This document shows positions 1-64,000 of a stretch of DNA of 64,000 bases, piece after piece. The translations under genes were made by a program, and so were the position numbers. A model generated the notes under the pieces. The model was not told where the DNA came from. It did not search any database and saw nothing but the letters and a program-made list of their open reading frames with translations. The stretch is taken from contig JAKOUY010000040.1 of assembly GCA_029782355.1 (NCBI GenBank), positions 124,001-188,000 of the forward strand, read 5' to 3'. The DNA comes from Actinomycetes bacterium. GTDB taxonomy: Bacteria; Actinomycetota; Acidimicrobiia; Acidimicrobiales; Ilumatobacteraceae. Position 1 is the stretch's first letter. Each line of letters opens with the position of its first letter.

Positions 1-1
1 C

Positions 2-1456
2 GCCTTGGACGCCGCCGGGGTCGCCAACCGCCGGGGAGAGGTGATCGCCGCCGCCAGCGCGACCGACTACGACGTGATCTGCCGGGAGGTGCGCCGGCTG
101 GGCCTGACCGTGACCATCGCTCTGAACCGGAACGAGCTGATGCTCGTGCCGGCGGGTGTCACCAAGACGACCGGTCTGCGGGTGGCGCTGTCGGCGCTCG
201 ACCTGTCGATCCACGACACCGTTGCCGTGGGGGATGCCGACAACGACGTCGACCTGCTCGAGGCGGCCGAGCTCGGTGTGGCCGTGGCGACGGCCGTCCC
301 GGCGCTACGCGAGCGGGCCGACCTGGTCCTCACCGGCGGCGCGGGTGACGGGATTGTCGAACTGTGCGCCAGCGGTCTCCTGGCGGATCGGGCTGCGCAC
401 CGGACCATGCGCCGCCGCCTGGTGCTGGGGCCCGACGCGTCCGGGGCGCCGGTCGAGCTGCCCGCAGCACCGATCGACATCATCGTCGCCGGGTCCAGCG
501 GTTCGGGGAAGTCGTACGTCGCCGGGTTGCTGGCCGAGCAACTCATCCTCCACGGCTACTCGGTGCTGGTCATCGACCCGGAGGGCGACCACGCCGGGAT
601 GGATTCGTTGCCCGGTGTCGTCGTGGTCGGTGGAGACCGCTATCTGCCGTCGGCACCATCGCTGGTGCTGCTGTTCACCGCCGGGCACGGCTCGGTGGTC
701 GTCGACCTCTCCCACCTCGACCGGGCGGACCAGGACGCCTACCTGGCGACGTTGCCGGCGGAGATCGAGACCCACCGCCGGCTGACCGGCCAGCCGCACT
801 GGCTGGTTCTCGACGAGGCGCACCGCACCGCCGGTGGGCAGGGCGTGTCGAAGAGCGAGTACGCGCCGACGCTGAAGGGCCACTGCCTGGTGACCTGGCA
901 GGTCGGGTGGCTGACCCGCCCACAGCTGATGGCCACCGACGTGATGATCGCCGCCACCAGCCCGGAGCCGCCCGAGGATCTGGCGGCGATGCTCGCCGCC
1001 GTCGGAGCCGGCCAGGTGGCGAGCGCCGCCGTGCTGCTGACCCGCCCTCTCGGTCAGGTGGTCGTGGCCCGTCGGGACCGGCCGGGCGAGTTGGTCGTCG
1101 CCACGCCCACCGAGCGGGCCACGCTGCACACCCGCCACGAGCACAAGTACGAGTTGCACGGTCTCGACGATGCCCACGCCTTCCACGTCCGCGACGGCCA
1201 GGACCGTCCGACCGGCGTCCTGGTGCGCAGCCTCGACGAACTGCGCGAGGTGATCGCCTCGTGCCCGCCGGACGTCCTGATCCACCACTGCCGGGGCGGG
1301 GACTGGTCGCGCTGGGTCGGCGGGGTGTTCCACGACCACGTCCTGGCGGCGGCACTGTCTGCCGCCGAGCGCCGCCTGGTCGAGGGCGGTCCGGTCGCCG
1401 TCGACCCGGTCCGCCAGGACGTCATCGCCGCCCTGCGGGCCCGCCGGGCGACCTGA
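2..1456 (+). CDS. HAD-type phosphatase / P-loop ATPase fusion, 5' end outside window
   Basis: The frame is open from the first base, so the true start lies upstream; 484 residues are visible. The first ~125 residues are the C-terminal half of a Cof-type HAD hydrolase: a GVTKTTGL lysine motif and the GDADNDVDLLEAAELGVAV motif IV, which bind Mg2+ and phosphate in this family. The nucleophile DxD motif must lie before the window. From about residue 155 a second domain begins with a Walker A loop (GSSGSGKS, residues ~162-170), VIDPEGDH, and a Walker B-like WLVLDEAH (~266), resembling HerA/DUF87-type ATPases. Biochemical role is unknown; a phosphatase fused to a motor-type ATPase suggests nucleotide-dependent regulation. 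It ends 9 bases before the convergent manA stop. Confidence 0.75.
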   Translation, partial: ALDAAGVANRRGEVIAAASATDYDVICREVRRLGLTVTIALNRNELMLVPAGVTKTTGLRVALSALDLSIHDTVAVGDADNDVDLLEAAELGVAVATAVPALRERADLVLTGGAGDGIVELCASGLLADRAAHRTMRRRLVLGPDASGAPVELPAAPIDIIVAGSSGSGKSYVAGLLAEQLILHGYSVLVIDPEGDHAGMDSLPGVVVVGGDRYLPSAPSLVLLFTAGHGSVVVDLSHLDRADQDAYLATLPAEIETHRRLTGQPHWLVLDEAHRTAGGQGVSKSEYAPTLKGHCLVTWQVGWLTRPQLMATDVMIAATSPEPPEDLAAMLAAVGAGQVASAAVLLTRPLGQVVVARRDRPGELVVATPTERATLHTRHEHKYELHGLDDAHAFHVRDGQDRPTGVLVRSLDELREVIASCPPDVLIHHCRGGDWSRWVGGVFHDHVLAAALSAAERRLVEGGPVAVDPVRQDVIAALRARRAT

Positions 1457-1465
1457 CTGCTGCCC

Positions 1466-2509
1466 CTACCGCGGTGCCGGGTCGGACGGGCTGATCCAGA
1501 ACCAGGTCGCGGGTGCGGCGGCGCGCAGGTGCTCGCCGTCGAGGACCACGTAGCCCTCGCCGCGGTGCGCACCGGAGGTGCACACCCAGAGTCCCTCGCC
1601 GTAGATCTCGGCGTCGGTGGTGACCTCCAGGCGATGGACGACGAACGGCGCGCCCCGGGTGGGGTAGTACCACACGCCGTCGGCGGTGCGGTGCGGATGG
1701 ACGACCGGCTCGGCCAGCGGGGTGTAGTCCAGCGTGGCCAGCAGCGCCTCGACGTCGACGTGCTTGGCGGTCAGCCCACCACGGATGACGTTGTCGCTGG
1801 GGCCCATCACCTCGACCCCGGTCCCGCCGACGTAGGCGTGGAGGTTCCCCGGGGTCAGGTAGACGGCCTCGCCGGGCTGCAGGCGGACCCGGTTGAGCAG
1901 CAGGGTCACGGCGACGCTGGGCTCGCCCGGGTACCGGCGGTGGAGCTCGGTCACCAGGACGGCCTCGTCGCCGGCGGCCGCGGTGCACGCGGCAACGATC
2001 GGCGCGCTGTCCAGCGTGGCCCGGTACAGGGCGGCGACGGTGTCGGCCAGTCCGTGGCGCGCGAGGTGCTCGGCGGCCGTGTCCGCCCCCAGCCGGCGGA
2101 GCAGGGTGACGGTCTCGGCCACCGGGCGGAACCCGCACAGGGCGTCGAACCCGGTGAGGGCGATCAGCACCTCGGGCTTGGCGTGGGGGTCGTGGTAGAG
2201 CCGCCCGGGAGCGTCGCGGGCCACGCCGGCGCGCTGCTCGGCGTCGAAGCCGGTCCGGGCCTGGGTCTCGGACGGGTGGGTCTGCAGCGACAGGGGATGG
2301 GCGGCCGAGAGCAGCTTGACCAGGAAGGGCAGCTCGTCGGTCTCCTCGTGGAGGTGCCGGCCGTCGTCGAACCGGCTCGGGCCGCGGTGGTGGGTGCCCA
2401 GCCAGTACTCGGCCCATGGCCGGCCGTCGGCCTCCCGGCCGAGCAGGGTGGGCAGCTCGCTGGTCGAGCCCCACTCGTAGTGCTGGACGACGCCGTGGAT
2501 CCGTCTCAC
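1466..2509 (-). CDS. manA: mannose-6-phosphate isomerase, class I
   Basis: Interconverts fructose-6-phosphate and mannose-6-phosphate in the cytosol, feeding GDP-mannose and mannolipid synthesis. The 347-residue cupin protein has the type I zinc ligands: Q76 and H78 in SLQTHPSE, E113 in KPEVLIAL and H224 in PGNLHAYVGG. Length is slightly shorter than the ~390-residue enterobacterial enzyme but normal for actinobacterial homologues. The GTG start at 2509 has a good GGAGG ribosome binding site 6 bases upstream, lying right at the nucS stop codon, so nucS and manA (12 bases apart) are probably one transcript. The family assignment is firm. Confidence 0.93.
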   Translation of the reverse strand: MRRIHGVVQHYEWGSTSELPTLLGREADGRPWAEYWLGTHHRGPSRFDDGRHLHEETDELPFLVKLLSAAHPLSLQTHPSETQARTGFDAEQRAGVARDAPGRLYHDPHAKPEVLIALTGFDALCGFRPVAETVTLLRRLGADTAAEHLARHGLADTVAALYRATLDSAPIVAACTAAAGDEAVLVTELHRRYPGEPSVAVTLLLNRVRLQPGEAVYLTPGNLHAYVGGTGVEVMGPSDNVIRGGLTAKHVDVEALLATLDYTPLAEPVVHPHRTADGVWYYPTRGAPFVVHRLEVTTDAEIYGEGLWVCTSGAHRGEGYVVLDGEHLRAAAPATWFWISPSDPAPR

Positions 2510-2521
2510 CTGTGCCTCCGC

Positions 2522-3181
2522 CTAGAACAGTCGTAGCTCATCGGGGCGCACGCCGCGCAATTCGTCGTAGTCCACCTGGACGACGCGAAAACCGCGTGAC
2601 TCGGCCAGCAGCTTGGCCTGCGGCTTGACCTGCTGGGCGACGAACACCCCGCGGACCTCGCCGAGCGAGCTGTCCAGGCGCAGGCGGTCGAGGTAGCGCG
2701 ACAGCTGCTCGACGCCGTCGATCTCGCCGCGCCGCTTGACCTCGACGGCCACCGCTCGTCCGTCGGCGTCACGGCACAGCAGGTCGATCGGGCCGATGGC
2801 GGTGGGGTACTCCCGGCGGACCAGCACCATGCCGTCCTCGATGGCCTGCGGGCTGGCGGCCAGCAGCTCCTGGAGGTGGGCCTCGACCCCGTCCTTGCGC
2901 AGTCCGGGATCCTCGCCGAGGTGATGGTCGGAGTCGGAGAGCACCTCGTGGAGGGTGATCGTGATCGTCTCCCCCTTCGGATTGGTCACCACCCAGGTCT
3001 GGTCGCCGTAGGTCACCGTGTTCGGTGCGTTCATCCAGTTCAGCGGTTTGTAGGCGCCGCCGTCGGCGTGCACGGCCACGCATCCGTCGGCCTTGACCAT
3101 GATCAACCGGACCGCCTCGGGCAGGTGGGCGGTGAGCCGGCCGACGTAGTCGACCGAGCAGCGGGCAATGACCAGACGCAC
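2522..3181 (-). CDS. nucS: mismatch-specific endonuclease NucS/EndoMS
   Basis: NucS cuts both strands at mismatches and replaces MutS/MutL-dependent mismatch repair in most Actinobacteria and many Archaea. The 219-residue protein has the family length, an N-terminal DNA-binding beta domain ([16 protein letters not shown]) and a RecB-like nuclease domain with the catalytic set D133 (GPIDLL), E147 and K149 (VEVKRR). The last residues, LRLF, fit the clamp-binding tail known in this family. The GTG start at 3181 lies 7 bases after a TAGGGT -10 hexamer (3189-3194, minus strand), so the message is probably leaderless. First gene of a nucS-manA operon. Confidence 0.95.
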
Positions 3182-3188
3182 CGGCCCG

Positions 3189-3194
3189 ACCCTA
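3189..3194 (-). promoter_or_regulatory. -10 element of leaderless nucS promoter
   Basis: On the minus strand TAGGGT lies exactly 7 bases before the nucS GTG, so transcription would start at or beside the start codon. There is no Shine-Dalgarno sequence. The same TANNNT-(6 to 9)-start arrangement recurs at many genes in this window. Confidence 0.55.
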
Positions 3195-3214
3195 CCGTTG
3201 CGTGCAGCGGCGGC

Positions 3215-4423
3215 TCAGGCGCACGCCGCCAGCGTGTCGACGATCCGGTCGAGTTGCTCGTCGGTGACCACCAGCGGCGGGCAGAAGGCCACGGAATGGT
3301 CGCCCATCGCCCGGGCGATGACCCCGCCCGCCAGCATCCGGTCGCGCACCGCCATGGCATCCTGACCGGGATGCATGGCGGCGGCCCACACCCCGCCGAC
3401 CCCGCGAGCCGCAGCGATCACCCCGTCACCGGCCAGCGCCGACAGCCCGCCGCCGAGGCGCTGGGCGATCCGCGCCGCCGACGCCAGCAAGCCCTCGCTC
3501 TCGATGATGTCCAGGTTGGTCATCGCTGCGGCGCAGCACGTGGCGTGGCCGCTGTAGGTGAACCCGGTCTTCAGCACGTAGGCCGGATCGGACTCCAGCG
3601 CCTGGCGGACCCGCCGGCCGACGATCACCCCGCCGAGCGGCTGGTACCCCGACGTGACCGCCTTGGCGAAGGTGGTCAGGTCGGGGGTGACCCCGACGTG
3701 CTCGGCACCGAACCAGCTGCCCAGCCGGCCGAACCCGGTGATCACCTCGTCGAAGATGAGCAGCGCCCCGTGCTGGTCGCACAGCCGGCGCAGCGCCTCG
3801 AGGTAGCCGGGCTCCGGCGGGAAGACGCCGCCGGCGCCCTGCACCGGCTCGGTGAGCACCGCGGCGACCCGGCCGGCGTGCTCGGCCATCAGGGCGGCGA
3901 GGGCCTCGACGTCGTCGCCGGGCGCCTGGACGACCTCGGGCAGCAGCGGCCCCCAACCCTCCTTGTTCGGCGGCAGGCCCTGCGCGGTCGTGCCACCGTA
4001 GTTGGTGCCGTGGTAGCCGCGCATCCGGCTGACGATCACGGTGCGCTGCGGCTCACCGGCCAGGACATGGGTCAGCCGGGCCAGCTTCATCGCCGTGTCG
4101 ACGGACTCCGACCCGGACTGGCAGAGGAACACGCGAGCGTCGGGCATCGGCGTCAGCGCGACCAACCGCTCGGCCAGGGCGTCGGCGGCCGGATTGGTGA
4201 ACGGCTCGAAGCACGAGTAGGCAGCCAGCTGCCCTGCCTGGGCAGCGATCGCCTCGGCGATCTCCCGTCGTCCGTGGCCCACCGCGCAGTACCACAGGCT
4301 GGCCATCGCATCGAGGTAGTCGCGGCCCTCCGCGTCGGTCACCACGGCTCCACGGCCGCGGACGATGGAGACGAACCGTTCCCGGGTCGGGCGGGCGAAG
4401 GGGTGCAGCAAGGCGGGTGTCAC
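3215..4423 (-). CDS. class III PLP-dependent aminotransferase
   Basis: A 402-residue fold-type I aminotransferase of the omega-amino-acid / BioA-like class. Visible motifs are DAMASLWYCAVGHGRREI near the N-terminus, LIFDEVITGFGRLGSWFGAE (cofactor-binding aspartate) and TFAKAVTSGYQPLGG, whose lysine should form the Schiff base with PLP. The substrate cannot be read from sequence; beta-alanine:pyruvate or diaminobutyrate-type activities are possible. The GTG start at 4423 overlaps the stop of the upstream MFS gene (GTGA), so the two are translationally coupled and the transporter may move this enzyme's substrate. A longer in-frame N-terminus is open but reads as non-coding. Confidence 0.85.
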   Translation of the reverse strand: MTPALLHPFARPTRERFVSIVRGRGAVVTDAEGRDYLDAMASLWYCAVGHGRREIAEAIAAQAGQLAAYSCFEPFTNPAADALAERLVALTPMPDARVFLCQSGSESVDTAMKLARLTHVLAGEPQRTVIVSRMRGYHGTNYGGTTAQGLPPNKEGWGPLLPEVVQAPGDDVEALAALMAEHAGRVAAVLTEPVQGAGGVFPPEPGYLEALRRLCDQHGALLIFDEVITGFGRLGSWFGAEHVGVTPDLTTFAKAVTSGYQPLGGVIVGRRVRQALESDPAYVLKTGFTYSGHATCCAAAMTNLDIIESEGLLASAARIAQRLGGGLSALAGDGVIAAARGVGGVWAAAMHPGQDAMAVRDRMLAGGVIARAMGDHSVAFCPPLVVTDEQLDRIVDTLAACA

Positions 4424-5604
4424 GCGCCGGATGGTACCGCCGTGCGGGCCTCGACGACCGGGCCGCGCAGCCGCCACACCGGCCGGGCCAGCACGGCGCC
4501 GGCGACCCACATCGCCGTCATCGCCGCCGCCCCGGCGACGTAGGCGGTGCTGCGTCCGTGATGCTGGTAGAGCCACCCCGATGCGGCGGAGACCCCACCG
4601 GCCGTCAGGGTCTGGGCGCCGCCCATCATGCCCTGGGCGCTGGCCTGGCGCTCCGCGCCGACCACCATCCCGGCTGCCACGGACGTGCTCGACACGGTGA
4701 ACGCGTCGCTGGTGCTGTGCACCATGGCCACGGTGAACATGGCCACCGCCGACCCGACCAACCCGTAGCTGGTCATGCACACCGTGGCCGCAGCGAGGCC
4801 GAGGACGGCGAGGCGGAACGGGCCGACCCGCTGCGCCAGCCGACCGCCGCGTGGCCCGAACAGCACGATCGGCAGGGCGAACAGGGTGATGCCGAGCGAG
4901 CTGAGCCAGCGCGCCGCGCCGAGGTCCTTCATCGCCACCGACCACAGGGCGTCGAACACGCCGATCATGGCGAACACCGAGCAACCGAGGGCCAGCGTGG
5001 CCAGGAAGGCTCGCTGGCCGAGGAGGTCGAACGCCAGCCGGGGCACGCGGTCGCCCCGGGCCTCGCCCAGGGGGAGGCGGGCGGCGAGGACCATCACGGC
5101 GGCGCTGGCGGTGGCGATGACCACGAACGGGGCCTTCAACCCGAACGGTCCGGCCAACCCGGCCGCCAGGGCCGGGCCGGCCGCGAACCCGCCGACGTCG
5201 AGCGCCAGGAGGACGCCGAGGCTGTGGCCGAGGTGAGCCCGGTCGGCAAGAATGACGATCCGCTTCATGGCCGGGCTGGCGGCCCCGACGCCCAGGCCCA
5301 TGACCAACCGGCCGGCGATCATCGGCCCGACGGTCGTCGAGGTGCCCATCAGCAGCGTTCCCCCGAAGTAGGCGGCGCTGCCGATCAGCACGACCCGACG
5401 GGCCGAGCCGCGGTCGGCCAGCGGGGCGACGAGCAACTGGGAGACGAAGCCCGACAGGAACCCGGTACCGATCACCAGCCCGAGCTGCGACTCCGGGATC
5501 CCGTACCGATCGCGGTAGTCACCGAGCAGGGCGAACATCGCCCCGTAGCCCGCCGACATCAGCGCCGTCAGCGCGCCGAGGACGATGAGCGGTCGGCGCA
5601 GCAC
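4420..5604 (-). CDS. MFS transporter
   Basis: A 394-residue integral membrane protein with about 12 hydrophobic segments and MFS features: a motif A-like loop (APLADRGSARRVVLIG) after the second helix and a conserved GRLVMGLGVGAASPA segment. It probably exports or imports a small solute with proton exchange. The GTG start at 5604 is 7 bases after CAGGAT on the minus strand, a possible leaderless -10. Its stop overlaps the aminotransferase start. Divergent from the glutamine amidotransferase at 5680. Substrate unknown. Confidence 0.85.
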   Translation of the reverse strand: MLRRPLIVLGALTALMSAGYGAMFALLGDYRDRYGIPESQLGLVIGTGFLSGFVSQLLVAPLADRGSARRVVLIGSAAYFGGTLLMGTSTTVGPMIAGRLVMGLGVGAASPAMKRIVILADRAHLGHSLGVLLALDVGGFAAGPALAAGLAGPFGLKAPFVVIATASAAVMVLAARLPLGEARGDRVPRLAFDLLGQRAFLATLALGCSVFAMIGVFDALWSVAMKDLGAARWLSSLGITLFALPIVLFGPRGGRLAQRVGPFRLAVLGLAAATVCMTSYGLVGSAVAMFTVAMVHSTSDAFTVSSTSVAAGMVVGAERQASAQGMMGGAQTLTAGGVSAASGWLYQHHGRSTAYVAGAAAMTAMWVAGAVLARPVWRLRGPVVEARTAVPSGA

Positions 5605-5679
5605 GGCGCCGATCCTGCCATGCCCGGGCCGCGCCGGGCGGGTGCATTGGCCCGACCCGGCCGTCTACCGTTCCCCGCC

Positions 5680-6405
5680 GTGCCGTTCCTGTTCCTCGCC
5701 ACCCGCGCCGACGACGCGGCCGCCGACGACGAGTACTCGGCGATGCTCCGCGCCTGCCGGCTGGAGGAGGGCCAGTTGCGCCGGGTGCGCCTGGAGCGTG
5801 ACCCGCTCGGTGCCGTCGACCTCGACGAGTGGGCGGGCGTGATCGTCGGCGGCAGCCCGTTCAACATCTCCGATCCGCTGGACGTCAAGTCCGCCGTGCA
5901 GCAGCGCGTCGAGTCGGAGATGGCCGACCTCCTCCACCGCGTCGTGCAGCGCGACCACCCCTTCTTCGGCGCCTGCTACGGCATCGGTGCACTGGCCGTC
6001 CACCAGGGTGGGATCGTCGATCGGACCTTCGCCGAACCGGTCGGGCCGGTGGAGGTCGAACTGACCCCGGCGGGTTGCGCCGATCCGGTCTTCGGCGGGC
6101 TGCCGCGACGGTTCACCGCGTTCGTCGGCCACAAGGAGGCCGTGGCCGGTCCGCCGCCCTCGTCCGCGGTGCTGGCCGGCTCGGTGAGCTGCCCGGTCCA
6201 GGCGATCCGGGTGGGCAGCCACGTGTACGCCACGCAGTTCCATCCGGAGCTCGACGTCGACGGGCTGTGCCTGCGCGTCGACGTGTACCGCCACGCCGGC
6301 TACTTCCCCCCCGACCAGGCCGAGGCCGTCAAAGCGGCAGCCCGCCAGGTCGCCGTGGTGGCGGCCGCCGAGCCGCTGCGCGCCTTCGCCGAGCGCTACG
6401 GCTGA
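5680..6405 (+). CDS. class I glutamine amidotransferase (GuaA-like)
   Basis: A 241-residue stand-alone class I amidotransferase. The nucleophilic cysteine is in FFGACYGIGALAVHQGG and the His/Glu pair in YATQFHPELDVDG, the triad that releases ammonia from glutamine. Stand-alone proteins of this type are often called GMP synthase-like but have varied or unknown acceptors (gamma-glutamyl compounds are one possibility). I chose the GTG at 5680 because the protein there starts with the typical PFLFLATR strand and TACCGT (5666-5671) lies 8 bases upstream, fitting a leaderless message. Upstream in-frame sequence overlaps the opposite-strand MFS gene and is discounted. Confidence 0.85.
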   Translation: MPFLFLATRADDAAADDEYSAMLRACRLEEGQLRRVRLERDPLGAVDLDEWAGVIVGGSPFNISDPLDVKSAVQQRVESEMADLLHRVVQRDHPFFGACYGIGALAVHQGGIVDRTFAEPVGPVEVELTPAGCADPVFGGLPRRFTAFVGHKEAVAGPPPSSAVLAGSVSCPVQAIRVGSHVYATQFHPELDVDGLCLRVDVYRHAGYFPPDQAEAVKAAARQVAVVAAAEPLRAFAERYG

Positions 6406-6464
6406 TCCGTCACCCGATCGGCCGATCGCCATGCCGGGCCGGCGTGCCGTGGCACCATGGGCCG

Positions 6465-7565
6465 ATGCGCTCGACGACATTCAACCGATCCGACCTGGTG
6501 ATCGTCGGTGGCAGCCTGGGGGCCACGCTGCTGGCCGGCATCGGGCACATAGCCGGGTGGACGCCGGTGCTCCGCTTCCTGCTCTCGGCCGCGGCGGTGA
6601 GCCTGCTGGCCTCGCTCGTCGGACGCAGCGTCGAGCAGCTCGGCGACCGCTTCGGCGCCGGTGCCACGGGCGTCCTGCAGTCGGCCCTGGGCAACCTGCC
6701 GGAGCTGTTCATCTCGCTGTTCGCCCTGCGCGCCGGCCTGGTGGGCGTGGTCCAGGCGGCGCTGATCGGATCGGTGCTGGCCAACCTGCTGTTCGTGCTC
6801 GGGCTGGCGTTCGTCGTCGGCGGGCTGAAGCACGGGACGCAGCGACTGGACTCCGAGCGGGCCCGCCAGACCGCCGTGCTGATGGTGCTGTCCGTGGCCG
6901 CGTTCGCCGTGCCGAGCCTGGCCCACCTCCTGCACACCCCGGCCGCCCGCCACGAGTCGGCACTGTCGGTGATCGTCTCGATCGTCCTCATCGCCCTGTT
7001 CGTGCTGATGCTCCCGGCGTCGCTGCGTCGCCAGCCGGCGACCGCGGCATCGACCGGCGAGCGCCACGTCGAGGAGCACGAGGCCCCCCGTTGGTCGGCG
7101 ACGGTGGCGGTCGGCCTGCTGGCCGTGGCGGGGGTGCTGGCCGCCTTCGTGTCCGAGTGGTTCGTGTCCGCCCTGCAGCCGGCCATGGAACGGCTGCACA
7201 TCACCCAGGCGTTCGCCGGGCTGGTCATCGTGGCCATCGCCGGCAACGCCATCGAGAACGTCGTCGGCATCCAGCTCGCCGCCCAGGGCCGGTCGGAGTA
7301 CGCCTTCTCGGTGGTGATCAACTCGCCGTTGCAGATCACCCTGGTCCTGGCGCCGTTGCTGGTGCTGCTGTCCCGGCTGTTCGGCTTCTCCCCGCTGACG
7401 CTGACCTTCTCGCCGATGCTCGTCGCCTCGCTGATCATCGCCGTCGTGCTCGCCGCGTTCATCACCTTCGACGGCGAATCCAACTGGGCCGAGGGTGCGG
7501 CGCTGATCGCCATCTACGCCATCATCGCCACGGCGTTCTGGTGGGGGGAACCCGGTCTCAGCTGA
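6465..7565 (+). CDS. Ca2+/H+ antiporter (CaCA superfamily)
   Basis: A 366-residue membrane protein with two homologous halves of about five helices each. The first half has the signature SALGNLPELFISLFALRAG and the second AIAGNAIENVVGIQLAAQGR followed by VVINSPLQITLVLAPLL; the acidic residues in these repeats bind the cation in the CAX/ChaA family. It exports Ca2+ (or Na+) in exchange for protons. A hydrophilic loop with an acidic HVEEHEAPR stretch separates the halves. Start ATG at 6465 follows CACCAT by 6 bases. The 3' end overlaps the convergent TetR gene by 8 bases. Confidence 0.9.
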   Translation: MRSTTFNRSDLVIVGGSLGATLLAGIGHIAGWTPVLRFLLSAAAVSLLASLVGRSVEQLGDRFGAGATGVLQSALGNLPELFISLFALRAGLVGVVQAALIGSVLANLLFVLGLAFVVGGLKHGTQRLDSERARQTAVLMVLSVAAFAVPSLAHLLHTPAARHESALSVIVSIVLIALFVLMLPASLRRQPATAASTGERHVEEHEAPRWSATVAVGLLAVAGVLAAFVSEWFVSALQPAMERLHITQAFAGLVIVAIAGNAIENVVGIQLAAQGRSEYAFSVVINSPLQITLVLAPLLVLLSRLFGFSPLTLTFSPMLVASLIIAVVLAAFITFDGESNWAEGAALIAIYAIIATAFWWGEPGLS

Positions 7566-8154
7566 CGGCGTCCGATCCGCCGGGGCGGTAGCGGGCGAGG
7601 GCCTGGTCGACCGCCGTATCGATCTCCCGGGCAGTGGAGGAGCGACCGAGGAACAAGGTGCGGAACACCAGCGGGCCGACGACTGCGGTGAACAACTCGA
7701 CGGCCTTGGGCGCGGTGGCCAGCTCGCCGTGCCGCACCGCCTCGGCGATCCGCCCCTGCAGGTCGGCGCAGGTCAGCTCGATCAGCGAGTCGCGCAGCGA
7801 CGCCACGTGCGGGTCGTGGGCTGCCCGGGCGATGAGCGCCGCCATCGTGGCCGCCTCCCCGGGCCGCGACATCTGTGCCGTCTTGCGCCGCAGGGCGAGC
7901 TTCAGGCCACCGGCCAGGGTCGGGCTGTCGCCGAACTCGAGGAGGGGGGTGGTGCTGGTGAAGCACTCGTAGAGGAGGTCCTCGACGTGTGGCCAGTGCC
8001 GGTAGACGGTGGCCCGCCCGATGCCGGCATGCTCGGCCACTCGTTGGTGGGTGATCGCCGCCACGCCCTCGCGCTCGACCAGCTCGCCGACTGCGGCACG
8101 GACCAGCTCGATGGTTCGCTGGACCCGCGGATCGTGCGTTGTGGCGGGAGTCAT
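7558..8154 (-). CDS. TetR-family transcriptional regulator
   Basis: A 198-residue protein with an N-terminal TetR helix-turn-helix: GVAAITHQRVAEHAGIGRA followed by TVYRHWPHVEDLL (residues ~29-60). The C-terminal ligand domain is of the common TetR_C type. It is divergent from the DHA2 transporter at 8212, and a 12-8-12 inverted repeat lies over the transporter's -10 and start codon, so it most likely represses that transporter until a ligand binds. Its ATG is 6 bases after TAAGCT on the minus strand, suggesting a leaderless message. Confidence 0.9.
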   Translation of the reverse strand: MTPATTHDPRVQRTIELVRAAVGELVEREGVAAITHQRVAEHAGIGRATVYRHWPHVEDLLYECFTSTTPLLEFGDSPTLAGGLKLALRRKTAQMSRPGEAATMAALIARAAHDPHVASLRDSLIELTCADLQGRIAEAVRHGELATAPKAVELFTAVVGPLVFRTLFLGRSSTAREIDTAVDQALARYRPGGSDAVS

Positions 8155-8175
8155 ATCGAAAGCTTACGAGACGGA

Positions 8176-8228
8176 TTGACTCACAGTGCAACATCCGATA
8201 CAACATGTCTCATGAAACAAGATGTATC
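8176..8228 (+). promoter_or_regulatory. leaderless promoter and operator for the DHA2 transporter
   Basis: TTGACT (8176-8181), a 17-base spacer and TACAAC (8199-8204) place the transcription start about 7 bases on, at the ATG at 8212. An imperfect inverted repeat covers 8197-8228: left arm GATACAACATGT and right arm ACAAGATGTATC, 10 of 12 positions paired across an 8-base centre. It overlaps both the -10 and the start codon, as expected for a TetR-type repressor site. The adjacent divergent tetR gene is the likely source of the repressor. Confidence 0.6.
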
Positions 8229-9834
8229 ACACATGACGACGGGGCAGCGGCGCGGCGTGCTCGTCTCGATGTGCCTGGCCTTGATCCTGGTGGTCGCTTC
8301 CGTGTCCAGCCTGAACCTGGCACTCCAGAACCTCGCCGTCGACCTCCATCCCTCGGCGAACTCGTTGACCTGGATCGTCGACGCCTACACCGTCACCCTT
8401 GCCGCGCTGGTGCTGCCCTTCGGGGCCATCGGTGATCGCTTCGGCCGGCGCAACGTCCTGCTGGCCGGCATGGCCCTGTTCGGTCTGGCGGCAGCGGTGG
8501 CCGCCGTGTCCCACTCGGTCGGCCTGCTCATCGCCTGCCGCTCGCTGATGGGGGCCGGCGCAGCCATGATCATGCCAGGCACGCTGTCGACGATCACCGC
8601 GGTGTTCCCGGAGCACGAGCGGCCCAAGGCGGTCGCCACCTGGGCCGGGTTCGCCAGTGCGGGTGCCATCCTCGGCATGGTGGCCAGCGGGGCGCTGCTG
8701 GAGGCCTTCTCCTGGGCGGCGACGTTCGCGACCACTGCGGTGCTCGCCGTGATCGCCTTCGTGGTCGTGGTCTGGCTGTCGCCGAACACGGCCGACGAGC
8801 ACCATGTGCCGATCGACGGGATCGGTGCGGTCCTGTCCGGTCTGGGCATCGGCGGGTTGGTGTTCGGCATCATCGAGGGTGCCGACAAGGGCTACGTCAG
8901 CGCCCTCGGCCTGCTCGGCTTCGGCCTGGCGACGGCTGGCTTGGCCGGGTTCGCCTGGTGGGAGCTGCGCCAGGAGCATCCACTGCTCGACGTCCGCCTG
9001 TTCCGGCTGCGTGGCTTCAGCGCCGGATCGATCGGGATCACCATCCAGTTCCTGACGGCCTTCGGGTTCTTCCTCGTCGGGCTGCAGTTCATGCTGGTCG
9101 TGCTCGGCTACTCGGCGCTGCACGCCGCGCTGGGACTGCTCCCGGTGGCCGCAGTGATCATGCCGATGTCGCAGGCGGCGCCGCGGCTCGTCGCCCGGTT
9201 CGGGACGCGAGCGACGATGGCCGGCGGGCTCACCGCGCTCGGGGTCGGCTTCGTGGTGCTGGCCCAGCTGACTGCGGCCTCGGACTACTGGCACTTCATC
9301 CTCGGCGTCGTGCCCTTCGGGATCGGCATGGCGCTGTCGTCGACACCGGCCACCACGGCCATCGTCAGCTCCCTGCCGCGGTCCAAGCAGGGAGTCGCCT
9401 CGGCGATGAACGACACCACCCGGGAGGTCGGCTCGGCGCTGGGCATCGCCCTGCTGGGTTCGGCATTCAACACCGGCTACGGCGAGCATGTCGCCACCAG
9501 CTTGGCCGCCGTTCCGGGCGTGCCGGCCGACATCGCCCACGCCATCACCCAATCGCCGGGTGTCGGCATCGACGTCGCCCGGCGCATCGGCGGCGTCCAG
9601 GGTCAGGCTCTGGCCGGGTGGGTGCGCGACAGCTTCGCTGCAGGGTTGAGCCGGGCGATGTGGCTCGGGGCGGTCGTTGCGGTGATCGGTCTCGTGTTCG
9701 TGCTGTGGCGGGCGCCGCGGCGCACGGAGGACGTGCTCGACCAGGACGAGGCGAGCACCGCCGATCTGGACGCCGAGCTCGCCGAGCTGACCGGCGGTGA
9801 CCTGTGCCAGGATGGCCGGACCCCGATCGGCTGA
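8212..9834 (+). CDS. DHA2-family MFS drug exporter
   Basis: A 540-residue protein with about 14 hydrophobic segments, the DHA2 (EmrB/QacA) layout. Motif A is visible as GAIGDRFGRRNVLL, and SLNLALQNLAVDLHPSAN plus WIVDAYTVTLAALVLPFGA are typical of the first two helices. Probably exports a toxic compound or drug by proton antiport. ATG 8212 is favoured because the promoter hexamers put the transcript start there; ATG 8233 is a possible alternative and would leave the operator upstream of the gene. Controlled by the divergent TetR gene. The C-terminal tail is acidic and cytoplasmic. Confidence 0.88.
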   Translation: MKQDVSHMTTGQRRGVLVSMCLALILVVASVSSLNLALQNLAVDLHPSANSLTWIVDAYTVTLAALVLPFGAIGDRFGRRNVLLAGMALFGLAAAVAAVSHSVGLLIACRSLMGAGAAMIMPGTLSTITAVFPEHERPKAVATWAGFASAGAILGMVASGALLEAFSWAATFATTAVLAVIAFVVVVWLSPNTADEHHVPIDGIGAVLSGLGIGGLVFGIIEGADKGYVSALGLLGFGLATAGLAGFAWWELRQEHPLLDVRLFRLRGFSAGSIGITIQFLTAFGFFLVGLQFMLVVLGYSALHAALGLLPVAAVIMPMSQAAPRLVARFGTRATMAGGLTALGVGFVVLAQLTAASDYWHFILGVVPFGIGMALSSTPATTAIVSSLPRSKQGVASAMNDTTREVGSALGIALLGSAFNTGYGEHVATSLAAVPGVPADIAHAITQSPGVGIDVARRIGGVQGQALAGWVRDSFAAGLSRAMWLGAVVAVIGLVFVLWRAPRRTEDVLDQDEASTADLDAELAELTGGDLCQDGRTPIG

Positions 9835-9846
9835 CCAGGAGTCCTC

Positions 9847-10128
9847 GTGTCCATCACCGTGCACCACGACGAACCGGCCCGGCGGTACGAGCTGCACGAC
9901 GGTGACGAGCTGGCCGCGCTGGTGGACTACCGGGTTCGCCCCGACGGCGCGCTCGACCTCGTCCACACCGAGACCCGCCCGGGCTTCGAGCGCCGTGGTC
10001 TGGCGGGTGAGGTCGTCGGCTGGGCCCTCGACCAGGTGCGCGCCGCGGGCGGCCGGGTCGTGCCGACCTGCCCGTTCGTGGCCACATACATCGAGCGTCA
10101 CCCGGAGTACGCCGATCTCGTGGCCTGA
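9847..10128 (+). CDS. small GNAT-type acetyltransferase (COG2388-like)
   Basis: A 93-residue protein matching the compact single-domain acetyltransferases of the YjdJ/Gtn type: RYELHDGDELAALVDYRV, then LVHTETRPGFERRGLAGEVV (acetyl-CoA loop) and VVPTCPFVATYIERHPEYAD. The PxCPFVxxYxxxHPEY ending is diagnostic of this family. Substrate unknown. GTG start 12 bases after the transporter stop, so it may be co-transcribed with it. Confidence 0.8.
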   Translation: MSITVHHDEPARRYELHDGDELAALVDYRVRPDGALDLVHTETRPGFERRGLAGEVVGWALDQVRAAGGRVVPTCPFVATYIERHPEYADLVA

Positions 10129-10195
10129 CTCCGGCTCGACCGCCGGCGCGAGCCCCTGGCTAGCCTCTCCCCGCCGAGGCAGGAGGTTCTGGTCG

Positions 10196-10960
10196 ATGGA
10201 GATTGCCGGCAAGGTCGCCGTGGTGGTCGGTGGGGCGTCGGGCATGGCCCGGGCCACGGCCGAGGCCTTGGCCGGGCGTGGCGCCACCGTGGCGATCTGC
10301 GATCTGCCCACGTCGGCCGGCGCCGAGGTGGCCGCCGGTCTCGGTCCGTCGGCGACGTTCCACGCGCTGGACGTGACCGACTTCGATGCCGCCGAGGCGG
10401 TCCTCGACGAGATCGTCGCCTGCCACGGCGCGCTGCACGTGGCCGTCAACACCGCCGGGGGCGGCGTGGCCCAGCGGATGCTGACCAAGGACGGTCCGCA
10501 CTCGCTGGCCGATTTCCGCTGGACGGTCGAGCTGAACCTGGTGGGGACGTTCAACCTCAATCGCTGGCAGGCCACGCACATGGCCGTCAACGAGCCGGAG
10601 GACGGCGAGCGTGGCGTCATCGTCAACACGGCCTCGATCGCCGCGTTCGAGGGACAGATCGGCCAGGTGGCCTATGCCGCGGCGAAGGCGGGCATCGCCG
10701 GGATGACGCTGACCATGGCCCGCGACCTCGGCAGCCTCGGCATCCGGGTCAACGCCATTGCTCCCAGCCTGTTCTCCACCGGGGCCACCGTGGGGATCTC
10801 CGACGCCTTTGCCGATCAGCTCACCAAGGACGCCGCGTTCCCGAAGCGGATGGGACGCCCGAGCGAGTACGCCACCTTGGTCCTCTCGATCGTGGACAAC
10901 CCGATGCTCAACGGCGGCACGATCCGCCTCGATGCCGGCCAGCGCTTCGGCCCACGCTGA
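10196..10960 (+). CDS. SDR-family dehydrogenase (HSD10-like)
   Basis: A 254-residue classical short-chain dehydrogenase. The nucleotide-binding glycine motif is VVVGGASGMARATAEALA, the structural motif NTAGGG, the catalytic Ser in VIVNTASIAAF and the Tyr-Lys pair in QVAYAAAKAGIAGM. Overall it resembles 3-hydroxyacyl-CoA dehydrogenase type 2 (17-beta-HSD10), suggesting NAD-dependent oxidation of 3-hydroxyacyl-CoA or a steroid-like alcohol. Start ATG 10196 has a strong AGGAGG 9 bases upstream, and TAGCCT at 10160-10165 is a possible -10. Confidence 0.88.
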   Translation: MEIAGKVAVVVGGASGMARATAEALAGRGATVAICDLPTSAGAEVAAGLGPSATFHALDVTDFDAAEAVLDEIVACHGALHVAVNTAGGGVAQRMLTKDGPHSLADFRWTVELNLVGTFNLNRWQATHMAVNEPEDGERGVIVNTASIAAFEGQIGQVAYAAAKAGIAGMTLTMARDLGSLGIRVNAIAPSLFSTGATVGISDAFADQLTKDAAFPKRMGRPSEYATLVLSIVDNPMLNGGTIRLDAGQRFGPR

Positions 10961-11005
10961 TGGCCGGCTCACCGCCCCGACCGCGCCGTCGGTAGGGTGC
11001 ACGCA

Positions 11006-12538
11006 GTGGCTGAACCAGGCGGATCACCGTGGCTGGTCAGTCGCCGGACGGTTCTGGCCGCGGCGGCGACGGCGCTCGTGCCGGCCTCGTGCCGGGCCAG
11101 CGGGCTGGGACGTCGAGGATCGGGTGCGCCGCTCGCCGGTTCGGGCGCACCGGGTACCGGATCGTCGTTGCGCCAGCCGACGGATCTGATCAGCCTCGAT
11201 GGGCAGCTCGATGTCACCCTGACGGCGGCACCGACCTCGGTGCCATGGGGGAGCGGGACCCGCTTCGCCCTGACGTACAACGGAACGATCCCCGGGCCGA
11301 CCCTCCGGCTGCGGCCGGGTGACACGCTGAACCTGACGCTGGTGAACGGGTTGGACGAGCCGACCAACCTGCACACCCACGGCCTGCACGTGTCGCCGGA
11401 CGGCGATGCCGACAACATCTTCGTAATGATCGAGCCGGGGGCACAGCGCCGCGCTCGGTACGAGCTCCCCGGGGATCATCCGAGCGGCACCTTCTGGTAC
11501 CACCCCCACCACCATGGCACCGTCGCCCGTCAGCTCGCCGGTGGGCTGGCCGGGGTGATCGTCGTCGCCGACGGACTCGACGACCGAGCGGAGCTGGCGG
11601 CGACGACCGAACGGATCCTCGTGCTGTCTGACCCACCCATCGGCCAGAACGTCTCGGTGCTGGACGTCAGCCCGCAGCAGCGGATGATGGGCCGGGAGGG
11701 GCCGCGGCAACTGGTCAACGGTCAGGTGCAGCCCAGCCTCGCGGCGGCAGCGGGCTCCACCGAACGGTGGCGGCTGGTGAACGCCAGTGCCTCCCACGTG
11801 CACTCGCTCAGCGTCGAAGGAGCGGAGCTGTACCTGCTGGCCAGCGAGCAGCGCCGCCTTCCCCAGCCGGTTCGGACCGGTTCGGTGGTCCTCACCCCTG
11901 GCCAGCGAGCCGAGCTGCTCGTCCCACTGGCGACACCTGGCAGCGTCACGCTGCGTTCGACCGCGGTGAGTCGGATGGGTGGCATGGGTGGCATGGGTGG
12001 CATGGGTGGCATGGGTGGCATGGGGATGGGCGGGAGCGGAGGTCCTGCTCCGGGGACGATCAGCGACCTGCTGACGGTGCGCGTGACCGCGTCGGGCACG
12101 ACCCCCGCACCGATCCCGGTGCGGCTCGGGCCGGCGGACTCGGCGACGGTTCCATCGGCGGCCGAGGTGGTGCGGACCCGCCGGGTGATCCTCGGGGCGA
12201 TGGGCATGGGGCCCGGCCAGTTCGTCATCGACGGCCGGCGATTCGAGCCCGGGCGGATCGACATAGAGGCGTCGCTCAACACGACCGAGGACTGGCAGCT
12301 GGTCAACGCCTCGATGATGGATCACCCGTTCCACCTCCATGTCTGGCCGTTCCGCGTCCTCGACCGCAGCGACGGCCTGCCGCCGGATCCGGCATGGCGC
12401 GACACCGTCAACGTCCCGGCGGGTCAGACCGTCACGATCCGCATCCCGTTCGTCGATCTCGCCGGGACCACGGTGTTCCACTGTCACATCCTCGACCACG
12501 AGGACCTCGGCATGATGGCCACGATCCGGGTCGTGTGA
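11006..12538 (+). CDS. Tat-exported multicopper oxidase with Met-rich insert
   Basis: An extracytoplasmic multicopper oxidase of ~510 residues. The N-terminus has a twin-arginine signal (SRRTVLAAAATALV). All four copper-ligand motifs are present: NLHTHGLH, FWYHPHHHG, HPFHLHVW and the C-terminal VFHCHILDHEDLGMM, whose HCH and terminal Met serve the T1/T3 sites. Between domains a 9-bp unit (ATGGGTGGC) is repeated five times at 11975-12019, giving a GGM-repeat like the Met-rich segment of CueO, consistent with Cu(I) handling. I prefer GTG 11006, 7 bases after TAGGGT (10993-10998); GTG 10997 would overlap that -10. Coupled by a GTGA overlap to the next gene. Confidence 0.9.
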   Translation: MAEPGGSPWLVSRRTVLAAAATALVPASCRASGLGRRGSGAPLAGSGAPGTGSSLRQPTDLISLDGQLDVTLTAAPTSVPWGSGTRFALTYNGTIPGPTLRLRPGDTLNLTLVNGLDEPTNLHTHGLHVSPDGDADNIFVMIEPGAQRRARYELPGDHPSGTFWYHPHHHGTVARQLAGGLAGVIVVADGLDDRAELAATTERILVLSDPPIGQNVSVLDVSPQQRMMGREGPRQLVNGQVQPSLAAAAGSTERWRLVNASASHVHSLSVEGAELYLLASEQRRLPQPVRTGSVVLTPGQRAELLVPLATPGSVTLRSTAVSRMGGMGGMGGMGGMGGMGMGGSGGPAPGTISDLLTVRVTASGTTPAPIPVRLGPADSATVPSAAEVVRTRRVILGAMGMGPGQFVIDGRRFEPGRIDIEASLNTTEDWQLVNASMMDHPFHLHVWPFRVLDRSDGLPPDPAWRDTVNVPAGQTVTIRIPFVDLAGTTVFHCHILDHEDLGMMATIRVV

Positions 12539-13059
12539 GCCGAGCCGATCGAGCCGCCGCCATGCCCTCACCCGCTGACCGGTTCGCCGCCTGGGTCCGC
12601 TGCGCCGACTCGGCGATGCTGGCCGTGTCGGAGTGTCTCGGCGACGAGTGGGACGCCTGCCTGGTGGGGTTTCATTCCCAGGCCAGCATCGACCCGGCTC
12701 GCTACCTGGTCTGGCTGTCGACCGCCAATCGCACATACCGGCTGGCGCGGCGGGCCGAGGTGCTGGGCGTCCACCTGCTGGCCGACGATCAGCTCGACCT
12801 GGCGCGGCGTCTCGGGGCGCGCACGGGCGACGTCGATCCACACAAGCTCGACGGTGTTCGGCACCGCCGGGGCCGTAGCGGCGCCGTCCATCTGCTCGAC
12901 TGCCCGGCATGGTTCGCCGGCCGGGTCCTGCGCCGAGTGTCCGGCGGCGATCACCACGGGTTCCTGCTCGAACCGATCGCCGCTGCCGACGTCCGGCCGG
13001 TGCAGCCGTTGCGCCTGCGCCAGGCGGAGACGATCCCGGCCGGGCACCCGGTCGGCTGA
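12535..13059 (+). CDS. flavin reductase-like (FMN-binding split-barrel) protein
   Basis: A 174-residue protein resembling the flavin reductase-like domain: WDACLVGFHSQASIDPARYL, WLSTANRTYRLARRAEVLG, GVHLLADDQLDLARRLG and a later DCPAWFAGRVLRRVSGGDHH segment correspond to the conserved strands around the FMN site. It may reduce flavin or act as an FMN-dependent oxidoreductase. The GTG at 12535 overlaps the oxidase stop (GTGA), so coupling is likely; ATG 12562 is an alternative giving 165 residues. The functional link to copper oxidation is only inferred from linkage. Confidence 0.68.
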   Translation: MSRADRAAAMPSPADRFAAWVRCADSAMLAVSECLGDEWDACLVGFHSQASIDPARYLVWLSTANRTYRLARRAEVLGVHLLADDQLDLARRLGARTGDVDPHKLDGVRHRRGRSGAVHLLDCPAWFAGRVLRRVSGGDHHGFLLEPIAAADVRPVQPLRLRQAETIPAGHPVG

Positions 13060-13071
13060 ACGGCGCCGGCG

Positions 13072-13752
13072 TCAGGCGTCGGCGAGCTTCTCGCTGATCC
13101 GCAGGTTCAGCCGGCGCACGGCATCAGCGTGCTTGGCCTGGGCGGCGTGCAGCTTGGCGAAGGGCTTCTTCTCCCTCGCCAGCGAGAACACGTCACCCTC
13201 GGCCTCCATCACCCGCAGGCGGGCGTAGTACAGGGTGTCCTCGGTGAGGTGGGCGATGACGACCAGCCCGGTGAGCAGCGGGTGGTTCATCGTCAGGTTG
13301 GTGCCGCGATCACGGCCGTGCTCCAGCTCGACGGCCAGGGCGTAGGCGAACTCGTCGAGGTGCCCGAGGGTCGTCGCTCCCTGGAAGCGGCTCGGCTCCT
13401 CGAGGAAGTCGTTCAGGACCGTCGGTGCCGGGGCACCCGCGTCTTTCGGGCGCAGATACTTGTCGCGGATCAGCGCAGCCAGCAGCCCGAGGATCCGGCT
13501 GGCCTCCGCCCGAGGCACGACGTTGACCCCGAACTCGTCCGGCGGGGCGATCTCGTCCAGACTCAGCTCGGCCCAGTTGCGGCGGATCTCCAGCGTTCGA
13601 CAGAAGCTGCCGACGGCCTCGCGGGCGAGGAAGTCGAAGGTCACGTCCCGCCCAGCGGTGAACGCCGACACCGTGTCGACGACGTAGTGGGCGAGAGCGT
13701 CGGCGTCGGCGCCGGCGTCGACGGCATCGGTGAAGGAGCGGTAGGCGGCCAC
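13072..13752 (-). CDS. conserved hypothetical protein, mostly alpha-helical
   Basis: A soluble 226-residue protein that I do not assign to a named family with certainty. Notable segments are NWAELSLDEIAPPDEFGVNV, ILGLLAALIRDKYLRP, GTNLTMNHPLLTGLVVIAHL and TEDTLYYARLRVMEAEGDVF. The conserved-looking NHPLLTG-AHLTED-YYARL stretch recalls DUF5661-like proteins, from memory only. GTG 13752 is 6 bases after TAGCGT on the minus strand, so it is probably leaderless. Converges on the flavin-reductase-like gene. Confidence 0.6.
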   Translation of the reverse strand: MAAYRSFTDAVDAGADADALAHYVVDTVSAFTAGRDVTFDFLAREAVGSFCRTLEIRRNWAELSLDEIAPPDEFGVNVVPRAEASRILGLLAALIRDKYLRPKDAGAPAPTVLNDFLEEPSRFQGATTLGHLDEFAYALAVELEHGRDRGTNLTMNHPLLTGLVVIAHLTEDTLYYARLRVMEAEGDVFSLAREKKPFAKLHAAQAKHADAVRRLNLRISEKLADA

Positions 13753-13813
13753 GAGGGCACGCTAGCGACCGCCGCGGCGGCGATCGGCCCGAGCTGTCGC
13801 AGGCCGGCGGCGG

Positions 13814-13831
13814 ATCACCCGATCGGGTGAT
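13814..13831. promoter_or_regulatory. perfect 18-bp palindrome
   Basis: ATCACCCGATCGGGTGAT is perfectly self-complementary with no loop. It lies 62 bases upstream of the hypothetical gene start (13752) and 38 bases past the DUF6632 stop. It could be an operator or a symmetric end-of-transcript site; nothing else supports either. Confidence 0.35.
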
Positions 13832-13868
13832 GTCGCGGCGCGCCCGGTGCGGCGCGGCCGGTGCCGAC

Positions 13869-14315
13869 TCATGGGCGTGATGAACCGACCACCGCGGTCA
13901 GCGTGCGGTTCGAGTCGCCCTCGTCGGTGGCGGCCGCCGAGGGGCGGCGCGGGGCGAGGGCGGCGAGCACGCCGGCGACCAGCACCAGGGCCGGCACGTC
14001 GCCGGCCAGATGACCCATGTGATGATGGTCCTGCACGGACTGCACGGCCATGATCCCGGCGTGGACCAGGCTGGACCAGACGGTGAACCAGATCAGGCTG
14101 CGGTGCCGGCGGGGGTCGCGGCTGGCGATCATCAGGAAGATGCCCAGGGTGGCGTAGATCCCCAGGATCATCTCCAGGTACAGCGATCGGCCGTCGTCGT
14201 GCCACCGCCAACCGGACGGCCAGAGGTGCGTGAGCGGCCAGACCGCCACGACGAAGATCGCGCCGATGACGACGAGGGCGATGCGCAGCGCGGTGGTGCG
14301 GGTGGATTCGGACAT
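13869..14315 (-). CDS. DUF6632-type integral membrane protein
   Basis: A 148-residue membrane protein with four predicted helices: ALRIALVVIGAIFVVAVWPL, YLEMILGIYATLGIFLMIAS, LIWFTVWSSLVHAGIMAVQS and VPALVLVAGVLAALAP. The WPSGWRW-YLEMILGIYATLG and SLVHAGIMAVQ pattern fits the uncharacterised DUF6632 family. The internal ATG at 14315 is chosen because AGGAG lies about 7 bases upstream and the predicted helix begins soon after. A His-rich loop (DHHHMGH) follows helix 3. Sits 73 bases after the dsrE-like gene on the same strand, probably one operon. Confidence 0.75.
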   Translation of the reverse strand: MSESTRTTALRIALVVIGAIFVVAVWPLTHLWPSGWRWHDDGRSLYLEMILGIYATLGIFLMIASRDPRRHRSLIWFTVWSSLVHAGIMAVQSVQDHHHMGHLAGDVPALVLVAGVLAALAPRRPSAAATDEGDSNRTLTAVVGSSRP

Positions 14316-14388
14316 GTCGGGTCTCCTGGTGTGCGTGGATGGACGTGGGGGAGTGGTCGGGAAGCGGTGGGTGGTCTCGGCGTCGATG

Positions 14389-14751
14389 TCAGTAGCTGAA
14401 CGTGGTGGCTCCATCGCCGATCCATTCCCAGAGGGGCACGGTCCCGCCGAGCTCGGCGCCGGTCACGAGCGGCTCGTCGCGCAGACCCTTGGCATCCACG
14501 CAGATCGGGCAGACGAGCATCCGCCCGCCGGCCGCCTGGTAGCGGGTGAGAAGCTCGGCGATCGGCGGGCAGCCGCCGCAGGCGGTTCCCACAGCCACGC
14601 CGACGACGGCGAGGCGGACCGCCTCCTTGGCCAGGAACATCATCGTCGGCCGCCCCGATTCGGCGGCGCCGACGGCCATCAGCAGGGCGACGGTGACTCG
14701 CTCGCTGTCCTCCAGCCCGGTCGTCAGGCTGACTACTGCTTGTCGTTGCAT
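14389..14751 (-). CDS. DsrE/DsrF-like sulfurtransferase-family protein
   Basis: A 120-residue DsrE-fold protein: VVSLTTGLEDSERVTVALLM, a GRPTMMFLAKEAVRLAV strand-helix unit, then CGGCPPIAELLTRYQAAGGR and MLVCPICVDAKGLRDE. The conserved cysteines (CGGC and CPIC) fit sulfur relay or thiol redox, but the partner is unknown. ATG 14751 has AAGGAT about 6 bases upstream. It is divergent from the HxlR-type regulator at 14870, which may control it and the DUF6632 gene. Confidence 0.78.
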   Translation of the reverse strand: MQRQAVVSLTTGLEDSERVTVALLMAVGAAESGRPTMMFLAKEAVRLAVVGVAVGTACGGCPPIAELLTRYQAAGGRMLVCPICVDAKGLRDEPLVTGAELGGTVPLWEWIGDGATTFSY

Positions 14752-14869
14752 GGTGATCCTTCGTGTGACGGCAACGTTGCCGGTGCTCAGGATGCGCGAT
14801 CGGATCGCCGGCCACTAGTACAGAACTTGAACCAACGCCGGGCGCCGGACGCAGTACCGTGCTGGGGTC

Positions 14870-15577
14870 GTGGTGACCTACGGCCAGTTCTGCCCCGTGG
14901 CGAAGACCTCCGAGGTGCTCAGCGAGCGATGGATGCCGCTGATCCTCCGGGAGCTGATGCTCGGTAGTGCCCGGTTCAACGACCTCCGCCGGGGCGTCCC
15001 GTTGATCTCACCGGCGTCGCTCTCCAAGCGACTCCGCCAGCTCACCGCCGCCGGCGTGGTGTCCCGTCATGCCACCGGGCGCAACGTCGAGTACCGGCTG
15101 ACCGAGGCCGGCTGGGAGCTGTACCCGATCATCGAGGCCATGGGCGTGTGGGGGCAACGCTGGGCCAGGAGTCAGTACGGCCCGGACGAGCTCGACCCGG
15201 CCCTGTTGATGTGGGACATCCGCCGGATGCTCCAGCCGACCGGCTTGGCCGACTCGCGCACGGTGGTCGAGTTCGCCTTCACGGCGGCACCACGGGGCAA
15301 GTCGCGGTACTGGCTCGTCGTCGAGGATCCGATCGATCTCTGCCTGGTCGACCCGGGCCATCCCGTCGACCTCCACGTCCGCTCGACGGTGCGGGCGCTG
15401 ACCGAGGTGTGGATGGGCGACCGGACACTCGCCCAGGCACTGGCCGACGAACGGATCCACGTCGACGGTCCGCCGCGGCTGCGGCGCGCCTTCCAGCGAT
15501 GGTTCGGCCCGCACCCGATCCTCGGCGGGATCCCGCCGGCCACGGGCCGGACAGCGCCTCGCAGGACTCGTTCCTGA
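14870..15577 (+). CDS. HxlR-type winged-helix regulator with SCP2-like C-terminal domain
   Basis: A 235-residue regulator. Residues ~5-105 are an HxlR winged helix: FCPVAKTSEVLSERWMPLIL, FNDLRRGVPLISPASLSKRL, LTAAGVVSRHATGRNVEYRL and LTEAGWELYPIIEAMG. The remaining ~110 residues (VVEFAFTAAPRGKSRYWLVV, VDLHVRSTVRALTEVWMGD) resemble a sterol carrier protein 2-like ligand domain, a combination known for actinobacterial HxlR proteins. Likely senses a hydrophobic or redox signal and regulates the divergent dsrE-DUF6632 pair. GTG 14870 follows TACCGT by 9 bases; GTG 14873 is equally possible. Confidence 0.82.
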   Translation: MVTYGQFCPVAKTSEVLSERWMPLILRELMLGSARFNDLRRGVPLISPASLSKRLRQLTAAGVVSRHATGRNVEYRLTEAGWELYPIIEAMGVWGQRWARSQYGPDELDPALLMWDIRRMLQPTGLADSRTVVEFAFTAAPRGKSRYWLVVEDPIDLCLVDPGHPVDLHVRSTVRALTEVWMGDRTLAQALADERIHVDGPPRLRRAFQRWFGPHPILGGIPPATGRTAPRRTRS

Positions 15578-15933
15578 GCGACGCCAGCCGTCGCGTCTCG
15601 ACCGTGGTCGGCCACGAACGCGTCGGCGGGGGCGTGGCCCCGTGCGTGCTCGGCGTCGGGTCGTTGGCGTGCACGAGTACCGTTGCCATGCGACGTGCGT
15701 CGGATCGACCGGCATGGGGTACCGCGCCTAGGACTGCCGGTACGACATGGCCGTTCCTGGAGTGGGGCCGCACCAGCTGCGATCGCGTGCCGGTCCGTCG
15801 CGCTCGCCTGCGACGAGTGCTGCATCGCCAACTCCCTGCGCAGCGAGGTGCTCGTACCACCGGCGATCGTGCCGAGGTCCGTCGTTCCTGGAGATCGAAC
15901 TCGGGCGGTCCAGGCGTGGTGGAGCTGGGGGTG
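15578..15933. other. 356-bp stretch without a recognisable gene
   Basis: Between the HxlR-type gene and the tmRNA 3' end I see no convincing reading frame, tRNA or repeat array. The only structure is at its right end, where the last bases of the tmRNA gene (acceptor stem and CCA) recur as an offset copy at 15916-15931. A looser GTTCCTGGAG word occurs twice (near 15754 and 15888). Confidence 0.5.
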
Positions 15934-15948
15934 TGGTGGAGCTGGGGG
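15916..15948. repeat. tandem duplication of the tmRNA 3' terminus
   Basis: GTGGTGGAGCTGGGGG is present twice, at 15916-15931 and 15933-15948. The inner copy is the genuine tmRNA 3' end read on the other strand (CCA-encoding TGGTGG plus acceptor stem). The outer copy lies just downstream of the gene. It may be replication slippage or the scar of an element that used the tmRNA end as attachment site. Confidence 0.6.
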
Positions 15949-16313
15949 GAATCGAACCCCCGTCCATCAGGCCCTGAACGTCCGTGCTACGACCATTCCC
16001 GACATCTGGACTGACGCTGTCCTACCGGCGGGTCGGCTGGCCCGGAGGCCCTCGGCTCAGCTTTCTGAGCGGTCAGCGGTCTTTCTCGCCGTCAGCGGTC
16101 TTTCCTGCCGTCATCCCCCGCTTCTGTTGCCGGGCTGCGGTGGATCGGCCCCGTGCGCCATTGCTGGTCACGATGACTCTCGGATCACCTGACGATCAGG
16201 CGGCGAGAGCGAACTGCTCGTTGGCAATTCTTGTTGGTGCCCCGTTTCACGAGTCTGAGCAACTCGGGTCGCACGTACGAGCAGCAGAACTGATGTCGAA
16301 ACCTGTCAGCCCC
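15934..16313 (-). ncRNA. ssrA: tmRNA (transfer-messenger RNA)
   Basis: Rescues stalled ribosomes with SmpB. On the minus strand the RNA begins GGGGCTGACAGGTTTCGAC, the canonical tmRNA 5' end, and finishes with the TPsiC arm GGGGGTTCGATTCCCCCC and AGCTCCACCA, so CCA is encoded. The 5' GGGGCTG and 3' CAGCTCC pair as the acceptor stem. The tag reading frame runs from resume codon GCA (16240) to TGA (16196) and reads APTRIANEQFALAA, ending in the ALAA degradation signal recognised by Clp proteases. Length 380. TACACT (16332-16337, minus strand) is a possible -10. smpB lies about 9 kb away at 25.1 kb. Confidence 0.95.
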
Positions 16314-16361
16314 GTTGGTACGAGATCGTCGAGTGTATCCGGCGGATGGCTGCGGCCGAGT

Positions 16362-16413
16362 GCGAAAACATGTTCGAAAAGAACTTGCGAACATCTGTGT
16401 GATCTGGTAAGGT
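16362..16413 (+). promoter_or_regulatory. HNH-gene promoter with LexA-like box
   Basis: TTGCGA (16385-16390), exactly 17 bases, then TAAGGT (16408-16413) form a good promoter for the gene starting at 16486. Immediately upstream, GCGAAAACATGTTCGA (16362-16377) matches the actinobacterial LexA box TCGAAC-N4-GTTCGA at 10 of 12 fixed positions, with a perfect right half. Related DUF222/13E12 genes in mycobacteria are known to carry LexA boxes, which supports SOS control. Confidence 0.45.
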
Positions 16414-16485
16414 CGAGTTGCTTCCCTAGCGAATCGGCGTCGGTGACGCCCGAACCGATCAACTCGATGCGGCTGGAGGTGAAGC

Positions 16486-17736
16486 GTGCTGGCGAACGGT
16501 GTGGCCAAACGCCCCGACGTCTGGTGGGACGTGGCGTTCGCGGTCGATCCGTCGTGCACCGATCGTGCCGCCGTGGACGAGGCATTGAGCGCCTTGGCCT
16601 CGCTTGCTGCGGTGCTCGAGGCTCAGCGACTGGTCTGCGCCCGGGTGCTCGAGGCGCTCTCCCACCAACCCGAGGCCGAGCTCGCCGCCGCCCTGCGAAC
16701 CACACGAAGCGATGCCGGCACCGTGATGCGCCGGGCCGCCACCACCGAGTCGGCGCCCGACCTGGGGCGTGCCCTGGCTGCCGGCGAGATCGGATCCGGG
16801 CATGTCGATCGGCTCACCGGCGCCCTCGCCCGGCTGGAGCCAGCGCAGCGTGGCGAACTGCTGCAGCGGCAGGGCGCCCTGGCAGATGTGGCGCGTGCTG
16901 CCTCCGTCGAGGACTTCGATCGGCATCTGCGTGAACTCGAGCGCCGGCTGCGCACGGATGGCGGTGAGGCGCGGCTGGTCCAGCAGCGCCGGGCGGTTCG
17001 CCTGCGGACCTGGATCGATCGGACGAGCGGCATGCACTGCTGGCGCCTCGATGCCGATCCGGCCACGGCACTTCGTCTCGATGCCCGCTTGCGATCGGCG
17101 ACCGAAGCACTGTTCCACGGAGGACAGATCCCGGAGGGCGCTCCCAGCGATCCGTTCGAGCGTCAGGCGTTCCTCCAGGCACACGGGCTGTTCGGGCTGG
17201 TGCTCGGCAACGACCCGAGATTGCGCACCGGGCGGACCGAGGTGGTGGTCGTGGAAGACCGGCGCGTCCCGCCGGGTCAGCCGTCGGTGATCGACTGGGG
17301 GCTTCCGGTCGACCTCCCCGCCAGCCATCTCGACGCCCTGCGTGCAGAGGCCGATGTGCGCCACGTCGTGCTGCACGGCGGCACCGTGGTCGACGCGCCC
17401 GGACTGATGGACCGTGGACGCGATCGCCGCCTTGCCACCGCCGATCAACGTCGGGCGCTGCGAGCGCTGTACCGGAGCTGCGCGATCCCCGAGTGCTCGA
17501 TCCGATTCGACCTCTGCACCATGCATCACGTCGTCTGGTGGCAGCCGCCGTTCGACGGGCCCACCGATCTGGCCAACCTGCTTCCCCTCTGCACCCGTCA
17601 CCATCATCACTTGCACGATGACGGATGGGTGTTGCACCTCGACGACCAGCGGTTGCTCACCGTGACCCTTCCGGACGGTTCAGCGCTCCACGGCTCGCCG
17701 AACCGGTACCCACCCTGGCAGGGGAGCGGGCCGTGA
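16486..17736 (+). CDS. HNH endonuclease, DUF222 / 13E12-repeat family
   Basis: A 416-residue protein with an N-terminal helical DUF222 region (EALSALASLAAVLEAQRLVC, HQPEAELAAALRTTRSDAGT, AAGEIGSGHVDRLTGALARL) and a C-terminal HNH nuclease: YRSCAIPECSIRFDLCTMHH, then DLANLLPLCTRHHHHLHDDG. The paired cysteines and HH/N/H residues form the zinc and catalytic sites. Such genes are multicopy in actinobacteria and often linked to DNA damage or mobile DNA. The GTG start has an excellent GGAGGTGA ribosome binding site, and the promoter and LexA-like box upstream suggest SOS induction. Confidence 0.9.
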   Translation: MLANGVAKRPDVWWDVAFAVDPSCTDRAAVDEALSALASLAAVLEAQRLVCARVLEALSHQPEAELAAALRTTRSDAGTVMRRAATTESAPDLGRALAAGEIGSGHVDRLTGALARLEPAQRGELLQRQGALADVARAASVEDFDRHLRELERRLRTDGGEARLVQQRRAVRLRTWIDRTSGMHCWRLDADPATALRLDARLRSATEALFHGGQIPEGAPSDPFERQAFLQAHGLFGLVLGNDPRLRTGRTEVVVVEDRRVPPGQPSVIDWGLPVDLPASHLDALRAEADVRHVVLHGGTVVDAPGLMDRGRDRRLATADQRRALRALYRSCAIPECSIRFDLCTMHHVVWWQPPFDGPTDLANLLPLCTRHHHHLHDDGWVLHLDDQRLLTVTLPDGSALHGSPNRYPPWQGSGP

Positions 17737-17759
17737 GCGGCGCACCGGGGTCGACCCGG

Positions 17760-18749
17760 TCAGGCCTTCGAGATCCGGTCGCCGCGGGACACCGTGCCCG
17801 GCTCGACCACCTTGGCGCAGATGCCGCGCAGGTGATGCTGCTTGCCCACTCGGCCGTTCACCCAGCGGTGCGCGTCCAGGCCGAACCGGCGGGTGAACTT
17901 GGCGCAGCCGGTGTGTGGCTCAGGAGTGACCTCGATCAACGCGCTGCCCAGCCGCAGCCGGGTCCCCGCCGGGAGGTTGGCGTCGCTGAGGTCCAGGTCG
18001 ACGAACAGCTGGTCACCCGCCAGCGGTACACGCTCGGCAGTGCCAGCGACGAGGAGGGCGCACCGCCAGTTCATGATGTTCAGCTGAGCGTCCAGCTTGG
18101 CGGACCCGTCCGCGGTCGAGGAGCTGCCGCGGGCAGCCCAGTTGTCCCCAACCAGGCCGGAGGTTGTCGACAGCTCGCCGACCTCCAGCACCTCGCGCTC
18201 GTCGACGCCAGGGCGACGAACGATCAGCTCGACAGTGCCGTGGTCGGCCGGCGAGCGTCGAACCTCCGCCAACCAGGCCTCGGCGTCCAGGACGCTCGGC
18301 GAATTGGGTGGATCCGCCGCCGGGTCGTACCAATGAATGCTGGCGGCAGCGTGCGTCCACGACGGCTGCAGCACGTCGCCACGCGGGGCCATCTCGGCGA
18401 CGTACGGGCCGAGGCCCAGCACCATGGCGCCGTTGGCCGCGTCGAGGCCGCGTACCTCCAACACGCCGCCTCGGCGAACGGCCATCAGCTCGCAGATCGC
18501 CGCGTGGACGCCGGTGACGCCCCCTCCCCGCCAATCCTCCAGCGCGGCTGGCGCAGCGGCAGAAGGTTGCGTCGGCTCGAGCACCGTGACGATCACGTGC
18601 GAGTACGCCCGCAGCCGTCCGAGGTCGACGTCATCGAGGTGCTCCAGATCCAGGTTGAGAGTGCTGTTCACGCGGTCCCAGTCGGAGCCGGTGCGATCTG
18701 GCCGGTCGTTGCGCACGCTGCCGAGCGGGGTGATGGAGCACGGTTGCAC
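17760..18749 (-). CDS. TsaA/TrmO-like domain fused to MOSC domain
   Basis: A 329-residue two-domain protein. Residues ~5-115 resemble the TsaA/TrmO fold: ITPLGSVRNDRPDRTGSDWD, RLRAYSHVIVTVLEPTQP and VLEVRGLDAANGAMVLGLGP match the conserved PIGxVRN, FSHxxV and LDALDGTPVLDIKPY signatures, but the RPNPIG motif of active TrmO is not evident. Residues ~160-329 are a MOSC domain: TVELIVRRPGVDEREVLEVG, GLVGDNWAARGSS, PHTGCAKFTRRFG with its conserved cysteine. MOSC domains handle molybdenum cofactor sulfur or N-hydroxylated substrates. GTG 18749 is chosen because it precedes the TsaA-like start and CAGACT lies 7 bases upstream; longer in-frame starts exist. Confidence 0.72.
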   Translation of the reverse strand: MQPCSITPLGSVRNDRPDRTGSDWDRVNSTLNLDLEHLDDVDLGRLRAYSHVIVTVLEPTQPSAAAPAALEDWRGGGVTGVHAAICELMAVRRGGVLEVRGLDAANGAMVLGLGPYVAEMAPRGDVLQPSWTHAAASIHWYDPAADPPNSPSVLDAEAWLAEVRRSPADHGTVELIVRRPGVDEREVLEVGELSTTSGLVGDNWAARGSSSTADGSAKLDAQLNIMNWRCALLVAGTAERVPLAGDQLFVDLDLSDANLPAGTRLRLGSALIEVTPEPHTGCAKFTRRFGLDAHRWVNGRVGKQHHLRGICAKVVEPGTVSRGDRISKA

Positions 18750-18802
18750 GCCGCAGAGTCTGGCGCATCCGCAGTGGTCGGTGCCGGGCATATGGTGGAG
18801 CC

Positions 18803-19240
18803 ATGCCCAACTCCGCACCCGGTGCGGCGGCGTCGCTCGGCACGAGCAAGTACGTCGCCCTCACGACGTATCGCAAGACCGGGGTGGGGGTGGTCACGGC
18901 CGTCTGGGCGGTTCCGCTGGAGTCGGCGGGAGCTGGTGCGTTCGGGTTCTGGACCAGCTCCGAGTCCGGCAAGGCCAAGCGCATCCGCAACAATCCGCAG
19001 GTCGTGGCCCAGCCGTCCGACGCCCGGGGCCGCCCGAAGGCGGGCACCGCCCCGATCACGTGCGACGCGGCATTCGCCACGCCCGCCCAGCTCGATGAGA
19101 TCCGGTCCGCGGTGCGGTCCAAGTACGGCTTCGCCGTGCAGGTGACGAAGCTGCTGAACACCGTCGGAGGGTGGTTCAGGGGCCGCAAGCCGTACGGCGA
19201 CATCGGCCTGGTCGTCGTCCCCCGGGAGACGGCCGGATGA
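18803..19240 (+). CDS. PPOX-class F420-dependent oxidoreductase-like protein
   Basis: A 145-residue split-barrel protein of the pyridoxamine-phosphate-oxidase superfamily: SLGTSKYVALTTYRKTGVGV, TAVWAVPLESAGAGAFGFWT, SGKAKRIRNNPQVVAQPSDA and the C-terminal YGDIGLVVVPRET. The pattern matches the Rv2061-like group annotated as F420-dependent, so it may reduce an unknown substrate with F420H2 or bind flavin or biliverdin instead. ATG 18803 lies 6 bases after TATGGT, consistent with a leaderless message. Divergent from the TsaA-MOSC gene. Confidence 0.85.
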   Translation: MPNSAPGAAASLGTSKYVALTTYRKTGVGVVTAVWAVPLESAGAGAFGFWTSSESGKAKRIRNNPQVVAQPSDARGRPKAGTAPITCDAAFATPAQLDEIRSAVRSKYGFAVQVTKLLNTVGGWFRGRKPYGDIGLVVVPRETAG

Positions 19241-19250
19241 CCGGACCTGC

Positions 19251-20684
19251 TCAGCGAGCGCTGGACGAGATCAGCACCAGCGAGACGATCGCCAACGCCA
19301 CTCCGAGACGCTGGATCGGCGTCACTCGTTCGTGATCAATCGTCACGGCGAGTCCCACCGTCGCCACCGGATACAGCGAGGCGACGATGGCCACCAACGA
19401 GAGCATGCCTCGGTGGGCCGCCATCACGTACAGCAGGGTGCCGAACATGTCGAGTTGGCCGGCTGCCAACGTCGTGGCCCGGCTACGCAGGGCTCGCGGG
19501 ATCGCCGCCAGGCCGCCTGAACGACGGGCGGTCAGAGCCGCGGACCGCGCGGCCGGCCGATCCAACGAGGCGTCGGCGGACTCGCCGATCGACCGGTCGA
19601 CTGGCCGGAAGCCCGACCGGAAGTCCGACCGTGAGACGGACCGCGAGACGGACCGCGAGACGGACCGCGAGACGGACCGCGAGACGGAACGCGCGACGGA
19701 ACGCGGGACAGACTGCGGGACCGACCGCGGGACCGACGGTGAGACGGATCGGAAGCCGGCGACGCTGACGGAGAGTCCGGCGACTCCGGCGAGCTGCGGA
19801 CCGGTTGGTCGCCGAGTCGTGGCTCGCCCATTGACCGCTGCCGCGGCGAGCGTTGCTGCTGCTGCATCCGGCTGAAGCACCACCATCCGTGCAACCGCCC
19901 GTCCCGGCTCGACGAGTGCCCGCAGCCTGGGGTCGGCAGCGGCGGCAGCAGCAGCGGCGGTGGCGGCCGTGGCGGTGGCGGCCGTGGCGGTGGCGGCATT
20001 GGCGAGGAGGCCGGTGTCGGCGCAGCCCGCACCGGCGGGTTCCGTGCTGCGGGCACGGGCGCCCGTCGTGGCTCGGGCGTTGGCGGCGACGAAGAGCCAC
20101 ATCATCGGCGCGCCACCGACCCGGGTCAGCGCCACCGTCCACAGTTCGTGCCCGGCGGGGAAGCCGTGGACGAACGAGAACATCGACCCGAAGCAGGCGC
20201 CCGCCGTCAGCGCCCCGGCCACCACCATGGGCGACGTGAACCGCACCGCGTGATCGTGCATCGCCTTGCTGACCAGGGCCACGGCGACGCATCCGACGGC
20301 GATCCCCGTCAGCCCGGCCGGACCTGGTCGCTCGCCGCCGGCCAGCCCGACCAGCGCCGGGATCAGAGCGGCCACGGCGGCGGTGAGCGGGGCCACCACG
20401 GCCATCGCCCCGCGAGACAGGCACCAATAGAGCAGCGCCTGCCCGATCGCCCCGACGATCCCGGCCAGCACGGCCATGGCCGTCGCCCGGCTGGCGATCG
20501 ACGTCGGCAACGGATCGTGACCAGCGAGGCCGACCGCCAGCAGGAGCAGCATGGCCACCACGCCAGCGCCGGTCTCGCCGATCGCCGCGACTCGCCACGC
20601 CGTCTGGGTGCGGGCGGCTCGCCCGCCACAGAAGTCGCCGACACCGAAGAGCAGCGCCGCGGCGAGGGCGATCATCACGGGCAT
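19251..20684 (-). CDS. EamA/DMT-type transporter with ~185-residue low-complexity insertion
   Basis: A 477-residue protein where ~290 would be usual. Residues 1-~210 hold the first EamA half and two helices of the second (MIALAAALLFGVGDFCGGR to LTRVGGAPMMWLFVAA). Residues ~215-395 are Ala/Thr-rich then (SRSV)n-rich, encoded by ten 12-bp units at 19631-19750 and a GC-rich repeat near 19935-20000. The remaining three helices follow (LDMFGTLLYVMAAHRGMLSL to RLGVALAIVSLVLI). The frame is intact throughout, so the insert is probably translated and sits in the loop between helices 7 and 8. ATG 20684 is preceded by GGGGG. Substrate unknown. Confidence 0.75.
   Translation of the reverse strand: MPVMIALAAALLFGVGDFCGGRAARTQTAWRVAAIGETGAGVVAMLLLLAVGLAGHDPLPTSIASRATAMAVLAGIVGAIGQALLYWCLSRGAMAVVAPLTAAVAALIPALVGLAGGERPGPAGLTGIAVGCVAVALVSKAMHDHAVRFTSPMVVAGALTAGACFGSMFSFVHGFPAGHELWTVALTRVGGAPMMWLFVAANARATTGARARSTEPAGAGCADTGLLANAATATAATATAATAAAAAAAADPRLRALVEPGRAVARMVVLQPDAAAATLAAAAVNGRATTRRPTGPQLAGVAGLSVSVAGFRSVSPSVPRSVPQSVPRSVARSVSRSVSRSVSRSVSRSVSRSDFRSGFRPVDRSIGESADASLDRPAARSAALTARRSGGLAAIPRALRSRATTLAAGQLDMFGTLLYVMAAHRGMLSLVAIVASLYPVATVGLAVTIDHERVTPIQRLGVALAIVSLVLISSSAR
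19631..19750. repeat. ten 12-bp tandem units inside the DMT transporter gene
   Basis: Consecutive 12-bp units of the GCGAGACGGACC type run from 19631 to 19750; the first five are nearly identical and the rest drift. On the coding strand each unit gives four residues of the SRSV type. Because the unit is a multiple of three, gain or loss of copies keeps the frame. Confidence 0.85.
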
Positions 20685-20869
20685 GCCTTGCACCCCCGAC
20701 GCCCACGAGTCTCGACGCGCCTGCCGCTCCCGCCCCGCCCGCTGATCATGGCTCGTAGAGGCGACGACATCGACCGCTGATACGTCGCCTGGCGCGAGCG
20801 GGTTCGCGCCCGCCGTCCGGCGCGGCCTGCGGCCACCGCACACGCCTGGCAGCAGTCAGGTGGATCGTG

Positions 20870-21044
20870 GTCGACGCTTCGTCGACGCCTCGCCCACGCC
20901 TCGCCCACGCCTCGTCGACGCTCATCGAAGCTGCGTCGACTCCCGGTCGATACGTGGTCGACACGTGGTCGACGCTTCGTCAACGCTTCGTCAACGCTTC
21001 GTCAACGCTTGGTCAACACTTCCTCAACACTTGGTCAACACTTG
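20870..21044. repeat. array of sixteen ~11-bp direct repeats
   Basis: Units begin GTCGACGCTTC (20870-20880), pass through GCCCACGCCTC, GTCGATACGTG and GTCGACACGTG, then become GTCAACGCTTC and finally GTCAACACTTG (21034-21044). Nearly all are 11 bp, one helical turn, so every copy faces the same side of the DNA; two units near 20925-20944 are 10 bp. The array ends in the palindrome that overlaps the amidohydrolase promoter. The rest of the 391-bp gap (20685-20869) shows no gene; an AGGCGAC/GTCGCCT inverted repeat lies near 20758-20790. Confidence 0.85.
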
Positions 21045-21069
21045 ACTCAGTCAAGAGTGGCGCTAGGAT
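21041..21069 (+). promoter_or_regulatory. leaderless promoter with 15-bp palindromic operator
   Basis: CTTGACTCAGTCAAG (21041-21055) is a perfect palindrome around one central base. It contains the -35 TTGACT (21042-21047); 16 bases later lies TAGGAT (21064-21069), and ATG 21076 follows after 6 bases, so the transcript should start at the start codon. The symmetry and placement suit a MarR-type repressor, and the third gene of this operon encodes one. Confidence 0.6.
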
Positions 21070-21075
21070 GTCGGC

Positions 21076-22335
21076 ATGTCTGACACCGCCACCCTCGCCC
21101 CGGATGCCCGCGCCGCCCGACCCGACGCCACCGCCACCGAGCGCTCGCGTTACACGATGATCTCGGCGGACTGCCACGCCGGGGCCAACCACGCCACCTA
21201 CCGCGAGTACCTCGCCCCGGAGTGGCGTGACGAGTTCGACGCCTGGCGCGGTCAGTACAAGAACCCGTTCCGCGACCTCCAGGACGACGGCCGGACGCGC
21301 AACTGGGACAACGAGCGGCGGATCCGCGAGCTGCACGAGGACGGGACCGTCGGCGAGGTGGTGTTCCCCAACACCGTGCCGCCGTTCTTCCCCACCGGCT
21401 CGACCATCGCTCCGGCACCCAGGCCGGAGGACTTCGAGCGGCGCCTCGCCGGCGTCATGGCCCACAACCGCTGGCTGGTCGACTTCGTGGCCGTCGACCC
21501 GGCGGCACGCGCCGGGCTCGGGCAGATCTTCCTGAACGACATCGACCTGGCCGTCGAGGGCGTCCACTGGGCCGCCGAGCACGGCATGAAGGGCATCCTG
21601 CTGCCCGGGGTCTCCCCGGATACCCCGTGGATCGAACCGCTGTACTCGCCGAACTACGACCCGATCTGGCGGGCCGTGGAGGAGACCGGTCTGGTGCTCA
21701 CCCACCACAGCGGAGCCACCGGTGTGCCCAACTTCGGCAAGTACACGATCTCCACCGTGATCTACGTCCTCGAAGCCGGCTTCTACGCCAACCGGGCGCT
21801 GTGGCACCTGGTGATGTCCGGCGTGTTCGAGCGGTTCCCGGGCCTCAAGTTCGTGATGACCGAGCAGGGCTCCGGCTGGGTGCTGCCGGTGCTGGAGCGC
21901 ATGGATCACATCGGGGCGCAGATGGCCAAGGGGCGGGTCGGCGAGCTCGGCGCGGCCACCGACACGCCACTGTCGATGAAGCCCAGCGAGTACTTCGCCC
22001 GCAACTGCTGGATCGGCGCCAGCTTCCCCGGACGCGACGAGGCACTGGCGATCCGCCAGATCACCGAGCTCTACGGCGACCGGGTGATGTGGGGGAGCGA
22101 CTACCCGCATCACGAAGCCACCTCGCCGTTCTCCAAGGAGTCGCTGAGCTATGCGTTCTACGACTTCACGCCCGACGAGATGCGCAAGCTGCTCAGCGTC
22201 AACATCGCCGATGTCTACGGCTTCGACCTCGACGCCTTGGATCCCCTCGGCCGGCAGTTCGGCCCGACCGTGGGGGAGGTGGCCACCCGCCAGGACGCCC
22301 CGGCCGGCGCCACCAGCCCGGCGTTCATGCGCTGA
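21076..22335 (+). CDS. amidohydrolase family 2 metal-dependent hydrolase
   Basis: A 419-residue TIM-barrel protein of the amidohydrolase_2 (ACMSD/LigJ-like) group. Likely metal-binding stretches are MISADCHAGANH near the N-terminus, GLVLTHHSGATG in the middle and MWGSDYPHHEATSP near the C-terminus. FVMTEQGSGWVLPVLERMDH is also typical. The family hydrolyses or decarboxylates ring-cleavage products and related acids; the substrate is not deducible. First gene of an operon with a DegT-fold gene, a MarR regulator and an SDR, transcribed from the leaderless promoter at 21041-21069. Confidence 0.85.
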   Translation: MSDTATLAPDARAARPDATATERSRYTMISADCHAGANHATYREYLAPEWRDEFDAWRGQYKNPFRDLQDDGRTRNWDNERRIRELHEDGTVGEVVFPNTVPPFFPTGSTIAPAPRPEDFERRLAGVMAHNRWLVDFVAVDPAARAGLGQIFLNDIDLAVEGVHWAAEHGMKGILLPGVSPDTPWIEPLYSPNYDPIWRAVEETGLVLTHHSGATGVPNFGKYTISTVIYVLEAGFYANRALWHLVMSGVFERFPGLKFVMTEQGSGWVLPVLERMDHIGAQMAKGRVGELGAATDTPLSMKPSEYFARNCWIGASFPGRDEALAIRQITELYGDRVMWGSDYPHHEATSPFSKESLSYAFYDFTPDEMRKLLSVNIADVYGFDLDALDPLGRQFGPTVGEVATRQDAPAGATSPAFMR

Positions 22336-22353
22336 GCGGAAGCGCGCCGACCC

Positions 22354-23682
22354 GTGAACCGCATCGACTACGCCGGCAGCGTCCACGACCAGGAGGAGAT
22401 CGACGCCGTGCTCGCCGTGCTCAACGGCGGTCCGACCGCCCTGCGCATCGGCAAGCACGTCCGCGAGATGGAGCGGCTGGTTGCCGAGACCTTCGCCAAG
22501 CGCCGCGGCGTCATGGTCAACTCCGGCTCGTCGGCGCTGTACCTCGCCGTCGAGCTGCTCCGGCCGCAGCCCGGCGACGAGATCGTCACCGCGGCCGTGA
22601 CCTTCAGCACCGACATCGCCCCGATGGTCCGGGCGGGAGTCACCCCCGTCTTCGTCGACGTCGTCGCCGACACGTACCAGATCGACACCGACCAGATCGA
22701 GGGGGCCATCGGGCCACGGACCCGGGCGATCCTGGCGCCGAACCTGATCGGCAACTGCCCGGATTGGGACGTGATCCGCGAGATCGCCGACCGCCACGGC
22801 CTGACGGTCATCGAGGACAGCTGCGACTGCCTCGGCGCCACGCTGCGCGGCACGCCGACGGGCGCCCGGGCAGACGTCTCGCTGACCAGCTTCGCCCTCA
22901 GCCACATCATCACGGCCGCCGGGACCGGCGGGATGATCTGCCTGGACGACACCGAGCTGATCGATCGGGCCCTGCTGCTGCGCCGCTGGGGGCGCCGCAG
23001 CGAGGTCAAGTTGTTCGGCAGCCAGAAGGGCGACACCCGGTTCTTCAGCAAGCTGGGCGGAACCCACGGCAACGGGAACGGCAGCGGGGACGGCAACGGG
23101 ACCGGCGCGGTGCCCGCCGGCCGGCCCGAGAACCGGCCCGAGAACCGGCCCGAGATCCGGCCCGACATCGAGTACGACGACCTGTTCATCTTCGACGAGG
23201 TCGGCTGGAACTTCGAGCCGTCGGAGCTGTCGGCGGCGTTCGGGGTGGTCCAGATGCGCAAGCTCGGCGCCAACCTGGCCCGCCGCAAGCGCAACTACGA
23301 GCTGCTCAGCGAGCGCTTCGCGGCCTACCCGGACGTGTTCACCCTGCCGCGGTTGACGCCCGGCGTGGACACGGCGTGGCACATGTTCCCGATCCTCATC
23401 GACCCGGCCAGCCAGGTCCGGCGCGCCGAGTTCCAGGTGTTCATGGAGCAGCGTGGCATCGACACCCGCATGGTCTGGACCGGCAACGCCACCCGCCAAC
23501 CGGCGTTCCGCCACGTCCCTCACCGGGTGGCGGCGGGCGGGCTGGCCAACGCCGACCGGATCATGGAGACCGGCCTGATCCTGCCCTGCAACCACGCCAT
23601 CGACGACGCCGGGTGCGCCTACATCGGCGACACGCTCGACGAGTTCATGCGCCGCCCCGGAGCGACGGCGAGCCGGGCATGA
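22354..23682 (+). CDS. DegT-fold PLP/PMP enzyme with His in place of the catalytic Lys
   Basis: A 442-residue fold-type I enzyme. The N-terminal substrate segment is RRGVMVNSGSSALYLAVELL; the cofactor aspartate region is TVIEDSCDCLGATLRG. Where sugar aminotransferases have SFxxxK, this protein reads SFALSHIITAAGTGG, with His at the Lys position, as in the PMP-dependent 3-dehydratases ColD and E1 (RfbH). LLLRRWGRRSE and GNATRQPAFRH also match that group, but the iron-sulfur cysteines of E1 are absent. A Gly/Asn/Pro-rich insert with 12-bp repeats lies near 23065-23170. So a dehydratase is likelier than an aminotransferase. Its stop overlaps the marR start (ATGA). Confidence 0.78.
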   Translation: MNRIDYAGSVHDQEEIDAVLAVLNGGPTALRIGKHVREMERLVAETFAKRRGVMVNSGSSALYLAVELLRPQPGDEIVTAAVTFSTDIAPMVRAGVTPVFVDVVADTYQIDTDQIEGAIGPRTRAILAPNLIGNCPDWDVIREIADRHGLTVIEDSCDCLGATLRGTPTGARADVSLTSFALSHIITAAGTGGMICLDDTELIDRALLLRRWGRRSEVKLFGSQKGDTRFFSKLGGTHGNGNGSGDGNGTGAVPAGRPENRPENRPEIRPDIEYDDLFIFDEVGWNFEPSELSAAFGVVQMRKLGANLARRKRNYELLSERFAAYPDVFTLPRLTPGVDTAWHMFPILIDPASQVRRAEFQVFMEQRGIDTRMVWTGNATRQPAFRHVPHRVAAGGLANADRIMETGLILPCNHAIDDAGCAYIGDTLDEFMRRPGATASRA

Positions 23683-24167
23683 GCGCCCGTGACGACGCCC
23701 TCGAGTCCGTCCTCGGCGGTATCGGCCGGCTCAACCGGCTGACCAACAGCCGGCGGACCTACGCCCTGGCGGCCACCGCGGCCGACGTGCCCCTCGGGGC
23801 GCAGGAGATGCAGGTCCTGCGCGTCGTGGCCCTCGACGGCGCCACCACCGCCGGCGAGGTCGCCCGCCGAGCGCGCATGGATGCCGGCGCGGTCAGCCGC
23901 CAGCTCCCGTCGCTGGAACGCGCCGGGCTGCTCAGCCGGCGCAGCGGGCCGGGCAACAGCGTCGTGCTGGCTGCCACCGACACCGGCCGCGACGCCGTCG
24001 AGGCCCTCGACTCGGTGCGCATGGCCCAACTGCAACGGGCCCTGCGCCACTGGTCCAATGCCGAGCTGGCCCAGTTCGCCACATTGCTGGCCCGCTTCGT
24101 CACCGACACCACGGCCACGCCGTACGAGTCGGGCGATCGCCGGGTGCCGGTGGGGGAGCGGTCGTGA
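23679..24167 (+). CDS. MarR-family transcriptional regulator
   Basis: A 162-residue winged-helix regulator: LGAQEMQVLRVVALDGATTA, GEVARRARMDAGAVSRQLPS (recognition helix), LERAGLLSRRSGPGNSVVLA and a C-terminal dimer helix. The ATG overlaps the stop of the DegT-fold gene and its own stop overlaps the SDR start, so it is coupled in the middle of the operon. It is the best candidate to bind the palindrome at 21041-21055 and so regulate its own operon, but this is inferred from position and site symmetry. Confidence 0.85.
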   Translation: MSARDDALESVLGGIGRLNRLTNSRRTYALAATAADVPLGAQEMQVLRVVALDGATTAGEVARRARMDAGAVSRQLPSLERAGLLSRRSGPGNSVVLAATDTGRDAVEALDSVRMAQLQRALRHWSNAELAQFATLLARFVTDTTATPYESGDRRVPVGERS

Positions 24168-25129
24168 CCGGACATGACCGGACGTCACCGCACGTGACCG
24201 GACGTCAAGCGCACGATGAGCGCACGATGAGCGCACGGTTCGCCGGTCGCCGGGCGCTGGTCACCGGCGCCAGCCGCGGCATCGGGGTCGGCATCGCTGA
24301 GCGCCTCGCCGCGGAGGGCGCCAGCGTGGCGGTCACCGCCCGCACCGTCGAGCACCACGATCACCTGGCCGGCAGCCTGCGCGAGACGGTGGCCCGGCTG
24401 CGTGGACTGCGCGCCCTGACCGAGCCGGGTGCGCCAGCGGCCGTGACGGGCGACGGGCCCGAGCGGGGCGCCGTCGTGGCGATCGCCGCCGACCTCGCCG
24501 ATGCCGACGACCGGGCCACCCTGGTCGAGCGGGCCGCCGAGGCACTCGGCGGACCGATCGAGATCCTGGTGAACAACGCCGCCGCGGCGGTGTACGGGCC
24601 GGTGGGCGACTACCCGCTGCGCCGCCGGCGGATGATGTACGAGGTCAACGTGCACGCCCCGATCGACCTGGCCCAGGCAGTGATCCCGGCCATGGTCGCC
24701 GCCGGCGAGGGTTGGATCGTCAACGTATCCAGCGGTTCGGCCCGCCACCCCGAAGGGCCACCCTTCCGCACCGATGGGGTGGCCCTGACCTTCGGCGTCT
24801 ACGGCAGCACCAAAGCCGCCCTCAACCGGATCACCGGCGCGCTGGCGGCGGAGCTGTACGGCACCGGCATCCGGGTCAACACCGTCGAGCCGCGTGCCGC
24901 GGTGCTGTCGGAGGGCGCCGAGGCGGTCATGCGTGGGTCGTTGCGTGCCGATCAGATCGAACCGCTCGAGGCCATGGTCGAAGCGGCGGTGGCGCTGTGC
25001 TGCTGCCCGACCGATCACACCGGTCGGGTCGAGGTCAGCCTCGACCTGCTGGCCCGTGACGGCCTCACCGTGCACACCCTCGACGGCCGACGCGTCTACG
25101 ACCCCGCCGACCCCCGCCCGACGGCCTGA
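24164..25129 (+). CDS. SDR-family oxidoreductase
   Basis: A 321-residue short-chain dehydrogenase. Visible are the cofactor motif ALVTGASRGIGVGIAERLAA, the structural VNNAAAAVYGP, catalytic Ser in WIVNVSSGSARH and the YGSTKAALNRITG Tyr-Lys motif. GTG 24164 is supported by a GGGGGAG ribosome binding site and a GTGA overlap with marR; ATG 24227 would remove a 21-residue tail encoded by 11-bp-period repeats (ACCGGAC then AGCGCACGATG words, 24164-24240). The substrate is unknown; it presumably acts with the amidohydrolase and DegT-fold enzyme. The 3' end overlaps the convergent smpB by 34 bases. Confidence 0.85.
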   Translation: MTGHDRTSPHVTGRQAHDERTMSARFAGRRALVTGASRGIGVGIAERLAAEGASVAVTARTVEHHDHLAGSLRETVARLRGLRALTEPGAPAAVTGDGPERGAVVAIAADLADADDRATLVERAAEALGGPIEILVNNAAAAVYGPVGDYPLRRRRMMYEVNVHAPIDLAQAVIPAMVAAGEGWIVNVSSGSARHPEGPPFRTDGVALTFGVYGSTKAALNRITGALAAELYGTGIRVNTVEPRAAVLSEGAEAVMRGSLRADQIEPLEAMVEAAVALCCCPTDHTGRVEVSLDLLARDGLTVHTLDGRRVYDPADPRPTA

Positions 25130-25629
25130 TCGTGGCCCTTGGCCTGGCGGCCGAGGGCTCGCTGGATCTCCAGCTTGGAGTCGCGTTCGGCCAGCGCCTG
25201 GCGCTTGTCGGCCTTGCGCCGACCCTGGGCGATGCCCAACTCGACCTTGACCCGCCCGCCGCGGAAGTAGATCGACAGCGGGATCAGCGCCAGCCGTTCG
25301 GTCTGGATGCGCGCGGCCAGTCGGTCGATCTCGCGCTGGTGGAGCAACAGCTTGCGGGCCCGGTCGGGATCGTGGGCGCCGATGCCGTGGGCGAACTGGT
25401 AGGGCGGGATGTGCACGCCGTCGAGCCACACGGCCCCGTTGATCACCCGGGCGTAGGCGTCGGCCAGCTTGACCTGACCCTCGCGGATCGCCTTGACCTC
25501 GCTGCCCTGGAGGACGATGCCGGTCTCGATGGTGTCGAGCACCGCGTAGTCCCGGTGGGCGCGCCGGTTGGACGCCACGACGGTGCGTGGACCGCCGGGT
25601 CCGGGGGTGGCGCTGCGGGCTGCGGACAT
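25096..25629 (-). CDS. smpB: SsrA-binding protein
   Basis: SmpB binds tmRNA and places it in the A site of stalled ribosomes. The 177-residue protein has the family hallmarks NRRAHRDYAVLDTIETGIVL, QGSEVKAIREGQVKLADAYA, RKLLLHQREIDRLAARIQTE, LIPLSIYFRGGRVKVELGIA and the decoding-centre tail GRRKADKRQALAERDSKLEI. The tail extends about 15 residues past the usual end. It is somewhat longer than the usual ~155-160. Its RNA partner is at 15934-16313. Confidence 0.95.
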   Translation of the reverse strand: MSAARSATPGPGGPRTVVASNRRAHRDYAVLDTIETGIVLQGSEVKAIREGQVKLADAYARVINGAVWLDGVHIPPYQFAHGIGAHDPDRARKLLLHQREIDRLAARIQTERLALIPLSIYFRGGRVKVELGIAQGRRKADKRQALAERDSKLEIQRALGRQAKGHDQAVGRGSAGS

Positions 25630-25710
25630 GGGGCGCTCAGGGTAGCTGTCGTGGGCGGCGCGGGGACTCGGCGTCTCCCGCCCCGGGCCGAGGCCGGTAC
25701 CCTGCCGGCC

Positions 25711-26214
25711 ATGGCCCCCGGCGAGCCCGCCACGACCACCGTGAGCGCCGAGACCCTGCACATCCCCGCCGAGGTGGTCGACCAGATGGTCGCCCACGCC
25801 GCGACGGCCGACCCGCTGGAAGCCTGCGGCTTGCTGATCGGCCGCCCCGGCCGGCCCGGCCCGGGCGACTCGGGCGACTCGGGCGACTCGGGCGATTCGG
25901 TCACCGGGTTCGTGCCCTGCACGAACGCTGCCGCGTCGGCCCGGGTGTACCGCATCCCGCCGGTGGAGTTGCTGCGCGCCGAGCGGGCCGCCGAGTCCGC
26001 CGGCCAGGCGGTGATCGGGGTGATGCACAGCCACACCCACACCGAGCCCTTCCCGAGCCCGACGGACGTCGCCGAGGCGCCCGATCCGTCCTGGCACTAC
26101 GTGATCGTCGGGCTGCGCCGCACCGTGGCCGAGGTCCGGTCGTACCGGATCGTCGCCACCGACGCGGCGGCACCGGTCCGGGAGTCCTCGATCGTGGTCA
26201 CCCCGCTACGCTGA
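25711..26214 (+). CDS. mec: Mec-type JAMM metalloprotease (M67 family)
   Basis: A 167-residue JAMM/MPN+ zinc protease. The catalytic glutamate is in PLEACGLLIG, and the zinc motif is HSHTHTEPFPSPTD (HxHx7SxxD plus the usual spacing). In Mycobacterium, Mec removes the new cysteine from the sulfur carrier CysO after CysM has acted; here cysM follows directly, supporting that role. Four 9-bp units (GGCGACTCG) at 25864-25899 insert a GDS repeat after the first motif. ATG 25711 is 7 bases after TACCCT, so probably leaderless. Confidence 0.85.
   Translation: MAPGEPATTTVSAETLHIPAEVVDQMVAHAATADPLEACGLLIGRPGRPGPGDSGDSGDSGDSVTGFVPCTNAAASARVYRIPPVELLRAERAAESAGQAVIGVMHSHTHTEPFPSPTDVAEAPDPSWHYVIVGLRRTVAEVRSYRIVATDAAAPVRESSIVVTPLR
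26206..26211 (+). promoter_or_regulatory. possible -10 for a leaderless cysM message
   Basis: TACGCT overlaps the end of mec and lies 8 bases before ATA 26220. This is the spacing seen at other leaderless genes in the window, but here the codon at that position is ATA rather than ATG or GTG. Confidence 0.3.
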
Positions 26215-26219
26215 GGCCT

Positions 26220-27224
26220 ATAGCCGACCAAATCGATCCAGATACTCGGAGTTCGCTGGGGACTCGGTCCCGGCAGGCCACGATCCTCGACCTGATCGGG
26301 AACACCCCACTGGTCGACGTCAGCGTTCTGTCGCCGAACCCGGCGGTCCGACTCCTGGCCAAGCTGGAGGGGCAGAACCCGTTCGGCTCGGTGAAGGACC
26401 GCATCGCCAAGCAGATGATCGTCGCCGCCGAGGCCGACGGTTCGTTGCGGCCCGGCCAGCCGATCCTCGAACCCTCGTCGGGCAACACCGGCATCGCCCT
26501 GGCGGCCATCGCCCGCCTGCGCGGCCATCCGATCCGGATCGTCATGCCGACCAGCGTGTCCGTCGAGCGTCGCCAGATGCTGCAGATCTTCGGCGCCGAG
26601 CTGATCCTGACGCCGGGCGAGGAGGGCAGCAACGGGGCCGTCCGCCGGGCCCAGGAGCTGGCAGCCGAGCACCCGGAGTGGTGCTTCCTGTATCAGTACG
26701 CCAACGAGGCCAACCCGATGGCCCACTATCTCGGCACCGGTCCGGAGATCTGGCGGGACTGCCCGGAGATCACCCACTTCGTCGCCGGGCTGGGCACCAG
26801 TGGCACCCTGATGGGCACCGGGCGATACCTGAAGGAACGCAACCCGGCCATCCAGGTGGTCGCCGTCGAACCGCCCATCGGCGAGCGGGTCGAGGGATTG
26901 CGCAACCTCGACGACGGCTACATCCCGCCGGTGTTCGAGTCCTGGGGTGGGCGCCAGCTGCTCGATCGCAAGCGGGTGGTGCGCCCGCGCGAGTCCATCG
27001 AGTGGGCCCGCCGGCTGGTGGCCGATGCCGGGGTGTTCGCCGGGCTGAGCGCCGGCGCGGCGCTGGCCGGTGCGGCCAAGGTGGCGGCCGAGGTGCCCGC
27101 CGGGTCGTCGGCCACGATCGTGTTCGTCGTCAGCGACGGCGGATGGAAGTACCTGTCCACCGGCGCCTACACCGACGACCTCGACGCCGCCGAGCAAGCC
27201 GCCGAGCAGATCATCTACTTCTGA
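26220..27224 (+). CDS. cysM: cysteine synthase CysM
   Basis: A PLP enzyme of the CysK/CysM group. LIGNTPLVDV opens the fold, SVKDR holds the Schiff-base lysine, EPSSGNTGIALA binds substrate, GLGTSGTLMGTGR binds the PLP phosphate and SDGGWKYLSTGAY is the CysM-type C-terminus. In actinobacteria CysM uses CysO-thiocarboxylate and O-phosphoserine. No ATG, GTG or TTG exists in frame between the mec stop and the conserved core. ATA 26220 (334 residues, after TACGCT) or CTG 26256 (322 residues, after GGAG) are the candidates; I use the former tentatively. No cysO is present between mec and cysM. Confidence 0.88.
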   Translation: MADQIDPDTRSSLGTRSRQATILDLIGNTPLVDVSVLSPNPAVRLLAKLEGQNPFGSVKDRIAKQMIVAAEADGSLRPGQPILEPSSGNTGIALAAIARLRGHPIRIVMPTSVSVERRQMLQIFGAELILTPGEEGSNGAVRRAQELAAEHPEWCFLYQYANEANPMAHYLGTGPEIWRDCPEITHFVAGLGTSGTLMGTGRYLKERNPAIQVVAVEPPIGERVEGLRNLDDGYIPPVFESWGGRQLLDRKRVVRPRESIEWARRLVADAGVFAGLSAGAALAGAAKVAAEVPAGSSATIVFVVSDGGWKYLSTGAYTDDLDAAEQAAEQIIYF

Positions 27225-27315
27225 TCGACGCAGGACATCGACGCAGGACAACGTCGCGAACAACGTCGCCGGGCATCGAGGGCGATCGACGCCGATCCGT
27301 CTACGTTGTCGGGCC

Positions 27316-28377
27316 ATGACCAGCACCGACCAGGCTCGACGGGGGCATCGGCGGGTGCGAGTCCCATGGCGGGTGCGCCGGGTCGTGCGCCGCACGCGTC
27401 GCTGGTTCCAGGTGCGGGCCGACCTCGCCGCCGAGGTCGACGGTCTGGCCGGACAACTCGACGCGACCCGCCAGGAGATCGCCCGGATCGCCCGCCCGGA
27501 GCACGACGCCCGGCTGGCCATGCTCCAGGGTGGCGGGGCGAGCTCTGGTGACGGCCACGGCGGCCGACCGGCGCCGGGCCCGGACGCCCCGTTCATGGCG
27601 GCCTCGACGCCCGTCGCCGCCGACATCGAGCATCCCCGGTTCCGGGCCCTGGCTGCGCTGATCGGTGAGTCGCCTCGCTACCACCGCAAGTTGTGGGAGT
27701 GGGTCTTCATCCTCCATCACCTGGAGATCCACGGGATGCTCGAGCCAGGCCGGCGGGGGCTCGGCTTCGGGGTCGGCACCGAGCGGCTGCCCGCGGCGCT
27801 GGCGATGCTCGGCATCGACGTCGTCGCCACCGACGGCGCGGCAGCCGAGTGGGACGCCGGGAACCAGCGATCGACCTCGATCGACCAGCTGCTCGACCCG
27901 TCGATCGCACCCGACGCCGTCGTCCGCCGCCACGTCCAGCACCGGGTGTGCGACATGAACGACATCGACGCCGAACGGGCTGGGCTGACCGGCTTCGACT
28001 TCCACTGGTCGGCATGTGCGTTCGAGCACCTCGGGTCGATCCAACGCGGCCTGGACTTCGTGGTCGACGCGGTCGAGACCACGCTGCGCCCGGGAGGGGT
28101 GGGCGTGCACACCACCGAGCTGAAGCTCTCGCCCGGCGAGCGGACCATCGACACCGGCGGGACGGTGCTGTTCCGACCGTCCGATCTCGCCGAGCTGATC
28201 GACCGTCTGCGGGAGCGTGGCCACGAGGTGGACGATCTGGTGGTCGGCCAGGGTGACTCGGTGCTCGACGTGCACGTCGACACCCCGCCGTACACGCCGC
28301 TGCACCTCAAGCTGGCGCTGGCCGCCCACGTGACCACGTCGGTCGGCATCGTCGTGCGCCGCGGCACGCGCCACTGA
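27316..28377 (+). CDS. SAM-dependent methyltransferase-like protein
   Basis: A 353-residue protein. The first ~75 residues are very basic and then coiled-coil-like (RVRRVVRRTRRWFQVRADLA), which may bind membrane or nucleic acid. The rest looks like a divergent class I methyltransferase: GRRGLGFGVGTERLPAALAM (AdoMet loop), IDVVATDGAA (acidic strand 2), FDFHWSACAFEHLGSIQRGL and VDAVETTLRPGGVGVHTTEL. Similar proteins occur near polysaccharide genes. ATG 27316 follows TACGTT by 8 bases. Substrate unknown. Confidence 0.7.
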   Translation: MTSTDQARRGHRRVRVPWRVRRVVRRTRRWFQVRADLAAEVDGLAGQLDATRQEIARIARPEHDARLAMLQGGGASSGDGHGGRPAPGPDAPFMAASTPVAADIEHPRFRALAALIGESPRYHRKLWEWVFILHHLEIHGMLEPGRRGLGFGVGTERLPAALAMLGIDVVATDGAAAEWDAGNQRSTSIDQLLDPSIAPDAVVRRHVQHRVCDMNDIDAERAGLTGFDFHWSACAFEHLGSIQRGLDFVVDAVETTLRPGGVGVHTTELKLSPGERTIDTGGTVLFRPSDLAELIDRLRERGHEVDDLVVGQGDSVLDVHVDTPPYTPLHLKLALAAHVTTSVGIVVRRGTRH

Positions 28378-28381
28378 GCGA

Positions 28382-29272
28382 TCACATGCCGGCCACCAGG
28401 ATCACCAGGCCGGCGACCATGACCACCGCACTGAGGATGCGCGCTCGGCCGCGCCGTGTGCTGGTCTCGTGCATGACCGTCACCCCGACCACGGCGGCGA
28501 TCACCACGCTGGACTCGCGCAGGCTGGTGACGTAGCCGACCGGGGCCAGGCGGAAGGCCACCTGGACCAGCGCGTAGGTGCCACCGACGACGCAGCCGAA
28601 CGCCGTGAACCGCACCCAGTTGGCGCGCAGCGCGCCGACCATGTCCCGACCTCGGCCGAGGGCGATCCCGGCGGTGGTCAGGCTCACCGCCACGGCGACG
28701 TGCGACGCCGCCGCGTACCACGGCGAGTGGGTGGAGCGGATGGCGTGGGCGTCGACGACGGAGTACACGCCGATGGCCGCCGACACGACGAGGGCGTGAC
28801 CGATCCCCGGCGCCCGACCGCTGCCGAGGCTGAGCACGCCGAGCGCGCAGATCACCAGACCCAGCACGGCCCATGCGCGGTACCGGTCGCCGAGCATGAC
28901 GACCCCGCCGACGCTGGCCAGCACCGCTCCGGCGCCACGAGCGATGGGGTAGGTCAACGAGAAGTCGCCGCGGCGGTAGGCGCCCACGAGGCCGAGGCCG
29001 TACGGGATGTGGGCCAGCGCGCTGACACCGGCCCAGGCCCACCCTGCAGCACCGACCCCCCCGAACCCCGGCCGGGGGCCGGCACCGCCAGCGCCGATGC
29101 CGAGGACCTCGGTGACCACCTCGACGACGACCACGATGACCGCGCCGATCACGCCGGCCATGGCGAACTGGCCCCACAGGGCGATGAACCGGTCGCCGCT
29201 CTGCTTGACGGCCAGGTTCCATCCGGCGTGCATCACCGCCGCGGTGAGGGCGAGCACGGTGGCAAGCAGCAT
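28382..29272 (-). CDS. EamA/DMT-family transporter
   Basis: A 296-residue, ten-helix drug/metabolite transporter of normal length, in two EamA halves: LALTAAVMHAGWNLAVKQSG opens the first and VVSAAIGVYSVVDAHAIRST the second. The near-C-terminal SLRESSVVIAAVVGVTVMHE is a conserved EamA segment. ATG 29272 has GGAG about 10 bases upstream. Convergent with the methyltransferase gene (4-base gap). Substrate unknown. Confidence 0.85.
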   Translation of the reverse strand: MLLATVLALTAAVMHAGWNLAVKQSGDRFIALWGQFAMAGVIGAVIVVVVEVVTEVLGIGAGGAGPRPGFGGVGAAGWAWAGVSALAHIPYGLGLVGAYRRGDFSLTYPIARGAGAVLASVGGVVMLGDRYRAWAVLGLVICALGVLSLGSGRAPGIGHALVVSAAIGVYSVVDAHAIRSTHSPWYAAASHVAVAVSLTTAGIALGRGRDMVGALRANWVRFTAFGCVVGGTYALVQVAFRLAPVGYVTSLRESSVVIAAVVGVTVMHETSTRRGRARILSAVVMVAGLVILVAGM

Positions 29273-29326
29273 GTGATCTCGTCTCCGGTCTCGTCGCCGG
29301 TCCGTCGCCGGCTCAGCGGGCCCGGC

Positions 29327-30442
29327 TCATCGGGCCGGCACCGTGGCCGGCGGCGGCTCACGGGTCCATCGGCGGCCGAACAGCCAGATCACCGGGATGG
29401 TGACGACGAGCGGGCCGATGCACGCTAGCGGGCGGCTCAGCCACCAGCCGAGATCGGGTTGGACGGGCTCGTTGCTGCGGCCACGGATGGCGTAGACCAG
29501 CGCCAGGTAGAGGGCCATGCCGGTGGTGTGGAACAGGAACAGGGGCATCGAGAACCGCTGCATGCGCTCGGTGAACGAGCGCAGCCGACCGTCCACCGCC
29601 AGGCGTGGCTCGAGCCGCGGCCGGAGGATCTCGGCGACGCCCGCCTGGAAGAAGACGAGGGCGACGATGCACACGGTCGGCGGGGCCATGTTCGAGCGCT
29701 CGCCGGGAACCCCGACCATCGAGCCGGGATACAACCCGCTGAACACCAGGCCGCCGAGCCCGGCCAACCCGGCCCACAGCATGGTCCAATCGGTCCGCCG
29801 GCGGGCCTCGACGATGCGCTCGTAGAAGAACCCCAGCTGGTGGCACAGCCCCCAGACCAGCACCATGTTGGCCATCCCCAGCCAGTCCCAGTGGGAGCGG
29901 AAGCGGGCGATGTCGACGGCGCCGGCCAAGGCCGCCAGCCAGACCAGCACGATGGTGTCGAAGCGGCGGTGCAACCACAGGGCGACCGGCAGGAGCGCCA
30001 CCAGCAGCAGGTAGACCGCCATGAACCACAGCGGACTGACCACCAGGAGCACGGCCCGGCCGATCCAGTGCAGGTCGAAGACGTTGCCGAGGATGGTGCC
30101 GAGGACGATCCACACGCCGAGCAGCGCCAGCGCCGGCACGGCCAGGGCGCGCAGCCGTCGCCGGACGAAGCGGCCGAGACGATCGCCGCGCCGGCGGGCT
30201 CGCTCCCAGGCCATCAGGTGCCCGTAGCCGCCGACGTAGAAGAACAGCGGCATCACCTGGAGCAGCCAGGTGGCCATCCACAGCCCGCTGGTGAAGCCGA
30301 TCGGGTTGGTGGCGTGCGGGCCGTCATCGCTCCAGCGGATGATCGTGAACACCCAGTGCCAGGCGACCACCACCAGCAGGCTGAATCCCCGGAGGAAGTC
30401 GACATACCGGTTGCGCCCACCCACCGAGGTCGTGCTGGCCAC
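29327..30442 (-). CDS. acyltransferase family 3 membrane protein
   Basis: A 371-residue, ~10-helix protein of the OafA/NolL-like acyltransferase 3 family: [20 protein letters not shown] carries the conserved first-helix R and H, and [20 protein letters not shown] and [20 protein letters not shown] follow. These enzymes O-acylate surface sugars or lipids. GTG 30442 has a GGGAGG ribosome binding site. Divergent from the CPBP-type gene at 30461. Confidence 0.85.
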
Positions 30443-30460
30443 CGGTACCCTCCCTTCGTC

Positions 30461-31261
30461 ATGCGTGCGGTCGTTGCGTCGAGCCGTCCGGGCGAGCGTA
30501 CGACAGCGCCCGCTCCGGATCGGGGGACGGCAGCCCGCCGGGGGGCGTGCTGGGCGGTGGGGCTGCTGGTGGTCGCCAACGTCATGTCCAACCGGGTGCT
30601 GCCCAACTGGGCGTACGTGCCGTGGAACCTGGCGGTGGTCGCCGGACTGGTGACGATCGCCCACGGGCGGGTCAGCCGCCACCAGCTCGGGTGGGTGGAG
30701 TGGCGCCGCGGCTGGCAGTGGGGACGGGTGCTCGCCGGTCTCACCGTCCTCGGGCTGGTGATCGGCGCGTTCCTGCCGCTGACCGCCGACGCCTTCCGCG
30801 ACGGGCGGGTGTCCGGCGGATGGGGGTCGCTGCTGTACCACCCGCTGGTGCGGATCCCGCTGGGGACCGTGCTGCTGGAGGAGGTCGCCTTCCGCTCCGT
30901 CGTGCCGGCGCTCGTCGCGGTTCGCTGGGGGGTCGCTCGCGCCGCAGCGTTCTCCTCCGTGCTGTTCGGCCTGTGGCACGTCCTCCCGGCCCTCGGCCTG
31001 GCCCGCTCCAACGCCACCGTCGAATCGGCCTTCGGCCGGAGCGCGGACGGCCGGATCGTCTCGGTGGTGGCCGCCGTCCTCGGCACCGTGCTGGTCGGGC
31101 TGTGGTTCAGCTGGCTGCGATATCGCAGCCGCAGCGTGGTGAGCACCATGCTGGCCCATCTGGCGAGCAACAGCGGTGCCTACGTCCTGGCCTGGTCGAT
31201 CGGCCGGGTCGTCGCCGTCGGTGGGTCGGTGGCCGTGAGCGGGTTGGTGGCCCACCAGTAG
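30461..31261 (+). CDS. CPBP-family intramembrane metalloprotease
   Basis: A 266-residue membrane protein with the CPBP (Abi/Rce1-like) active-site motifs: [14 protein letters not shown] (EExxxR), [10 protein letters not shown] and [16 protein letters not shown]. In bacteria these proteases act in prenyl-protein-like processing, bacteriocin immunity or anti-sigma cleavage; the target is unknown here. ATG 30461 is 9 bases after TACCCT (30446-30451). Confidence 0.85.
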
Positions 31262-31273
31262 CCTGGATCCGGC

Positions 31274-32200
31274 ATGGAGCGCCCGATCGGCATGTTCGAC
31301 AGTGGCTTCGGCGGCCTCACCGTGGCCCGGGCCGTGATCGACCTGCTGCCGCACGAGGATCTCGTCTACGTCGGCGACACCGGCCGCTACCCGTACGGGC
31401 CGCGACCGCAGGACGAGGTTCGTGCCTTCGCCCGGGAGATCGCCTGGAGCCTGGTCAAGGAGTACGACGCCAAGGCCATCGTGGTGGCCTGCAACACCGC
31501 CGCGGCCGCGGCCCTCGACGTGCTGCGCGACGAGCTGCCCGTGCCGCTGATCGACGTGATCGAGCCGGGGGCCACGGCCTTGGTGCGCACCACCGAGTCC
31601 GGCCGGATCGGCGTCATCGGCACGGTCGGCACGATCGGCTCGGGCGCCTACGACCGGGCGGTGGCCGCGGTCGCCGGCGCAGCGGGTGCGCCGGTCACGC
31701 TCACCGCGGCGGCCTGCCCCGGGCTGGTCGAGTTCGTCGAGCGCGGCCAGACCAGTGGGGCGGAGATCACCATCCTCGTCGAGCGGCTGCTGGCGCCGAT
31801 CGTTGCCGCCGACGTCGACGCCCTCCTGCTCGGCTGCACGCATTACCCGTACCTGGCCCGGGTGATCGGCGAGGTGGTCAACGCTCCGCGCCACGGCGGT
31901 CACCACCATCCGGTGACCTTGGTGTCCTCCGCCGACGAGACTGCTTTCGCCACGCGCCAGGTGCTGGCCGCCGCCGGTCTGCTGCGCCCGGTGGACGAGG
32001 GTCCGGCGGAGGGGCGCCACCTGTTCCTGTCCAGTGGGGACATCGCCTGGTTCGCCGACCTGGGTGGCCGCCTGCTCGGTCCGGAGCTGTCCCACGCCAC
32101 CCGCTGGCACCCGCCGACCGGCGATCACCACGATCACCACGATCACCACGATCACCACGATCACCACGATCACCACGATCACGAAGGGACTCCCCGATGA
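31274..32200 (+). CDS. murI: glutamate racemase with His/Asp repeat tail
   Basis: Makes D-glutamate for peptidoglycan. The 308-residue protein has both catalytic cysteines, in [18 protein letters not shown] and [16 protein letters not shown], plus the conserved [15 protein letters not shown] and [12 protein letters not shown]. After the normal end (~280 residues) a 9-bp unit, GATCACCAC, repeats 6.7 times (32123-32182) and encodes (DHH)6DH, an unusual metal-binding-like tail. ATG 31274 follows TAGCCT by 9 bases. First gene of the murI-rph-rdgB operon, with an ATGA overlap to rph. Confidence 0.93.
32123..32182. repeat. 9-bp tandem repeat encoding the MurI His/Asp tail
   Basis: GATCACCAC occurs six times head to tail plus a partial GATCAC, all in frame with murI. 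The repeat ends 15 bases before the rph start codon. Confidence 0.9.
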
Positions 32201-32973
32201 CCCGCCCCGACGGACGCGCCGCCGACGAGCTGCGCCCGATCAGCTTCGAGCGCGATTACACCGAGATGGCCGCCGGCAGCTGCCTGGTCAGCTTCGGGCG
32301 GACCCGGGTGCTGTGCACCGCGTCCATCGACGAGGACGTCCCCCGCTGGATGCGCAACACCGGCAAGGGCTGGGTGACCGCCGAGTACTCGATGCTCCCG
32401 GGTGCCTCGCCCGAGCGCATCGCCCGCGAGGCGGCCAAGGGCAAGCAGAGCGGCCGCACCGTGGAGATCCAGCGGCTGATCGGGCGGGCGCTGCGTGCCT
32501 CGTGCGACATGCGCGCCCTCGGCGAGCGGCAGGTCACCGTGGACTGCGACGTGCTCCAGGCCGACGGGGGGACGCGCACCGCCAGCATCTGCGGCGGCTA
32601 CCTGGCGCTGCACGATGCCCTGAGCCGACTGGTCCACAACCAGGCCATCTCGAAGCACCCCCTGCACTCCCGGTGCGCGGCCATCAGCGTGGGCATCGTC
32701 GGCGGTCAGCCCGTGCTCGACCTGCCGTACGTCGAGGACTCCACGGCCGAGGTCGACATGAACGTCGTCGTGCTCGGGTCGGGAGCCGGGCCGGGCACAC
32801 CGCCGGGTGAGCTGCGCTTCGTCGAGGTCCAGGGCACGGCCGAGGGCATGGCCTTCAGCCGACCGGAGCTCGACGCCCTGCTCGGTCTGGCCACCGTCGG
32901 GCTGACCGAGATCCTCGACCTGCAAGCCGAGATGATCGCCGAGCCGCCAGCGCCGCGAAGCCTGCGGCGATGA
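32197..32973 (+). CDS. rph: ribonuclease PH
   Basis: Phosphorolytic 3'-5' exonuclease that trims tRNA 3' ends. The 258-residue protein matches RNase PH throughout: [77 protein letters not shown] and [21 protein letters not shown] 32197 overlaps the murI stop and is preceded by AAGGGA. Its own stop overlaps the rdgB start, so the three genes are coupled. Confidence 0.96.
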
Positions 32974-33644
32974 TCGCCGCCCCGGCCGGCCCCGCCGCGG
33001 CGGGCACCCGTCGCCAACTGGTGTGCGCCTCGGCCAACCCGGACAAGGTCGCCGAGATCCAGACGCTGTTCGACGAGTTGCTCGGCGGCGCCTGGGAGCT
33101 GCTGGCCCGCCCGGTCGACGTGCCTGACGTCGTCGAGGACGCCGACACGCTGGCGGGCAACGCCCGGCTCAAGGCGGCCGCCGTCGCTCGTGCCACCGGC
33201 CTGCCGGCCGTGGCCGACGACACCGGGCTGTTCGTCGACGCCCTCGACGGTGCGCCGGGGGTGCACACCGCCCGGTACGCCGGGGATCTGGCCGACCCGC
33301 TGGCCAATCGGGCCAAGCTGCTCGATGCCCTGGCCGGCGTGGCCGAGGGTCCGGGCCGGGCGGCGTCGTTCCGGACCGTCGCCATGGTGGTGTGGCCGGA
33401 CGGCGCGGAGGTGTCGGCCACCGGTGAGTGCCGCGGGCAGATCGCCGTGATGGAGCGAGGCCTGCGTGGCTTCGGCTACGACGCGCTGTTCGTTCCCGAT
33501 GACGGCGATGGGCGAACCTTCGCCGAGATGTCCGAGGCCGACAAGCACGCCCGCTCGCACCGTGGCGCGGCGTTCCGTGCCCTGGCGGCCGCGCTGGGCC
33601 CCGCGCCGGCCGGCCCCGGCGAGGCAACCCCCGGCCCGACCTAG
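32970..33644 (+). CDS. rdgB: XTP/dITP pyrophosphatase (HAM1/RdgB)
   Basis: Removes non-canonical purine triphosphates from the nucleotide pool. The 224-residue protein has the family motifs [18 protein letters not shown] (SxNxxK), [40 protein letters not shown] and [20 protein letters not shown], with [20 protein letters not shown] near the end. ATG overlaps the rph stop. The murI-rph-rdgB order is common in actinobacteria. Confidence 0.95.
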
Positions 33645-33763
33645 GGCTCTGATCCCTCGTGGATGCCTCTGCCGCCGCCGGCCACCCCCCGGCGCGGCGA
33701 CCGGCGCACGACGCCCCGACCCACCCCGACGCCCCGACCCACCCCGATACGGCAGATGCCGCG

Positions 33764-33811
33764 CCCATGGGCGCGCAATCTGCCGATGGCGCACGGTTCC
33801 GCGCCCAGGGG
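33764..33811. repeat. 48-bp palindromic element, copy 1
   Basis: Left arm CCCATGGGCGCG (33764-33775), a 24-base core, and right arm CGCGCCCAGGGG (33800-33811), one mismatch from perfect symmetry. The core differs from the cores of the copies near 52.7 and 61.3 kb. It lies just upstream of the sigma-factor start used here. Confidence 0.75.
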
Positions 33812-33820
33812 GGCGAACGC

Positions 33821-34447
33821 ATGCAGCCCGACCGGGAGGCGGATGCCGGACGGGGCGACGTGGCGGGCGACGTGCCGGGCGTGATGCCGGGCGACGAGGG
33901 CGCGGCCGGGCTCGCCGTGATGCCGGGCGGGGTGGGCGCGGCCGGGCGCGCCGAGGTGGCGGTCGACGGGTTGGTCGCCGCCCTGGGGTCCGAGTTGGTC
34001 CGGTTGCAGCGGCTGGCCCGGTTGCTGGCCGGGTCGCGGCACGACGCCGACGACCTGCTGGCCGAGGCACTGGCCGCGGCGCTGCCGGCGTGGCGCGCCG
34101 GGCGGGTTCGCCAGCCGGTTGCCTACCTGCGCACGACGATGGTCCGCCAGCTGGGTCGGTGGGGCCGGCGGGTCGCCCTCGCCCGGCGTCGTGACCACGT
34201 GGCCCTCAACTGGCTGCGCCCGGCCGGGGCCGATCCGACGGAGTACGACGAGCGCGACCGGACGATGCGGGCACTGGCTCGGCTGGCACCACGCCGCCGG
34301 GCGGTGGTCGTGCTGCGCTTCTACGACGACCTCAGCGAGGGCCAGATCGCCGAGGCACTCGGGATCTCCGCGGGAACGGTGAAATCGCAGCTGTCCCGAG
34401 CGCTGGAGCAACTCCGCCCGCTGCTCGGAGCTCCAGAGGGGACATGA
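33821..34447 (+). CDS. ECF-type RNA polymerase sigma factor
   Basis: A sigma-70 family protein of 208 residues. Region 2 is RHDADDLLAEALAAALPAWR followed by QPVAYLRTTMVRQLGRWGRR; region 4 is ARLAPRRRAVVVLRFYDDLS plus EGQIAEALGISAGTVKSQLS. ATG 33821 has a GGGGGG purine tract 7-8 bases upstream and leaves the 48-bp palindrome in the intergenic space, where all other copies are; an earlier GTG at 33659 would add a Pro/His/Thr-rich 54-residue extension. It overlaps the next gene (ATGA), a membrane protein that may act as its anti-sigma partner. Confidence 0.82.
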   Translation: MQPDREADAGRGDVAGDVPGVMPGDEGAAGLAVMPGGVGAAGRAEVAVDGLVAALGSELVRLQRLARLLAGSRHDADDLLAEALAAALPAWRAGRVRQPVAYLRTTMVRQLGRWGRRVALARRRDHVALNWLRPAGADPTEYDERDRTMRALARLAPRRRAVVVLRFYDDLSEGQIAEALGISAGTVKSQLSRALEQLRPLLGAPEGT

Positions 34448-37305
34448 CGGTGAATCTCCCGGACCGCACCAGCAACACTCCCGAGGAACGCGGAGCGGCC
34501 GAGCTGGGCGCACGCCTTCGGCGCCACCTCGCCACGGTCGACCAACAGCACGTCGCCAGCACCGAGTCGGTGATCGTCGCCGCGGGTGCGGCGTCCGGTC
34601 GCCCGAGGATCCGCCGCCCGCTCACGGCGGCGGGAGGTGCCGCCGCCGCCCTGATCGTGCTGGTGGCGGGGATCGGCGGGGGATGGGTGGTGAACCGTCG
34701 TGGGCACACCGCGCACGGTCGTGTGGTGTCCGAGCCGACCACGTCGGGGACGGCCCCCGGGCCGGCGGTGCCGACGAACCCGAGCAGCACGTGGCGTCGT
34801 CTGCCGGCGAACCCGCTCGGTCTCCGCCAGGGGGCCGCCGTCGTGTGGACCGGGACCGAAGCGATCGCCTACGGCGGCTTCGGCAGCGGTCGCGCCGGTG
34901 GACGCCCCGTCGCCGGCACCGTCGCCGCCGGCGGTCCCGTGGACGTTCCCGTGGACGCCCCCGTCGATGTCCCCGTCGGCGATGCCGCGGCGTACTCGCC
35001 CGCCACCTCCACCTGGCGGGTGCTCGCCCGCTCGCCGCTCGGTGTGCGCCGAGATCCGCTGGTGCGCTGGGTGGGGGACCGACTGGTGGTGCTGGGTGGT
35101 TCGCCCGTCGCCCCCGTGAACCGAGACGAGCCGCTCGGTGCCAGCTACCTCCCCGGCAACGATCGGTGGCAGGCGATCGCCCTGGACCCGGCCACCAGCC
35201 GGAGCACCACTGTGGCGATCGCCGGCCAGCGGATCGATGCCTCGACCCCCGCTGCCGTGGTCGGCGACCGACTGTTCCTCTGGCCGATCGGAGGGGTCCC
35301 GGTGTGGCTCGACCCGGCGCACAGCACGTGGACCGCCATCGCCGCGCCAGACGGGCTGTCGATGGCCGCCGGCTCCGATGCCGCCGCCGACCCTGGCGCG
35401 GCGTCCGCTGCCGTCGTCGTGCGCGGCTCGCGCACCGCCGTGCTCGACGTGACCGCCGGGACCTGGCGGGTGGCGGCAGATGATCCGCTGGCCGCCCGGG
35501 TCAGCGGGCCGGGCGTGTGGGACGGGCTGGAGGTGCTGTACCCGAACGGCAGCGCCGCCGCGGCGTTCCGCCCCGACACGCTCACCTGGCGCAGCCTGCC
35601 CCCCGGCCCGTATCACCCCGGCTTCCGCGGCGTGATGGCCGATACCTTGCTGGTCGCGGTTGCCAAGGCTGGGAGCGTGGCCTTCGACACCACGTCGGAC
35701 ACCTGGGTCGACACCGACTGCTGCTCGGAGGGCGATCAGTGGGGTGAGGCCAACCCGGTGTGGACCGGCAACGAGATCCTGCTGCTCGGTTCGTGGCAGG
35801 CGGACGTGGGTGGCTTCGCCATCGACCGCGCCACGTTGCCGTTCGCCGGTGCGCCGGTCGACCCGACCGCCAGCCCGGCCGTGGTGCCCATCGGCGACAA
35901 CCCGCTCGGACCGCGCTTCGGCGTGACGGCGGTGTGGACCGGAACGGAGGTGGTCGCCTACGGCGGGGTCGGCAGCCAGGCCGGCTCCGACGGCCACGAC
36001 GGTCTGGAGATGCTCGACGACTCCGGCCGCTCGTCGGCGTACGATCCGGCGAGACGCAGCTGGCGACGGCTGCCCGATTCCCCGCTCGGACCTCGACCGG
36101 GTGCGCTGGTGGCGTCCGCTGCCGGACGGGTGTACGTCCTCGGCGGATCGACGCGCCAGGTGCCCGAGCCGTTCGGCGCGATCCTCGACCCGGTCACCGG
36201 CCGCTGGAGCACCGTCGCCGACCCGCCGCAGACAACCGACCCCGCCGACCCCGCCGACCCCGCCGACCCCGCCGGCCCCGCCGACCCCGTCGACCTCGGT
36301 GGGACTCGCGGCGGCAGCTGGCGAGGCGGGCAGGACGTGGTCCACATCGCGACCGGGGAGGGACTGTTCGTCTGGCCGGCGACGGGCGGGGCGTGGATCC
36401 TGACCGGTGACGGCACCTACGTGGCCGCGCCGGCGGCGCCGATCGCCGGGCGGACCAACGCCGCCGTGGTCTGGACCGGCACCGAGGTGCTGATCTGGGG
36501 TGGCTTCGATGCCGGCAACTCGGCCCTCGGCGACGGCGCGGCCTACAACCCGCGGACTCGGGCGTGGCGCGTGCTGCCGGCGGCGCCGGTCGGGGCACGC
36601 GCCGTGGACGCCGTGTTCGTCAACGGTGAGATGCTCGTCCTCGGCGGGAGATCGCCGGGCTCCTCGCCGATGCTGTACGGCGACGGGGCGGCCTACGACC
36701 CGACCACCGACCGGTGGCGGGCGATCGGGGGGAGCCAAGCGGCCCAGCCGGGCATCGCCCCGCTGTGGACCGGTGCGCAGGTGCTGGTGACGTTCAAGGG
36801 CAGTCCGAGCGGCTACGACCCGCGACTGGACGTCTGGCGGGAGCCCAATCAGGCCCTGCCGGGTGTCGGTCGGGCCACGGTGTTCGCGGCCGGGCGGGTG
36901 ATCGACCTCGACCCGGTGCACGGGTCGTCGGGTGGCATCCGCTACGACCCCGCTGCGGTGCGCTGGTACGACACCACGCTCACGCCCTCCTGGGATCCGG
37001 CGTCGACCCGGGCGGTGGCGTTCCACTCCTTCGGGCTCGACCTGGCCACCCGGGTGGTCCGCCTCGACCATCCCGGGCCGTTCCTGGCGTCTGCCGGTCT
37101 CCCGGCCGACCAGGTCGCGGCGCTCACCGCTCGCGGCGACATCGCCTTCGTGGCCGTCCGGCCGCGCACGCCCAGCGCCTCGATCCCGGCGGTCTCGATC
37201 GTCGTCGTCGACCCGGCTCGCAAGTCGGTGATCCGCACTGTCGATCTCCTCGACGATCACGCCGTGACGATCCCCGCCGATGCCGTCGATCTGCAGTTCC
37301 GCTGA
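34444..37305 (+). CDS. membrane-anchored Kelch-type beta-propeller protein, possible anti-sigma partner
   Basis: A 953-residue protein. Residues 1-~55 are cytoplasmic, ~60-82 form one membrane helix (GGAAAALIVLVAGIGGGWVV) and the rest should be outside the cell. The exterior part carries propeller blades marked by WTGTEAIAYGGFG, WTGNEILLLGSW, WTGTEVVAYGGVG and WTGTEVLIWGGFD with YDPATRxWRxLP-type strands. A small Ala/Asp/Pro repeat lies near 36240-36290. The start overlaps the sigma-factor stop, and a short cytoplasmic N-terminus plus one helix is the layout of many anti-sigma factors, though I see no clear zinc anti-sigma motif. It may sense an extracellular ligand. Confidence 0.78.
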   Translation: MTVNLPDRTSNTPEERGAAELGARLRRHLATVDQQHVASTESVIVAAGAASGRPRIRRPLTAAGGAAAALIVLVAGIGGGWVVNRRGHTAHGRVVSEPTTSGTAPGPAVPTNPSSTWRRLPANPLGLRQGAAVVWTGTEAIAYGGFGSGRAGGRPVAGTVAAGGPVDVPVDAPVDVPVGDAAAYSPATSTWRVLARSPLGVRRDPLVRWVGDRLVVLGGSPVAPVNRDEPLGASYLPGNDRWQAIALDPATSRSTTVAIAGQRIDASTPAAVVGDRLFLWPIGGVPVWLDPAHSTWTAIAAPDGLSMAAGSDAAADPGAASAAVVVRGSRTAVLDVTAGTWRVAADDPLAARVSGPGVWDGLEVLYPNGSAAAAFRPDTLTWRSLPPGPYHPGFRGVMADTLLVAVAKAGSVAFDTTSDTWVDTDCCSEGDQWGEANPVWTGNEILLLGSWQADVGGFAIDRATLPFAGAPVDPTASPAVVPIGDNPLGPRFGVTAVWTGTEVVAYGGVGSQAGSDGHDGLEMLDDSGRSSAYDPARRSWRRLPDSPLGPRPGALVASAAGRVYVLGGSTRQVPEPFGAILDPVTGRWSTVADPPQTTDPADPADPADPAGPADPVDLGGTRGGSWRGGQDVVHIATGEGLFVWPATGGAWILTGDGTYVAAPAAPIAGRTNAAVVWTGTEVLIWGGFDAGNSALGDGAAYNPRTRAWRVLPAAPVGARAVDAVFVNGEMLVLGGRSPGSSPMLYGDGAAYDPTTDRWRAIGGSQAAQPGIAPLWTGAQVLVTFKGSPSGYDPRLDVWREPNQALPGVGRATVFAAGRVIDLDPVHGSSGGIRYDPAAVRWYDTTLTPSWDPASTRAVAFHSFGLDLATRVVRLDHPGPFLASAGLPADQVAALTARGDIAFVAVRPRTPSASIPAVSIVVVDPARKSVIRTVDLLDDHAVTIPADAVDLQFR

Positions 37306-37317
37306 GCGTCCGGCGGC

Positions 37318-38226
37318 TCAACCACCGAACATGGTGCAGACCGTCCCGCTGCCCGTGCGGAACGTGACGTCGGACGGGGTGAACCGGGCGAACACGCAGC
37401 GGTGCACACCGAGCAGTCCCAGCGGGTAGCGGATGTCGATCACCTGCCCGCCGTCGCCGTACTGGAACGAGTCGGCGCGCACCGGGACCATCGCCAGCAG
37501 CTGGTCGAAGGTTGCTCCGTCGGTGTCATCGGCGTTGACGTACGGCTGGATGTCGACGCTGGTCATCCCGGCGAAGCGGGTGCGCACCTCGGTGAGCAGG
37601 TGGTCGGTGCGCCGATCGAGGACCACCCGAGCCACGCCGAGCGTGCCGACGCCGAGGGCCAGCAGGCCGATGATCGCGCTGAGCGCGCCCGTCGGAGAGA
37701 CTCGCTCGTGGTGGCCGTTGGCCGCCACCCACATCAACCCGAGCACCACGCCGACGACTGCCCCGACCGTGTTGGCGGCCAGGTCGGCCGTGTCACCGAC
37801 TCCCGAGCCGGTCAGTGCCTGGACCGTCTCGATCACGATCGAGAGGATCATCAGCCAGCCGGCGGTGAGCACGCCGTTGCGGGTGAGCGTGGTCCACAGC
37901 AGCCCCGCCGGGGCGAACAGGACAACGTTGAGGAGCCACTCGGTGCGATGCGGGTCGAACAGGTGGTTCTTCGTCCAGCCCTGCTGCCACCAGGTCAGCG
38001 CATCGCGCAGCGGCGGATGGGCGCCACGATGGAACAGGTTCGGATCGCGCACGATCAGGGTGATCGCCACGATCTCCAACGTCGCGGCGAGCGCCAGGAC
38101 CGATCCGAGCGAGGAGCGCTCCAGCCGGCGCGACAGCGGGATCCCGATCACCAGCGCCACCACCGCACACACGGCCGACCAGCGCAGCAGCCCACTGCCG
38201 GCCAGGTCGTGGGCGATCTGCTTCAC
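37318..38226 (-). CDS. VanZ-like membrane protein
   Basis: A 302-residue membrane protein with a VanZ-like core: NVVLFAPAGLLWTTLTRNGV, LMILSIVIETVQALTGSGVG and DTADLAANTVGAVVGVVLGL, where the D/N-rich helix ends are typical. A C-terminal soluble region of ~100 residues follows the last helix, with two cysteines near the end. Some VanZ proteins influence glycopeptide resistance, but most are uncharacterised. GTG 38226 is 7 bases after TACCGT, so likely leaderless. Confidence 0.82.
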   Translation of the reverse strand: MKQIAHDLAGSGLLRWSAVCAVVALVIGIPLSRRLERSSLGSVLALAATLEIVAITLIVRDPNLFHRGAHPPLRDALTWWQQGWTKNHLFDPHRTEWLLNVVLFAPAGLLWTTLTRNGVLTAGWLMILSIVIETVQALTGSGVGDTADLAANTVGAVVGVVLGLMWVAANGHHERVSPTGALSAIIGLLALGVGTLGVARVVLDRRTDHLLTEVRTRFAGMTSVDIQPYVNADDTDGATFDQLLAMVPVRADSFQYGDGGQVIDIRYPLGLLGVHRCVFARFTPSDVTFRTGSGTVCTMFGG

Positions 38227-38268
38227 CGGCGCGACGGTACCGGGCGGGCTCCGGCCGGTCGCGGAGGG

Positions 38269-39024
38269 TCAGGCGGTCGAGCCGCCGTCGATGACGAAGT
38301 CGGCACCGGCGATGAACGCCGCACCGTCGCCGGCCAGGTACAGCGCCAACTCGGCCACGTCAGCCGCCGCGCCAACCCGTCGCAGGGGGATCTCCTCGGC
38401 GATGCCATGGCGCCGGGCCGCCAGGGCATCGACGGTCATCGGCGTGTCGATGACACCGGGAAGGATCGCGTTGACTCGCACGCCGGACGGGCCGAGTTCG
38501 GCCGCTGCCGCCTTGGTCAGTCCACGCAGGGCGAACTTCGAGGACACGTACGCCGATCCGCCGCGCACCGACCGGATGCCGGCGATCGAGGCGATGTTGA
38601 CGATCGATCCGCCACCTCGCCCGATCATCGACGGGGCCACGGTCTGGATGCCGTGCCAGGCACCGAACAGGTTGATGTCCAGCACGTGGCGGAACACGTC
38701 CTCGGTGGTGTCGAGGATCGGCGTGTTGCGGTAGATCCCGGCGTTGTTGATCAGGATGTCGATGCCGCCGAAGTGCTCGACCGCGGCCGCTGCGACCCGC
38801 TCCCAGGCGCGGCGGTCGGCGACGTCGTGATCCACCGCCACGGCACGCCCGCCCCCGGCGACGATCCCGGCGACCACCTCGTGGACGTCGGGGCGGACAT
38901 CGGTGGCCACCACGGCGGCCCCGTGGTCGGCGAACAGTCCGGCTTCGGCAGCGCCCTGGCCGCGGGCCGCTCCGGTGATCACGGCAACCTTGCCGGCCAG
39001 TGAGCGATTGCGATCGGTGGTCAT
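38269..39024 (-). CDS. SDR-family dehydrogenase
   Basis: A 251-residue classical SDR: VAVITGAARGQGAAEAGLFA (cofactor loop), ILINNAGIYRN, SIVNIASIAGIRSVRG (Ser), SAYVSSKFALRGLTKAAAAE (Tyr-Lys) and the FIAGADFVIDGGSTA C-terminus. It resembles 3-alpha/20-beta-hydroxysteroid dehydrogenases and FabG-like enzymes; the substrate is not deducible. ATG 39024 has GGAGA about 10 bases upstream. The sequence upstream (39025-39311) holds only the hairpin element at 39217-39266. Confidence 0.88.
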   Translation of the reverse strand: MTTDRNRSLAGKVAVITGAARGQGAAEAGLFADHGAAVVATDVRPDVHEVVAGIVAGGGRAVAVDHDVADRRAWERVAAAAVEHFGGIDILINNAGIYRNTPILDTTEDVFRHVLDINLFGAWHGIQTVAPSMIGRGGGSIVNIASIAGIRSVRGGSAYVSSKFALRGLTKAAAAELGPSGVRVNAILPGVIDTPMTVDALAARRHGIAEEIPLRRVGAAADVAELALYLAGDGAAFIAGADFVIDGGSTA

Positions 39025-39216
39025 CTCAGCGAGTCTCCGTCGGGGTGGATGCAGGTCCGGACATGGCGCTCGGCGACACCGACGTCGCGCCGGGGTCCCC
39101 CTTGTCGTTCCCTGACGCATCGTTCGTCCGGGCCTCGAAGGTCACCGAGAAGCACACGGCGGACACGATAGGAAACCGGCGCCACCCTCACCGACGCCGG
39201 CGCCAGCAGCCCACCG

Positions 39217-39266
39217 TTCGAACTGGTCAGCGTTTCCGGCCCTGGAGACCGGAAACGCTGACCACC
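39217..39266. repeat. hairpin element of the TTCGAACTGGTCAG type, copy 1
   Basis: A 16-bp perfect stem (39224-39239 with 39249-39264) around a 9-base loop, opening with TTCGAACTGGTCAG. The distance from GGTCAG to CTGACC is exactly 39 bp, the same as in the copy at 40.3 kb. No T-tract follows, so it is not a standard terminator. It lies 46 bases past the AbiEi-like stop. Confidence 0.7.
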
Positions 39267-39311
39267 TGCCGCCAGAGCGGTCCGATGGGGGAGGTCGGGC
39301 GTCAGTCCTCG

Positions 39312-40226
39312 TTACGCAGCTTGCGTGCCGACGAACCGACGGAGGGTGGCCACGACGTACGCCGGGTCGTACACGACGTGCTCGTAGGTGAACCACAGCG
39401 TCCGACGGTGCGCCGTGGCCGTCAGGTCGTTGGCCCGTTCCGCATCACGGTTGCGGTGCGCTCGGGAGGCGTGCGTGCTGTGGCCGGTGACCTCGACGAC
39501 CAGACCACCAGGGAACACGAAGTCGACGCGACCCACCGTGGTGCGCCCGCTGCGGACGACCTGTTGCGTGGCCGGCCGGGGCAGGCCCCCTCGGCGGACG
39601 AGGGTCAGGAAGCGGCGCTCCAGTGCGCTTTCCCCACCGGTGTCGATCAGCGCGTCCAGCAGCTGGCGACCGCCGCGCAGCCCGGGACGGTGATGATCGG
39701 CGGCCCGGCGGCGGAGGCGGCTCTCGGACACGAGGCGAAGCCGAATCGCCGAGTCGATGGCCTGCTCGAGCTCCGATCGGGCGAACCCGAAGATCGGCGC
39801 GTCGAGGATGGTCCGCTCGGGTGTCAGGCAGCGGAGCCCGTCGACCCAGCGGAGATCGCTGGCAGGAACCGGCCGTCGAGTCGAGCGGACGACTGCTGTC
39901 GCCTGAACCATCCGATGCGGTCGCCGGACGAGGACCTCGACGGCATCCCCGGCAAAGCCGTCGAGCCCGTACAGCTGGCTGCTCGATCGTCCTGCGAGGA
40001 ACCCGTTGCGTCCGACATCGCCGAGCGCCCCGGCGAGGCGGCGGTGCCACGTGTCCTCCGAACCGGAGATGGCGAACGACCGCGGCCCGATCCGGTCGAG
40101 GCGACTCGCCGCGACCCAGTCGCGGCGGGTGCTCTCGCTCACCCCCAGCGAGGTCATCTCGGCGATCGAGATCACGGAGTGATGTTCGGATGCATACCCG
40201 GCGACGAGTTCCCAGCGGTTGGCCAC
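39312..40226 (-). CDS. AbiEi-like winged-helix / DUF559-type protein
   Basis: A ~304-residue protein. The N-terminal part (SIAEMTSLGVSESTRRDWVA, RLDRIGPRSFAISGSEDTWH, FAGDAVEVLVRRPHRMVQAT) resembles the AbiEi antitoxin-type HTH. The C-terminal ~100 residues (ESALERRFLTLVRRGGLPRP, RVDFVFPGGLVVEVTGHSTH, RNRDAERANDLTATAHRRTL) resemble DUF559/Vsr-like nuclease folds, with D, E and H residues in place. Such genes are widespread in actinobacteria without a clear toxin partner; none is adjacent. GTG 40226 keeps the full HTH; GTG 40175 and ATG 40157 are alternatives. It is flanked by two related hairpins. Confidence 0.7.
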   Translation of the reverse strand: MANRWELVAGYASEHHSVISIAEMTSLGVSESTRRDWVAASRLDRIGPRSFAISGSEDTWHRRLAGALGDVGRNGFLAGRSSSQLYGLDGFAGDAVEVLVRRPHRMVQATAVVRSTRRPVPASDLRWVDGLRCLTPERTILDAPIFGFARSELEQAIDSAIRLRLVSESRLRRRAADHHRPGLRGGRQLLDALIDTGGESALERRFLTLVRRGGLPRPATQQVVRSGRTTVGRVDFVFPGGLVVEVTGHSTHASRAHRNRDAERANDLTATAHRRTLWFTYEHVVYDPAYVVATLRRFVGTQAA

Positions 40227-40264
40227 ACCGCCCGAGAGGACAGCCGCGCCGCCGACGCGGTCGC

Positions 40265-40327
40265 CACGCTCGAACTGGTCAGGGAATCCAGGCCGATGCG
40301 CCGAAATCGCTGACCAGTTCGAGCGTG
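40265..40327. repeat. hairpin element of the TCGAACTGGTCAG type, copy 2
   Basis: A perfect 18-bp inverted repeat: CACGCTCGAACTGGTCAG (40265-40282) and its complement (40310-40327) around a 27-base loop. The GGTCAG-to-CTGACC span is 39 bp, as in copy 1, but the interior differs. It lies upstream of the AbiEi-like gene and downstream of the LLM oxidoreductase stop. Confidence 0.75.
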
Positions 40328-40365
40328 GGCGGCGGGGGCGGGGGAGAGAGAGATGGGCCGGCGGG

Positions 40366-41580
40366 TCAGCCGAGGGGGATCTGGGCGATCGGCGGGAGGA
40401 CCTTGATGTCGAAGTCGGCAACCGGGTACTGGAAGGCCGGGAAGGTCGGCTTGGCGTTGCGCCGGTACCTGGTGGTCGAGTGCTCCGGGTCGGTGTCGTG
40501 CTCGGGGATCACCCGATCGCCGAAGACCTCGAGCATCTCGTAGACCTCGTCGACGTGCATGTTCTCGACGGGCAGGCCGAACACCAGCTGGTCGCAGCCG
40601 ACCTTCTTGTAGGCCTCGACCTGGGCGCAGACCTCCTCGGCGTTGCCGCACAGCAGGTACCCGCCGGCGATCAGCTGGTCGAGCAGTTCGTCGCTCATCT
40701 CCATGCCGTAGCTGGGCGGCGGGGCCGGCCACACCTGGGCGTCGGGGGACTTCGGCATCGTGTCGTGGTACAGGTTGACCATGGTGACCAGGTAGCCGAT
40801 GCCGGCGCGCTTGGCGATCGCCCGGGCGTGGTCACGGTCCTCCATGCACACGACGCTGTTGGTCATCATCACGTTGTCGTTCTTGTACTGGCCGATCTGC
40901 TCGACGGGCGACTGGATGGCCTCCTTGTAGGCGTCGATCCGGCCCTGCAGGGCGTAGATCGGCTCGAAGTTGAAGGCGATCGCGCCGATGCCCAACTCAC
41001 CGGCCTTGGCGAACGTCGGCGGGTTGCCGCAGGCAACCCAGATGGGCGGGTGACCCTCGCCGTACGGCTTGGGCAGCACGTTGTGCGGCGTGGGCACCTT
41101 GAAGTACCTGCCGTCGAAGTCGTAGTCCTTCTGCTCCCACATGCGCGGGATCTCGCGGACGATCTCGTCCCACATCAGCTTGGTCTCGGGCGGGTCGACG
41201 ATGTTGAAGGTGCGCATCTCGTGGCTGCCGGCGCCGCGCCCGGTGCCGAACTCGTAGCGCTGGTTGGTCATGTGGTCGAGCGTCGCGGCGCGCTCGGCGT
41301 AGCGCACCGGGTGTTCCTTCATCGCCGGCAGGCTGACGATGGCCGAGCCGAGGTGGATCTGCTCGGTCTGGGCGGCGACCCATCCCATGCACACCTCCGG
41401 GGCGGACATGTGGCTGTACTCGGTGAGGGCATGGTGCTCGCCGAACCAGGCGTACTTCCAGTGGTGCTTGTCGGCGAACACCGCGTACTTGCACTGCTCC
41501 AGCAGTTCGGCGTGCTCGCAGTTGGTGTCGTGGGCTGCCGGTCCGGGCAGGTAGCCGTTGAGAAAGACGCCGAACTCCAT
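40366..41580 (-). CDS. LLM-class flavin-dependent oxidoreductase
   Basis: A 404-residue bacterial luciferase-like TIM-barrel protein: MEFGVFLNGYLPG start, WFGEHHALTEYSHMSAPEVC, VRYAERAATLDHMTNQRYEF, GTGRGAGSHEMRTFNI and YLLCGNAEEVCAQVEAYKKV near the end. The family uses FMN or F420 to oxidise organic substrates; long members like this one are often FMN monooxygenases. Start ATG has a clear GGAGG ribosome binding site. Divergent from the nitrilase-family gene, 110 bases away. Confidence 0.86.
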   Translation of the reverse strand: MEFGVFLNGYLPGPAAHDTNCEHAELLEQCKYAVFADKHHWKYAWFGEHHALTEYSHMSAPEVCMGWVAAQTEQIHLGSAIVSLPAMKEHPVRYAERAATLDHMTNQRYEFGTGRGAGSHEMRTFNIVDPPETKLMWDEIVREIPRMWEQKDYDFDGRYFKVPTPHNVLPKPYGEGHPPIWVACGNPPTFAKAGELGIGAIAFNFEPIYALQGRIDAYKEAIQSPVEQIGQYKNDNVMMTNSVVCMEDRDHARAIAKRAGIGYLVTMVNLYHDTMPKSPDAQVWPAPPPSYGMEMSDELLDQLIAGGYLLCGNAEEVCAQVEAYKKVGCDQLVFGLPVENMHVDEVYEMLEVFGDRVIPEHDTDPEHSTTRYRRNAKPTFPAFQYPVADFDIKVLPPIAQIPLG

Positions 41581-41690
41581 GGGGGGAACCTCCGCTCGAT
41601 CGGTAGTAATGGATCACGTTAGCACCCCGCCGCGAGGCGGTCGACACGGAGCCCGAGGCGCGAACGGCGCCCGGGTGGCATCATGAGCCG

Positions 41691-42620
41691 ATGCCCGGAT
41701 CGAGGACCGTCACCGTCGCCGCCGCTCAGATGGGCCCCGTGCAGCGCAGCGACGACCGCTCGGCCGTGGTGGCCCGGCTGGTGGACCTGCTCCACGAGGC
41801 CCACCGGCGCGGCGCCGAGCTGGTCGTGTATCCGGAGCTGGCCCTGACCACGTTCTTCCCCCGCTGGTTCGTCGAGGACATCACCGCCGCCGACCACTGG
41901 TACGAGCGGTCGATGCCCAACGCGGCCACCCAGCCGTTGTTCGACGAGGCCAGGCGGCTGGGTGTGGGGTTCTGCCTCGGCTACGCCTTGCTCGGCGAGG
42001 ACGGACGGCGCTGGAACGTCCAGACCCTGGTCGAGCGGGACGGTTCGATCGTCGCCACGTACCGGAAGACCCACATCCCCGGGCACGAGCACCACGAGCC
42101 CGACCGGCCGTTCCAGCACGCCGAGCGCTACTACTTCGAGCCCTCGCCCGACGGGTTCGGCGTGTGGCCGGCGTTCGGCGGCCGGGTCGGGATGATGATC
42201 TGCAACGACCGCCGGTGGCCGGAGAGCTACCGGGTGATGGGCCTGCAAGGCGTCGAGCTGATCCTGTGCGGCTACAACACCCCGATCCACTACGTGCCCG
42301 ACCCCAGCCAGGACATCCTCCAGGGCTTTCACAACGCCCTGGTCATGCAGGCCGGCGCCTACCAGAACGGCACGTGGGTCGTCGGGGTGGCCAAGGGCGG
42401 GGTCGAGGAGGGCGTCGACTCGCTCGGCCAGTCGATGATCGTGGCGCCCAGCGGCCAGATCGTCGCCCAGGCACTGACCACCGACGACGAGGTGATCGTC
42501 GCCACCTGCGACCTCGACTGGTGCACGCGGTACACCGGCACCCTGTTCGACTTCGACCGATACCGCCGCCCCGAGGTCTACGGCCGGATCACGTCGCAGC
42601 GCGGGGTGATCCTGTCATGA
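41691..42620 (+). CDS. carbon-nitrogen hydrolase, N-carbamoyl-D-amino-acid hydrolase-like
   Basis: A 309-residue nitrilase-superfamily enzyme with the Glu-Lys-Cys triad: VYPELALTTFFPRWF, YRKTHIPGHEHHEPDRPFQH and MMICNDRRWPESYRVMG. The HIPGHEHHEP and ICNDRRWPE segments are characteristic of D-carbamoylases, which hydrolyse N-carbamoyl amino acids to amino acid, CO2 and ammonia at the end of hydantoin or pyrimidine breakdown. ATG 41691 is 6 bases after CATCAT. It is followed by the molybdenum hydroxylase (60-base gap), suggesting a shared catabolic purpose. Confidence 0.87.
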   Translation: MPGSRTVTVAAAQMGPVQRSDDRSAVVARLVDLLHEAHRRGAELVVYPELALTTFFPRWFVEDITAADHWYERSMPNAATQPLFDEARRLGVGFCLGYALLGEDGRRWNVQTLVERDGSIVATYRKTHIPGHEHHEPDRPFQHAERYYFEPSPDGFGVWPAFGGRVGMMICNDRRWPESYRVMGLQGVELILCGYNTPIHYVPDPSQDILQGFHNALVMQAGAYQNGTWVVGVAKGGVEEGVDSLGQSMIVAPSGQIVAQALTTDDEVIVATCDLDWCTRYTGTLFDFDRYRRPEVYGRITSQRGVILS

Positions 42621-42680
42621 CCCTGTCATGACCGGATCGGGTGACGGTCCTGGACCTCAGGCTTTGACAGAATGTAAAGC

Positions 42681-45269
<2,589 letters not shown>

Positions 45270-45270
45270 C

Positions 45271-46047
45271 TCAGCGCGCCAGGCGATACACCGAGACGTG
45301 GCTGGGTGACGCTGCCGTGTACGGCGCGCCCGACCAGTCGGCGTGGCGTGACTCCAGGGTGAACCCGGTGAGACGGGCCATCAGATCCAACTCGGCGGGC
45401 CAGATGTAGCGGTGGTCGCTGCGGACCAACGTCGCCGTGCGGTCGGCGCCGAAGCGGACGTGATGCGAGGTCACCCGCTGGCCCACCGTGTCGTACGTGT
45501 CGACGCCGAGATACCCGGGCTCGTCGGCGAACACGACGGCCTGCGCAGCCGGCGGACGTTGGGGGAGCGGGGGCACCCACAGCTCGACCACGAAGCGTCC
45601 GCCCGGATCCAGGTGACGTGCCGCGTTGGCGAAGCAAGCGATCTGGGCGTCCTGGGTGAGCAGGTTGGAGATCGTGTTGAACACCAGGTACACGAGCGAG
45701 AACCGGCCCGGCGCGGTGGCGACGGTCATGTCGCCCTCGACGACGGCAATGGCGTCGGACCCGTCCTTGGCGCGCAGCCGGGCGATCATGTCCGGTGACA
45801 GCTCGATGCCCACTACGGGCACGCCTCCCCCGGCCAGCGGGATGGCCACCCGACCGGTGCCGGCGGCGAACTCCAGCGCCCGCCCGCCGGCTGCCCAGCG
45901 GGCCAACGCCGCCGTCGTCCGATCGAGCAGCTCGTCGGCGAACATCCCGGTGCCGGGCGTGTCGTAGGCGTGTGCCGCGTCGCGATCCCAGGCGGCGTTG
46001 CTGGCGGCGATCTCGGCGGCCGGTATCCCGAGCCAGTCGCCGGTCAC
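45271..46047 (-). CDS. class I SAM-dependent methyltransferase
   Basis: A 258-residue methyltransferase with motif I ALEFAAGTGRVAIPLAGGGV, acidic strand 2 VVGIELSPDMIARLRAKDG, motif II region AVVEGDMTV and FSLVYLVFNTISNLLTQDAQ. The C-terminal beta-rich half (VVELWVPPLPQRPPAAQA, HRYIWPAELDLMARLTGFTL) is typical of small-molecule methyltransferases. Substrate unknown. The GTG start overlaps the MOSC gene stop (GTGA). Convergent with the hydroxylase. Confidence 0.87.
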   Translation of the reverse strand: MTGDWLGIPAAEIAASNAAWDRDAAHAYDTPGTGMFADELLDRTTAALARWAAGGRALEFAAGTGRVAIPLAGGGVPVVGIELSPDMIARLRAKDGSDAIAVVEGDMTVATAPGRFSLVYLVFNTISNLLTQDAQIACFANAARHLDPGGRFVVELWVPPLPQRPPAAQAVVFADEPGYLGVDTYDTVGQRVTSHHVRFGADRTATLVRSDHRYIWPAELDLMARLTGFTLESRHADWSGAPYTAASPSHVSVYRLAR

Positions 46048-46742
46048 GTCGGTTCCAGCACGGCGGCGTCACCCACGGCGATCCGCCCGGGCGTGCGCAC
46101 CGCGGCATAGACCCGGGCCATCGAACCGTGCCGTTCGTGGATCCGCCGGTAGTTGCCGTCGGTGAACCACTGGGCCTGGTGACGGCACGGGGTGGCGAAG
46201 CTGGTCACGTCGCAGACCACCTCGCCGAGCGCCAGGCGCACGCCGGGGCGGACGTCGGCCCACGGCAGGCCCCGTACCGAGACGTTCTCGCCGGCGGCCC
46301 CGCGGACGATCGGGTGGCCCTCGGCGTGCAGCGTGTCGACGACCTCAGCGCTCCACAGGCACAGCACCTGGGCCGGCCCACCGTGGTGGACACGGTTGGC
46401 CTGGCGATCGGGTCCGGCGCGCATGAACTCGACGTCCAGCGCGTCGACCGCCAGCTTGGGGACCCCGCCGCCACTGGCGAACAGCCCGCTCACCGTGCCG
46501 CGCCGGGTGGCCGGCAGCTGGCCGGCGGCGCGCAGCGCCGGGCCGGTGGCCAGCCAGGCCTCCCACAGCGCGGCCATGGTCGCCGCCGGATCGGCACCGG
46601 CCCCGGCGTCGACGGCGCGGAACAGGCGGCGCACCACAGCCGGATCCCGGCCGACCTCCAGGGCCCGCTGGATCGCCGGGGCGTCGCCGAGGTAGCGCTG
46701 GACGTCACGTGCCGAGAAGCGGTACGGGCCGATCTGCAACAT
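46044..46742 (-). CDS. MOSC-domain protein
   Basis: A 232-residue protein with a ~80-residue N-terminal region (LQIGPYRFSARDVQRYLGDA) of unknown fold and a C-terminal MOSC domain: GTVSGLFASGGGVPKLAVDA, RQANRVHHGGPAQVLCLWSA, AGENVSVRGLPWADVRPGVR and VTSFATPCRHQAQWF with the conserved cysteine. MOSC proteins carry sulfur for molybdenum cofactor or reduce N-hydroxylated compounds, and a Mo enzyme lies next door. ATG 46742 is 8 bases after TACGAT (minus strand), so likely leaderless. Confidence 0.85.
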   Translation of the reverse strand: MLQIGPYRFSARDVQRYLGDAPAIQRALEVGRDPAVVRRLFRAVDAGAGADPAATMAALWEAWLATGPALRAAGQLPATRRGTVSGLFASGGGVPKLAVDALDVEFMRAGPDRQANRVHHGGPAQVLCLWSAEVVDTLHAEGHPIVRGAAGENVSVRGLPWADVRPGVRLALGEVVCDVTSFATPCRHQAQWFTDGNYRRIHERHGSMARVYAAVRTPGRIAVGDAAVLEPT

Positions 46743-46750
46743 CGACGTGC

Positions 46751-46760
46751 ATCGTAGGCT
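46751..46760. promoter_or_regulatory. overlapping back-to-back -10 elements of divergent leaderless genes
   Basis: The 26-bp gap between the MOSC and SsnA-like start codons holds TACGAT (minus strand, 46751-46756) and TAGGCT (plus strand, 46755-46760), sharing two base pairs. Each is 8 bases from its start codon. Polymerase can hardly occupy both at once, so the two genes may be transcribed alternately. Confidence 0.5.
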
Positions 46761-46768
46761 CGGCCTCG

Positions 46769-47809
46769 ATGGGAGCTTCCGGGCAATTGACGGGCACGAC
46801 GGCCGGCATGGTCTGCGCCCACCACCACCTGTACTCCGCCCTGGCACGCGGCATGCCGGCACCGGCGAAGCAGCCGACGACGTTCCGCGAGATCCTCGAA
46901 CAGATCTGGTGGCGTCTCGACGTGGCCCTCGACGACGAGATGATCCGCTGGTCGGCCATGCTCGGGGCGATGGAGGCCCTGCAATGCGGGACCACCTGCA
47001 TCGTCGACCACCACGAGTCCCCGTCGGCCATCGAGGGCAGCCTGTCGATCATCGCCGAGGCCTGCGCCGAGGTCGGCGTGCGCACCAACCTGGCCTACGG
47101 CGTCACGGACCGTCATGGCTCCGATGGGGCCCGCCGGGGCCTGGCGGAGAACGAGCGGTTCCTGCGCGGCGGCGGGCGCGGGATGGTCGGCGTTCACGCC
47201 GCGTTCACCTGCACGGACGAGACCCTGGCCGCCGCCGCCGGCCTGGCGGTCGATCTGGGGGTCGGCGTGCACATCCACGTGGCCGAAGGGCCCGATGATG
47301 CTGCGGCCGGCGCCCGCCTGGCGCAACTGGCCACCGAGGACTGGTGGCTCGTGCACTGCGTCTACCTGGACCGGACGTTGCCCGGGATCATCGCCCACAA
47401 CCCGCGCAGCAACATGAACAACTCGGTCGGCTATGCCCGGCCGTCGGCGCGCCGCAACCGCGTCGTGCTGGGCACCGATGGCATCGGCGCCGACATGCTG
47501 GAGGAGGCCCGTCTGGCCTACGCCCGCCTCCGAGAGTCGGACGTCACCGCCTCGCCGGACACGGTGTGGACGTGGATCGACAACGGCTACCTGCTGTTCC
47601 CCGAAGCTCGGGAGGATCGAGTGACGTGGAACGATCCGCATCCTGACGAGGCCTGGCGGGTGGTCTTCACGCCCGGCCTGCGTGCGCTGGACGTCACCCT
47701 GGCGAGTGGGGAGGAGGTGCTGCGCAACGGCCTGCCCACTCGGGTCGACGCCGCCGAGGTGCGCGCCAAGGCCACCGAGCAGGCCGAGCGACTGTTCACC
47801 CGACTGTGA
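46769..47809 (+). CDS. SsnA-like amidohydrolase, lacking the usual N-terminal region
   Basis: A 346-residue amidohydrolase resembling SsnA/chlorohydrolases (TrzN-AtzA type): MVCAHHHLYSALARGMPA (metal HxH), FREILEQIWWRLDVALDDEM, ALQCGTTCIVDHHESPSAIE, VGVHIHVAEGPDD, HNPRSNMNNSVGYARPS and VVLGTDGIGADMLEEARLAY. These deaminate or dechlorinate purine- or triazine-like rings, and SsnA is known from selenium-dependent purine hydroxylase clusters. Typical members have ~55-60 residues of beta-sandwich before the HxH motif; here it begins at residue ~18 because the divergent MOSC gene starts 26 bases upstream. ATG 46769 is leaderless-like (TAGGCT, 8 bases). Confidence 0.78.
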   Translation: MGASGQLTGTTAGMVCAHHHLYSALARGMPAPAKQPTTFREILEQIWWRLDVALDDEMIRWSAMLGAMEALQCGTTCIVDHHESPSAIEGSLSIIAEACAEVGVRTNLAYGVTDRHGSDGARRGLAENERFLRGGGRGMVGVHAAFTCTDETLAAAAGLAVDLGVGVHIHVAEGPDDAAAGARLAQLATEDWWLVHCVYLDRTLPGIIAHNPRSNMNNSVGYARPSARRNRVVLGTDGIGADMLEEARLAYARLRESDVTASPDTVWTWIDNGYLLFPEAREDRVTWNDPHPDEAWRVVFTPGLRALDVTLASGEEVLRNGLPTRVDAAEVRAKATEQAERLFTRL

Positions 47810-47868
47810 TCTGGTGACATCGGAGAGTAGTGAATTGTTCATGTTTGTCGGAATGTCACGTTCAGAAA

Positions 47869-47898
47869 TTGAATATCACGATCCGTAGTTGATACCGT
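47869..47898 (+). promoter_or_regulatory. putative promoter of the adhesin gene
   Basis: TTGAAT (47869-47874), an 18-base spacer and TACCGT (47893-47898) lie in a relatively AT-rich 158-bp gap after the SsnA-like gene. The first base of the message would be near 47905, leaving a leader with GGAG about 8 bases before the ATG at 47968. Confidence 0.45.
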
Positions 47899-47967
47899 GA
47901 TCCCTGGCCAGGCCCGGTACTCGATGGACCTGGCGAGACGAATCACTCAGGGCACGGAGTCATCATC

Positions 47968-49692
47968 ATGTGGAGTCCCAGGCGCGCCCACCGCGCTCAT
48001 GGCCGGCACTCGATCGACGCGTCGGGCGTCGCCGATCACCTCGACCGCGGCGGTCCGAGCCGGGCTCGGCTCGGCCGGCGGCGGGCCGCCCTCCTGGCCG
48101 GCGCGTCGGGATCGCTCGCCGTGCTCGGCGCGGCGATCATCGCCCTTGCCGCCGCCCCCTCGGATGCCGTCGGCGCCCCGCCGCCGTCCATTCCCGACCG
48201 GGCAAACGGCCGGGCGACGAGCGCGCCGACGACCAGCGTGGCCGACGCCGTGGCTCCGGTGGCGGACGCGGCCGCGAGCAGCACGGCTGCGGCCGGCACG
48301 ACCGAGACCGTGCCGGCCAATGGGTCGGTCGACAGCTCGACGTCGTCACCGGACCCGGCACCGGGCCCGACGCCGGCCCCGTCGGCGGACCCATCGGGTC
48401 CGGCCATCGAGCCGGCCACACCCGGCGCCGCGCCGCCGCTCGACCCTGCGGTGCCGGCCCCTCGCCTGGCGCGCACCGCCGCGGCCATCGCCGGCACCGG
48501 GTGCCCCACGCCGATGCCCACCGATCAGAGCTCGACGATCAACAGCCTGACGCTCAGCGACACGACCCTCGACGCCTGGCAGCAGATCCGCGTCGACTTC
48601 ACCGGCTCGCTGCCGGACAGTGCCTGCGCCGGCGACACGGTCACCATCGGCCTGCCGAGCGCGCTCAGCATCCAGGCCGGGAGCTTCCCGGTGCTCGATC
48701 CCGACGGCAACGTCATGGGCACCATGGTCGTCGACGACGTGGCGCGCACGGCCACGATCACGTTCAACGATTACGTGGAGAGCCACGACGGGGTCACCTA
48801 CCACGGGTTCGTCAGCGCTCAGTTCTTCGGCGAGGTCGCCCCCGACCACTCCTACTCGCTGGTGTTCACCGTCGGAGCGACCACGAAGACGGTCGGCGTG
48901 ACCACCAACTCGTGCCCGGACTGCGGGTCGCCACGGACGTGGGCGGGCAAGTGGGCCTCGCTCTCCTCCGACGGCGCATCGGTGTGGGTCGGCATGGAGT
49001 CCTCCGTGGTGGGCACGGCCGGCGAGACGGTGACCTTCACCGACACCGTGGGCGCCGGTCAGGCGATCGACTGCAGCAGTCTGTGGGCGCAGGCCGCTCG
49101 GCTGAATGCGTGGGGTGGGCTGGACGGCTATGCCGGCCGGCCGATGAACGTGACGTCGTGCGACGCCACGAGCGTCACCGTGACGGTGGTGGCGAAGGCG
49201 GCCGACGTCGGCAACTACGTGACCATGGGCATGCGCGTCGCCGTGACCGACACCTCGTTGAGCGAGTACGCCGATGCCGGCTCGGTCGCCCAGGCCAACT
49301 CGTCCAAGCCGGTCGATGCCCGGGCGGTCCGCTACGACGCCGGCGTGGGCGGCGACGGGTCCACCACCACCACGACGACGACCACGACCACGACGACGAC
49401 CACACCGAAGCCGTCGACGACCACGACGACGACCACGACGACGAGCACGACCACGACGACCACGACGAGCACGACGAGCACGACGAGCACGTCGACGACC
49501 ACGAGCACCACGGCGCCGGCCGCCACCTCCACGGTCCCGGGTCCGACCACGACGCTGGCGCCGACCACGCTGCCCGACGGCCCACTGCCGTCCACCGGTG
49601 CCGACCCGTCGGGCACCCTGGCGGCGGCCGCTGCCGCGCTGTGCCTCGGCCTCGGCGCGGTGCTGATCGCTCGCCGCCGTCATCCGGCCTGA
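47968..49692 (+). CDS. LPSTG-anchored surface adhesin-like protein
   Basis: A 574-residue exported protein. A basic N-terminus precedes the signal helix ([20 protein letters not shown], residues ~46-65). A Pro/Ala/Ser/Thr-rich stretch leads to an Ig-like adhesin pair at ~185-450 ([60 protein letters not shown]) resembling the SgrA/Sdr-type bacterial adhesion domains. A Thr-rich tract (~465-540) spans the wall. The end is a sortase signal: LPSTG, a hydrophobic helix and RRRHPA. No sortase gene is in the window. GGAG precedes ATG 47968. Likely mediates attachment; ligand unknown. Confidence 0.82.
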
Positions 49693-49723
49693 CCCGGACC
49701 AGCCGTTCCCGCCCGGTCATGGG

Positions 49724-49749
49724 TTGACAATTTGTCAATCCGGTACTGT
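49724..49749 (+). promoter_or_regulatory. leaderless promoter with TTGACAATTTGTCAA palindrome
   Basis: TTGACAATTTGTCAA (49724-49738) is a perfect 15-bp palindrome around one base. TACTGT (49744-49749) follows and the ATG at 49757 comes 7 bases later, fitting a leaderless message. The palindrome covers the -35 region and is probably a repressor site of TetR or MarR type. No regulator gene is adjacent. Confidence 0.5.
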
Positions 49750-49756
49750 CGAGCAG

Positions 49757-50758
49757 ATGGACACGCCGGTCGCCATCTACCTGCAGGACGCCCACACCAT
49801 CCGTCAAGGGATCGGGTTCGCCCAGTACGCCGAGGCCAAGGGGTTCGAGGCGGTCTGGCAGGCCGAGAGTCGCCTGGTGCGCGAGGCCACCGTGCCGATG
49901 GCCGCCTTCGCCAGCAACACCGAGCGGATCAAGGTCGGCTCGGGGGTGGTCGACTGTTGGAGCCGCAACCCGGCCCGGCTGGCGGCGACCTTCTCGACCC
50001 TCGACGACCTCGCCCCGGGTCGGGTCATCCTCGGCATCGGGGCGTGGTGGGACCCGCTGGCGCAGAAGGTGGGCATCACCCGTGCCCGACCGCTCACCGT
50101 GATGCGCGAGATCGTCACGGCCGTCCGTGCCCTCCTGCACAACGAGACGGTGACCTTCGACGGCAGCTACGTGCACCTCGACGGGGTCGAGCTCGACTAC
50201 GTGTACCAGGAACGCCGACCCAAGGACGTCCCCATCTACATCGGTGCCACGGGGCTGCAGATGATGGAGCTCACCGGCGAGATCGCGGACGGTGCTGTCC
50301 TCAACTACCTGGTGTCACCCGACTACAACGCCCAGGCCATGGAGGCCCTCGGCCGCGGCGCCGACAAGGCTGGACGGCGGATCGACGACATCGATCGTCC
50401 GCAACTCGTCGTGTGCAGCGTGCACGAGGACCGTCGGACGGCGCTCGACATGGCCCGGATGATGGTCACCCAGTACCTCGGCCAGCAACCGCACATCATG
50501 AAGGCCTCGGGTGTTCCGCAGTCGTTGCTCGACGCCGTCGGTGAGGTGCTCACCTGGCCGGCCACCCACGAGCAGGTCGAGGCGGCCAGCAAGCTGGTGC
50601 CCGACGAGATCGTCCAGATGCTCACCGCCTCCGGCACGCCGGCCGAGGCCCGATCCAAGGTCCAGGAGTACATCGATCACGGGTGCACCTGCCCGATCCT
50701 GTACCCGCTCGGCGACGTACAGGCGATGATCGACGCGTTCGCGCCGGGCGCAGCCTGA
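49757..50758 (+). CDS. F420-dependent LLM-class oxidoreductase
   Basis: A 333-residue luciferase-like protein close to the methylene-H4MPT reductase/F420 group: [80 protein letters not shown] and [14 protein letters not shown]. It should bind F420 in the TIM barrel and oxidise or reduce an unknown organic substrate. Promoter with a palindrome lies immediately upstream. The next gene starts 17 bases after the stop. Confidence 0.86.
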
Positions 50759-50774
50759 TCGGTACGCTGCCCGC

Positions 50775-51230
50775 ATGGGTCAACAGGTCGCCGTCACCGT
50801 CCTGCCCAGCCGCCAGGGCGAGCTGCGCTTCGAGGCCAACCGCAACTTCACCGGCATGGGCCACGAGAACTACCGCGCCGGCGCGCCCGTGGTCGGCAAC
50901 ACCCCGTCGGCCGTCGTCGCCCGACGGCTGCTCGACACCGGACACGTCGATGGCGTCCACGTCTACGGCAACATCATCGACATCCAGCTGGCTCGCGGGT
51001 CGGACGGTGCCGGTCTCGACGGCGTGGTCCGCGACCTGTACCAGTACTGGCTCCCGGACCGCGAGCTGCCCACCTTCGACGACACCGCAACCGACGCACC
51101 GGCCGAGAGCGGCGGGACCGCACCGGCCGCCGGCGGCGGTGGGGCGGCGAGCGCCTACGAGCAGCGGGTACCGGAGACCCTCCGCCAGCGCAGCGCCGCC
51201 GCGCTGGCCCGTTGGAGGGCCAACCACTAG
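50775..51230 (+). CDS. small NifU-N/Nfu-N-like domain protein
   Basis: A 151-residue protein. Residues ~1-95 resemble the Nfu/NifU N-terminal domain found in many actinobacterial hypothetical proteins: VLPSRQGELRFEANRNFTGM, AVVARRLLDTGHVDGVHVYG and NIIDIQLARG. The CxxC cluster-binding domain of Nfu is absent, so it cannot assemble Fe-S clusters by itself. A Gly/Ala-rich linker and a basic C-terminal helix (RVPETLRQRSAAALARWRAN) follow. ATG 50775 is 6 bases after TACGCT. Confidence 0.6.
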   Translation: MGQQVAVTVLPSRQGELRFEANRNFTGMGHENYRAGAPVVGNTPSAVVARRLLDTGHVDGVHVYGNIIDIQLARGSDGAGLDGVVRDLYQYWLPDRELPTFDDTATDAPAESGGTAPAAGGGGAASAYEQRVPETLRQRSAAALARWRANH

Positions 51231-51295
51231 GCACGAGGTGTACTCGGCCGCGGCGGCCTGGGCCACGGGGGCCAGGGGGATCGAGGCCCGACGAG

Positions 51296-52546
51296 TCAGC
51301 CGGACGGGTCAGCGTCCGCCAACTCGGCCAGGATCGCCGTGGTGTGCTCGCCCAGTCGTGGTGCCACCCACCGCGGCCCGCCCGGCGTTCCGTGGAAGTC
51401 GGCCGGCGTGGCGATCATCGTCGTCGTGCCCCACTCGTCGGGAACCTCGACCAAGCCGCCCGCGGCGCGCAGTTGCGGGTCGGCGATGACCTCGTCGGGC
51501 TCCTGCACCGGCGCCCAGAACATGTCCGGCTCGGTGGCGAAGATCGCCGCCCACTCGTCGAGCGTCTTGCGGGCGAAGGCCTCGTCGAGCAGTCCGATCA
51601 GCTCGGCGGCGTTGGTCGCCCGGGCCAGCGGTGTCGCGAAGCGCTCGTCGTCGATCCACTCCGGATGACCGACGCAGCGTGCGAGCGGTGGCCAGTGCCG
51701 TGGCCCCTCGAGGCCGACGATCCACAGCCGGCGGCCGTCGCCGGCGGTGTAGTTGTTGACCGCCGGATTGCCCATCACCCGGCGGTCGCCGATGGCTGCG
51801 TGCTGGCCCCAGCCGAGGAGCATGTTCAGGTCGAAGCCCACGGTGTACACGCCCTGGCGGAACAACGAGCTCGACACCAGTTGGCCCCGCCCGTTCGCCT
51901 GGCGGGCGTACAGGGCAGCGCAGATCGCCCCGGCCATGCTCATCGCCACGCTGTGGTCGCCCATCCCACCCCGCTGGAACGGCAGCGTCCCTCCGGGCGG
52001 GGTGAGCAGCGCGGCGATGCCCGCCCGAGCCCAGAACGCGGCGATGTCGTAGGCCGCACGGTTGGCGTCCTCGCCGGCCAGGCCGTAGCCGGTGATGTGC
52101 CCGTAGACCAGGCCCGGGTGACGCGCGAGCAGCGTGGTGGCGTCGAGGCCGAGGCGAGCTAGCGCATCGGCGCGCACGTTGGTGACGAACACGTCGGCCC
52201 GCTCGATCAGCCGCTCGGCCCGGTGACGGTCGTCCGCCGACGCCAGGTCGAGCACGATGCTGCGCTTGCCGCGGTTGTCGAGCTCGAACACCGGGTTGGT
52301 GGGCATGTCGGCGCCGAACATCCGCTGGAAGCTGCGCGCCGGGTCGCCGGCGGGGGGCTCGATCTTGATCACGTCGGCGCCCCAGTCGCACAGGATCGCC
52401 GCAGCCGCCGGCCCCGCCACCCACACGCCCAACTCGACCACCTGGACCCCGGCCAGCGGGCCACGCCCGGAGTTGGCCGTCACGCCCGGCACCGGCTCGC
52501 TCGGGTCGATCGGGTCGATCGGGTCCATCGGGTCCATCGGGTCCAT
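51296..52546 (-). CDS. CaiB/BaiF family CoA-transferase
   Basis: A 416-residue class III CoA-transferase: GPLAGVQVVELGVWVAGPAA, ILCDWGADVIKIEPPAGDPA, FELDNRGKRSIVLDL, ANRAAYDIAAFWARAG and RGGMGDHSVAMSMAGAICAA. AYDIAAFW contains the aspartate that forms the aspartyl-CoA thioester in this family. It moves CoA between organic acids, usually to activate acids for breakdown. The start is unusual: ATG occurs three times in 9-bp repeats (52546, 52537, 52528), giving MDPMDPMDPIDPIDP; the true start cannot be decided. Confidence 0.87.
   Translation of the reverse strand: MDPMDPMDPIDPIDPSEPVPGVTANSGRGPLAGVQVVELGVWVAGPAAAAILCDWGADVIKIEPPAGDPARSFQRMFGADMPTNPVFELDNRGKRSIVLDLASADDRHRAERLIERADVFVTNVRADALARLGLDATTLLARHPGLVYGHITGYGLAGEDANRAAYDIAAFWARAGIAALLTPPGGTLPFQRGGMGDHSVAMSMAGAICAALYARQANGRGQLVSSSLFRQGVYTVGFDLNMLLGWGQHAAIGDRRVMGNPAVNNYTAGDGRRLWIVGLEGPRHWPPLARCVGHPEWIDDERFATPLARATNAAELIGLLDEAFARKTLDEWAAIFATEPDMFWAPVQEPDEVIADPQLRAAGGLVEVPDEWGTTTMIATPADFHGTPGGPRWVAPRLGEHTTAILAELADADPSG
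52501..52545. repeat. 9-bp tandem repeat over the CoA-transferase start codon
   Basis: Five consecutive 9-bp units, TCGGGTCGA twice then TCGGGTCCA three times; each of the last three supplies a complementary CAT, that is a possible start codon for the minus-strand gene. Confidence 0.85.
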
Positions 52547-52648
52547 CGGCGGACGATACCCGGCCCCTGCCGACCGGGCGGATCCGTCCGGCGCCCCCGT
52601 TCTTGACCTGGCCCGTTCGGCGAGCGGGCCCGACCGCAGTCCACCGCC

Positions 52649-52696
52649 CCCATGGGCGCGCTCGCTTGCAGGACCGGGAGTTTGCGCGCCCATGCG
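52649..52696. repeat. 48-bp palindromic element, copy 2
   Basis: Left arm CCCATGGGCGCG (52649-52660), 24-base core, right arm CGCGCCCATGCG (52685-52696; two bases off symmetry). The core shares GCTTGCAG and a GGGA-GTT ending with copy 3 but differs elsewhere. Confidence 0.75.
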
Positions 52697-52721
52697 CCCG
52701 ACAGGGCCCACTACCGCGACA

Positions 52722-52886
52722 GTCCGCCACGTCGGTGAGGGCGTGAACGCCGGCTCCCGGTGCCATGGGCGCGGACGTCGCCACGTCGGTGAGGGGCGCG
52801 AGCGCCGGCTCCCGGTCCCATGGGCGCGGACGTCGCCACGTCGGTGAGGGGCGCGAGCGCCGGCTCCCGGTCCCATGGGCGCGCTG
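52722..52886. repeat. three tandem 55-bp repeats
   Basis: Units at 52722-52776, 52777-52831 and 52832-52886, the last two nearly identical. Each contains CCACGTCGGTGAGGG, CGCCGGCTCCCGG and CCATGGGCGCG, so each ends in the left arm of the 48-bp palindrome. The 501-bp gap between the CoA-transferase start and the recQ stop has no gene. Confidence 0.85.
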
Positions 52887-52919
52887 GCTTGCAGAAGCGG
52901 GACGTTGCGCGCCCATGGG
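52872..52919. repeat. 48-bp palindromic element, copy 3
   Basis: Left arm CCCATGGGCGCG (52872-52883), 24-base core (52884-52907) and right arm CGCGCCCATGGG (52908-52919), perfectly symmetric arms. It starts inside the last 55-bp repeat. Confidence 0.8.
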
Positions 52920-52943
52920 AGGTGAGAGGGTCGACCCGTTGAC

Positions 52944-53008
52944 CTGCAAGACGGGGGGAGGCGGTCGATCCGAGGTCCGTGCAAGAACGGGGGGAGGCGG
53001 TCGACCCG
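52944..53008. repeat. two direct repeats of ~29 bp
   Basis: Two near-identical copies containing TGCAAGACGGGGGGAGG or TGCAAGAACGGGGGGAGG followed by CGGTCGAYCCG, at 52944-52972 and 52979-53008; a decayed third start (GTGCAACGGG) follows. No reading frame is evident. Confidence 0.7.
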
Positions 53009-53047
53009 TCGACCGTGCAACGGGCGTGAGGCGGGCCGGGGAGCGTG

Positions 53048-54910
53048 TCAGTGGGCGAGGGTGGCCAGGACGGCGTCGCCGTAGCGGGCCAGTTTGGCCT
53101 CACCGACTCCGCTGATCCGGCCGAGGTGGGCGAGCGTCGTCGGGCAGTGCTCGGCGATCTGGCGCAGGGTGGCGTCGTGAAAGACCACATAGGCCGGCAC
53201 GCCCTGGGCGCGGGCGGTCTCGGCCCGCCAGGCGCGCAACCGCTCGAAGCGAACCGCACCGTCGGCGTCGAGGTCGAGGGCCGCATCCGCTCCCGGCCGG
53301 CCCGCCGGGCCATTGCTGCCACGGCTCGCCCGGCGTCCCCGCTCGGGACGCAGGTCGTGGCGCAGCATGACCCGGCGTTGACCGTCGAGCACCCCGGCGC
53401 TGTGCTCCGTGAGCACCAGCGTGCCGTACTCGCCTTCGGCCCCGAGCAGGCCGTGGGCCAGCAGCTGGCGGATGATGCTGCGCCAGTCGGCGGCACCGTG
53501 GTCGGTGCCGATGCCGAACACGCTGAGCTCGTCGTGACGGTGCTGGGCGACCTTGTCGGTTCGCCGGCCGGTGAGGATGTCGATGATCTGCCCGGCGCCG
53601 AAGCGCTGGTTGCGCTGGCGGGCCAGGCGGGACACGGCGGAGAGCACCTTCTGGGCTTCGACCGTGCCGTCCCAGGCAGCCGGTGGATGCAGGCAGGTGT
53701 CGCAGTTGCCGCACGGCGTGGACGCTGCCGGGGACTGCTCGCCGAAGTAGCCGAGCAGTTGGACCCGCCGGCACTGGACCGTCTCGCACAGTGCCAACAT
53801 GGCGTCGAGGTGCATCGACAGCCGCCGCTTGTGGGCGGCGTCGCCCTCGGACTGGTCGATCAGGTGGCGCTGCTGGACCACGTCGGCCAGCCCGTATGTC
53901 ATCCACGCGGTCGATGCCAGCCCGTCGCGCCCGGCTCGCCCGGTCTCCTGGTAGTAGCCCTCCACCGACTTGGGCAGGTCGAGGTGGGCGACGAAACGGA
54001 CGTCGGGCTTGTCGATGCCCATCCCGAAGGCGATGGTGGCCACCACGACCACGCCGTCCTCGCGCAGGAAGCGGGCCTGGTTGGCGGCGCGGGTGGCGTG
54101 ATCGAGACCGGCGTGGTACGGGAGCGCGGTGATGCCATGGCTCGCGAGGAACTCGGCGGTCTGCTCGACCGAGGCGCGCGACAGGCAGTAGACGATGCCG
54201 GCGTCGCCACGGTGTTCGGCATCGAGGAACGCCAGCAGCTGGCGGCGGGGGTTGTCCTTGGCCACGATCCGGTACTGGATGTTCGGGCGATCGAAGCTGG
54301 CCACGAACTGGCGGGCGCGACGCAGATCGAGGCGTTCGATGATCTCGGCCCGGGTGGCGGCTGTGGCGGTGGCCGTCAGGGCCAGACGGGGGACGGTGGG
54401 CCAGCGCTCGTGCAGCAGCGACAGGGCGAGGTAGTCGGGGCGGAAGTCGTGGCCCCACTGGGACACGCAGTGGGCCTCGTCGATGGCGAACAGGGCGATG
54501 CCCGGCCCGGCAGCGGTGCGTTCGAGCAACCCGAGCAACGACTCGACGCGCAGCCGCTCCGGCGCCAGGTACAGCAGGTCGAGCTGGCCGGCCAGCACCT
54601 GGCGCTCGACGGCGGCGCGGGCCGCGGCGTCCTGGGTGGAGTTCAGGTAGCCGGCGCGGATGCCGACGGCGCGCAACGCCTCCACCTGATCCTGCATCAA
54701 GGCGATGAGCGGGGAGATGACCACGCCGGTTCCGGGCCGCACCAGCGCGGGCACCTGGTAGCACAGGGACTTGCCGCCGCCCGTGGGCATCAGCACCACG
54801 GCATCACCCCCGCCGACCACGTGGTCGACGATCTCGCCCTGGTCACCGCGAAACGTCGGGTACCCGAACACCCGGTGGAGCACGTCGAGCGGCGTGACCG
54901 GCATGGTCAT
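53048..54910 (-). CDS. recQ: ATP-dependent DNA helicase RecQ
   Basis: A 620-residue 3'-5' DNA helicase for recombination and replication repair. Motif I is [16 protein letters not shown], motif [21 protein letters not shown] (DEAH), motif [20 protein letters not shown] and [15 protein letters not shown]. The RQC zinc site is marked by [12 protein letters not shown] and [10 protein letters not shown]-terminal HRDC domain ([20 protein letters not shown]) is present. ATG 54910 overlaps the thioesterase stop (ATGA); ATG 54904 is a second option. As part of the thioesterase-recQ transcript it is likely under the LexA box at 55746-55761. Confidence 0.95.
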
Positions 54911-55719
54911 CGCCCGGCCAGCACCAGGACCTGCGTGGCCGTGCCCACGGTGCCCTCCTGGTCGAACAGGATGGCGGAGGCGGTGCCCACCCCGTGGGGC
55001 TCCCAGATCGAGCGGGCGTGGACCCCGATCCACGGACCCTCGGGCGGGCGGTGGGCGACCACCGTCAGGTCGGCGTTCAGGAAGGTGACCTGATCGTCGA
55101 GGTGGCGGGAGAAGGCGTTGATGCAGTCGGCCACTGGGCACAGCCGCTGGAACGGGCTCATCACCTCGCCCGGCAGCAGCTCGATGGTCCGCATCCAGAT
55201 CGGGGCGGTCTCACCGGCGGCCGGGACCCCGTGCGGGTAGCGGATCTCGACGGCGTCGCGAAACCCCGGATGGTCGTGGGCCAACCGGCCGATGGGGAAC
55301 GGCCCGGCGTCGTCGGGTCGGGCGGGCGGGCGATGGTGGTCGCCGTGGCGGTCGGCGAGAACCTCTCGGCCGGCCACGTGCAGGCTACGCGCCCGGGCGA
55401 CGACCCGACCATCGGCGTCGGTCACCGTTGCGGCCACCGTCGAGGTGGTCCGCCCGCGGCGGAGGATCTCGGTGGTGACGACGAAGCCGGCCATGGGAAC
55501 CGGACGGTCGAGGTCGACGTGCAGGCGGACCAGCGGCTGGTCGGGCACGGCCCGCTCGCTGGCTCGGGCCAGGAGCGCGGTGGGTGGCCCGGCATGGCAG
55601 GCCGCCGGGTCCCACGGGCCACGAGTCCAGTCGGTGGGGGTGAACCGGGTGGTGTGCTCGTCGAGCTCGACCGGTGGGCCGACGAAGGTGGCACCGGCCG
55701 GCAGTGAACCCATCGACAT
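54907..55719 (-). CDS. TesB-like acyl-CoA thioesterase (double hotdog)
   Basis: A 270-residue protein with two hotdog-like halves. The first is the TesB_N type: [60 protein letters not shown]; the second ends [20 protein letters not shown] and [20 protein letters not shown]. It should hydrolyse acyl-CoA esters. ATG 55719 lies 7 bases after TACAGT on the minus strand, so the transcript is probably leaderless; ATG 55713 is an alternative. The promoter abuts the LexA box shared with imuA', an odd place for a lipid enzyme, though it carries recQ behind it. Confidence 0.8.
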
Positions 55720-55726
55720 CCCGCCC

Positions 55727-55786
55727 ACTGTACGGCCCGATCGAATCGTACACACGTTCGACTCCGTGACGGATGGGATCTATGCT
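55727..55786. promoter_or_regulatory. LexA box shared by two divergent promoters
   Basis: TCGTACACACGTTCGA (55746-55761) matches the actinobacterial LexA consensus TCGAAC-N4-GTTCGA with one mismatch. On the plus strand TATGCT (55781-55786) is the -10 for a leaderless start at 55793. On the minus strand TACAGT (55727-55732) is the -10 for a leaderless start at 55719, with its -35 region inside the box. One LexA dimer could thus block both promoters. Confidence 0.7.
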
Positions 55787-55792
55787 CGGGGC

Positions 55793-55822
55793 ATGAGCGA
55801 GACCCGCCCGGTGACCCCGTGA
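55793..55822 (+). CDS. 9-codon leader reading frame coupled to imuA'
   Basis: ATG 55793 lies 6 bases after TATGCT, so it would be the first codon of a leaderless message. It encodes MSETRPVTP and its TGA overlaps the imuA' GTG (GTGA). The imuA' start lacks a Shine-Dalgarno sequence, so ribosomes entering at this mini-gene may restart on imuA'. It is too short to judge by composition. Confidence 0.45.
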   Translation: MSETRPVTP

Positions 55823-56676
55823 CCGCCCTGCCGGCGCTGCAGGCGGCGCTCACCGGTGGTGCCGCGGCCCGCCAGCGCATCGTGCCGATGGGCCCATTGC
55901 TGGCCGGGGTGCTGCCCTCGGTGGCGCGGGGCACGACGATCTCCTGCGAGGGCGCCGCACCCGTGGCCGCCGCCCTGGCCGTGGCTGCCGGGCCGAGCCG
56001 CAGCGGGGCCTGGGTGGGGGTGGCCGGGCAGGCCAGCCTCGGGCTGCAGGCCGCCGCCGAGGCCGGGGTGGCCCTCGAGCGTCTCGTCGCCGTCCACCGC
56101 CCGCCGGCCGTCGCCGTCCACCGCCCGCCGGCCGTCGCCACCGACGTCACCGCCACCGGGCACCGTGCACACCCTGCACACCTGGCACACCTGGCACACC
56201 CTGCACACCTGGCAACCCGCCCCGCCGCCACCAGCGACAGCGACCTCCGCGGGGAGGCCGAGCGTTGGGCCGAGGTGCTGGCGGTGATGGTCGACGGCTT
56301 CGACGTCGTCCTCGCCGGCTCGGCCACGCGAGCCCTGCGCCCGGCGGCCGCCCGCCGGCTGCAGGCCCGGGTGCAGAGCCGGGGCGTGGTGCTGGTGACC
56401 ATCGGCGCCCATCCGGCCTTCGCCGCCGACGTCCGCCTGGACACCACCGTGCTCGGCTGGGTCGGGCTCGGCGAGGGCCACGGGCTGGCCCTCGCCCGGC
56501 ACCTCGATCTGCACGCCCACGGCCGGCGCGTGCCCCGTCCGCGGCGTCAGACGGTGCTGACCCCCCAGCTCCAGCTGGCCTGGGCGTCCCAGCCATGGCC
56601 GGCGCAGCAGGCCGAGCCCGAGCCGGCGCCCGAGCCGGCGCCCGAGCCCGCCGCGGTCCTGGCCAGCGCCGGGTGA
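55819..56676 (+). CDS. mutasome accessory protein ImuA'
   Basis: A 285-residue RecA-like protein without Walker motifs, as expected for actinobacterial ImuA', which binds ImuB and DnaE2 during SOS translesion synthesis. QRIVPMGPLLAGVLPSVARG, GAWVGVAGQASLGLQAAAEA and RAAARRLQARVQSRG-like segments correspond to the degenerate RecA core. Two in-frame repeats enlarge it: a duplicated 24-bp unit giving VHRPPAVA twice, and a His/Leu/Ala repeat (AHLAHLAHPAHLA) at 56160-56215. GTG start overlaps the leader frame, and its stop overlaps imuB (GTGA). Confidence 0.8.
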   Translation: MTALPALQAALTGGAAARQRIVPMGPLLAGVLPSVARGTTISCEGAAPVAAALAVAAGPSRSGAWVGVAGQASLGLQAAAEAGVALERLVAVHRPPAVAVHRPPAVATDVTATGHRAHPAHLAHLAHPAHLATRPAATSDSDLRGEAERWAEVLAVMVDGFDVVLAGSATRALRPAAARRLQARVQSRGVVLVTIGAHPAFAADVRLDTTVLGWVGLGEGHGLALARHLDLHAHGRRVPRPRRQTVLTPQLQLAWASQPWPAQQAEPEPAPEPAPEPAAVLASAG

Positions 56677-58292
56677 GCGTGAGCGGGGCGCCGATCGCCC
56701 GCGTCGGGGTGCTGTGCTGCCCGAACTGGCCGGTGGTGGTCGCCGGGGCGACGGCTGGGGAGGCCGTGATCGTGCTGCGCGCCAACCGGGTCGTGGCGGT
56801 CTCGGTGGCGGCCGGCGACCAAGGGGTGACCATCGGGATGCGCCGCCGCCAGGCTCAGGCATGCAGCCCGGGCGCACGGTTGGTGGCCGCCGACCCCGAC
56901 GGTGAGGCTCGGGCGTTCGAGCCGCTCGTGCGGGCGGTGGCCACGATGGTGCCGCGCCTCGAGGTCACCGAACCGGGGCTGCTCGGCTTCCTCGCCCGCG
57001 GTCCGGCCCGCTACTTCGGCGGGGAGACGGCGATGGCCACGCGGATGATCGAGCTCGCCCGGCGGGCCGTCGGCGCACCCGGTCCGGGTGGCTCTCTCGA
57101 CGCAGCCGGCGGGGTGGGCGTCGGGATCGGCCACGGTCGCTTCGCCGCCGGCATCGCCGCTCGCCGGTCGGTGCGCACCGGTGCGCCGGTCGTGCTCGAC
57201 GAGGGGATCGAGGCCACCCGCCGGTTCCTCGCCGACCTGCCCATCGCCGCCCTGTCGAGCATCGGTGGGGTCCCGGTCGAGCTGGTCGAGCTGTTCGCCC
57301 GGCTGGGACTGCGCCGCCTCGGCCAGCTCGCCGATCTGGACGAGCGCGACGTGCTGGCCCGCTTCGCCGAGCCGGGGCGCTCGGCTCACCGTCTGGCCCG
57401 TGGCCTGGACGAGCGCCCGGCCGACGTCACCGATCCCCCCGTCGGGCGTGCCGTGCAGCACGAGTTCCCCGAGCCGGTCCACCACAGCGACATCGTCGTG
57501 TTCCAGGCCCGGCGGGTGGCCGAGGCCCTGATCGACGGGTTGGCCGGCGAGGGTCGGACCTGTACCCGCCTCGACGTGCTGGTCGAGACCGAGCACGGCG
57601 AGCGCAGCCGGCGGGTGTGGTGCCGGCCCGACGGGTTGAGTGCCGCGGCCGTCGTCGAGCGGGTCCGCTGGCAGCTCGACGGCTGGGCGGCGTCCGGCCC
57701 GGCCAGCACCGGGGGCATCACCCGGGTCCGACTCGACCCGGTGGAGGTGCGAGCCGCGACCGGCACCCAGCCCGGCATGTGGGGTGGGCGGACCCACGCC
57801 GACGAGTGGGCCGGGCGGGCGGTGCACCGCCTGGTGGCCGTGGTCGGCGAGACCGAGGTCCACGTCCCGGCCCGTGGCGCCGGCCGCCTGCCGGGCGAGG
57901 TGCTGACCTGGGTGCCGGCCGCCACGGCCGACCTGACCGATGCCACCGAGCGGTTGCGCTCACCCGCCGGCCCGTGGCCCGGGCGGGTCAGCGGCCCACC
58001 GCCCACCGTGATCCACGACCCGCCGCGCCCGATGGTGGTCCACGACGCCGACAATCAACCGGTGGGGGTCGATGGGCGCGGCGCGGTCAGCGCGGCTCCC
58101 GCCGGGATGCTGATCGACGGGCGCCGCCGGTCCGTCACCCAGTGGGCCGGACCGTGGCCGGTGGAGCAGCGCTGGTGGGACCCGACGATGGCTCGCCGGC
58201 TGGCCCGCTTCCAGCTGGTGGCCGACGACGGCCGGCTGATCGAGGCCGCCGTCGAGCACCGCCGCTGGTGGATGCTGGCCGAGCACGGCTGA
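56673..58292 (+). CDS. imuB: inactive Y-family polymerase homologue ImuB
   Basis: A 539-residue Y-family-like protein that bridges ImuA', DnaE2 and the beta clamp in SOS mutagenesis. The N-terminus reads VGVLCCPNWPVVVAG where active polymerases have a catalytic aspartate, so it should be non-catalytic, as known for ImuB. Other landmarks: AIVLRANRVV-like strand, GVTIGMRRRQAQACSPGARL, GVGIGHGRFAAGIAARRS, LSSIGGVPVELVELFARLGL (HhH-like) and the C-terminal WPVEQRWWDPTMARRLARFQ. Translationally coupled to imuA' and under the LexA box at 55746. Confidence 0.88.
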   Translation: MSVSGAPIARVGVLCCPNWPVVVAGATAGEAVIVLRANRVVAVSVAAGDQGVTIGMRRRQAQACSPGARLVAADPDGEARAFEPLVRAVATMVPRLEVTEPGLLGFLARGPARYFGGETAMATRMIELARRAVGAPGPGGSLDAAGGVGVGIGHGRFAAGIAARRSVRTGAPVVLDEGIEATRRFLADLPIAALSSIGGVPVELVELFARLGLRRLGQLADLDERDVLARFAEPGRSAHRLARGLDERPADVTDPPVGRAVQHEFPEPVHHSDIVVFQARRVAEALIDGLAGEGRTCTRLDVLVETEHGERSRRVWCRPDGLSAAAVVERVRWQLDGWAASGPASTGGITRVRLDPVEVRAATGTQPGMWGGRTHADEWAGRAVHRLVAVVGETEVHVPARGAGRLPGEVLTWVPAATADLTDATERLRSPAGPWPGRVSGPPPTVIHDPPRPMVVHDADNQPVGVDGRGAVSAAPAGMLIDGRRRSVTQWAGPWPVEQRWWDPTMARRLARFQLVADDGRLIEAAVEHRRWWMLAEHG

Positions 58293-58343
58293 CGCCCCGC
58301 GAACGCAGCTCACGGCCTCCCCCGTCGGGCATCATGCAGGGCG

Positions 58344-59393
58344 ATGAATGCCGAGGACGACCTGCGCGCCGCGGTCCTGGGCGCGGTGCGTGCCCGCCAG
58401 CCGGTCGACGCCCGCGAGCGGGGCGCCCTGGCGGACTTCATCGAGCGGTTCACCACCCTGGCCGACCCGTTCGACGAGCACGCCGGTCCGGTGCACGTCA
58501 CCGCCTCGGCGCTGGTCACCGGGCGGCGCGGCGTGGTGCTGCACCGCCACAAGCGCCTCGGCATCTGGCTGCAGCCCGGCGGGCACATCGATCCGGGCGA
58601 GATGCCGTGGGACGCCGCCCGGCGGGAGGCGGCCGAGGAGACCGGGCTGACGGTGCATCCGCTCGGTGACCCGACGGCGGTGGCCCACGTCGACGTCCAC
58701 CCCGGGCCGCGTGGTCACACCCACCTCGACCTGCGCTACCACCTGGTGGCCGACGACGCCGAGCCCGACCCGCCTGCCGGCGAGAGTCAGGAGGTCTCCT
58801 GGTTCCCGTGGGCCCGCGCCGTCGACGTGGCCGACGCCGGGCTGGAGGGGGCGCTGCGTGCCGCCCAGCCGGGGACGCCGCTCGTTCGCCCGGTTCGCCA
58901 CGGCGACGCCGCCGGCTGCGCCGCGGTGTACCTCCGCTCGCGGGCCTTCGCCCTGGCCGGGGTGCCGCTGGTGCACACGCCTGCCGAGGTCCGCCGGTGG
59001 ATGGCCGACGAGGTCGTCGGACCAGCGATGGCCGGACCGGCGTCCCGACCGGGTGGCGGGCGGATGTGGGTCGCCGACCTCGATGGGGTGATCTGCGGGC
59101 TGCTCGTCGTCGACGCCGACGATCGTCCCGGTGACGGTCGTCGCGGCGGGGCCCGGCGTGGCTGGGTCGATCAGCTCTACCTCGACCCGTCGTGGATCGG
59201 GCGGGGCATCGGTGGGCAACTGGTCGAGGTCGCCAAGCACCGCTGCCCCGGTGGGCTGTCGCTGTGGACCTTCCAGAACAACCACCCGGCGCGACGCTTC
59301 TACGCCCGCCATGGCTTCACCGAGGTCGAGCTGACCGATGGCGCCGGCAACGAGGAACGCTCGCCCGACGTCCGCCTGGTGTGGTCCCCGTAG
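58344..59393 (+). CDS. Nudix hydrolase fused to GNAT acetyltransferase
   Basis: A 349-residue fusion. The Nudix box is GGHIDPGEMPWDAARREAAE followed by ETGL, within residues ~45-160, giving pyrophosphohydrolase chemistry on a nucleoside diphosphate-X. From ~175 a GNAT domain follows: PLVRPVRHGDAAGCAAVYLR, VDQLYLDPSWIGRGIGGQLV (acetyl-CoA loop) and WTFQNNHPARRFYARHGFTE. ATG 58344 is 7 bases after CATCAT. It lies 51 bases after imuB and may be co-transcribed, but no damage-related role is shown. Confidence 0.88.
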   Translation: MNAEDDLRAAVLGAVRARQPVDARERGALADFIERFTTLADPFDEHAGPVHVTASALVTGRRGVVLHRHKRLGIWLQPGGHIDPGEMPWDAARREAAEETGLTVHPLGDPTAVAHVDVHPGPRGHTHLDLRYHLVADDAEPDPPAGESQEVSWFPWARAVDVADAGLEGALRAAQPGTPLVRPVRHGDAAGCAAVYLRSRAFALAGVPLVHTPAEVRRWMADEVVGPAMAGPASRPGGGRMWVADLDGVICGLLVVDADDRPGDGRRGGARRGWVDQLYLDPSWIGRGIGGQLVEVAKHRCPGGLSLWTFQNNHPARRFYARHGFTEVELTDGAGNEERSPDVRLVWSP

Positions 59394-59404
59394 CCCAGCG
59401 AGGC

Positions 59405-60148
59405 TCAGTCGCCCCACCCCATGGGCAGGACCTCGAACGTCGCCGCGTAGGTGGTGCCCAACCGGGCACCGGCCGGTGTGGCCCCGTCGGCCAGGAAGGC
59501 CGCCGGATCGAAGTGCGCCCAGCCGAGCCCGTCGAGGTAGGCCCGGTGGGCGCGCAGGGAGTCGACGCCGCGCCCGAATGCGGCGGTGATGTCGACGGCG
59601 TGCTCGGCTCGTGGTGAGCCGGCCGCCCACACCTGGCGGACCCCGCCCCAGCGCTCCAGCCCGCCGTCGGCGAGCTGCTCGGGGAAGATCCAGCGGTTGC
59701 CGGCGTCGCGCACCGCGTCCAGCGTGGCCCGACCGACGGCGATGTGGTCGGCCTGGTTCAACGAGCGCCCGCCCCACGTGTCGTGGAAGTTGTTGGTGAT
59801 GACGATCTCCGGGCGGTGGCGGCGAACCTCGGCGCAGATCGCCCGGCGCAGGGCCACGCCGTACTCGAGCACCCCGTCGGGGAGGCCCAGGAAGTCGACG
59901 ACGTCGACGCCGACGATCCGGGCCGACTCGATCTGCTCGACCTGACGAACGCGGCGGCACTCGTCGGGGTTCAGGCCGTCGATGCCGGCCTCGCCGCTGG
60001 TCACCATGCAGTAGATCACCGTCTTGCCCTGGTCGGTCCACCGGGCCACCGCGGCGGCGGCCCCGAACTCCATGTCGTCGGGATGGGCGACCACGGCCAG
60101 GGCGGTCTGCCAGTCCTCGTCGACGTGCTGCAGCGCTGCGTCGCTCAT
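59405..60148 (-). CDS. PIG-L family deacetylase
   Basis: A 247-residue zinc deacetylase of the MshB/PIG-L/LmbE group: VVAHPDDMEFGAAAAVARW holds the AHPDD zinc motif, NNFHDTWGGRSLNQADHIAV supplies the later histidine, and TSGEAGIDGLNPDECRRVRQ is the typical GExG loop. It removes an acetyl group from an N-acetylglucosamine-like substrate, such as in mycothiol or glycolipid synthesis. ATG 60148 lies 6 bases after TACGGT (minus strand), fitting a leaderless message. Confidence 0.87.
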   Translation of the reverse strand: MSDAALQHVDEDWQTALAVVAHPDDMEFGAAAAVARWTDQGKTVIYCMVTSGEAGIDGLNPDECRRVRQVEQIESARIVGVDVVDFLGLPDGVLEYGVALRRAICAEVRRHRPEIVITNNFHDTWGGRSLNQADHIAVGRATLDAVRDAGNRWIFPEQLADGGLERWGGVRQVWAAGSPRAEHAVDITAAFGRGVDSLRAHRAYLDGLGWAHFDPAAFLADGATPAGARLGTTYAATFEVLPMGWGD

Positions 60149-60170
60149 TCCGTGACCGTACCGCGCTCGG

Positions 60171-61055
60171 TCAGCCGGACGGTCGGCAGTACTCGGTGGC
60201 GACGGCATCGAGGATCCGCTCATCGCCGGCATAGACCCCGGCGGGGCGCGGCCAGTGGACGACGACATCGGTGAAACCCAACTCGGCGGCCCGACCGATG
60301 GCCTCGCGGCAGCACTCCATGGACGCCAGGGAGAACTGCGGGCCGGCGTCGAGGTTGAGGTGCCGCTCCACTGCGGCAGGCTCGCGCCCGGCCGCATGGA
60401 GGGCCTCGTCGAACTGCCGGCCCATGGTGGCCACCCCCTCCCACCAGGCCTCCTGGGTGTCGGCCATGCCGAACGAGCCGGTGGTCACCCAGGCGTCACC
60501 CAGCCGGGCGGCCACCGCCATCGCCCGCGGCCGGTTGGCGGCCACCAGCAGTGGTGGGCGCGGGCGGCGCACCGGGCCGGGGAAGCTGCGGGCCTCGACC
60601 GCGGTGTACCACCGGCCGTGGAAGCTGGTGACCGGCTGGCGCAGCAGCAGATCGGTCAGCTCGACGAACTCGGCGAAGCGCTGGACGCGCTGGCCGGGCG
60701 ACAGCACCGGCTGGCCCATCACCGAGTCGTCGTAGCCGCCGCCGCCACCGGCCCCGATGCCCACCAGCAGGCGCCCGGCGGACACGTCGTCGAGGGTCAG
60801 CAGTTGGCGGGCGAGGGTCACCGGGTGGCGGACGTTGGGGGAGATGACGAAGGTGCCGAGCGGGATCCGCCGGGTCACCGTGGCCGCCGCGATCAGGGTG
60901 GCGATGGCGTCGAACCACGGCTCGTCGACCAGCGAGCGCCAGCCGAGGTGGTCGTAGGTCCAGGCGTGGGCGAACCCGTAGTCCTCGGCTGCCCGCCATC
61001 GCGGCGCGGCCTCGGTCCAGCGATGCTCGGGCAGGATGCAGATGCCGACGCGCAT
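60171..61055 (-). CDS. LLM-class F420/flavin-dependent oxidoreductase
   Basis: A 294-residue luciferase-like TIM-barrel protein: EDYGFAHAWTYDHLGWRSLV, RRIPLGTFVISPNVRHPVTL, ARQLLTLDDVSAGRLLVGIG, LRQPVTSFHGRWYTAVEARS and PPLLVAANRPRAMAVAARLG. The short length and SPNVRHPVTLARQ motif favour the F420-dependent group. Substrate unknown. A GGGGG tract precedes ATG 61055. Separated by 22 bases from the PIG-L gene on the same strand. Confidence 0.85.
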   Translation of the reverse strand: MRVGICILPEHRWTEAAPRWRAAEDYGFAHAWTYDHLGWRSLVDEPWFDAIATLIAAATVTRRIPLGTFVISPNVRHPVTLARQLLTLDDVSAGRLLVGIGAGGGGGYDDSVMGQPVLSPGQRVQRFAEFVELTDLLLRQPVTSFHGRWYTAVEARSFPGPVRRPRPPLLVAANRPRAMAVAARLGDAWVTTGSFGMADTQEAWWEGVATMGRQFDEALHAAGREPAAVERHLNLDAGPQFSLASMECCREAIGRAAELGFTDVVVHWPRPAGVYAGDERILDAVATEYCRPSG

Positions 61056-61246
61056 CAGCGGGCCCCCGTCCGGCTGGCGGCACCCAGCTCGGCCTCACGA
61101 GGGATGTCCGAACCGGCCGCCGTCACGCCACTGATCTTCGCGCCGGACCCCCACCCGCCCGCGCCGAGTGGCCGGCCACCCGCCCCGGCCGCCCCGGCGC
61201 CCGCCCGCCCGGCCGCCCCGCCCGTGCCGCAACGACTTCCCCCGAT
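61056..61246. other. gene-free stretch upstream of the palindrome array
   Basis: I see no reading frame with coding character and no RNA gene. The sequence is extremely C-rich with runs of CCGCCC/GGCCGCC. Together with the repeats to 61606 it forms a 708-bp gap between the LLM gene and dnaE2. Confidence 0.5.
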
Positions 61247-61618
61247 CCCATGGGCGCGCAGACATCCGCTCGTGCACGTTTCCGCGCCCATGGGTCCGAG
61301 GGCGGTCACCGGAGAGGCACCCGACGGGTGAGGCGCGCCCGTCCGCGCCGGGTCCGGGTTGTCGCCGCCGCTCGTCCGGTGTGATGACTCCTCCCGATCC
61401 CATGGGTGCGCAGACATCCGCTCGTGCACGTTTCCGCGCCCATGGGTCCGAGGGCGGTCACGGCGGGTACCGGAGAGGCACCCGACGGTGAGGCGCGCCC
61501 GTCCGCGCCGGGTCCGGGTTGTCGCCGCCGCTCGCCCGGTGTGATGACTCCTCCCGATCCCATGGGTGCGCAGACATCCGCTCGTGCACGTTTCCGCGCC
61601 CATGGGTCCGAAGGTGGT
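61232..61618. repeat. tandem array of 152/160-bp units containing 48-bp palindromes
   Basis: Three 48-bp palindromes start at 61247, 61399 and 61559, so the period is 152 and then 160 bp; an 8-bp insertion (around GGCGGGTAC) explains the difference. Each has arms CCCATGGGYGCG and CGCGCCCATGGG and an identical 24-base core including ACATCCGCTCGTGCACG. Between them GGTCCGAGGGCGGTCAC, GGAGAGGCACCCGACGG and GTGATGACTCCTCCCGATC recur. No frame is conserved in all units. Confidence 0.85.
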
Positions 61619-61622
61619 CACG

Positions 61623-61697
61623 ATGGGGCTGGGGCTGGGGCGGGGGCTGGGGCTGGGGCTGGGGCGGAGTGGTGGGCTGGGGCTGGGGCGGAGGGCG
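61623..61697. repeat. G-rich (GGGGCT)n tract
   Basis: Ten or so GGGG runs separated by 1-3 bases on the plus strand. The spacing fits G-quadruplex formation on the non-template strand of dnaE2, just upstream of its LexA palindrome. Confidence 0.7.
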
Positions 61698-61712
61698 GCG
61701 TTTGGGGCGAGC

Positions 61713-61758
61713 GACGGACCACCTTACTCGAACTGGTGTTCGAGTAAGGTGGTCCGTC
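61713..61758 (+). promoter_or_regulatory. LexA box inside a 46-bp perfect palindrome, dnaE2 promoter
   Basis: TCGAACTGGTGTTCGA (61728-61743) is a perfect LexA box. The symmetry extends to 21-bp arms on both sides of the central TGGT. TTACTC (61724-61729) and TAAGGT (61745-61750) with a 15-base gap are possible -35 and -10 elements overlapped by the box; the first base would fall about 7 bases before the ATG at 61764. Confidence 0.75.
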
Positions 61759-61763
61759 TCGCT

Positions 61764-64000
61764 ATGGGATTCCACAACCCGTCGATGCCGTGGGGCGACC
61801 TCGAACGGATGCTGTCGGGGAGTCCGGCGCGCCGCTCGAAAGACGGGCGGGCGCCCGGGTCCCCGTCGTGGAACGCGGGTGGCGACAGCCCGGCCTGGAG
61901 TCGCACCCGCCAGCCGTACGAGCCGTACGTGCCGTACGAGCCCGACCAGACCCGGCCGCTGCGCCGCGGTGGGGATGCGGTGCCCTACGCCGAACTGCAC
62001 TGTCACAGCAACTTCTCCTTCCTCGACGGTGCGGCGCATCCCGAGGCGCTGGTCGAGGAAGCCCACCGCCTCGGCCTGGAGGCCCTGGCGATCACCGACC
62101 ACCATGGCCTGTACGGCATCGTCCGCTTCGCCGAGGCGGCTCGCAGCCTCGGCCTGCCCACCGTGTTCGGGGCGGAGATCACCCTGACCGCGCCGGGCCG
62201 GGTCGCCCGCACCGAGGCCGCCACCGAGCGCCAGGTGGCCACCGGGGCGGTGCCCGACCGCACCGCCCCCGACCCCCCCGGCGAGCACCTGGTCGTCCTG
62301 GCCGACGGTCCGACCGGGTACGCCCGCCTGGCCCGGGCGTTGAGCCTCGGCCACCTGGCGGGGGAGAAGGGTGCCCCGCAGTTCGCCCTCGCCGACCTGG
62401 CCGACGTCCTGGCCGGGCACGTCTGGGTGCTGAGCGGGTGCCGCAAGGGTGCGATCCCGGCGGCGCTCACCACCCACGGCCCCAGCGCTGCAGCCCGCCA
62501 GCTGCACCGACTGACCGAGGCCTTCGGCCGGGACCGGGTGCTGGTCGAGTTGTGGGACCACGGCGACCCGCTCGACGGGGTGCGCAACGACGCCCTGGCC
62601 GAGCTGGCCGCCCGCCACGACGTCGGCTGCGTGGCCACCAACAACGTTCACTACGCCACCCCCGCCCAGCGCCGGCTGGCCACGGCGGTGGCCGCGGTGC
62701 GCGCTCGACGCAGCCTCGACCAGCTCGACCCGTGGCTGCCGGCCTCAGCTGGGGCCCACCTGCGCAGCGGCGCCGAGCAGGCCCGCCGGTTCCTGCGCTA
62801 CCCGGGTGTGGTCGAGCTGGCCGCCGAGGTCGGCCGGCAGGCGGCCTTCGACCTGGCGCTGGTCGCCCCGTCGCTGCCCCCCTACCCGTGCCCGCCGGGG
62901 CCTGACGGCCGGCCGCTCAGCGAGATGCAGTACCTCCGCCAGCTGGTCGACGCCGGAGGCCGGCGGCGCTACGGGGAGCGCCCGGCAGCCCACGAGGACC
63001 TGTCGATCCGGGCTCGGGCGTGGCGGACCATCGACCACGAGCTGGACATGATCGAGCAGCTCGGCTTCGCCGGCTACTTCCTGGTGGTCTGGGACATCGT
63101 CGAGTTCTGCAACCGGGCCGACATCTACTGTCAGGGCCGGGGCAGCGCGGCGAACAGCGCGGCGTGCTACGCCCTCGGGATCACCAAGGCCGATGCGGTG
63201 TCCCTCGGGCTGCTCTTCGAGCGGTTCCTCTCGCCCGACCGCGACGGCCCGCCGGACATCGACCTGGACATCGAGAGCGACCGTCGCGAAGAGGTCATCC
63301 AGTACGTGTACCAGCGCTACGGGCGCCACCACACCGCCCAGGTGGCCAACGTGATCACCTACCGGACCCGCTCCAGCGTGCGCGACATGGCCAAGGCGCT
63401 CGGCTACTCGCCCGGCCAGCAGGACGCCTGGAGCAAGCAGATCGACGCGTGGGGCACGGTGGCCAGCACCACCGCCGCCCAGCGAGCCGCCGCCGAAGCC
63501 GGCACGGTGGACGCCCGGGCGATCCCTGACACCGTGCTGGAGCTGGCCGCCGAGATCGAGGACGCTCCCCGCCACCTCGGGATCCACTCCGGGGGGATGG
63601 TCATCTGCGACCGTCCGGTGATCGAGGTCTGCCCGGTGGAGTGGGCTCGGATGGCCGAGCGCAGCGTGCTGCAGTGGGACAAGGACGACTGCGCTGCGGC
63701 GGGTCTGGTCAAGTTCGACCTGCTCGGCCTGGGCATGCTCTCGGCCCTGCACGGAGCCGTCGATCTGATCCGTGACCACCGCGGCTACCAGGTCGACCTG
63801 GCCACCATCCCCCAGGAGGACGAGGTCTACGCCATGCTCTGCCGGGCCGACACGGTGGGCGTGTTCCAGATCGAGAGCCGGGCGCAGATGGCCACCCTGC
63901 CCCGGCTGCGCCCCCGGCGCTTCTACGACCTGGTCGTCGAGGTCGCCCTGATCCGCCCCGGCCCGATCCAGGGTGGGTCGGTGCACCCCTACATCCGCCG
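61764..64000 (+). CDS. dnaE2: error-prone DNA polymerase DnaE2, 3' end outside window
   Basis: A C-family polymerase that does SOS translesion synthesis with ImuA' and ImuB. The first 745 residues are visible. A ~75-residue unusual N-terminus (with YEPYVPYEPDQ) precedes the PHP domain: AELHCHSNFSFLDGAAHPEA, LAITDHHGLYGIVRFAEAAR. The polymerase part shows IVEFCNRADIYCQGRGSAAN, SPDRDGPPDIDLDIESDRRE with the catalytic aspartates, HLGIHSGGMVICDRP and FDLLGLGMLSALHGAVDLI. The frame stays open to the last base. The ATG lies behind the LexA palindrome. Confidence 0.94.
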   Translation, partial: MGFHNPSMPWGDLERMLSGSPARRSKDGRAPGSPSWNAGGDSPAWSRTRQPYEPYVPYEPDQTRPLRRGGDAVPYAELHCHSNFSFLDGAAHPEALVEEAHRLGLEALAITDHHGLYGIVRFAEAARSLGLPTVFGAEITLTAPGRVARTEAATERQVATGAVPDRTAPDPPGEHLVVLADGPTGYARLARALSLGHLAGEKGAPQFALADLADVLAGHVWVLSGCRKGAIPAALTTHGPSAAARQLHRLTEAFGRDRVLVELWDHGDPLDGVRNDALAELAARHDVGCVATNNVHYATPAQRRLATAVAAVRARRSLDQLDPWLPASAGAHLRSGAEQARRFLRYPGVVELAAEVGRQAAFDLALVAPSLPPYPCPPGPDGRPLSEMQYLRQLVDAGGRRRYGERPAAHEDLSIRARAWRTIDHELDMIEQLGFAGYFLVVWDIVEFCNRADIYCQGRGSAANSAACYALGITKADAVSLGLLFERFLSPDRDGPPDIDLDIESDRREEVIQYVYQRYGRHHTAQVANVITYRTRSSVRDMAKALGYSPGQQDAWSKQIDAWGTVASTTAAQRAAAEAGTVDARAIPDTVLELAAEIEDAPRHLGIHSGGMVICDRPVIEVCPVEWARMAERSVLQWDKDDCAAAGLVKFDLLGLGMLSALHGAVDLIRDHRGYQVDLATIPQEDEVYAMLCRADTVGVFQIESRAQMATLPRLRPRRFYDLVVEVALIRPGPIQGGSVHPYIR

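Follow-up and report, generated by a model that had tools for sequence, protein, structure and literature searches.

A probable MarR operator and an adjoining array of 11-bp direct repeats at the promoter of an amidohydrolase operon in Ilumatobacteraceae

Within a 64,000-nt stretch of an Ilumatobacteraceae genome (hereafter, the window), head-to-tail copies of an 11-bp unit run into a palindrome placed over the -35 element of a metabolic operon whose third gene encodes a MarR-family regulator. The locus raises the question of which of these two elements would act as the switch of the operon, and of what the other one is. An earlier interpretation made without database searches (the sequence-only reading) had proposed the array as a multi-site operator or spreading platform for the MarR protein. 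We will refer to the elements as the palindrome and the array, and follow them separately through the own genome and its relatives.

The operon, its promoter and the repeat array

On the plus strand, an amidohydrolase gene (21076..22335; PF04909 by Pfam) opens the operon and is followed by those of a DegT/DnrJ/EryC1 aminotransferase (22354..23682; PF01041), the MarR-family regulator (23679..24167; PF12802, 2.1e-8, and PF01047, 4.6e-6) and a short-chain dehydrogenase (24164..25129; PF00106, 1.3e-35). An ORF for an EamA transporter diverges from them on the minus strand (19251..20843; PF00892, 8.7e-13), with a start that on inspection is perhaps near 20684. Homologues of the amidohydrolase are present in 41 of the 61 genomes searched, own included. 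The sole sigma-70-like promoter called in 20650-21150 is TTGACT-16-TAGGAT (21042..21069, plus strand; 50 shuffles gave a mean of 0.0), and the palindrome CTTGACTCAGTCAAG (21041..21055, with no strand of its own) lies over its -35. The -10 hexamer, TAGGAT, occupies 21064-21069, and the ATG at 21076 stands 7 nt past its last base, which makes a leaderless message starting at this ATG plausible, as does the likeness to one relative (L013, below). The palindromic promoter with an overlapped -35 described in the sequence-only reading is thus borne out by the promoter call, the leaderless start keeping the rank of a plausible prediction.

The array (20870..21044, plus strand; consensus GTCGACGCTTC) was delimited by TRF, by lag analysis and from the list of units and their distances. 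It comprises 16 head-to-tail units, 15 of 11 bp and one of 10 bp (20914-20923), and ends exactly at the -35, its last unit having CTTG in common with the palindrome. Identity at lag 11 reaches 0.74 over 20868-21055, vs. a mean of 0.27 (sd 0.04, maximum 0.40) in 2000 Markov-1 resamples. The sixteen copies running into the palindrome had thus been correctly described, and other geometric claims fared less well: the regular 11-bp phasing holds for 15 units and breaks at the 10-bp one, while the smooth drift attributed to the repeats is found as a one-way series in units 10-16 (the proximal units running from GTCAACGCTTC to GTCAACACTTG) but not in the rest, where unit 1 equals unit 10 with divergent ones between them. 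Neither do the copies lie on nearly one face of the helix when the array is taken as a whole, since a helical repeat of 10.5 bp puts a rotation of 223 degrees between the first and the last unit; with 11.0 bp per turn the two would nearly align. The seven promoter-proximal units (20968..21044, plus strand) are the more homogeneous part, as judged from pairwise distances and GC, with a mean pairwise distance of 1.71 vs. 3.89 of 11 positions in units 1-9, and a GC content of ~0.53 (20967-21044) vs. 0.69 (20870-20956). The array was also considered as coding sequence and rejected as such: ORFs cross it on both strands (20867-21160, plus; 20675-20983, minus), and a period of 11 bp shifts the frame at each unit.

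Adjacent units differ at 2.2 positions, vs. 3.37 in shuffled order (p = 0.0001; by part, p = 0.024 for units 1-9 and p = 0.057 for units 10-16), and such likeness of neighbors is the mark of local tandem duplication. The own genome holds 114 tandem arrays in 464 kb (the window and 20 further stretches, ~12% of the genome), or 246 per Mb, which span many periods (e.g., 16-bp x5.2, 17-bp x4.5). Nine relatives hold 77 in 400 kb (193 per Mb), two of them exceeding the own genome, which is thus repeat-rich without being unique. One tandem array, called by TRF, forms an insert of ~34 residues (DNA ~23066-23165; GNGNGSGDGNGTG...RPENRPENRPE) in the DegT gene of the same operon. The homologues aligned across this insert, those of L013, L069, L071 and L080, lack it wholly or almost wholly, the alignment of a fifth ending before it. 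The array resembles a bacterial minisatellite or VNTR in its head-to-tail units, in the likeness of adjacent ones, in its one indel unit and in being absent from the examined relatives' promoters, and differs from it in abutting a promoter exactly and in being known from one strain. Some features speak against a by-product view: the array stops exactly at the -35, the repeat density of the genome is not exceptional, and of 31 changes between adjacent units 13 fall in the heptamer TCRACRC, which makes up 7 of the 11 columns (binomial p = 0.011, uncorrected and the smallest value over 11 phases). Three columns are moreover invariant (p = 0.008), although the variance from column to column is ordinary as a whole (p = 0.16). 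The avoidance of the heptamer and the invariant columns give a hint of constraint.

The palindrome and the MarR gene among relatives

The palindrome was followed through 77 amidohydrolase loci, 12 of the 30 from whole genomes (L012-L023) and all 65 from a contig search, a set outside which lie the own locus (L011) and 17 weaker ones (L024-L040). Every locus was oriented by tblastn, and the operator was sought anywhere in it with CTTGACTnAGTCAAG as reference. At up to two mismatches, it occurs in 12 of the 17 loci with a MarR gene and in none of the 60 without one (p = 1.7e-10, a value that overstates independence because the loci are related to each other). At up to three mismatches the proportions become 16/17 and 5/60; L079 is the sole locus with a MarR gene that lacks it at this threshold, and those without the gene that have it (L019, L057, L072, L092, L097) never come down to two mismatches. 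Within the own genome, the palindrome is found at up to two mismatches only at 21041-21055. In L013, where the order amidohydrolase-DegT-MarR is that of the window, CTTGACTCAGTCAAT is followed by TAGGAT and by an ATG 6 nt further, with no array. By eye, TTGAC lies inside the site in 12 of 15 operator flanks, and a -10-like hexamer comes after it in most of them.

This comparison supports the part of the sequence-only reading that involves the MarR protein at this promoter: the palindrome tracks the MarR gene among relatives and is probably the site of the operon's own MarR protein. The arrangement resembles that of a MarR operator over the -35 of an autoregulated operon, given the position of the palindrome, the MarR gene in the operon and their co-occurrence in relatives. 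The core of 15 bp is shorter than the 16-20 bp usual for MarR operators according to the available part of a review (PMC10458429); the site is otherwise ordinary, only the adjoining array being unusual. The MarR protein would bind this one palindrome over the -35 and, once bound, block RNA polymerase at the presumed leaderless start, so that the promoter would be a conserved, autoregulated one. It would provide, for an actinobacterial order, a comparatively supported candidate MarR operator (CTTGACTnAGTCAAG) of a metabolic operon.

Two further observations were made among these loci. In L068, two MarR-type operators separated by 28 bp lie about 1.2 kb upstream of the amidohydrolase; one of them overlaps a possible -35, and the other is close to a possible -10. 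In addition, records titled Bifidobacterium breve (L046) and Acidobacteria (L096) contain amidohydrolase homologues (58 and 60% identity, respectively) plus the operator; these titles may belong to mislabelled MAGs.

Similar arrays, and the readings of this one

The rest of the own genome yielded no comparable array. A DNA-similarity search of 298 genomes of the order matched 15, 14 of them not own; the loci inspected (L107-L115 by similarity and L117, the one non-own match by pattern, with five similarity-matched genomes without loci falling outside the inspection) include no array of this kind, reading by eye as coding or chance, while L107 repeats an 11-bp sequence two to three times. Among 150 genomes of the family, a pattern search at 3 mismatches matched 9, own included (none with the reversed pattern), and the 11-bp runs, at apparently intergenic places, are short, up to ~4.5 units. 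Taking one place for each of the other eight genomes, L167, L168, L169, L170 and L173 look intergenic, and L171, L172 and L174 appear to be coding sequence or chance matches. Near-perfect repeats make up L168, L169, L170 and L192, which suggests recent duplication and not boxes under selection. In a test of the period, 68 of 101 genomes matched among the matches listed, the reversed pattern also matching in many genomes. After hand-merging the overlapping entries of one array, 119 loci were obtained, and equal periods among those listed number 0 for 8 bp, 17 for 9, 3 for 10, 8 for 11 (own included), 26 for 12, 3 for 13 and 4 for 14, a modest excess of period 11 over the other non-multiples of 3; of the loci with period 11, two from G339 and one from G013 lie outside the inspection. 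A three-heptamer pattern gave 4 non-own matches in 397 genomes of the order vs. 1 for the reversed control, with L262 and L263 before response-regulator genes, L261 reading as coding and L264 being ambiguous and partly masked. Among the papers searched, none joins MarR with 11-bp tandem repeats, promoter and operator.

The proposal of the sequence-only reading, that the array itself provides the MarR protein with multiple operator sites or a platform for spreading, is very unlikely to be right. With a matrix built from 12 relatives' operators, the window's palindrome being outside the training set, the palindrome scores 27.8 and the relatives' operators 20.2-27.8, vs. 6.8 for the best site of the array, a score that is marginally above Markov resamples (p = 0.048) but that 2.5% of 2694 stretches taken from the own genome reach or exceed. 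The terminal units and the palindrome do have CTTG and GTCAA in common, and the operator pair of L068 indicates that more than one MarR site per promoter does occur. Nonetheless, the spacing from CTTG to TCAA within the array is 5 and 16 bp vs. 10 in the operator, which by its geometry would put the half-sites about half a turn off (one pair, at 21, spans from the array into the operator), and all 15 examinable operator flanks of relatives, 156 bp each, are array-free, with lag-11 identities of 0.20-0.37 and a best value of 0.45 at any period (L012 has the operator but its contig ends there, leaving its flank outside this check). Given low scores, a different half-site spacing and array-free flanks, the proposal is not supported.

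Tuning by spacing is another way in which a repeat tract could matter beside a repressor site, and a known case is that of NadR, which we take to be a MarR-family protein, and of a nadA tract presumably made of TAAA. A tract of variable length, acting in a similar manner on the promoter or on the divergent EamA gene, would fit a tandem array in a divergent intergenic region adjoining a MarR operator. The precedent is the nadA promoter of Neisseria meningitidis, controlled by NadR and carrying a phase-variable repeat tract, where a repressor operator also lies beside a tandem repeat (as far as the available part of PMC2791445 goes). We hold it improbable all the same: in that extract operators flank a simple-sequence repeat, whereas here there is one operator, at one end of the array, and units 1-9, at a mean distance of 3.89 of 11, are presumably too diverged for easy slippage. 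Finally, direct repeats of helical-turn length could recall an iteron-like replication or partition site, a reading to which we give almost no credit, as the array sits between metabolic genes in a 312-kb contig, Rfam returns no match at E <= 1 in 20400-21400, and there is no replication or partition protein among the five neighboring proteins scanned.

OmpR/PhoB-type boxes and the origin of the array

A reading that gives the array a function apart from the MarR protein is that of an enlarged OmpR/PhoB-type (or SARP-type) box, through which an unlinked response regulator would add signal-dependent control; each 11-bp unit (heptamer TCAACGC and a 4-bp spacer) would take one winged-helix monomer, and the monomers would line up head to tail as a filament of regulator beside the MarR-controlled promoter. 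We consider it possible but doubtful. In the extract of PMC7866108 available, the direct-repeat units of PhoP are of 11 nt and one promoter has four core and two ancillary units; that of PMC5930380 describes SARP boxes as heptamers with 4-bp spacers in two to three repeats. The array shares with PhoP/PhoB PHO boxes the 11-bp period and the promoter-proximal direct repeats (PMC7866108), and with SARP boxes the 7+4 spacing and the promoter-proximal position (PMC5930380). It differs from PHO boxes in its 16 units, in its sequence and in having no linked regulator, and from SARP boxes in the number of repeats without a SARP link; its 16 units exceed the operators described in both extracts.

Several findings favor such boxes in this order of bacteria. 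In genomes of three families, a triple TCAACnC-N4 box stands immediately before a gene for an OmpR-family response regulator, namely in G329 (L173; f1, the window's own), G219 (L263; f15) and G090 (L262; f55). L173 carries TCAACGCCTCCTCAACTCTTCATCAACGG directly before the gene; all three proteins have Response_reg and Trans_reg_C domains by Pfam, those of L173 and L263 being 73% identical, and the short array of L167 comes directly after an OmpR-family regulator gene. Thus, 3 of the 14 non-own places inspected from the searches of 150 family genomes and 397 order genomes and from the period test are directly upstream of OmpR-family genes, vs. ~0.0006 expected per place (our estimate, from 16 such genes x 150 bp in 3.8 Mb). 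Lag 11 is the strongest lag in the regions upstream of response-regulator genes, taken as two groups of 30 (z of 6.7 and 5.6 against mononucleotide shuffles; the L173 gene is itself part of group A, as L205, and this group also gives a z of 3.4 at lag 16), vs. a z of -0.3 at lag 11 in 59 amidohydrolase upstream regions, a control that is partly coding and itself peaks at lags 15 and 18 (z of 8.7 and 7.8). These comparisons point to a use of 11-bp direct repeats by OmpR-family regulators of this order at the promoters of their own genes. The array has the period and the heptamer of the boxes, the heptamer being the one that changes avoid (with the uncorrected p-value above), although the search pattern was the array's own, so that the likeness of sequence is partly due to selection.

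In the own genome, the candidate regulator of the array, proposed from sequence likeness, is a response regulator of contig C4 (51-55% identical to that of L262), which has TCCAAGATTCG-TCCAAGCCTGG, an 11-bp repeat other than the TCAAC one, before its start; TCAACGCTTCG matches the C4 unit at 8 of 11 positions in natural phase (P ~0.0014 per random 11-mer, before phase correction). Against this whole reading, the window's own contig (C13) contains no Trans_reg_C gene, and so no linked SARP regulator; at the 16 own Trans_reg_C loci, searches for triple boxes of TCAAC, TCGAC or GAAAC, with at most one mismatch in all, were negative; the genome has one other TCAAC-N6-TCAAC pair only, not evidently at a promoter, and no close relative of the L173/L263 regulator (best, 38-46%). 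Furthermore, the operon promoters of 15 relatives show no lag-11 signal, and in a sample of 800 kb of DNA a distance of 11 is not overrepresented among TCAAC pairs (1 pair). That the array is a 16-unit OmpR/PhoB-family platform beside the MarR operator, grown from a two- or three-unit box and giving the promoter two independent inputs, is therefore put forward tentatively. If true, the array would exceed severalfold in length the direct-repeat operators described in the available parts of PMC7866108 and PMC5930380. The array is possibly non-neutral, as the sequence-only reading held, because its unit has the format of an OmpR/PhoB-family box, which that reading did not consider.

The explanation that we favor, with moderate confidence, is that of a conserved MarR operator next to a lineage-specific 11-bp minisatellite, the latter unneeded for MarR control. 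The array is most likely a by-product of duplication, because the likely switch is a separate, conserved palindrome and the array is absent at the examined relatives' promoters. Through rounds of local tandem duplication, the minisatellite would have expanded along the upstream edge of the promoter, to be halted where the selected operator and promoter begin. Given the format of the unit, it may have started from an OmpR/PhoB-type box of two or three units. The probable switch would thus be one palindrome, and the conspicuous array an extra unseen in the relatives examined. If boxes do grow by slippage into long arrays, operators would have a simple route to gain or lose sites.

Other repeats were observed along the way. 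The own C4 response regulator (G000:C4:69488-70159; L260, L265) has TCCAAG 11-bp direct repeats before its probable leaderless start, and the TCCAAG repeat is also present in L266, L267, L269 and L275, out of 29 homologues at 57-71% identity. Upstream of another own OmpR-family regulator, L252 (G000:C35:396706-396927) contains four GCTGAG repeats spaced by 11, 10, and 11 bp. In the window, a 12-bp x10 repeat at 19627-19748, within the divergent EamA ORF, encodes Ser-Val-Ser-Arg runs, and the junction between the MarR and dehydrogenase genes (24159-24237) holds more short tandem arrays (10-bp x4.7 and 11-bp x2.7). Larger arrays at 61234-61622 (160-bp x2.5) and 52725-52883 (55-bp x2.9) both contain CCCATGGG motifs, and a motif of this type also adjoins the 17-bp array of L127.
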